IMG/VR virus record: IMGVR_UViG_3300042402_003305
Coordinates: 1-21,823 of that record
Reading direction: 5' to 3' (one strand)
Length of the DNA: 21,823 nucleotides
From: a virus
Position numbers and translations under genes: made by a program. The first letter of the stretch is position 1. Every line of letters begins with the position of its first letter. Below the pieces are notes generated by a model that was not told the DNA's origin, did not search any database, and was given only the letters and a program-made list of their open reading frames with translations. Below are positions 1 through 21,823 of the stretch, piece after piece.

Positions 1-2181
1 GGGCTGACCACCGACGCGATTCCTGCGTTCACCCAGCAAATGCAGGCGGTGAACGACAATTTCGACGCCGTTACCAAATCCGCCCAGCAATACGGCGTTG
101 CCGAAACCGGGCTCACCGAGGCGCGCGCCAAGGCAATCGCAGCCCTGGAAGCGCAGCGCACCGAAACCCTGCGCCAGTCCGACGTGTCGCTGTCCATCCG
201 CCGCCTCGCCGCGGGTGGCGACACCCAGCAGGCCGAACTGGTGCGGCAGGCCGAGGCGGCACGGCAGGAGCTGGAGGCGTTCGGCAAGTCGCTGGATGCC
301 CTGGCCCTCACCGCCGCCGACAAGGCCGCCCGGCTGGTGGCGCTGGAGGAAGTCCAGGCCGCCGAACGCGCCGCCATCATCGAACGCTACGGCGAGCAGG
401 CTGCCCAGGCGCTGCGCCAAGCCGGCAGCACGATTCGCGCGTACCTCGACAACCTCGCCACCGGCACCGCGGCCGGCGCCTCCCCCACGGATCGCCTCGC
501 CGCCGCACAGGCCAATTTCGAGCGTGACCGCCTCCTGGCCACGGGTGGCGACCGCGATGCGCTGGGCCGGATCACCGGCAGCGCCGATGCCCTGCTTGGC
601 GCCGGGCGGGATATGTTTGCCTCTGGCTCCGGCTTTCAGGCGATTCTGCAGCAGGTCACGGGCGGGCTCACCAACCTCCCCGTCGTTCAGTCCTACGATG
701 CGCAGCAGACCGCCGCGCTCCAGGCCATCCAGCAGGCGCTGACCACCGGCACGCTCAACACCGCCACCGTGATCCTGCCGGCGGGCAACGTGGTGCAGCT
801 GGCCGGCGGTGCCTTCTCCGCCGCCTCGGCCGCCGATATCGCCGCGACGGCGCAGGCCACGGCCAACACGGTCGGCACGCTGGTATCGGGCTTTGGCCAG
901 AGCATCGCCGCCACCGCAACCGGCCTGGCCGCGGTGAACCAGTCTCTCGGCGCCGTCAACACCAGCGTTGTGGACCTCAACCGCAGCCTCGCCACTATCC
1001 ATGGCAGCATCGTCGCCGGGTTTGGCGGGCTCGGAGCGGCGCAGGCCACCACGGCCGGTCTCACGGCTGCGGTCAACGACAACGTGCTGGCCACCGGCCG
1101 CGCACAGCAGGAAGGCCAAGCCGTGGCCAACGCCCTGCTAGGGGCGATCCCGGCGCAGGTGCTGGCCAGCGGCGCCGCCACGCTGGCGGGGCTTGCCGGC
1201 ATCAACCAGTCCCTAGCCGCCTTGCATAGCGCGATGGCGGATCTGAACACCTCGATCGCCACAGTACACGGCAGCCTTGTGGCTGGGTTGGGCGTGCTGG
1301 CCAACGGCGCGGCTGCGCTTGCTGCCGGGCAGGATATCACAGCCCGCGCCGTGGTCGCCGCGGGGGCTGCGCTGCAAGAAGGGCAGGCGGTAGGCAATGC
1401 CGGGCTTAGCATCCTGGCCGGTGGTCTCGCTGTGATGAACGGCAGCGTGCTCTCGCTTGGCGGCGCCCTGGCCACGATTGATGCAACGGGCCGTGACGTG
1501 AACACCTCGCTCGCCACCATCCACGGCGCCGCGGTGGACCTCAACACCAGCCTCGCCACCATCCATGGCAGCATCGTCGTAGGCCTCGGCGCACTGGCCG
1601 GCGGGATCAGCATCGCAGCACAGCAGGCCGCCGCCACCAACGCCAGCGTCATCACGGCCGGCGCCGCGATCCAATCCGGCCAGGCCGTGGCCAACGCGAT
1701 TGAGGTCGGCAACGCCGCGGCCTTCGCCACCTACTACGGCATCATGACCACCTATCTCGCGATCATCGCCGCCAACACGGCGCCGGTTGGCGTGCCTACC
1801 CCGGTGCCGGCCCCGGGCTACACCTACGGCGGGGGGCGCGGCGGCACCAACGACAACCTCGGCGGCATCCTGACCGGCGCCACCTACGGCGGCGGCATCA
1901 ACGGCGGGCCCGGCAGCGTCGAAAACGTGCTGACCGGCTACACCGCCCAGGTTCTGAACGGCGGCACCCGCCCGACGCAGCCCGATAGCCTCGGCATCGG
2001 TGGTGGCGTGGTGGCGCCGATGTTGGCCGAGTTGCAGGCCATCAACGGCCGGCTCGTCGCGGTCGAGGGCGTGCTGCGGCAGGTCGGCGTTACCGTCGCG
2101 CAGGAAACCCGGGCGAGTGGCGTGCTTGTCGCCGGGGCGCTGGATGAGCAGACCACCGTGATTCGGCGCACCGCCGCATGA
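1..2181 (+). CDS. Tail tape measure protein, C-terminal part (5' end outside window)
   Basis: The reading frame is open from base 1, so the gene begins upstream; the first in-frame ATG, at 40, is probably internal. Tape measure proteins run down the tail tube, set its length and are ejected with the DNA. The visible 726 residues begin with Ala/Gln/Glu-rich helices typical of these proteins. Next comes a segment containing SPTDRLAAAQ, then GGDRDALGRITGSADALL and GRDMFASG, a pattern I recognise from the C-terminal part of tape measure proteins of alphaproteobacterial phages. Three long Ala-rich repeats follow (about 925-1690), then a Gly/Tyr-rich linker (about 1820-1920) and a final helix. The last bases overlap the next gene as ATGA. 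The family call is from remembered motifs and position; the repeats are seen directly. Confidence 0.8.
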   Translation, partial: GLTTDAIPAFTQQMQAVNDNFDAVTKSAQQYGVAETGLTEARAKAIAALEAQRTETLRQSDVSLSIRRLAAGGDTQQAELVRQAEAARQELEAFGKSLDALALTAADKAARLVALEEVQAAERAAIIERYGEQAAQALRQAGSTIRAYLDNLATGTAAGASPTDRLAAAQANFERDRLLATGGDRDALGRITGSADALLGAGRDMFASGSGFQAILQQVTGGLTNLPVVQSYDAQQTAALQAIQQALTTGTLNTATVILPAGNVVQLAGGAFSAASAADIAATAQATANTVGTLVSGFGQSIAATATGLAAVNQSLGAVNTSVVDLNRSLATIHGSIVAGFGGLGAAQATTAGLTAAVNDNVLATGRAQQEGQAVANALLGAIPAQVLASGAATLAGLAGINQSLAALHSAMADLNTSIATVHGSLVAGLGVLANGAAALAAGQDITARAVVAAGAALQEGQAVGNAGLSILAGGLAVMNGSVLSLGGALATIDATGRDVNTSLATIHGAAVDLNTSLATIHGSIVVGLGALAGGISIAAQQAAATNASVITAGAAIQSGQAVANAIEVGNAAAFATYYGIMTTYLAIIAANTAPVGVPTPVPAPGYTYGGGRGGTNDNLGGILTGATYGGGINGGPGSVENVLTGYTAQVLNGGTRPTQPDSLGIGGGVVAPMLAELQAINGRLVAVEGVLRQVGVTVAQETRASGVLVAGALDEQTTVIRRTAA
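925..1690 (+). repeat. Three degenerate long repeats inside the tape measure gene
   Basis: The units start near 925, 1192 and 1426 and are about 78-89 codons long. Each has an N-S-L turn, then (D)LNTSLATIHGSIVAGLG-like residues, an Ala/Gly-rich stretch and a (Q)EGQAVANA-like motif. The third unit has an extra internal copy of the NTSLATIHG motif (about 1498-1590). The copies differ at many positions, so the duplications are old and selected as protein. Varying the number of such units is a known way for tape measure proteins to change tail length. Confidence 0.7.
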
Positions 2182-3722
2182 CCACCCCCCTGACCTACCT
2201 CGTGGAGATCACTGCCCACGACGGCGCCACCACCACCACCCTGCGCTATGCCTCCGGCCGGGGCACGATGACGCTGCCGAGCGAAGCCCCGGCGAACGCC
2301 TGGTTTGCCCCGCGCCTGATGCAGCCGATCAGCTTCAAGCGGACCATGTTCGCCTCCGCCCGCGTGGCCGGCGGCGCCACGGTCGGCACGGGCGAAATCG
2401 TCCTCAACAACCTCGATCAAGAACTGGCCAGCCTGCGCGACTACGGCATTGACGGCCGCGCCGTGGTGGTGCGGATAGGGCCGCAGGGCGCCGCCTATCC
2501 CAGCGGCTACACCACGGTGCTGACCGGCACGGCGGAACAGGCCACGGTGGGCGCCGCGGATGCCACGATCCGGCTGCGGGACAAGCTGCACATCCTGACC
2601 CAGCCGCTCCAGGCCACGCTCTACGCCGGCACGAACAGCCTGCCGAGCGGCGCCGAGGGCACGGCGGACGACATCAAGGGCCAGCGCAAGCCGCTCCTGT
2701 TTGGCCGGCGCTACCAGATTGAACCGGTGCTGGTGAACACGGCCAAGCTGATCTACCAGTTCCACGACGGCGCGGCGCAGGCTGTGGATGCCGTCTATGA
2801 CCAGGGTGTGGCGCTCACGGCCGGCACCACGCGCGCCAACCTCGCCGCGATGGAAGCCACCGCCCCGGCTGCCGGCGCCTATGACACCTGCCTCTCCCTT
2901 GGCCTCATTCGCCTGGGCGCCTCGCCGTCTGGCCGCGTCACCCTGGATGCCCGCGGCGACGCAACCGGCGGCTACGTCGATACCGCGGCCGAGATCGTCT
3001 CGCGCATCCTCACCCAGCGATGCGGCGTGGCGGGCGGCGATCTGGATAGCGCCACCTTCACGGCCCTCGCCAGCGCGGCGGGCTACGAGTGCGGCGCCTA
3101 CTTCACGGGCGAGACGACGCGGCAACAGGCGATCGACACCGTGCTGGCATCGGTGGGCGGCTGGCTCGCCCCGGATCGTGCCGGCGTCTGGCAGGTCGGG
3201 CGGCTTGTGGCGCCGTCCGGTTCGGCGACGTTCGAGTTTACGGACGTGGATATCCTCGCCCTCGAAACCCAAGCGCCGCGCGATGCCGATGCCGGGGTGC
3301 CGGTCTGGCGCGTGAAGTTGCGCGGCCTGCCCTATACCGAATTGGCCCGATCCGACCTGGCCGGCGCTGTCTCGGAAGCCGACAAGGCCCGCTTGCTCCA
3401 GCCGTGGCGCGAGGTGACGGCCAGCGATTCCAGCGTGCAGACCAAGCACCTCCTGGCGCCGGAGATGGTGCGCGACACGGCCATTCAGGACGCCACGGAT
3501 TTGGCCACGGAGGCGGCCCGGTTGCTGGCGCTGCACAAGGTGCGACGGGATTTCGTGCAAACCCGCGTGGCGCTGACGCAGGACAACGCGGCCGTTGATT
3601 TGGGCGACGTGGTGACGCTGACGACGGATCGGCTGGGCTACGGCTCGGGGCGGGATTTCGTGGTCGTGGGCATTGATGCCGATGGCAAGCGCAAGCGGTT
3701 GACGCTGGATTTGTGGGGGTAG
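2178..3722 (+). CDS. Putative tail hub or tail-tip structural protein
   Basis: This 514-residue protein follows the tape measure gene with an ATGA overlap, the position where tail hub or tip proteins usually lie. The N-terminal part is beta-rich (YLVEITAHDG, then GEIVLNNLDQEL near residue 75). The middle has a GQRKPLLFG loop near 170. The C-terminus (LGDVVTLTTDRLGYGSGRDF, then FVVVGIDADGKRKRLTLDLWG-like residues) is a pattern that I associate with hub-like domains of phage tail proteins. No enzymatic motif is seen. It probably joins tube and fibres. The specific role is inferred from order and fold-like pattern, not from a certain family match. Confidence 0.55.
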   Translation: MTTPLTYLVEITAHDGATTTTLRYASGRGTMTLPSEAPANAWFAPRLMQPISFKRTMFASARVAGGATVGTGEIVLNNLDQELASLRDYGIDGRAVVVRIGPQGAAYPSGYTTVLTGTAEQATVGAADATIRLRDKLHILTQPLQATLYAGTNSLPSGAEGTADDIKGQRKPLLFGRRYQIEPVLVNTAKLIYQFHDGAAQAVDAVYDQGVALTAGTTRANLAAMEATAPAAGAYDTCLSLGLIRLGASPSGRVTLDARGDATGGYVDTAAEIVSRILTQRCGVAGGDLDSATFTALASAAGYECGAYFTGETTRQQAIDTVLASVGGWLAPDRAGVWQVGRLVAPSGSATFEFTDVDILALETQAPRDADAGVPVWRVKLRGLPYTELARSDLAGAVSEADKARLLQPWREVTASDSSVQTKHLLAPEMVRDTAIQDATDLATEAARLLALHKVRRDFVQTRVALTQDNAAVDLGDVVTLTTDRLGYGSGRDFVVVGIDADGKRKRLTLDLWG

Positions 3723-3726
3723 CGCG

Positions 3727-4581
3727 GTGCCAATCCAATTCTCCTTCTACAACCGCGCCGACGCCGCCACCCTTTCCGCCGGCTCCTGGCAAGCCGGCGC
3801 CCCGCTGGCCAATCTGCAACAGGAATTCCTCTCCCTCCGCGCCCGCAGCACGAACGACGACGCGGCGAGCACGCAGTTCCGCGTGGATCTCGGCAACACC
3901 ACCACCATCGTGCGCCTGCTTGCCATCGCGCGCCACAACCTCAGCACGGATGCCACCTACCGCATCACCGCCGGCACCACGGCGGGCGCCAGCGACGTTT
4001 ACGACAGCGGCACGCTAGATGTGTGGCCCGCCGTCTACCTCCCGCAAGAACTGGAGTGGGAGGACGACAATTTCTGGACCGGCCAGATCGCCGCCAGCGA
4101 AACCGAGGGCTATCCGATCAGCCTGGAGCACGACTGCGGCGAAAACGTCCGCGCTCGATACTGGACGCTCGCCTTCACCGACACCACTAACCCGGATGGG
4201 TATGTGGAACTCGCCCGGCTTTGGATGGGCCCGATATGGGAACCCCTGCGCAGCTTTGCCTATGGCGCGGCGTTCGGCTGGGAAGCGCGCGACGTAAGCG
4301 AGCAAAGCCTTGGCGGCGTGCTGTTCCATGACCGCCGCGACCCCGCCCGCGTGCTGCGTTTCACCCTCAAGGCATTGACCACCACCGAAGCCCTCGGCGC
4401 GGTTCTGGACGCGCAACGCAGGCTCGGCACGGCGGGGCAATTGTGGGTCCGCCCAGACCCCGCCGATACGGCCCGCGCGTTCAAGCGGAACTTTCTGGCC
4501 CACAGCCGCCGCGTGGACCCGATCACCCAGGCCTTCCGTAACTTGCACGAGGTCTCTTATGAGTTGGAGGAAATCCTGTGA
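3727..4581 (+). CDS. Putative beta-sandwich tail protein (galactose-binding-like fold)
   Basis: This 284-residue protein starts at a GTG four bases after the hub-like gene, with a G-rich ribosome site overlapping that gene's end. The N-terminal half alternates strands and loops (STQFRVDLGNTTTIVRLLAIARHNLS, residues about 48-73, shortened here), ending in EDDNFWTGQ near 115. Such a pattern fits the galactose-binding or discoidin-like sandwich found in phage tail-tip and fibre-attachment proteins. The second half contains RSFAYGAAFGWEARDVSEQ and a C-terminal VSYELEEIL. The stop overlaps the next GTG by four bases. It is likely structural, perhaps binding host surface sugar; the family name is not certain. 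Confidence 0.5.
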   Translation: MPIQFSFYNRADAATLSAGSWQAGAPLANLQQEFLSLRARSTNDDAASTQFRVDLGNTTTIVRLLAIARHNLSTDATYRITAGTTAGASDVYDSGTLDVWPAVYLPQELEWEDDNFWTGQIAASETEGYPISLEHDCGENVRARYWTLAFTDTTNPDGYVELARLWMGPIWEPLRSFAYGAAFGWEARDVSEQSLGGVLFHDRRDPARVLRFTLKALTTTEALGAVLDAQRRLGTAGQLWVRPDPADTARAFKRNFLAHSRRVDPITQAFRNLHEVSYELEEIL

Positions 4582-5150
4582 GCAGCGCTGATTGGGCCTA
4601 CCTCGCCGGGCTGGCCACGAGCCAGTTCGAGAACGGCGGGCATCGCACCTACCTCGTTCCGGCGTTCAACGCGGTCGGCCAGACGGGCATCGACGTGGCG
4701 GCGCTGGCGGTGCAGTGCCAGGCCTACCAGGAAGCCGCCGCCGCCAACTACGCCCTGCAGGTTGCCCTGGGCATCGCCGCCAACGGCGTCGGCAACGAGC
4801 CGATGGACCTGCCGCGGATGCACACGCTGAACGGCGAGGCGTTCCGCCAGTGGGACATGGCCGCCGCGCTGCTCGTCAACGCGCGGGATGCCACCTACCA
4901 GATCACGGAGCACGACGGCATGAAGCTCCTGCTCTGCACCTCCGGCACCCGCACATGGACGCTGCCGGCGGCGGCCGATGTGTGGATCGGCTGGCAGTTC
5001 CGCCTGCGCAACCGCTCGGGGAACAACCTCACCCTCGCCCGTGCCGGCAGCGAGACGATCAACGGCGCCGGCTCCAACCTCACCATCGCCACGGGCAGCG
5101 CCATCCTGACGGCCGTCTGCACCGGGGCCGCATCCTTCGAGGTGGCGTAG
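4578..5150 (+). CDS. Putative tail fibre protein
   Basis: This 190-residue protein starts at a GTG that overlaps the previous stop (GTGA). The N-terminal 80 residues are helical and Ala-rich. From about residue 100 it has the pattern of a small beta domain widespread at the end of phage fibres: a strand ending in RTWTLPAAADVWIGWQFRLR, then NRSGNNLTLARAGSETINGAG, which ends at residue 167. That TLPAA ... N-L-T ... G-S-E-T-I-N-G signature is familiar from many virion proteins. It probably forms part of the distal tail or a fibre stem. No chaperone or depolymerase motif is visible. Confidence 0.55.
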   Translation: MSSADWAYLAGLATSQFENGGHRTYLVPAFNAVGQTGIDVAALAVQCQAYQEAAAANYALQVALGIAANGVGNEPMDLPRMHTLNGEAFRQWDMAAALLVNARDATYQITEHDGMKLLLCTSGTRTWTLPAAADVWIGWQFRLRNRSGNNLTLARAGSETINGAGSNLTIATGSAILTAVCTGAASFEVA

Positions 5151-5151
5151 C

Positions 5152-6405
5152 ATGTCCATCGAACCCTGGATCAACTGGCAGTTCCACAAGACGCCGGGCC
5201 TGATCGACCCGCGCGCCGCCTTCACCCGCGCCAGCACAGCCCGCACCGTCAACCGCATCGGCCAGCTCGCCACGAAGCCCGCCAACGTTTCGCGCTTCCG
5301 GTTCAACCCGGTCTCCGGCGTGTCGGAGGGCCTGCTGTGCGAGCCGCAGCGCACCAACCTGCTTCTGCGCAGCGAGGAATTCGACAACGCGGCCTGGACG
5401 GCGACCAACTGCACCGTCACCGCCAACAGCGCCGTCGCGCCCGATGGCGCCACCACGGCGGAGACGCTGGCGGCGACGGCCAGCGGCGGCAACGTGGCGC
5501 AGGCGGTGACAATCACGGCCGGGCGAGGGGTGGCCTACTCGCAATACTTCAAGGCCAACACCTCCTCCTGGGCCTGGATGCAGATCGGCGACGGCACGAA
5601 CACCGTTCAGTGCTGGTTCAACCTCGCCAGCGGCGTGGCCGGCAGCAACACCGCCGGCGCCGGCACTCTGCTGTTTTCGCAGAAGACCATCGAGGCGATG
5701 GGCAACGGCTGGTATCGCTGCGCCATCGAGGCCACGAGTTCCACGGTTACGGCGATCACGGCCACATGCGGTCCGGCGGCGGCAGGCAGCACCGCGCCGG
5801 CCAACGGCGATTCCGTCTTTGTCTGGGGCGCGCAGGCGGAGGCGGATGCCACCCTGACAAACCCCACCAGCTACATCCCCACCACCAGCGCCACCGTCAC
5901 CCGCAGCGCCGACAACCTGATCCTGCCTGTCTCGTCGTCGCAGGTGTCGTTGGATCGCGGCACCATGCTCTTCGAATGGACCCAGCGGCCGATCCCGGCG
6001 ACGACCGGGGGGCAATCGATCACCTTCGGCGGCATCGGGAACACCTTCGACAATGCCATCTATGTCGGTCGCCAGGGCGCTTCCGTTTTCGGTGTCACGT
6101 ATATCCAGAACGGCGTCGGCGGCATGACGGTGGGCCGAACCTGCCTGTTCGTGCCGGGCGTCACCTACCGCTTCGGTGTGTCGTGGATGCCAGGCCGGAT
6201 CGCTACCTGCATCGATGGAGGCACGATCGGCACGTTGTCTGTCGGCACGGTGGCCCCGCTTGCTTCGGTGGCCCGCCTCGCCGTGGGTTGCGCGCCGTGG
6301 TCCTCGTCGTCCACCACCACCGTCAGCAACGCCGTCCACCGCGCCTTCCTCTACGCGCCCGTGGCAGCGTCCGACGCGCTGCTGCAGCAGCTCACCGCCC
6401 CGTAG
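5152..6405 (+). CDS. Head-spike-fibre-like protein with C-terminal LamG-like domain
   Basis: This 417-residue protein begins one base after the previous stop, with GAGGTGG upstream. Residues about 25-84 carry the conserved spike signature: FTRASTA, then ANVSRFRFNP, LLCEPQRTNLLLRSEEFDN and AAWT. This matches the family annotated as phage head spike fibre domain. It is followed by a carbohydrate-binding-like beta sandwich (about 85-240, with FVWGAQAEADAT and TSYIPTTSATVTRSADNL). The C-terminal 150 residues resemble a concanavalin or LamG-like jelly roll (GVSWMPGRIATCIDGG). The role is probably receptor or polysaccharide binding on the virion. The family call is well supported; head versus tail location is unknown. 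Confidence 0.7.
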   Translation: MSIEPWINWQFHKTPGLIDPRAAFTRASTARTVNRIGQLATKPANVSRFRFNPVSGVSEGLLCEPQRTNLLLRSEEFDNAAWTATNCTVTANSAVAPDGATTAETLAATASGGNVAQAVTITAGRGVAYSQYFKANTSSWAWMQIGDGTNTVQCWFNLASGVAGSNTAGAGTLLFSQKTIEAMGNGWYRCAIEATSSTVTAITATCGPAAAGSTAPANGDSVFVWGAQAEADATLTNPTSYIPTTSATVTRSADNLILPVSSSQVSLDRGTMLFEWTQRPIPATTGGQSITFGGIGNTFDNAIYVGRQGASVFGVTYIQNGVGGMTVGRTCLFVPGVTYRFGVSWMPGRIATCIDGGTIGTLSVGTVAPLASVARLAVGCAPWSSSSTTTVSNAVHRAFLYAPVAASDALLQQLTAP

Positions 6406-6416
6406 GAGCCCGCGCC

Positions 6417-6662
6417 ATGTGGACCCGATCCTGCCACCGCTTCATTAACGAGGCGGCTTTTCTCGCTGCGTGCGACGCCGCGGGCTGGCCGCGCGATCAC
6501 CAGGACCGCCCGAGCCCGCCCGCCGATGTACAACTGGACATCATCGGCGCCCTGTCCGATCCGCGCTGGCACGTCAATGCCGCGTGGTTTTGCCGCGACA
6601 TCGACGCGGCGTGGGTGGCCAGCGAGATAGCGCCCGCCACGCCGTCGCGCGTGTGGGCATAG
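6417..6662 (+). CDS. Small conserved phage protein after the spike gene
   Basis: This 81-residue frame starts at the ATG at 6417 with an AGGAG box at 6404-6408, part of which is the previous stop region. The pattern RFINEAAFLAACDAAGW near the start, PRWHVNAAW in the middle and P-A-T-P-S-R-V-W-A at the end matches a common unnamed phage protein that lies just behind fibre genes and usually ends in R-V-F-A. It has no membrane segment and three cysteines. A structural or fibre-assembly role is a guess from its position. Confidence 0.6.
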   Translation: MWTRSCHRFINEAAFLAACDAAGWPRDHQDRPSPPADVQLDIIGALSDPRWHVNAAWFCRDIDAAWVASEIAPATPSRVWA

Positions 6663-6732
6663 GCCCGATAAATCGTCGTCAATAGTGCGTTAATCTAGCG
6701 CTGGTTGTGGCGTGATTCCGGAGGCTTGGTGC

Positions 6733-7047
6733 ATGGGTGATGAGGAGCGCCGTGCGGCCAACCTGAGCCTGCTGAATGACCTTCTTGACCGCACCGCGCG
6801 CATTGAGGAGCGCGGGAAGATGCGGAAGGAATGGGAAGACCGCACGGAAGGCCGGCTCGAAAAGATCGAAGCAGGCCAGTCCACGACGAACAAGAAACTG
6901 GACGAGGTGATTGCCGAGATCCGCACAGCTAAGGCTGTCGGCAAATTCGGCGGTCGCTTCATCGGTTGGTTTTTTGAGAAAATCCCAGGCGCCAGCATCG
7001 CAGCCGGCATTGGCTACGCGGCGCATTTCATCTGGCCGTCGAAGTAG
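6733..7047 (+). CDS. Coiled-coil protein with C-terminal membrane segment (XhlA-like)
   Basis: The ATG at 6733 was chosen because GGAGG lies at 6720-6724; an in-frame GTG at 6712 lacks such a site. The product has 104 residues. Residues 1-70 are charged and helical, with the heptad look of a coiled coil (LLDRTARIEERGKMRKEWED, then EGRLEKIEAGQ). Residues about 78-100 form a hydrophobic segment rich in Gly and Ala. A coiled coil joined to one membrane helix is the layout of XhlA-type lysis accessory proteins. A lysis role is possible but not proven, and the real endolysin is 4.5 kb away. Confidence 0.5.
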   Translation: MGDEERRAANLSLLNDLLDRTARIEERGKMRKEWEDRTEGRLEKIEAGQSTTNKKLDEVIAEIRTAKAVGKFGGRFIGWFFEKIPGASIAAGIGYAAHFIWPSK

Positions 7048-7130
7048 CCCCCACCGCCTCTACACCTCCCCACACTGCCGCACCTGCCGCGCCTCGCGCG
7101 TGCGGGCGCGCGCCCATGCCAGGAGCAAAC

Positions 7131-7505
7131 ATGGCCTACATCAACCTTGCGGAAATCTTGACCCCGGTGGCCGATAACATCGACGCGCTCTACCTCTGCA
7201 CCCAGGAGCCCGCCAACTATACCGAAGCCACAGCCACCTACGCCGTTGGCCGGAAGCTCGCGCCCACCGTGTACGCGCCAGACGACCGCACGCCCAGCGG
7301 CAAGCAAGTCGCGGTGGCGGCTATCGATGATGGCGAAATAATCGCGGACGGCACAGCGACCCATTGGGCCGTTGTCGCCGCCAACGTCTTGGGCGCCAGC
7401 GTGCTCTACTCCGCCGGGCCACTCGCCGCCGGCCAATTGGTCGTGGACGGGAATACCTTCACCCTCACGTCTTTTGAAGCGGTCGGCTTGGCGGACCCGA
7501 CATGA
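7131..7505 (+). CDS. Conserved phage protein, possible minor virion component
   Basis: The start at 7131 follows an AGGAG at 7121-7125; an earlier ATG at 7116 precedes that site and is unlikely. The product has 124 residues. Its second half, DGTATHWAVVAANVLGASVL then DGNTFTLTSFEAVGLAD, matches a widespread small phage family with the pattern G-T-A-x-H-W-A ... L ... G-N-T-F-T-L. The family has no function that I can name. It overlaps the next gene as ATGA. The 83-base gap upstream (7048-7130) is GC-rich and holds only this ribosome site. Confidence 0.6.
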   Translation: MAYINLAEILTPVADNIDALYLCTQEPANYTEATATYAVGRKLAPTVYAPDDRTPSGKQVAVAAIDDGEIIADGTATHWAVVAANVLGASVLYSAGPLAAGQLVVDGNTFTLTSFEAVGLADPT

Positions 7506-8053
7506 CCATGCACCCCACCACGCGCGCGGCCGTGATCGCAGCGCTCTCCGCCGAACTGCAAGGCGAGCAATACGCCGGCAAGACTGCGGCCGAGGTCGTG
7601 GCCCTGCTCAACGCCCCCGTCGTCACCCAGGCTCCGACCGCCTATCGCGACGTGCCCGTGAGCAGCGTCGAAGGCTACATGCGCCTCCGCCGCCATATCG
7701 TGCGGCTGCGGCGCTGGGTGGCATCGGCCGAACAATCCGACCTGCGCGACTTCGCTGAGGAAATGCTGGACATGATGGCCGCGGCCAATGTCCAGGTGTT
7801 CGAAACCTCGGTGGAGGCCAAGCGCGCGGCCATCCTCGGCGCCTTTGCCGGGCTCGCCAGCGTCGGCGCGGGTGGCTTCAACGCGCAATCCCTAGCCGAC
7901 CTCACTGCGATGACGCTTGCCCCCGCGGCCCCGACAACGGCGACCCGTTGGGTTGTCGTGATCGAAGGCATCGGCGGCGAGGGCAATGATGCGGGCCCGC
8001 CCAACACGGCCACGCTGGACCTGATCGAGGAGGCCCTGGCCAATGGCGGGTGA
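7502..8053 (+). CDS. Unnamed conserved phage protein
   Basis: This 183-residue protein starts at the ATG overlapping the previous stop; a second ATG at 7508 is also possible. The N-terminus (TRAAVIAALSAEL, YAGKTAAEVVALLNAP) resembles an alphaproteobacterial phage family with the pattern Y-A-G-x-T/D-x-E-V-x-x-x-L-N. The middle is Arg-rich and helical (MRLRRHIVRLRRWVASAEQ, residues about 60-78). No membrane or catalytic motif is visible. The last 11 bases overlap the next gene. It is probably virion-associated by position only. Confidence 0.55.
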   Translation: MTMHPTTRAAVIAALSAELQGEQYAGKTAAEVVALLNAPVVTQAPTAYRDVPVSSVEGYMRLRRHIVRLRRWVASAEQSDLRDFAEEMLDMMAAANVQVFETSVEAKRAAILGAFAGLASVGAGGFNAQSLADLTAMTLAPAAPTTATRWVVVIEGIGGEGNDAGPPNTATLDLIEEALANGG

Positions 8054-8555
8054 AGTCTACGTAGCGGCCGGCTCCACGATTACGTGGGGCGACAGCAGCC
8101 AAACCTACACGATGACGCTCCAGAACCTCGCCACGGTCGCCGCTCGCGTTGGCGCGCGCGCTGACCTGGGCGCCCGGCCGTGGCCTCTGGTGTTCCGCTG
8201 GTATCTGGAAATCGAATGGGCGTCGGCGCCGACGATTGACCAAGCCGTTGAGCTGTATTTCGGCATCTGGGACAACGAAACCGGCCCGGCCAACCCGCAA
8301 GCGCAGTTGCCCGCGACGGATACCGGCTACGCTGCCGCGTCGGCCGCTCTGTCCAAGCGGAAGAACCTGATCCAGGCCGGCGTGGTGACGGCCGAGACGG
8401 CGGCGGTGGGGCCATTCAGCGCCAGCGGCCTCGTGGCGCTCCCGGCCAGGTACGTGTCTCCCCTGATCTACAACGGCGGCGGCCAGGCGCTGAAAAACAC
8501 CGCCAACGCCTGCGTCCTGCGTCTGACGCCGCTCTACTCGCAAATCCAGAGCTAA
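8043..8555 (+). CDS. Unnamed conserved phage structural-type protein
   Basis: This 170-residue protein starts at the ATG at 8043, eleven bases inside the previous gene. It is beta-rich with short loops. The pattern WPLVFRWYLEIEWASAPT (about 47-64) followed by AVELYFGIWDNETGPANP is one I associate with unnamed tail-region phage proteins, and the C-terminus ENDS in a strand-rich SPLIYNGGGQALKNTANAC segment. No enzyme motif is visible. It sits directly before the LamG fibre gene, which suggests that it helps attach or assemble that fibre. Confidence 0.5.
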   Translation: MAGEVYVAAGSTITWGDSSQTYTMTLQNLATVAARVGARADLGARPWPLVFRWYLEIEWASAPTIDQAVELYFGIWDNETGPANPQAQLPATDTGYAAASAALSKRKNLIQAGVVTAETAAVGPFSASGLVALPARYVSPLIYNGGGQALKNTANACVLRLTPLYSQIQS

Positions 8556-8558
8556 CCC

Positions 8559-9716
8559 GTGCTCGATACCGGGTTGCTCCTGCCGAGCCTGCGCGCTGCC
8601 GGCGGCGGCCTGCCCGAGATCAACCCGCTCGACCCGATCAACCGCGGGCGTCTCGGCTTCTGGCCAATGCTGGAAGGCGGCGGGATCACCTCGCGGGACA
8701 TCAGCGGGTGGAACCGGCACGCCACGTTCCAGGCCATCCCCTCCCGCGTCGCCGCGCGATGGGGCAGGGCGCCGACCTTCGTCCGCACGCCGAACCGCGC
8801 CACCGCAGCGCAGTTGCCCGCGGTCACCGGCCTCACGATGGCGTTCTGGATGGCGGCGGACGCCGCCGCCAATGCCGGCTATTTCGGTCGGCCGTTCTCC
8901 TCGGATGGCACGACGACGGCCCGGCTGCAATTTGCCTGGGACCATACGACCGCCGGATACCGCCAAGCCTGGACCACGCACAGCGGCGGCACGAACCCGG
9001 TTGTGCAGTATCCGACGACGCTCTCGGCAAGGCAGGCGTATTTCCTGGCCGCCAGCACCGACGGCAACACGCTCAACATCTACCTCGATGGGCTGCTGGT
9101 CGGCTCCACCACGGGCGCCTCGATTTCCAGCGCCTCCGGCCCCGTCAACCTTGGCGGCTCGTCGGCCAACACCGCCTGGTGGGCTGGCCGGGCTGGACTG
9201 TTCAGCGTCTGGAACCGCGCGCTCGCGCCGAGCGACATTCAGCGGGTGTACGCCGACCCACTGGCGGGGTTTGTCGACCCGGCGGCGCGCCTGTTCCATG
9301 CCGTGCGGCTGGGTTCCACCACCACCTACAACCTAACCGCCACCAGCATCGCAGCCGGCTCCACCGTCGGCACGCCGAGCTTGACGCAAGGCCACGCCCT
9401 CGCAGCGGACGGCATCTCGGCGAGCTCCACCGTTGGCGCGCCCGCCCTCGAGCAGATCCGCAACTTCACCGCCACCGGCATCGCAGCGGCGTCGACCGTC
9501 GGTACGCCTGGCCTCACGCAAGAGCACGTCCTAACCGCCACCGGGATCGCGGCGGGCTCGTCCGTAGGGGTGCCGACTCTCAACGCCTCGGCGTCGACAT
9601 CCAGGGCGCTGCGGCTGCCGGCGCGGGATCGGAGCGCCACCCTGGACGCGCGAGCCCGGGGCGTCACGCTGCCGGCGCGGGCCCGGACTGTCACCCTCCA
9701 GACGGAGCGCACCTGA
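8559..9716 (+). CDS. LamG-type tail fibre with tandem repeats
   Basis: This 385-residue protein starts with GTG three bases after the previous stop. Residues about 30-240 are a concanavalin or LamG jelly roll: GRLGFWPMLEGGGITSRDIS, then LTMAFWMAADA, LNIYLDGLLVGSTTG and GLFSVWNRALAPSDIQRVYAD. Such domains bind sugar on the host surface. Residues 257-344 are four tandem 22-residue repeats (9327-9590). The C-terminus is Arg-rich with repeated LPAR-x-R and T-L motifs. The stop overlaps the adaptor gene by one base, which supports fibre identity. The domain call is firm; the receptor is unknown. Confidence 0.7.
   Translation: MLDTGLLLPSLRAAGGGLPEINPLDPINRGRLGFWPMLEGGGITSRDISGWNRHATFQAIPSRVAARWGRAPTFVRTPNRATAAQLPAVTGLTMAFWMAADAAANAGYFGRPFSSDGTTTARLQFAWDHTTAGYRQAWTTHSGGTNPVVQYPTTLSARQAYFLAASTDGNTLNIYLDGLLVGSTTGASISSASGPVNLGGSSANTAWWAGRAGLFSVWNRALAPSDIQRVYADPLAGFVDPAARLFHAVRLGSTTTYNLTATSIAAGSTVGTPSLTQGHALAADGISASSTVGAPALEQIRNFTATGIAAASTVGTPGLTQEHVLTATGIAAGSSVGVPTLNASASTSRALRLPARDRSATLDARARGVTLPARARTVTLQTERT
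9327..9590 (+). repeat. Four tandem 66-bp repeats encoding 22-residue units
   Basis: The units are 9327-9392, 9393-9458, 9459-9524 and 9525-9590. Each encodes a variant of x-x-L-T-A-T-G-I-A-A-G-S-T-V-G-T-P-x-L-T-Q-x. Units 1, 3 and 4 are closest; unit 2 has drifted (Ala-Asp in place of Thr-Gly-like residues). Related G-I-A ... V-G-T-P-x-L repeats are common in fibres of alphaproteobacterial phages and probably form a beta-structured stem whose length can change by recombination. Confidence 0.85.
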
Positions 9717-10027
9717 TGCCTTACACCCCCCGCCCCGTTGAGATGGAGGGCAAGCACCCCTCTGAAATTCTCGACTACAGCCTGGACTATGACGACTGGC
9801 TCGTGGGTTCCGAAACCCTCTCCACCGTTGCCGTGACCGTGGCCAGCGGGTTGACCCTCACGCCGAGCGGCAAACCCGCGCCGGCCATCTCCGGGACGCT
9901 GGTGACGTTCTGGGTGGGTGGCGGCACGCATGGCCAGAGCTACGCGATCGAGATCACCACCACCACCAGCGGCGGGCGCACGCTCGTCGCCGACGCATCC
10001 ATCACCGTCACAGACCCCACCCCATAG
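9716..10027 (+). CDS. Fibre-tail adaptor-like protein
   Basis: This 103-residue protein starts at the ATG that shares its A with the previous stop (TGATG). It matches the small phage adaptor pattern: HPSEILDYSLDYDDWLVGSE near the start, V-A-S-G-L-T in the middle, then TFWVGGGTHGQSYAIE and SGGRTLVADASITV at the end. In this family the D-Y-x-x-D-W, W-x-x-G-G-T-x-G-x-x-Y and G-G-R-T positions are conserved, and all are present. It probably joins the LamG fibre encoded immediately upstream to the tail. The family name is from memory of annotated homologues. Confidence 0.65.
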   Translation: MPYTPRPVEMEGKHPSEILDYSLDYDDWLVGSETLSTVAVTVASGLTLTPSGKPAPAISGTLVTFWVGGGTHGQSYAIEITTTTSGGRTLVADASITVTDPTP

Positions 10028-10036
10028 GACCCCACC

Positions 10037-10273
10037 ATGAACCTCACAGCCCGCCTTGCCGCCGCCCTGGCCGCATTCCGCAACCGCGGTGCGCCTCCGG
10101 TGCTGCCCGCACGCCCCGCCCTGCCTGCCCTGCCTGCCTTGCCCGCAACGGCGACCGTCTCGGCGCTGGTGGCCCAGAAGGAGGCGCTGTCGGCCCGCCT
10201 GCAGGCGGCGCAGGCCGACGTTGCCGCGGCGCGCGCTGCCCTGGACGGCCTCAACGCCACGCCGAAGCCGTAG
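10037..10273 (+). CDS. Small Ala/Pro-rich coiled-coil protein
   Basis: This 78-residue frame lies 10 bases behind the adaptor and 10 bases before the holin-like gene. Residues 18-38 are Pro/Ala-rich, with LPALPALPA encoded by 9-base tandem repeats (10121-10147). Residues 40-73 form a likely helix with coiled-coil character (VAQKEALSARLQAAQADVA). There is no membrane segment. Only weak purine-rich bases precede the ATG. No family is recognised. Position next to a holin-like gene makes a lysis accessory role conceivable, but nothing in the sequence shows it. Confidence 0.45.
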   Translation: MNLTARLAAALAAFRNRGAPPVLPARPALPALPALPATATVSALVAQKEALSARLQAAQADVAAARAALDGLNATPKP

Positions 10274-10282
10274 GAGCCCGCC

Positions 10283-10441
10283 ATGGACCGTCTACGCGAG
10301 CCCAGCACCTGGGTAGGGATTGTCACCCTGGCCGCCATCGTCGGCGGATGGGCACTGGCGCCGGAGCAGATCGCGGCGATTGCTACCAGTGTCGGCACGA
10401 TTGCCGGGCTGATGCTGGCGTGGGTGCGGGAGCGGCGCTAG
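10283..10441 (+). CDS. Putative small holin or phage membrane protein
   Basis: This 52-residue protein has AGGAG at 10272-10276 and ATG at 10283. It starts MDRLREPSTWVG and carries two hydrophobic segments (about 9-25 and 29-46) joined by a short A-P-E-Q turn, ending in WVRERR. The pattern (R/K)-E-P-S-T-W-x-G-x-x-x-L, a central A-P-E and a basic tail matches a very common small two-helix phage protein placed near lysis genes and often taken to be a holin. The endolysin is 1.1 kb further on, beyond oppositely oriented genes. Pore formation is inferred, not shown. Confidence 0.6.
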   Translation: MDRLREPSTWVGIVTLAAIVGGWALAPEQIAAIATSVGTIAGLMLAWVRERR

Positions 10442-10461
10442 GCCCCGCGCACCCCACGAAA

Positions 10462-10491
10462 ACCCCGCCGCAGGGGGTGCCTGGGCGGGGT
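10462..10491. terminator. Candidate bidirectional terminator hairpin
   Basis: ACCCCGCC (10462-10469) and GGCGGGGT (10484-10491) form a perfect 8-bp stem with a 14-base loop, between the ends of two converging genes (10441 on +, 10519 on -). The + strand copy is followed by a G/T-rich run rather than a clean T tract, so termination may be partial. On the - strand TTTT follows closely. Confidence 0.5.
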
Positions 10492-10518
10492 GTGGGTTGG
10501 GAGTGGGGTGGGGGTGGG

Positions 10519-10779
10519 TTAGGCGCGCAACGCCGCGATTGCGGCTTCGTTGATCGCCACCTCGTTGCGCCACCGCTCAACCTCGGCAATGATTTCCGAA
10601 ATAGAGGCGTTGCGCACAAGCCCGCTCCCAGCTTCCTCTGTGATACCCCGCTCTTGGGCGCTGGCAAGATCGGCCTCTGCCGCGATCAAGCGTTGGCGCA
10701 CGTTGAACAGGTTAGCTTCGGCGCGCACCAGCTTCTGCTCGGTGGTCAGTTCGATCTGCTTGTAAACCCGCTTGGCCAT
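10519..10779 (-). CDS. Small coiled-coil protein under duplicated promoter P1
   Basis: This 86-residue protein starts at the ATG at 10779 with GGGAG eight bases upstream (10788-10792). It is almost entirely helical and charged: TTEQKLVRAEANLFNVRQRL and IAAEADLASAQERG look like coiled coil, then a loop with Gly, then IAEVERWRNEVAINEAAIAAL. No DNA-binding or membrane motif is visible. It is transcribed alone from a promoter that is a near copy of that of the 11463 operon, so the two units are probably expressed together. No family is recognised. Confidence 0.6.
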   Translation of the reverse strand: MAKRVYKQIELTTEQKLVRAEANLFNVRQRLIAAEADLASAQERGITEEAGSGLVRNASISEIIAEVERWRNEVAINEAAIAALRA

Positions 10780-10799
10780 GTCCGTGTCTCCCTTGCTGA

Positions 10800-10818
10800 T
10801 AACGCCAATCTAGCGTCA
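10800..10818. promoter_or_regulatory. Operator A1 over the P1 -10
   Basis: TAACGC, seven bases, GCGTCA. It differs from the perfect copy at 11484 by one arm base. It covers the -10 and probable transcription start, so a bound protein should block P1. Confidence 0.7.
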
Positions 10819-10835
10819 CCCCTCCCCACTGTCAA
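10807..10835 (-). promoter_or_regulatory. Leftward promoter P1
   Basis: The - strand reads TTGACA (10835-10830), a 17-base spacer, then TAGATT (10812-10807). The -35 is perfect and the -10 matches four of six. The start of transcription would be near 10800, giving a leader of about 20 bases that holds GGGAG. An ATTTTTG tract at 10861-10867 lies near -60 and is shared with P2, so it may be an UP-like element. Confidence 0.8.
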
Positions 10836-10851
10836 CGCTAAAATGGCGTCA
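10833..10851. promoter_or_regulatory. Operator B1 overlapping the P1 -35
   Basis: CAACGC, seven bases, GCGTCA. It begins inside the -35 and extends upstream. The distance to A1 is 33 bp between matching positions, about three helical turns, so two dimers could bind the same DNA face. Confidence 0.7.
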
Positions 10852-10875
10852 TAGGCGATTATTTTTGCGGTGGGG

Positions 10876-11088
10876 TCAAAGCCAAGGCTGTTCGGCGGCG
10901 TCGGCTTGCATGTCGGCCAACCATTTTTTGGCCTGGGCCTGAGTGGCGAACCAAACGTGGATGTTGTCGTCGTCAACGCCGAAGAAAATGGCGTCGGGAT
11001 AGGCGTTGAGCCATTTCTCCGCGTTGGCATCACCGTTCCATGCCCAATCCTGAAGTATGGCGCGGTCAACAATGTGTGGCTGGTTCAT
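10876..11088 (-). CDS. Small acidic and aromatic-rich protein, third gene of the P2 operon
   Basis: This 70-residue protein has AGGAGA just before the ATG at 11088 and begins one base after the HTH gene's stop. It is rich in Trp and Asp (ILQDWAWNGDANAEKWLNAY, then FFGVDDDNIHVWFATQAQAKKWL). The order strand, loop, IHVWFATQAQAKKW helix suggests a compact alpha/beta fold. No family is recognised. It could be an effector or a binding partner of the small HTH protein in the same operon, but that is only a guess from position. Confidence 0.6.
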   Translation of the reverse strand: MNQPHIVDRAILQDWAWNGDANAEKWLNAYPDAIFFGVDDDNIHVWFATQAQAKKWLADMQADAAEQPWL

Positions 11089-11089
11089 C

Positions 11090-11311
11090 TCACTTCTCCT
11101 TCGTTGTCACAGGCGCCGGATCATCCCGCATCGCACGTCTGTGTGCGTCGAGCCGGCGCTGGAGCCAGGCGGCCACGTCGGGCGGTACGGTATAGCCGGT
11201 TGGGCGTATCCAGTTCCGCGTCCGGTTGCGCGAGCATTGCAGCAGCTTGGCCAGGTCGCCCACGGTCCAGTGGAGTTCCGCGAGCGTGGCGACGAGGGTG
11301 GCGGGGGTCAT
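11090..11311 (-). CDS. Small helix-turn-helix regulator of the P2 operon
   Basis: This 73-residue protein starts at the ATG overlapping the stop of the 51-residue gene (ATGA). Residues about 16-36 are a clear HTH: WTVGDLAKLLQCSRNRTRNW, with the recognition helix SRNRTRNWI. The following V-P-P-D-V-A-A-W-L is the usual continuation in a phage family of short Cro/CI-like proteins, and a basic tail follows. It lies in the operon whose promoter carries two paired operators, so negative autoregulation is the simplest role, with P1 as a second target. The HTH is firm; the target is inferred. Confidence 0.7.
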   Translation of the reverse strand: MTPATLVATLAELHWTVGDLAKLLQCSRNRTRNWIRPTGYTVPPDVAAWLQRRLDAHRRAMRDDPAPVTTKEK

Positions 11312-11463
11312 CGGCGGGCCACTTCATCAGCAAAATCCTTGGCGGCTTTTTCGCGGGCATCAACATCGCTTTCCGGGATATAGGCCAGGATCGCGGCCAA
11401 TTCGGCATTTAGCGCGGCCAGTTCAGCGGCGGTGTAGCCCGCGGTGTTGTCGGTGGTGAACAT
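11308..11463 (-). CDS. 51-residue phage protein, first gene of the P2 operon
   Basis: This short frame starts at the ATG at 11463, with GGGAG at 11476-11472 spaced eight bases as in P1's gene. The product is helical: YTAAELAALNAELAAILAY (residues 10-28), then AREKAAKDFADEVARR to the end. Short proteins with Y-T-x-x-E-L-x-x-L-N near the start and F-x-D-E-V-A-R-R at the end are familiar unnamed phage proteins. It overlaps the HTH gene by four bases, so the two are probably coupled. Function is unknown. Confidence 0.65.
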   Translation of the reverse strand: MFTTDNTAGYTAAELAALNAELAAILAYIPESDVDAREKAAKDFADEVARR

Positions 11464-11483
11464 CGTCGTGTCTCCCTCTCTGG

Positions 11484-11502
11484 TGACGCCAACATAGCGT
11501 CA
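11484..11502. promoter_or_regulatory. Operator A2 over the P2 -10
   Basis: TGACGCCAACATAGCGTCA: perfect 6-bp arms with a seven-base centre. It covers the -10 and the probable start, so binding should repress P2. Confidence 0.8.
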
Positions 11503-11519
11503 CGCGTGGGGACTGTCAA
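11491..11519 (-). promoter_or_regulatory. Leftward promoter P2
   Basis: The - strand reads TTGACA (11519-11514), 17 bases, then TATGTT (11496-11491). Its start would be near 11484. Distances from the operators, ribosome site and start codon equal those of P1 exactly, although the spacer bases differ. An ATTTTTG tract lies at 11543-11549. Confidence 0.85.
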
Positions 11520-11535
11520 CGCTAAATCGGCGTCA
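11517..11535. promoter_or_regulatory. Operator B2 overlapping the P2 -35
   Basis: CAACGC, seven bases, GCGTCA. It has the same left-arm variant as B1 and the same 33-bp offset from its partner. It also lies within 30 bases of the endolysin start on the other strand. Confidence 0.7.
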
Positions 11536-11559
11536 TCCGCACATTTTTGGAGCCCCTGA

Positions 11560-11934
11560 ATGCTCACCCCCCGCGACCGCCAGCGCCTAACCGGCGTCCA
11601 CCCCGACCTGGTGCGCGTGGTAGATCGCGCCCGGACCTACGCCGACTTCATCGTGACCGAGGGGATGCGGACGGAGGCGCGGCAACGCGAGTTGTTCAAC
11701 CAAGGCGCATCGACCACCATGCGCAGCCGGCACCTGACCGGCCATGCCGTGGATCTGGCGGCGATGGTCGGCAAGGAAGTTCGGTGGGACTGGCCGCTTT
11801 ACGACAAGCTCGGGGCCGCGATGAAGCGGGCGGCGGCGGAGGAGCAGGTGGCGATTACTTGGGGCGGGGATTGGCCGCGGTTTCGGGATGGGCCGCATTT
11901 CGAGCTGGAGTGGAAGCGGTATCCGGCGGGGTAG
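11560..11934 (+). CDS. Endolysin, M15-type (VanY-like) L-Ala-D-Glu or D-Ala-D-Ala peptidase
   Basis: This 124-residue zinc peptidase cuts peptide bonds of host peptidoglycan to release progeny. The signature is complete: GMRTEARQRELF (35-46), SRHLTGHAVDL (56-66, giving zinc ligands His58 and Asp65) and DGPHFELEW (110-118, with catalytic Asp110 and zinc ligand His113). Length is normal for single-domain phage M15 endolysins. There is no signal peptide, so a holin is needed. GGAG at 11549-11552 precedes the ATG by seven bases. It stands alone on the + strand between leftward genes, 1.1 kb behind the holin-like gene. I see no good + strand promoter in front of it. Confidence 0.9.
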   Translation: MLTPRDRQRLTGVHPDLVRVVDRARTYADFIVTEGMRTEARQRELFNQGASTTMRSRHLTGHAVDLAAMVGKEVRWDWPLYDKLGAAMKRAAAEEQVAITWGGDWPRFRDGPHFELEWKRYPAG

Positions 11935-12100
11935 GGCGCAGAAACCGGACATACCGGGATTTGATCACCTCGCCGACTTCGAACGGGCGCGGCTCAGTCC
12001 ACACTTCGTCATCGTCCGAAAACTGGATATGCGTGAAGCCGCCACCCACTTCGCCGAGTGTCATTTCTCCCACAATCACATCGTCATGGTATGCGCTCAT
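11855..12100 (-). CDS. Small unnamed early protein overlapping the endolysin end
   Basis: The ATG at 12100 shares its A with the previous stop (TGATG) and has GGAGGG just upstream. The product has 81 residues. It begins MSAYHDDVIVGEMTLGEVGG, with beta-rich and acidic character (FTHIQFSDDDEVW), then a Pro/Ala-rich C-terminus. The last 80 bases lie antisense to the 3' end of the endolysin gene, and they encode the low-complexity tail, as expected when a stop has drifted into a neighbour. No family is recognised. Confidence 0.55.
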   Translation of the reverse strand: MSAYHDDVIVGEMTLGEVGGGFTHIQFSDDDEVWTEPRPFEVGEVIKSRYVRFLRPTPPDTASTPARNAAHPETAANPRPK

Positions 12101-12456
12101 CACACGCCCTCCGGCGGTTCGGGGAGGGGGTGCCAGTGGGTGGCGGGTTCTGGCCACGACCATTCCGCATAGCCTGGCATGTTTTGCACGATCCGCGCCC
12201 CGTCTTTTGATTGGCAAGCGCAAACTTCTTTGATCGCGTTCGTGATGAGGAAGCGCCCATCCCTCGGCGCCGTCTCCATAGTCCGCCACGGCGACGCGCG
12301 GCGGTTCCAGGCGGCGGCGGCGGCTTCTCTGCCCTTCCGCATCGGCCCCTCAGTTTGGCAGTCCGCGTTGGTGCAGGCGCCGGCCCAGCGGTCCATGCCC
12401 TTGCCGCCCAACTCCGCTTCCCCGCCACACATCGGGCACTCCCTCAACCCGCTCAT
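12100..12456 (-). CDS. Lar-like zinc finger joined to a DUF551-like domain
   Basis: This 118-residue protein overlaps both neighbours. The N-terminal domain has CPMCGG (Cys7, Cys10), then Cys28 and Cys33, followed by AAAAAWNRR (about 45-53), the layout of the Lar restriction-alleviation family. Residues 57-115 carry W-R-T-M-E-T-A-P-R-D-G-R, then THWHPLPEPPE, the signature of DUF551-like phage proteins. The two domains are often separate genes, so this is a fusion. Lar of the Rac prophage reduces type I restriction of incoming DNA; whether this protein does so is unknown, since most Lar-like finger proteins are untested. Confidence 0.65.
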   Translation of the reverse strand: MSGLRECPMCGGEAELGGKGMDRWAGACTNADCQTEGPMRKGREAAAAAWNRRASPWRTMETAPRDGRFLITNAIKEVCACQSKDGARIVQNMPGYAEWSWPEPATHWHPLPEPPEGV

Positions 12457-12857
12457 GCCAACCCCTCCGCCTTGGAGCGGGCAAGGGCGGCGCGGGATGC
12501 GTCCAGCATGTCCGCCAGTGACCGTTGCGCCAGCTCCCGCGAGCCGGTCGGCGAAACAGCGCGGACCATGAACACCGTAACCGCCGCATCAATGTCGGCA
12601 GCATCCAGCACGGCGGGTATCGCCACGTTGAGAGCCTCCAACGACTCCACCAGCGCCCGCACGGTGGCGGGGGTGGCGACGGGGGCGAGGTAGCGGTAGC
12701 CGTAACGATATGCGGCATCTGGCGTAACGTAATCATCCTCTCCCCAATCCCACCCTTGCTGATCCGCAATCCAGCAAACCGGCGAATGTTCGCTGATCCA
12801 ATGCCACCCATCCACCCCGCGCAGTTCCGTAGGCGGCTCGCATTTCGTGTCGGTCAT
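12453..12857 (-). CDS. Unnamed phage early protein
   Basis: The start at 12857 was chosen because AGGAG lies six bases upstream; longer in-frame starts lack a good site. The product has 134 residues. The first half is Trp-rich (GVDGWHWISEHSPVCWIADQ, then GWDWGEDDYVTPDAAYRYGY) and resembles phage proteins that give W ... S/T-P-x-x-A ... G-Y-R-Y-L. The second half is helical and Ala-rich (VRALVESLEALNVAIPAV). It overlaps the Lar-like gene by four bases. The function is unknown. Confidence 0.6.
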   Translation of the reverse strand: MTDTKCEPPTELRGVDGWHWISEHSPVCWIADQQGWDWGEDDYVTPDAAYRYGYRYLAPVATPATVRALVESLEALNVAIPAVLDAADIDAAVTVFMVRAVSPTGSRELAQRSLADMLDASRAALARSKAEGLA

Positions 12858-12924
12858 GTCGTCTCCTGTTGCTTCCATCGCCACCAGTCCGTTACAGGAC
12901 CGTGGCAGCCTATCCCCCATAAGT

Positions 12925-12940
12925 CATTGACTTTTCAATG
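12925..12940. promoter_or_regulatory. Perfect palindrome before the 12857 gene
   Basis: CATTGA, CTTT, TCAATG: 6-bp arms around four bases, in the 97-base gap between two leftward genes. A weak - strand -35 (TTGAAA) lies within it. It could be an operator or a short hairpin; nothing in the sequence decides. Confidence 0.4.
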
Positions 12941-12954
12941 CGTGCAGATAATCA

Positions 12955-13479
12955 TCACGTAGATTGCGCCCCACCGTAGACGTATTCCTTGACCTCTCCG
13001 GACGCGAGCGTGCGGGTGACTTTACGAGGCGCCCGAGGCTTCACAGACCATGCGGATTTCCGAGGGGCAAGCAGCACGGGCAAGCCAGTGTGCAGCGGAA
13101 TGCCGCCCATCGCCTCAACCTGAGACAGCGTAAGAATTGTGGTCTTGTAATCCCCTGTTCCATAACGGTTAAAAGCCGCCTCCACGGCATCATCACGGAC
13201 CAGCCAGCACCGCGTATCGCTGATGCACACGAACGCCCACAGGCCCTTGTGTTTCGCCTGGGTGGGCCTGACGTGCCATCGGGTGTCGGTGGAACTCTTG
13301 ACCTCAATGGCCACCACGCCTTCGCCAAGGTCTGCCCACATATCGCCGCATGAGGCGCTGTCGGTGGTGATGGCAAAATCTATCCCGCGCCGGGCGAGGT
13401 GGAAGGAAAGCAGGCACACAGCGGCTTTCCCGATGAGGTGCGCGCGGATGGGGCGGGGGACGATATCGAGTGTTTTCAT
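12955..13479 (-). CDS. Putative PD-(D/E)XK nuclease-like protein
   Basis: This 174-residue protein shows the order expected of small PD-(D/E)XK nucleases: a first helix (IGKAAVCLLSFHLARRGIDF, residues 16-35), then Asp46 in GDMWADLGE and VVAIEVKSS with Glu59 and Lys61. This is close to Hjc-like and intron-associated nucleases, which have G-E-x-x-V ... R-G ... D-L ... V-K-S-S. A second part has WAFVCISDTRCWLVRDDAV and a basic C-terminus (RKSAWSVKPRAPRKVTRTL). It may act on branched or foreign DNA. The ATG at 13479 lies seven bases after a -10, so the mRNA may be leaderless. The fold is inferred from motif spacing. Confidence 0.6.
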   Translation of the reverse strand: MKTLDIVPRPIRAHLIGKAAVCLLSFHLARRGIDFAITTDSASCGDMWADLGEGVVAIEVKSSTDTRWHVRPTQAKHKGLWAFVCISDTRCWLVRDDAVEAAFNRYGTGDYKTTILTLSQVEAMGGIPLHTGLPVLLAPRKSAWSVKPRAPRKVTRTLASGEVKEYVYGGAQST

Positions 13480-13736
13480 GTCACAACCATAACATGCAAA
13501 ACGCGCGCATTCAATGCTTTAGCGTGGCGCGTTGTATTTCCGTTCTGCGGCCGGTTCATGGACCCAACGAGTCTACAGGTTGGGTGCATACGTCACGCAT
13601 CTCACGCGGAACACGCAGGGAACGCCTTAAGCTACTGGATTGATTGCGCTATCCATGCACGATCTGTGCCACATCAATCAGTCGCAGAAGGTATAATCTG
13701 GTAACGTGCCCTGCCCACACTAGATGCGGTGCTCAC
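13480..13736. other. 257-base gene-free stretch with an inverted repeat
   Basis: No convincing gene is seen here. It is richer in A/T than its surroundings. ACCCAAC (13562-13568) and GTTGGGT (13579-13585) form a perfect 7-bp stem with a 10-base loop, with no T tract. It also holds the promoter of the nuclease-like gene at one end and an isolated TATAAT at 13692 on the + strand without a -35. It separates the two parts of the leftward block and could hold a terminator for the upstream genes, an RNA or a binding site. Confidence 0.5.
13486..13514 (-). promoter_or_regulatory. Promoter of the nuclease-like gene
   Basis: The - strand reads TTGAAT (13514-13509), 17 bases, TATGGT (13491-13486), then six bases to the ATG at 13479. 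Transcription should start at or next to the A of the ATG. There is no ribosome site, which fits a leaderless transcript. Confidence 0.55.
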
Positions 13737-14051
13737 TCAGTCTGGCCGTATCCGCCTGTAAGCATTGACCTTCTTGTTAGCCTCCCGAAGAAGGCCCTTC
13801 ACGGCGAGAATTGAGCCCCGCTCGTCCTTCTGCTGATAGGACAGAATCACCCGGCATCTGTCAATCGCGGCGGCCAGCACCTCTAGGTGCTTGGACATCA
13901 TTCGGGTGTCACGCAGGGGCAGATCAATCCGCACCTTGCTGTATCCGATCAGATCCTTGTCGAAATTGGACAGCACGCCATCCTTGTCGCCGCTCTCGCG
14001 CGCCATCTTGCGGATCGCCTCAAGCTGGCCTTCGGTCAATGCGTTGTTCAT
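13737..14051 (-). CDS. Unnamed helical early protein
   Basis: The ATG at 14051 was chosen because AAGGAA lies about six bases upstream; in-frame starts further up lack this. The product has 104 residues. It is mostly helical (LTEGQLEAIRKMARESGD, MMSKHLEVLAAAIDRCRVIL) with a short strand (KVRIDLPLRDTR) and a basic C-terminus. There is no cysteine pair or membrane segment. It is the last gene of the long leftward block, separated by 84 bases from the previous one. No family is recognised. Confidence 0.55.
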   Translation of the reverse strand: MNNALTEGQLEAIRKMARESGDKDGVLSNFDKDLIGYSKVRIDLPLRDTRMMSKHLEVLAAAIDRCRVILSYQQKDERGSILAVKGLLREANKKVNAYRRIRPD

Positions 14052-14135
14052 CTTTTTCCTTGTCATCGGGCGTGCAAATTCAGCCACCGCGCCACATCCA
14101 CAGGCCGCAGCGCGCGGGGCCAGGCGGGCGGGGGG

Positions 14136-14366
14136 TTAGGCATTGTTCACCTTCTGCGCTAGGTCATCGCAGAACGCCTGCGCTTCATCCGCGCCGGGGA
14201 AGCTGTGTTCGAACACGGTGCCCCGGCTGGTGATGACGACCACGTTGGGCAAGATGCGACGCCCTGCGACGACCGATGGCGGGAAGTGCTTGATGCCCAC
14301 GATGATGGTCGGGTCGATCCAGTCGCCCGACGGAAGGCGAACAAGTCGGGGGGTGCGCTCAGCCAT
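14136..14366 (-). CDS. Small beta-rich early protein
   Basis: The ATG at 14366 has AGGAAGG upstream and overlaps the previous stop. The product has 75-76 residues. The order is VRLPSGDWIDPTIIVGIKHF, two strands (NVVVITSRGTVFEHSF) and a C-terminal helix (ADEAQAFCDDLAQKV). A related pattern, with L-x-D/G-x-W-I-D-P and a strand-strand-helix end, is found in unnamed phage proteins. Role unknown. Confidence 0.55.
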   Translation of the reverse strand: MAERTPRLVRLPSGDWIDPTIIVGIKHFPPSVVAGRRILPNVVVITSRGTVFEHSFPGADEAQAFCDDLAQKVNNA

Positions 14367-14568
14367 CGGCGGCCTTCCTCGGCTTCCTCGGCCTGGGCAC
14401 GACAAACACCGTGTCGAGTTGAGTTTGCTGCAGCCGCGCGTGCGAAAGGCCCTGAATGCGGACTGTTTCCAGTTCGTTCAGACGGTGGACGAACACGCAG
14501 ATCGCCACGCGGGTTTCGCCGGCTGGCACGTACACGTCGATCTGGTGTTCGGGTTTGCGTTTAGCCAT
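14359..14568 (-). CDS. Small basic early protein
   Basis: This 69-residue protein overlaps the genes on both sides. It starts MAKRKPEHQIDVYVPAGETR, with strands in the first half, a helix (LSHARLQQTQLD) and a very basic tail (PRPRKPRKAADG). Basic ends suggest nucleic acid contact, but there is no known motif. The ribosome site is weak, so translation probably depends on the upstream gene. Confidence 0.5.
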   Translation of the reverse strand: MAKRKPEHQIDVYVPAGETRVAICVFVHRLNELETVRIQGLSHARLQQTQLDTVFVVPRPRKPRKAADG

Positions 14569-14773
14569 CGGTGGGCGACTCCGCGATGGTCCAGCCGTTA
14601 CGCGTCATAAAGTGCGGCGGATGGCTGATCCCCGTTTGCACCGAAGTCCAGCGATCCGGCCAGCGCCCCAATTTGTTGCGCCACTTCCATTTGGCGCGCT
14701 TGCCTGATGGCTGCGCCAACGTGAACACAGTCCCATCCGCCGTGTTCGCAGGCGGGCGGCATTTAGCGGTCAT
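14561..14773 (-). CDS. Small Trp- and Lys-rich early protein
   Basis: The ATG at 14773 has GAGGAG upstream, inside the end of the preceding gene. The product has 70 residues. The pattern DGTVFTLAQPSGKRAKWKWR, then LGRWPDRWTSVQTGISHPP, looks like a single compact beta-rich domain with many Trp and Lys residues. No family is recognised. Binding of nucleic acid or protein is possible from composition only. Confidence 0.5.
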   Translation of the reverse strand: MTAKCRPPANTADGTVFTLAQPSGKRAKWKWRNKLGRWPDRWTSVQTGISHPPHFMTRNGWTIAESPTDG

Positions 14774-14996
14774 GGGGCGGCTCCTCGGCGGGATCAGCGG
14801 CAAGGTCGGCGATGGCCCGGCACCCGATGGCAATGCCTTGCATTTTCCCGACCGCGCGCCAGCCGGCTGGAGACAGGCCGCGGTTATTCCCATTTTCGTA
14901 TTTTGCTCCGTCGATAACATCCTGCGCGCAGTCATCCAGCGCTTTTGCAAGCGCCAGCATCATCGCTTGTTGCGGAGCCAATTTGGCATCGCTCAC
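14763..14996 (-). CDS. Small helical early protein
   Basis: The start is a GTG at 14996 that overlaps the previous stop (GTGA), with GGAGGG seven bases upstream. The product has 77 residues, mainly helical (PQQAMMLALAKALDDCAQDV and AVGKMQGIAIGCRAIADLA), with the loop YENGNNRGLSPAGWR between. It ends in an acidic, Pro-rich tail. No family is recognised. Confidence 0.55.
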   Translation of the reverse strand: MSDAKLAPQQAMMLALAKALDDCAQDVIDGAKYENGNNRGLSPAGWRAVGKMQGIAIGCRAIADLAADPAEEPPHDR

Positions 14997-15232
14997 AGCG
15001 TCACCCTCCCCGCGAGCGTGGCAATGGCTGTATTCCACCCCTCGGCCCATATCTCGCGCTCACGCCACACGTAGTTGTCTGGCGCGGCGCTTTGGTCCGC
15101 TTCCTCCGCCACCGCGAGGGCGCGACGGATCACCGCCGCTGCAATTTGCTCATCGGTGGCGCTGTTCAGGCTATCCACGGCCTCGCGATACGCCCGCGCC
15201 GCCGCCTCCACCATGCGTTCACTGAGGGTCAT
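14993..15232 (-). CDS. Small helical early protein
   Basis: This 79-residue protein overlaps both neighbours by four bases. It reads SERMVEAAARAYREAVDSLN, then DEQIAAAVIRRALAVAEEAD and a Trp-rich segment (YVWREREIWAEGWNTAIATL). Short proteins starting with M-V-E-A-A-A-x-A and ending near W-x-x-A-I are frequent in phage early blocks, and are unnamed. No motif indicates a function. Confidence 0.6.
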   Translation of the reverse strand: MTLSERMVEAAARAYREAVDSLNSATDEQIAAAVIRRALAVAEEADQSAAPDNYVWREREIWAEGWNTAIATLAGRVTL

Positions 15233-15498
15233 GGGGTGGGGCTCCGAAGAAGTGCGCGGCCAGCCGGCGTAATCTGATAGACCCGCCGGTAGCCGTTGCG
15301 AGCGCCATTGGGTGTGGCAAATCCGCCTCTGATCAAAGGCGCCAGAACGCCACCGCCAAACCGCGTCGCGCTGGCAGGGTGCCGGAACCCCTTGGACGTG
15401 CTCCCGTCCACCAGAAGATAGGCAATTTCCTGCATGTCGAGCGCGCCTCGCTGTTCGAGTAGCGACAACGCTCGCCGCCTGAATGGGGTCAAGGTCAT
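15229..15498 (-). CDS. Winged-helix DNA-binding-like protein
   Basis: This 89-residue protein begins LTPFRRRALSLLEQRGALDM, then QEIAYLL, a loop, GGGVLAPLIRGGFA and RVYQITPAGRALLRS. Helix, helix, recognition-like helix and a Y-x-I-T-x-x-G-R-x-L wing is the order found in MarR- or PadR-like winged helices. It is therefore probably a transcription regulator inside the early operon. It has ATGA overlaps on both sides. Its target is unknown. Confidence 0.6.
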   Translation of the reverse strand: MTLTPFRRRALSLLEQRGALDMQEIAYLLVDGSTSKGFRHPASATRFGGGVLAPLIRGGFATPNGARNGYRRVYQITPAGRALLRSPTP

Positions 15499-15791
15499 GT
15501 CCCCTCCTTCAGCGCGCGGATCGCGGCGGCGGAATTGCGGTGTTCGCGGCTTAACTGGCGGTGGTGACGGTAATCCGCGTCGTCAATGCCAAGAGAAGCC
15601 TTTGCAAGCGCGTCCTCGCCATCGGCCTGTTCGTCATGCCACACCGCCGCCCGCTCCAACGCCTCGGCCTGGATCGCGGGGATGACGGCGGCGAGGGATT
15701 GAGACACGGTGTCAATCATGCCGGGCCCGGACCGATAGAAAGCGTGCATGAATGCGTCTATCCATTCGGATTTCACATCCTCAACCTTCAT
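15495..15791 (-). CDS. Unnamed early protein
   Basis: The ATG at 15791 has AAGGAG eight bases upstream. The product has 98 residues: KSEWIDAFMHAFYRSGPGMI, then LAAVIPAIQAEALERAAVWH and a His/Arg-rich C-terminal helix (YRHHRQLSREHRNSAAAIRAL). The pattern E-A-L-E-R-A-A ... A-I-R-A-L at the end is typical of small phage early proteins without known function. It overlaps both neighbours. Confidence 0.55.
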   Translation of the reverse strand: MKVEDVKSEWIDAFMHAFYRSGPGMIDTVSQSLAAVIPAIQAEALERAAVWHDEQADGEDALAKASLGIDDADYRHHRQLSREHRNSAAAIRALKEGT

Positions 15792-16161
15792 CGCCCGGCT
15801 CCTTGTGTGCGAGGGCTGCGCAAATCGCGCGGCTCTGTTCCTTGTGTTGCAGGCGGCGCCAATCCCGATCAGCGTTGGGTGGCTGTTTGGACAGCGCCTT
15901 TTCTTCCGCGTCGTGCCACCACTGCTGGGCCAATAATTGTTCCCGCAACCGCTCCACCTCACGCTTCAGCGCGGCGACCTCGGCGGGGGTGGTGCGCTGG
16001 TTCCAGGCGGCGATGGCGGCGGTTTCCGTTTCGACTTCTGCAAGCTGAAAGCCGCAACGCTCGCATTCGACAAAGTGACCAATCGCGCAGCCATCACCAT
16101 CCGTCACAAGCATCATTTCCCCTGTTCGCGCACAAAACGGGCACGGCAACAGCGCGCTCAT
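15781..16161 (-). CDS. Lar-like zinc-finger protein with coiled coil
   Basis: The start at 16161 overlaps the previous stop by four bases. The product has 126 residues. Residues 6-55 carry CPFC (Cys7, Cys10), a strand pair and CERC (Cys33, Cys36), followed by AAIAAWNQR, the signature of the Lar restriction-alleviation family. Residues 58-80 form a coiled coil (PAEVAALKREVERLREQLLA). The C-terminus is charged. It is the second Lar-like protein in this window; unlike the other it has no DUF551 part. Anti-restriction activity is a possibility from the family, not a demonstrated role. Confidence 0.65.
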   Translation of the reverse strand: MSALLPCPFCARTGEMMLVTDGDGCAIGHFVECERCGFQLAEVETETAAIAAWNQRTTPAEVAALKREVERLREQLLAQQWWHDAEEKALSKQPPNADRDWRRLQHKEQSRAICAALAHKEPGDEG

Positions 16162-16442
16162 TCCTTCGTCTCCCCGGCTGCTGCGAGCATGGCGGCGCGC
16201 ATTCCAGCCGTAAAACCCGCCTGCCACGTGTATTCGGCAAAAGTCGGGATACCGTGGGCCCGCCCCCATTCTTTCAAATCTTCAGGGCATTCTCTGGCAG
16301 CCAACAGCCGCGCAGCTAATGCATCTGCCTGCCTCTGCGCTTTCTTGAGTGCAATTTCTGCTTCGACTTCTCCTCGTTCCTTAGCCCCCAGCAAAGACCA
16401 TGCGCGGGAATGGTCCAGTGACTTCTTGTCGGCCGCGCTCAT
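16158..16442 (-). CDS. Unnamed helical early protein
   Basis: The ATG at 16442 overlaps the stop of the preceding gene. The product has 94 residues. It is almost all helix, with many Ala, Glu and Lys (GEVEAEIALKKAQRQADALA), then ECPEDLKEWGRAHGIPTFAE and a last helix. There is no membrane segment. It follows the exonuclease module directly, so a link with recombination is possible but unsupported. No family is recognised. Confidence 0.55.
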   Translation of the reverse strand: MSAADKKSLDHSRAWSLLGAKERGEVEAEIALKKAQRQADALAARLLAARECPEDLKEWGRAHGIPTFAEYTWQAGFTAGMRAAMLAAAGETKE

Positions 16443-17041
16443 GCCGGCACCCCCACCCGCTTCTCCGCCGCCATAACCGCCGCCTCGACATCCAGCGACA
16501 GCTCGGGCCGTTTCTCCCTCAGCCAGTCGCGCTGCTTCGTTGCCGTCTCGTTGGCCAGCAGCGCGGCCAGGGTGGTGGCGTCTTCGATCGCGTCGGCCTG
16601 GGCGCGGAGATCGTTGGCGATGGTGGTGGCGCGATCGGGGGTCGCCGCAGCAACCAGCGGCAACACGCGGTAGGGCTTGCGGGCCTTCTTCGTCGCGGTC
16701 AGGGCCAGCACGACCGGCGCATCCATGTCGCTCATGTTTGAGATGCGGATGCCGCCCACCTCCATGCCGCCCCAGGTAACGGCAGGATCGCGATACAACG
16801 TCATGCCGCGGCCGATGTATTGGCTTGCGTCCGGGCCCCACACTGCCACCATGACGCGGCGCATGCTCTTGCACGGTTTGTAGGGCTTCCCTGCGTCGCC
16901 CTCGAACGCAACCGCGATGGGCTGCTCACCCTCGCCAGTCGCGCGCACGCCGGTGATAGTGATCGTGCGCGGGCCGCTGAGCAGGTCGTCGCTGTTCAAC
17001 TGGTCCGACTTCGGCACGATGGTCGTGGTCATGTCGATCAA
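16439..17041 (-). CDS. Conserved partner of the YqaJ-type exonuclease
   Basis: This 200-residue protein is very like a family I know to lie next to YqaJ exonucleases in alphaproteobacterial phages: TTTIVPKSDQLNSDDLLSGP, P-I-A-V-A-F-E-G-D, KPYKPCKSMRRVMVAVWGPD, LYRDPAVTWGGMEVGGIRIS and an Ala-rich helical tail. Strand content in residues 25-125 suggests an OB-like or beta-barrel fold. A role as single-strand binding or annealing partner is inferred from the pairing. The start is probably TTG at 17041, since AGGAG lies eight bases upstream and TTGA overlaps the exonuclease stop; an ATG at 17032 would be 17 bases from that site. Confidence 0.7.
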   Translation of the reverse strand: MIDMTTTIVPKSDQLNSDDLLSGPRTITITGVRATGEGEQPIAVAFEGDAGKPYKPCKSMRRVMVAVWGPDASQYIGRGMTLYRDPAVTWGGMEVGGIRISNMSDMDAPVVLALTATKKARKPYRVLPLVAAATPDRATTIANDLRAQADAIEDATTLAALLANETATKQRDWLREKRPELSLDVEAAVMAAEKRVGVPA

Positions 17042-17730
17042 AGGTGCATCTCCTGTTCGATGCGGCGTTTTGTAGGGATGAGGCGCGGCACAAAGCCCCC
17101 GCCATCAACCATGGCGGCGTATTCCGCCATTTGGCTGGCCATAGCTTCGCAAAACACAGTGGCGGCATTCACGATGGCGGCTTGCACATCGGTATCTGCA
17201 TGCATGCGGATCGTAACCATTGGCATACCGCCGCAGTAGCTAATGAAGTCGCACCATCTGCGGCCCGTCACCAGCAATCCAGTTTGGATCTGAATCCGGT
17301 ATTCATCCGGCACGCAACCGCTGATGATTGTCTCGGCCTGAAACTTCTGCCTCCGGCTCTTTACCTCAATCAGCCCGTCATCGCCCACCAGCCCATCCGG
17401 CGAGTAGCCGAGCGTGAAGCCCCAATCGTCGCGCGTGATGAACCCGACTTCCTCAACCGGCGCGTAGTGCTTGGCGTAGAGCAGCCGCGCCTCAACCTCG
17501 TCTTCTCGGCCGCGCAACATGTCGTCGCTGATGTAGCGGGGCTCAACGTGGCCGGTGATGCGTTGGGCAAGCAGCTCGTAAAGGTGCGCGCTGGCCTTGT
17601 CGTTCTTGGCCGGCTTGAGGGTTTTGGGGCTCAGGATCAGGGACATTTCCGAGGCGGTCAGCAGGCCGCAGCGGGCTTGGAGCCAGGCGTCGCTGCCTTG
17701 GAGGAGATCGCGGTGGATCGTGGTGGTCAT
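17038..17730 (-). CDS. YqaJ-type viral exonuclease
   Basis: This 230-residue protein has the full YqaJ signature: GSDAWLQARCGLLTAS (12-27), GREDEVEARLLYA (74-86), LGYSPDGLVGDDGLIEVKS (107-125) and PDEYRIQIQTGLLVTGRRW (141-159). Catalytic residues are probably Glu80 in the helix, Asp112, Glu122 and Lys124, with Gln147 or Gln149 in the last motif. The family degrades duplex DNA ends as lambda Exo does and acts with an annealing protein. Length is normal. The ATG overlaps the stop of a 32-residue frame as ATGA, and the downstream partner starts inside its stop. Confidence 0.85.
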   Translation of the reverse strand: MTTTIHRDLLQGSDAWLQARCGLLTASEMSLILSPKTLKPAKNDKASAHLYELLAQRITGHVEPRYISDDMLRGREDEVEARLLYAKHYAPVEEVGFITRDDWGFTLGYSPDGLVGDDGLIEVKSRRQKFQAETIISGCVPDEYRIQIQTGLLVTGRRWCDFISYCGGMPMVTIRMHADTDVQAAIVNAATVFCEAMASQMAEYAAMVDGGGFVPRLIPTKRRIEQEMHL

Positions 17731-17825
17731 CGGTTAAACGCCCACAACAAAGCCACGACCAAAATTCCGGTTTCCCAATCGCGCAGCAATTGGATGACTT
17801 CATGCATCGGTGGAATTGCCGTCAT
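17727..17825 (-). CDS. Candidate 32-residue membrane peptide before the exonuclease
   Basis: The frame runs from ATG at 17825 to a stop that overlaps the exonuclease ATG (ATGA). It encodes a charged first half (PPMHEVIQLLRDWE) and a hydrophobic helix (TGILVVALLWAF) ending in Asn-Arg. Overlap of this type is the rule in this operon, and the exonuclease has no ribosome site of its own, so it may need this frame for coupling. The ribosome site (GTGAAG) is weak. It may be a real small protein or only a coupling leader. Confidence 0.45.
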   Translation of the reverse strand: MTAIPPMHEVIQLLRDWETGILVVALLWAFNR

Positions 17826-17839
17826 AACTTCACCAACGA

Positions 17840-18055
17840 TCACTGCCGCATCCCCCGCGCCACCCGCACCAACGCCGCCGCCACAGCCGCGACATGCTCC
17901 AGCGGAATCTCCACCTGACGCAGCCGCGTCCGGTCAGCCTCGTCGCACTGGTCGTAGATCACCACGCTGCCGCCCGCGTCGCTGGGTTCGATTTCCAGGG
18001 TGTGGAGGAAGTCGGTGGGCTCGTCGTATTCGATGATGATGGGGCTGGGGGTCAT
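17840..18055 (-). CDS. Small acidic early protein
   Basis: This 71-residue protein has GGGAG before its ATG and overlaps the previous stop. It begins with strands (PIIIEYDEPTDFLHTLEIEP, then GGSVVIYDQCDEADRTR) and ends with a helix (EHVAAVAAALVRVARGM). The order strand-strand-strand-helix gives a small alpha/beta fold. The combination V-x-I-x-x-D-Q-x-x and I-x-L in unnamed phage proteins is familiar. Function unknown. Confidence 0.55.
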   Translation of the reverse strand: MTPSPIIIEYDEPTDFLHTLEIEPSDAGGSVVIYDQCDEADRTRLRQVEIPLEHVAAVAAALVRVARGMRQ

Positions 18056-18252
18056 GTCGCTGACTCCCGCGTTTCATGCGCCGAGCACGACCACCATTTG
18101 AACACCGTAATATTGGCCAACAGCGGCTTACGCTTCCAGCTGGTACCGACTGGCCGGTAGCATTGACCCTTCTCAGTGGTGCTGAAGATCACGATGCCGT
18201 CCAACGCCCGCGCTTGGCCAAAATGCTTGCAAGATACGCAAGAGTTGCTCAC
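18052..18252 (-). CDS. Small Cys/His-rich zinc-ribbon-like protein
   Basis: The start is a GTG at 18252 overlapping the previous stop (GTGA), with GGGAGG upstream. The product has 66 residues. Potential zinc ligands are Cys5 and Cys8 (CVSCKHF), Cys31 (GQCYRP), Cys56 and His59 (WSCSAH). This C-x-x-C ... G-x-C ... W-x-C-x-x-H layout is widespread in small phage early proteins without a known role. Binding of zinc is a reasonable inference. Confidence 0.6.
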   Translation of the reverse strand: MSNSCVSCKHFGQARALDGIVIFSTTEKGQCYRPVGTSWKRKPLLANITVFKWWSCSAHETRESAT

Positions 18253-18560
18253 GCCACCTCCCTCCCCACCCGATGCCCCGCCAGCCGCCGCAACGCCGCG
18301 CTGGCCTGCCCCCTGGCCACCCGCAGCCGCACGATCGCCGCCCGCAGATACCCCCGCCGTTTCGCCCGCGCGTCGCCGTGGCTGTGCTGCCACTCCGCAA
18401 TGCAGTCCTCGACCTCGCCCTCCGCCGCGTCGCGCTGGCGGCCGGCGAGATGGAGATCCTGGCTCAGCATGTCGCGGTAGGTGCCGAGGCAGGCCATGTG
18501 GGGGAAGGCGATGGAGCGGATGGCGCCGGGTTCGGGGGGGGTGTGGTGGGTGGGGATCAT
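18249..18560 (-). CDS. Unnamed helical early protein
   Basis: This 103-residue protein overlaps both neighbours by four bases. It has a His/Pro-rich start (IPTHHTPPEPG), then long helices rich in Arg and Ala (YRDMLSQDLHLAGRQRDAAE and YLRAAIVRLRVARGQASAAL). The ribosome site is weak. The basic character fits nucleic acid contact, but no family is recognised. Confidence 0.5.
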   Translation of the reverse strand: MIPTHHTPPEPGAIRSIAFPHMACLGTYRDMLSQDLHLAGRQRDAAEGEVEDCIAEWQHSHGDARAKRRGYLRAAIVRLRVARGQASAALRRLAGHRVGREVA

Positions 18561-18895
18561 GGGGCGTCACCACGGATGCGGCGCGACAGTTCTTCCAGCC
18601 GGTCCCGCGTGGCATTCCACAACCGCGCGTAATCACTGTCGCTCATGTCGCCAGCAGAGGACGGATGCAGGGCATCCATGGCCGCTGCCGTCTGTTCCAA
18701 CGCCTCCGCCATTTCCGGGGCGTGCTGGATCAACAGGGCGTTGGCTTTGTGCCTGTAGTGGCCGGGCCCAGCAAACCGGACAATGCGCGCAATCGCGAAT
18801 TGAGGGGTGGATTGCTGTTCAATAAGCGCACGCTCGCTATCGTTGCTATTGTTTTGAATTACCCAAGGCCCCGGCGTCCAAGGTGTCGCGCTCAT
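18557..18895 (-). CDS. TPGPW-family phage early protein
   Basis: The ATG at 18895 overlaps the previous stop. The product has 112 residues. It begins with WTPGPWVIQNNSND and continues with FAIARIVRFAGPGHYRHKAN, then ALLIQHAPEMAEALEQTAAA. The order T-P-G-P-W ... I-A ... A-N-A-x-L-I-x-x-A-P-E-M-x-E-A-L is shared by a very common phage family of unknown function. The C-terminal helix (YARLWNATRDRLEELSRRI) is charged. The family call is good; its role is unknown. Confidence 0.7.
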   Translation of the reverse strand: MSATPWTPGPWVIQNNSNDSERALIEQQSTPQFAIARIVRFAGPGHYRHKANALLIQHAPEMAEALEQTAAAMDALHPSSAGDMSDSDYARLWNATRDRLEELSRRIRGDAP

Positions 18896-19116
18896 CGCCC
18901 CACCCTCGCCACCACCACCGCGCCAGCCTGCCGCTCGTGCAGCGTGGCCACGAACAACCCCAGCGCTGCCACAAACAACAGCATGCTCACGGGCAGCATC
19001 CAGCGTGCCGGCGGCTTGGGTGGCGCCGGAATGTCCAGCGGCGTCAGCTCGGCGTGGAACGACCGCGGCGGGGCGATGGTGCGGTGGACCACGGTGCGGG
19101 GATCGGGGGCGCGCAT
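18892..19116 (-). CDS. Small single-pass membrane protein
   Basis: This 74-residue protein starts at the ATG that shares its A with the previous stop (TGATG). A 40-residue hydrophilic part (RAPDPRTVVHRTIAPPRSF, then a Pro-rich LDIPAPPKPPAR) precedes one membrane helix (WMLPVSMLLFVAALGLFVATL) and a short basic tail. It may be N-in. Next to another membrane gene it could take part in superinfection exclusion or inhibition of host lysis, but nothing proves this. Confidence 0.6.
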   Translation of the reverse strand: MRAPDPRTVVHRTIAPPRSFHAELTPLDIPAPPKPPARWMLPVSMLLFVAALGLFVATLHERQAGAVVVARVGR

Positions 19117-19316
19117 CAGCCGATCCCCCCGAATGCCGCCGCGCCACTGATCGCAGCCCCGCCAACGCAGGCCAGGATAATGGCGTTGCCGATCGCCGCT
19201 TCCTTGTCCCGCACGTTGAGGCTGCCAGCCCTTATGTCGGCGAGCATGGCGATCGTGGTCAGGCCGGCGCCGACGAGGCACAGAGCGGCGGGAAAAAGGT
19301 TGAGGAAGGGGTGCAT
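19116..19316 (-). CDS. Small two-helix membrane protein
   Basis: The ATG at 19316 overlaps the previous stop as TGATG, and a GTG one codon earlier is also possible. The product has 66 residues with two hydrophobic helices: NLFPAALCLVGAGLTTIAML and AIGNAIILACVGGAAISGAA, joined by a charged loop (DIRAGSLNVRDKE). It looks like small holin-type or exclusion proteins, but its place in the early operon argues against a classical holin. Confidence 0.6.
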   Translation of the reverse strand: MHPFLNLFPAALCLVGAGLTTIAMLADIRAGSLNVRDKEAAIGNAIILACVGGAAISGAAAFGGIG

Positions 19317-19549
19317 CACTCGCCCCCCAAATCAGCCAAATCCGCTCGCGCCTGCTCGATCTGGTCAGTAAGCCGCCAGAACCGCAGCGCCTGGCCGTGG
19401 GTGCGCAGCGTGGCGTGACGCGGCAGGGCATCGCGGGCCATCTCCGCGCGGGCAATGTCGGCGCGATAGGCCGCAGCGAGGTGGTGGCGCACGGCCGCGG
19501 TCAGGGCCGGCGCGGGAGTGGCGGTGAAGCCGTGGAAGATGTCGGGCAC
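19316..19549 (-). CDS. Unnamed helical early protein
   Basis: The start is GTG at 19549, with GAGGAGG about seven bases upstream. The product has 77 residues and is nearly all helix: LTAAVRHHLAAAYRADIARA, then LRTHGQALRFWRLTDQIEQA and an acidic end. No motif is recognised. It begins after a strong hairpin that separates it from the first gene of the operon. Confidence 0.55.
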   Translation of the reverse strand: MPDIFHGFTATPAPALTAAVRHHLAAAYRADIARAEMARDALPRHATLRTHGQALRFWRLTDQIEQARADLADLGGE

Positions 19550-19572
19550 GGGTAGCCTCCTCGGTGTGGGAG

Positions 19573-19608
19573 GCGCCGCCGGGTGGCGTGGCCAGCCCCG
19601 GCGGTGCC
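19573..19608. terminator. Strong hairpin after the first early gene, possible attenuator
   Basis: GCGCCGCCGGG (about 19573-19583) pairs with CCCGGCGGTGC (19597-19607), giving an 11-12 bp GC stem with one weak pair and a 13-base loop. No T tract follows on either strand. It sits in the 66-base gap after the first leftward gene, where partial termination or RNA processing could set the ratio of that gene to the rest. Confidence 0.4.
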
Positions 19609-19615
19609 AGGGGTG

Positions 19616-19867
19616 TCAGGCGGTGGCGGGCTTGGCCTTGCGCGGGGCCTTGGGGGCGGGGATCAGCGCCTTGCTGGCAGCGGCCAGCGCCTGCTCGGCG
19701 GTGTGGTGGATGGTTGTGCTGCGACCGCTCTGGCCGACCTGGTCATCCCAAAGGCTGGTGCTGACGATATAGCCGTTCGAAACGCGGCGGATGCTCAGGT
19801 AGTCGGGGGGGGCAAGCGTGGGGGCGGGGGCCGGCGCGGGCGCCTCGGCCTTTTTCTTCGGGGGCAT
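19616..19867 (-). CDS. First leftward early gene; Lys/Pro/Ala-rich ends
   Basis: The ATG at 19867 was chosen because GGAG lies seven bases upstream; a longer frame would run into the promoter. The product has 83 residues. Both ends are basic and Ala/Pro-rich (PPKKKAEAPAPAPAP and PAPKAPRKAKPATA), similar to tails of nucleoid-associated proteins. The core is a small beta-rich domain (YLSIRRVSNGYIVSTSLWDD) followed by a helix (TAEQALAAASKAL). It is next to the operator-containing promoter, so it is expressed first after infection. Binding of DNA is inferred from composition only. Confidence 0.6.
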   Translation of the reverse strand: MPPKKKAEAPAPAPAPTLAPPDYLSIRRVSNGYIVSTSLWDDQVGQSGRSTTIHHTAEQALAAASKALIPAPKAPRKAKPATA

Positions 19868-19898
19868 GTTGTAGCTCCAGCGCGGGATGCGCTGGGCT

Positions 19899-19928
19899 AA
19901 GATTGTGCAAATTTGCAAATGCCGTCAA
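19899..19928 (-). promoter_or_regulatory. Leftward early promoter (PL-like)
   Basis: The - strand has TTGACG at 19928-19923 followed, after 17 or 18 bases, by CAATCT or AATCTT. The -35 is good and the -10 poor, so the exact -10 is uncertain. It lies between two TTTGC-type sites and about 30 bases before the start codon region of the first early gene. Confidence 0.5.
19904..19919 (-). promoter_or_regulatory. Operator site L1
   Basis: The - strand reads TTTGCAAATTTGCACA, which agrees at 13 of 16 positions with the site in the cro promoter. It also holds the perfect 12-bp palindrome TGCAAATTTGCA (19906-19917). It lies in the spacer of the leftward early promoter. Confidence 0.65.
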
Positions 19929-19943
19929 GCGCAAAAATGCAAA
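19928..19943 (-). promoter_or_regulatory. Operator-like site L2
   Basis: The - strand reads TTTGCATTTTTGCGCT, 11 of 16 identical with the cro site. It lies directly upstream of the leftward -35 and 24 bp from L1. It is the weakest of the three copies. Confidence 0.45.
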
Positions 19944-19996
19944 CGCGCCGGCTAAAAAAACAGCCGCCTCTCACGCACGCGCCATGCGGATTTCGT

Positions 19997-20021
19997 TGAC
20001 GCCCCTCAATGGCAGGCGTCA
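19997..20021. promoter_or_regulatory. TGACGCC inverted repeat behind the repressor gene
   Basis: TGACGCC (19997-20003) and GGCGTCA (20015-20021) are perfect 7-bp arms around 11 bases. The arms equal those of the P1/P2 operators, but the centre is longer. It lies between the repressor stop and the leftward early promoter, and might be a further target of the same protein. Confidence 0.4.
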
Positions 20022-20071
20022 AAATAGTGTCATATCGTCGGGAAAGATTGATAGCCGTGTCGGTCGTCAGC

Positions 20072-20470
20072 CTAGCCGAATTTCGAAGCATCCGAAGCCA
20101 GGGCGCGCAAAACCGAAACTGCCCTCTTGCGGTCCGCCCGGCCCATTTCGTCCCAGATTCGCAGCCAAGCGAGCTGCTCAGGGTCTTGAACGAGACGGCC
20201 GACCTGTTCCGCAACAGGCGATTGCGGCAGAGTATCGGGCTGACTCAAGGCTTCCCGCCAAAGGCTGACGGCGCGCTCTAGCTTCGCCAGCGTCCGCGTC
20301 GTCGGGATGCTGGTGAACTCGGGGCTATTGAGAAACCGCGTGATCGTGGACGGGGCAAGCCCGGCCAAGCGGGCGAGTGTGCTTGGGTCCAGGCCGGTCT
20401 CGGTTAGATAGCCTTCGATCAAAAGCCGAGTGCGGGTCCGGGCGTCGGGCATAGCTGCATAATCGCACAT
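20072..20470 (-). CDS. Short CI-type repressor
   Basis: The product has 132 residues from the ATG at 20470, chosen because AGGCGG lies five bases upstream; an ATG at 20452 is nearly as good. Residues about 29-48 are an HTH (PSTLARLAGLAPSTITRFLN), followed by PTTRTLAKLERAV, the usual helix 5 of phage repressors. The C-terminal half (PVAEQVGRLVQDPEQLAWLR, then ADRKRAVSVLRALA) is helical. There is no S24 peptidase domain, so RecA-driven self-cleavage is not expected. It is divergent from cro with the shared operator between. CI identity is from HTH, position and divergence. Confidence 0.75.
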   Translation of the reverse strand: MCDYAAMPDARTRTRLLIEGYLTETGLDPSTLARLAGLAPSTITRFLNSPEFTSIPTTRTLAKLERAVSLWREALSQPDTLPQSPVAEQVGRLVQDPEQLAWLRIWDEMGRADRKRAVSVLRALASDASKFG

Positions 20471-20502
20471 CCCGGCCGCCTGCGCGGTGTGCATGAATGC
20501 GC

Positions 20503-20532
20503 TTGACCCGTTTGCAATTTCGCAAATATGAT
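20503..20532 (+). promoter_or_regulatory. Rightward promoter of cro (PR-like)
   Basis: TTGACC (20503-20508), 18 bases, TATGAT (20527-20532). Both boxes match five of six. The distance from the -10 to the cro ATG at 20540 is only seven bases, so the transcript probably begins at or next to the start codon. Confidence 0.75.
20511..20526. promoter_or_regulatory. Operator in the cro promoter
   Basis: TTTGCAATTTCGCAAA: TTTGC and GCAAA arms around six bases. It fills the spacer between -35 and -10, so repressor binding should block RNA polymerase. Related sites lie in front of the leftward early operon. Confidence 0.75.
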
Positions 20533-20539
20533 TGGCGCC

Positions 20540-20734
20540 ATGCATCAGCTGTTGACCCCGCAAGAGATCGAATCCCGCGCCGCGCAGGCCGGGCGCACCA
20601 TGACCGAGGTGTGCCGCAAGGCTGGCGTGGCGCCCTCCACGTTCACGCGATGGAAGGCCGGGCAGACCGAGCCGACCTTGGGGATTTACCGGCGCCTGGT
20701 GGATGCCGTGTCGACACCTCAGGCCGCCGCATGA
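20540..20734 (+). CDS. Cro-like HTH regulator
   Basis: The product has 64 residues from the ATG at 20540. An earlier in-frame ATG at 20528 lies within the -10 box and cannot be transcribed from this promoter. Residues about 20-40 are an HTH (TMTEVCRKAGVAPSTFTRWK), followed by TEPTLGIYRRLVDAV, typical of short Cro/YdaS-like proteins. It is the first gene of the rightward early transcript and is opposite the repressor, so it should compete for the same operator. It overlaps the next gene as ATGA. Confidence 0.75.
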   Translation: MHQLLTPQEIESRAAQAGRTMTEVCRKAGVAPSTFTRWKAGQTEPTLGIYRRLVDAVSTPQAAA

Positions 20735-20868
20735 CCGCCCTCTGGATCATCTTCGCCCTGCTCGGCGCCATCGGCATCGGCGTGGCCGTGCTCTGCGGCG
20801 CCATCGCCACCCGCGTGTGGCGGCAGTTGGACGAGAACGAGGGGCGGCGCACTCGCTGGCATGACTGA
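20731..20868 (+). CDS. Small single-pass membrane protein
   Basis: This 45-residue protein starts in the cro stop (ATGA). It has one membrane helix (ALWIIFALLGAIGIGVAVLC, residues 3-22, then GAIATRVW) and a charged C-terminus (QLDENEGRRTRWHD). Expression directly behind cro suggests an immediate early role such as superinfection exclusion or a membrane effect, though no family is recognised. Confidence 0.55.
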   Translation: MTALWIIFALLGAIGIGVAVLCGAIATRVWRQLDENEGRRTRWHD

Positions 20869-20936
20869 TCCATGGCCGGAGCATGTACGCAGAAATACGT
20901 ATGCGTCATCCGGAAAGACAACGTTGAGGGGAAGCA

Positions 20937-21410
20937 ATGAGCAAGATGCTACTCGCCGAGGACAAGATGCTGGCGCTGAAGACCGCCACTCGGCTGCTGA
21001 TCGCGCGGCTCGGCACGTTTGAGGCTGCGGCGTCGGTGTGCCGGCTCCAGGTGTCGGCGCTGCAGGAATGCGCGAGCCGGAACCACCCCGAGCGCATGCT
21101 GCCTCTGGACGTGATCCTGCAGCTCGAGGAATGCGCGGGCGAGCCGATCGTCACCGGGGCGATGGCGCGGTTGCAGGGGCTGGCGGTGGCGCGGCCTGAG
21201 GCGGTGCAGGTGCCGGCCATCGGGGCGTCGGTGGGTGCGGCTGTGGCGCAGGCCGGGGCGCTGGCGTCGGAGCTGCTGTCTGCGCAGGCGGATGGGCGGC
21301 TGGACGAAGGCGAGCGGGCGTCGCTGCTGGCTCGGGCGGAGAGCGTCCGCAATGCGGCTGAGGCCACGATGGCTTCGTTGGCGCCGGTGGCGCTGCGGGC
21401 GGTGGCGTGA
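20937..21410 (+). CDS. Phage regulatory CII-like protein
   Basis: This 157-residue protein has GAGGGG six bases before the ATG. Residues 13-80 read ALKTATRLLIARLGTFEAAA, then SVCRLQVSALQECASRNHPE, MLPLDVILQLEECAGEPIVT and a last G-A-M-A-R-L. This is the layout of the CII-like family: L-K-x-A-T-R ... A-A-x-x-x-R-V/L-x-x-S-x-L ... M-P-L-D-V-x-x-x-L-E. The C-terminal half is Ala-rich helix. In other phages such proteins control lysogeny genes. Here it follows cro and a membrane gene on the rightward transcript. The 68-base gap before it holds only a weak repeat (ACGCA and TGCGT). Confidence 0.7.
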   Translation: MSKMLLAEDKMLALKTATRLLIARLGTFEAAASVCRLQVSALQECASRNHPERMLPLDVILQLEECAGEPIVTGAMARLQGLAVARPEAVQVPAIGASVGAAVAQAGALASELLSAQADGRLDEGERASLLARAESVRNAAEATMASLAPVALRAVA

Positions 21411-21595
21411 TGAGCGCGAAATCCAAGGGCTGGACTTGGCGGCAGCCGAAGTTGTCGCTTGGCATGCTGGCTTGGTTGGGCGGCGCTTTCCACGTTGCTG
21501 CGCAGCCCGGCCATGGCTTCTGGGATGGCGTGATTTGGATGTGGTACGTGGGACGCTACATCGCCACCCACTTCACCGCGCTGACGCCGCTGTGA
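21410..21595 (+). CDS. Small membrane protein after the CII-like gene
   Basis: The ATG at 21410 shares its A with the previous stop (TGATG). The product has 61 residues: a basic start (SAKSKGWTWRQPK), one or two hydrophobic segments (LSLGMLAWLGGAFHVAA and GFWDGVIWMWYVGRYIATHF), and a short end. The Trp/Tyr-rich pattern H-V-A-A-Q-P-G-x-G-F ... G-R-Y-x-A-x-H-F-T-A-L is one I have seen in unnamed phage proteins. The role is unknown. Confidence 0.6.
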   Translation: MSAKSKGWTWRQPKLSLGMLAWLGGAFHVAAQPGHGFWDGVIWMWYVGRYIATHFTALTPL

Positions 21596-21789
21596 GCCGC
21601 GCAGCCATGGCCGACCAGTTGGGCGCCAGCGGGATGACCCCCCCGGTTGGAAGCGTGGCCCGGGGCGCTCTGGCGACCCATCCAGGGCACTCATTCCGCG
21701 CCGCCTTCCAAGGGGAAGGTGTGTCCTGTCTGGCCCGCGCAGGTGGCGCGGAAGCGGGCCTGTGTGACCTCCCCCCAAACTTGCCGTCG
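21596..21789 (+). other. Structured stretch with successive hairpins, probably untranslated
   Basis: CCTTCC (21704-21709) pairs with GGAAGG (21714-21719), and GGCCCGC (21732-21738) pairs with GCGGGCC (21754-21760). A frame from the GTG at 21592 (overlapping the previous stop) stays open to the window end, but it reads through a terminator and has a Cys-rich, unfamiliar composition, so I do not call it a gene. The stretch may be a 3' untranslated region, a small RNA or an antitermination site. Confidence 0.4.
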
Positions 21790-21819
21790 GCCGCCGTGTG
21801 CGTGCCGGCGGCGCTTTTT
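21790..21819 (+). terminator. Rho-independent terminator
   Basis: GCCGCCG (21790-21796) and CGGCGGC (21806-21812) form a 7-bp GC stem with a nine-base loop, followed by GC and five T. It should end the rightward early transcript. Confidence 0.8.
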
Positions 21820-21823
21820 GAGG

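Follow-up and report, generated by a model that had tools for sequence, protein, structure and literature searches.

A predicted lambda-like immunity switch in a viral genome fragment and related phages of the Acetobacterales

Genes, promoters, and operator sites of the window

The DNA analyzed here, referred to as the window, is the complete IMG/VR record IMGVR_UViG_3300042402_003305, a 21.8-kb fragment (21,823 bases) with a GC content of 66%. Long rightward ORFs in its left part look like tail genes and are followed by an M15-peptidase gene; a YqaJ exonuclease gene points leftward. Two genes for HTH proteins diverge at 20.45 to 20.54 kb, and we refer to them as repressor and Cro because of their position and their HTH. 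A CII-like function is predicted downstream of cro from a match to phrog_101; this ORF has no good Pfam match. The end of the CII-like gene (window positions 21103 to 21412) is 97.7% identical to positions 1 to 310 of another viral record (L003; IMGVR 3300042402_005088), and past this stretch the two records match in just one second piece, at 87%, which points to a possible mosaic joint. The features of the region are as follows.

17038 to 17730, minus strand: YqaJ-type exonuclease, leftward
19616 to 19879, minus strand: first ORF after PL, no family match
19900 to 19928, minus strand: putative promoter PL, TTGACG-17-CAATCT with a weak -10 (TTGACG at 19928 to 19923), placed by sequence and by the equivalent place in relatives
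19904 to 19919, letters of the minus strand: predicted operator O1L, TTTGC-AAATTT-GCACA (TTTGCAAATTTGCACA), within the PL spacer
19928 to 19943, letters of the minus strand: predicted operator O2L, TTTGC-ATTTTT-GCGCT, abutting the PL -35
20072 to 20452, minus strand: prophage repressor, 126 aa, named from position and HTH (Pfam HTH_3 below its cut-off), with a short helical tail
20454 to 20469, no strand: predicted operator O3R, GCTGC-ATAATC-GCACA (GCTGCATAATCGCACA), weak, beside the repressor start codon
20459 to 20464, minus strand: -10 of PRM (GATTAT), inside O3R, proposed from position only
20488 to 20503, no strand: predicted operator O2R, TGTGC-ATGAAT-GCGCT (TGTGCATGAATGCGCT), abutting the PR -35, same place in relatives
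20503 to 20532, plus strand: promoter PR, TTGACC-18-TATGAT, 10 of 12 consensus matches (TTGACC at 20503 to 20508, TATGAT at 20527 to 20532)
20511 to 20526, no strand: predicted operator O1R, TTTGC-AATTTC-GCAAA (TTTGCAATTTCGCAAA), within the PR spacer, same place in relatives
20540 to 20734, plus strand: Cro-like HTH protein, 64 aa, named from position and Pfam HTH_31 (above cut-off)
20937 to 21410, plus strand: CII-like regulator, next sizeable ORF rightward, phrog_101 (E value of 2.5e-15)

Between the divergent genes are three related sites: two cover PR, and the third adjoins the repressor start. Their centers are at 9.5 (O3R), 43.5 (O2R), and 66.5 bp (O1R) from the repressor ATG, and O2R is 23 bp from O1R. 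The same operators recur at the leftward early promoter PL as two sites instead of lambda's three, with O2L and O1L spaced 24 bp center to center. O2R and O2L are in equal register, each running directly into TTGAC (GTKTGCATNNNTGCGCTTGAC on both strands). A first-pass annotation of this DNA had described a TTTGC-N6-GCAAA motif in the spacer of the cro promoter, and it is indeed found there, at 20511 to 20526 between TTGACC and TATGAT. Two sites are likewise present on the left, as that annotation had it, including the weaker copy at 19928 to 19943 beside the leftward site. The leftward copy does share 13 of 16 bases and does occupy the spacer of a leftward TTGACG, whereas the promoter itself is less clear, with a poor -10 and no call by a consensus promoter scan. 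The statement that the right side holds a single site has to be corrected to three, as O1R is accompanied by O2R and by the weak O3R.

By consensus, the -10 of PL and the -35 of PRM are both poor, and no recognizable -35 is present for the PRM of the window. The A and T of the O3 spacer were considered as an independent sign of PRM and rejected by a control on the O1 and O2 spacers, in which the same letters as in the PRM-like -10 within O3 are common (A in 24 of 34 and T in 33 of 34). The cro ATG follows the PR -10 by 7 nt, which suggests that the cro mRNA of the window is probably leaderless or nearly so. A -10 for cro was sought in 23 loci solely within the interval 6 to 9 nt ahead of its ATG, and the quality of the best match ranges from good to poor.

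Repeats arising by chance in an AT-rich intergenic stretch could also resemble operators, and a bare pattern count would agree with this explanation: with 3 mismatches allowed, 58 occurrences were found in the window against 66 expected. The bare count shows no enrichment and was dropped as evidence. A different result was obtained with a dyad matrix built from other phages only, with the window left out. In a scan of the 21.8 kb with this matrix, whose sites had been picked by position once the layout was known (a choice that favors the right side; no left-hand site entered the matrix), the top four scores were those of O1L (23.8), O2L (21.7), O1R (21.1), and O2R (19.7), followed by an unrelated place (11.1) and, in sixth position, O3R (10.8). 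Any site matching the fourth-best score occurred in 2 of 300 simulated windows. In 21.8 kb, chance alone is expected to give about 1.8 sites scoring as high as O3R; O3R stands on its position and not on its score. The fifth-best matrix site, TGCGCGCAATCGCGAA at 18784 to 18799 in the leftward early region, is also at about chance level. Considering these scores, the exact spacing across phages, and the left pairs recovered by leave-one-out matrices (described below), we give chance almost no credence as an account of the whole; it is very unlikely for the four strong sites and may apply only to the O3R of the window.

Conservation of the layout in related phages

With the window repressor as a query, no relative was found in viral_contigs or genome_contigs; a separate search gave one weak phage match over the HTH, and Cro proved to be the better query. 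The Cro search retrieved four viral records that encode both proteins (L203, L204, L205, and L206). L205 and L210, the latter from Rhodovarius crocodyli (order Acetobacterales), are one and the same locus. The search also gave 15 further loci from Acetobacterales genomes. Cro matches occurred in 9 of 397 genomes of a family draw and in 14 of 395 genomes of an order draw, the two draws overlapping. We tabulated 19 loci with a neighboring repressor, including the window. Dropped before this count were Cro-like ORFs judged by eye to have no neighboring repressor or sites (L237/L252 and L211/L226), a poor match (L228), L209 and L213, and three loci with a weak Cro match and another repressor arrangement (L207, L208, and L212). 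In these last three, which come from other alphaproteobacterial records, the Cro-like ORFs adjoin long divergent repressor-like ORFs. An exonuclease query gave 80 loci, among which tblastn found both switch genes in L014 only. Three lone Cro-like matches (L009, L010, and L043) had upstream DNA without sites recognizable by eye. Further searches with a Cro alignment yielded nothing new, as the matches in a class draw (2 of 385 genomes) and in two sets of genera (4 of 26 and 4 of 49) were all known already, and a search of plasmids gave no match.

The spacing of the right operators is closely kept. O3, O2, and O1 with intact GC cores stand at exactly 34 and 23 bp in 13 of the 19 loci, window included, a count in which the loci are not fully independent because L249, L250, and L256 are 93 to 96% alike in OR. 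Among these 13, the layout is shifted by 3 in L204 and by 1 in L253. In L251, L257, and L258, degenerate-core sites occur at the expected places (O3 of L251 by eye). O2 of L206 is kept at 43.5, with 21 bp extra before O1, and two loci that combine a different short repressor type with the same Cro family (L244 and L248) have sites at 9.5/58.5/89.5. The O3 site is a strong palindrome in many relatives and weak in the window. The five sites, PR, the divergent HTH genes, and a spacing fixed across phages are established at the level of DNA sequence. The motif is present at the equivalent places in close relatives, where its absence had been named in the first-pass annotation as grounds for abandoning the proposal, and the parallel with OR and OL of a lambda-like switch is borne out by these relatives at base-pair resolution. 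The exact TTTGC-N6-GCAAA form, on the other hand, is the version of the window phage only; the family pattern is approximately NNNGC-N6-GCNNN, with outer bases that vary between phages.

Several peculiarities of the right-hand region were observed in passing. The 21 bp extra between O2 and O1 of L206 (positions 2893 to 3001, equal to locus L014) correspond to two turns of the helix, and a weak additional dyad lies between the two sites. L244 and L248 have a gap of 109 to 110 bp and a spacing of 49/31 instead of 34/23. All 19 repressors share a start codon, the ATG that follows O3 (window position 20452). O3 itself (window 20453 to 20470, minus strand) is in frame with the repressor gene, and its translation resembles an N-terminal peptide (MCENAHM in many relatives), so that start codons could be misannotated here.

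Left sites were scored by leave-one-out matrices, and 15 of the 19 loci show a clear left pair. These pairs lie 0.55 to 3.4 kb away from the start of the repressor, with a spacing of 23 to 25 bp in 11 of the 15, 26 bp in two, and 33 to 34 bp in two (L206 and L253). L244 has a weak left pair and L245 a single left site, and no left pair was found by these matrices in L248, a short locus, or in L251. A third left operator was rejected, with a weak candidate in L203 alone among the 19 loci. Outer bases tend to agree between left and right within one phage. For example, AGCGC/GCGCA occurs on both sides in L206.

Motif scans added a small number of loci. TTGACNNNTTTGCN6GCAAA matched at least 119 loci in viral contigs; among the matches listed, L132, on the same contig as L205, alone has both homologues, and its match lies directly before cro. 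A scan with the PL pattern hit one contig, L132, already known. The O3 motif, CATRTGYGCATTTTCGCACA, was found in seven viral contigs, all of which have a repressor and have O2 at the predicted base, with O1 there in six; the Cro ORF also matches the profile in six, the exception (L265) being due to a wrong ATG taken. Four of these contigs have an OR identical to that of tabulated loci and another, L259, is 98% alike; with five of seven 98 to 100% alike, only L263 and L264 are new, and we withdrew the scan as a strong blind test. In L263 (61% alike in OR), O2 is at the predicted base and O1 is off by one; in L264 (82% alike), both are exact. Allowing at most 1 mismatch, the O3 motif has eight occurrences in 395 genomes of the order, all of them at the cro loci that had supplied the motif and none elsewhere, and a reversed-motif control in the same genomes gave 0.

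Operator letters, recognition helices, and repressor domains

Dyads in promoter spacers are a general mode of repression, and the sites could be targets of a host regulator that the phage has borrowed, in place of its own repressor and Cro. We consider this very improbable: the half-site bases vary between phages, yet they tend to be alike in OR and OL of the same phage; these bases track a residue of the phage repressor; and in the Acetobacter phage phiAX1, a near-identical S24 tail is combined with another HTH and with other operators. Agreement of the outer bases across each dyad exceeded that of shuffled sites in 14 loci and reached 30 of 42 positions for the O1R dyad (109 of 5,000 shuffles as high) and 48 of 84 for the dyads of the left sites (30 of 5,000 shuffles as high), with sites hand-picked from the left-pair scan, so that choosing well-scoring dyads may raise the dyad-match count somewhat. 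The set includes L245, whose left pair is doubtful. L244 and L248 were left out of both the covariation and the class-change tree because of their other repressor type and L251 because of its other half-sites; L249 and L250, which are close to L256, were kept among the 19 and left out here.

The class of repressor residue 38 tracks the commonest half-site base 3 in all 14 loci, a tracking for which no significance can be claimed because the class changes few times independently on the Cro tree (three changes, two forced by supported branches). Where residue 38 is Thr (8 loci), base 3 is mostly T (64/80; 5 T and 4 A in L245), and where it is Val or Asn (6 loci), base 3 is C (48/60). In the window, residue 38 is the fifth of the recognition helix, residues 34 to 42 of the modeled repressor, a position that corresponds to a specificity residue of the 434 repressor. 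The window and phiKX1 have repressors of the Thr class, and L256 has one of the Val class.

The specificity of Cro is not explained in this way, as the recognition helix APSTFTR is shared by the Cro of the window and that of L206 although their operators differ. This lack of covariation between the Cro helix and the O1/O2 bases is what a division like that of phage PY54 would predict, in which Cro acts on O3R only and the repressor on O1 and O2 only, without a lambda switch of shared operators. PY54 Cro binds a single 16-bp OR3, according to the accessible text of PMC4488713, and many loci have O3R in a recurrent form of its own, TGYGC-ATTTTC-GCACA. However, a single core is common to the operators, O1R is located within PR, the place at which Cro would repress its own gene, and the HTHs of repressor and Cro are weakly alike. 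The Cro profile reaches the repressor HTH in three of four virus records (E values of 1.5e-4 to 6.6e-4), a likeness that is not specific because another HTH protein in one of these records scores better (4.5e-6). Overall, we regard the PY54-like division as unlikely and prefer a lambda-like switch in which both proteins share the operators.

Sequenced phages of acetic acid bacteria extend these comparisons. phiKX1 and phiKX2 (LC644975 and LC644976), phages of Komagataeibacter, encode a Cro of the same family as that of the window (40% identity) and have an identical OR with sites at 9.5, 43.5, and 66.5 as in the window; a core base is altered in two of these sites, as is also seen in L257. Their repressor has 203 aa, like the S24 repressor of L257, whereas that of the window has 126 aa. 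In phiAX1 (LC644973; L275), the HTH is unrelated by eye and the operators differ from those of the family. Its repressor tail is nearly identical to the S24 tail of L256 from about residue 80 (77% over the whole aligned part), and its CGGG-N6-CCCG dyads are found at three places: 8.5 and 77.5 bp from the repressor start, the latter in the PR spacer, and 1.67 kb to the left. Judged from these sequences, the HTH and the operators appear to have been swapped jointly. According to the accessible text of PMC8566455, phiKX1 and phiKX2 came from mitomycin C-treated Komagataeibacter xylinus, PHAST verdicts were incomplete for phiKX1 and phiAX1 and questionable for phiKX2, and CI-like Xre proteins were named for phiAP1; the word "operator" does not occur in its main text.

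Peptidase_S24, the LexA-like self-cleavage domain, gave no match in the window repressor at an E value of ≤0.01. The scan covered 15 family repressors, with L249, L250, L251, and L255 outside it; 10 have an S24 match (L203 below Pfam's cut-off), and the window, L204, L206, L244, and L248 have none. The S24 label changes four times on the Cro tree, which has few supported branches here. Given the absence of an S24 match, the window phage may escape induction through RecA-stimulated self-cleavage. A fold search of the repressor model (pLDDT of 79) gave weak matches, mostly to HTH proteins, with a best E value of 0.05. On the far side of the repressor, phiKX1 (L274 positions 2949 to 3671, minus strand) and phiAX1 (L275 positions 6170 to 6931, plus strand) carry an annotated phage antirepressor gene, a possible induction route.

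Tentatively, and with somewhat less than even confidence, we propose that immunity in these phages is modular: the operator scaffold would be fixed to the base pair, its letters would be set mainly by a helix residue or by exchange of the whole HTH (phiAX1), and the part after the HTH would have been swapped between S24 protease and short tail several times, with some phages keeping the switch without an SOS trigger.

Comparison with known switches and a proposed mechanism

The lambda OR/OL switch, operated by CI and Cro, has three right and three left operators. The window resembles it in its divergent repressor and cro genes, in O3 beside the repressor start, O1 and O2 over PR, and left operators over PL, in an O1-O2 center spacing of 23 to 24 bp, in the place of O2 about -43 from the repressor start, and in a CII-like gene after cro and an exonuclease on the leftward side. 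It differs from lambda in having two left operators and not three (also seen across the 15 of 19 loci with a clear left pair), an O3-O2 spacing of 34 bp, a GC-N6-GC half-site core, a cro that is probably leaderless, and a repressor without an S24 match.

The immB region of N15, PY54, and phiKO2 is also similar, with 16-bp palindromic operators and an operator upstream of the repressor gene, and the PY54 cI and cro mRNAs have been mapped as leaderless (accessible text of PMC4488713). PY54 has a single operator by its authors' analysis in the same source, unlike the five sites of the window, which does not have the PY54-type arrangement of one operator beside the repressor gene. Rhizobium phage 16-3, an alphaproteobacterial temperate phage with the C repressor, has paired left and right operators, oL1, oL2, oR1, and oR2, in the accessible text of PMC12429752; two right operators are named there versus three here. 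In the literature available without subscription, covering Roseomonas phages, phages of acetic acid bacteria, phage 16-3, leaderless cro, and the specificity of HTH proteins, we found no description of operators of these phages.

We assign a probability of about 0.88 to the reading that this region is, as a whole, the lambda-like immunity switch of a temperate phage. O1R, O2R, O3R, O1L, and O2L are almost certainly its operators, and the repressor very probably binds them. A repressor dimer on each site of O1R/O2R and O1L/O2L, pairs that are 23 and 24 bp apart center to center, would shut PR, and with it cro and the CII-like gene, and PL, and with it the leftward early genes and exonuclease. 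From O2R, about 43.5 bp upstream of its own start, the repressor may also activate its own weak promoter, a step to which we give even odds; it would presumably be placed there much as lambda CI is at OR2. The phasing of 23 to 24 bp and the -43.5 position fit the predicted cooperative binding and activation. O3R overlaps the proposed repressor promoter and would shut it at high repressor or when Cro is made, and we somewhat favor the view that O3R turns this promoter down. Cro probably binds the operators too, and its occupation of the same sites would lead to lysis. We infer binding, cooperativity, activation, relative affinities, and PRM from the arrangement of genes and sites.

The switch, lambda-like with three operators on the right and two on the left, is of an ordinary kind, and no description of one was found for this lineage. 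From sequence, we can now define a family of lambda-like switches in phages of the Acetobacterales, two sequenced Komagataeibacter phages among them, and its operators, promoters, and specificity rule are directly testable. The family also offers natural contrasts, such as repressors with and without S24, T versus V/N helices, the 21-bp insertion between O2 and O1, and a swapped HTH, which bear on which parts of such a switch are fixed. For specialists, the value lies in the fixed spacing, the rule linking helix and operator, and the exchange of repressor parts.
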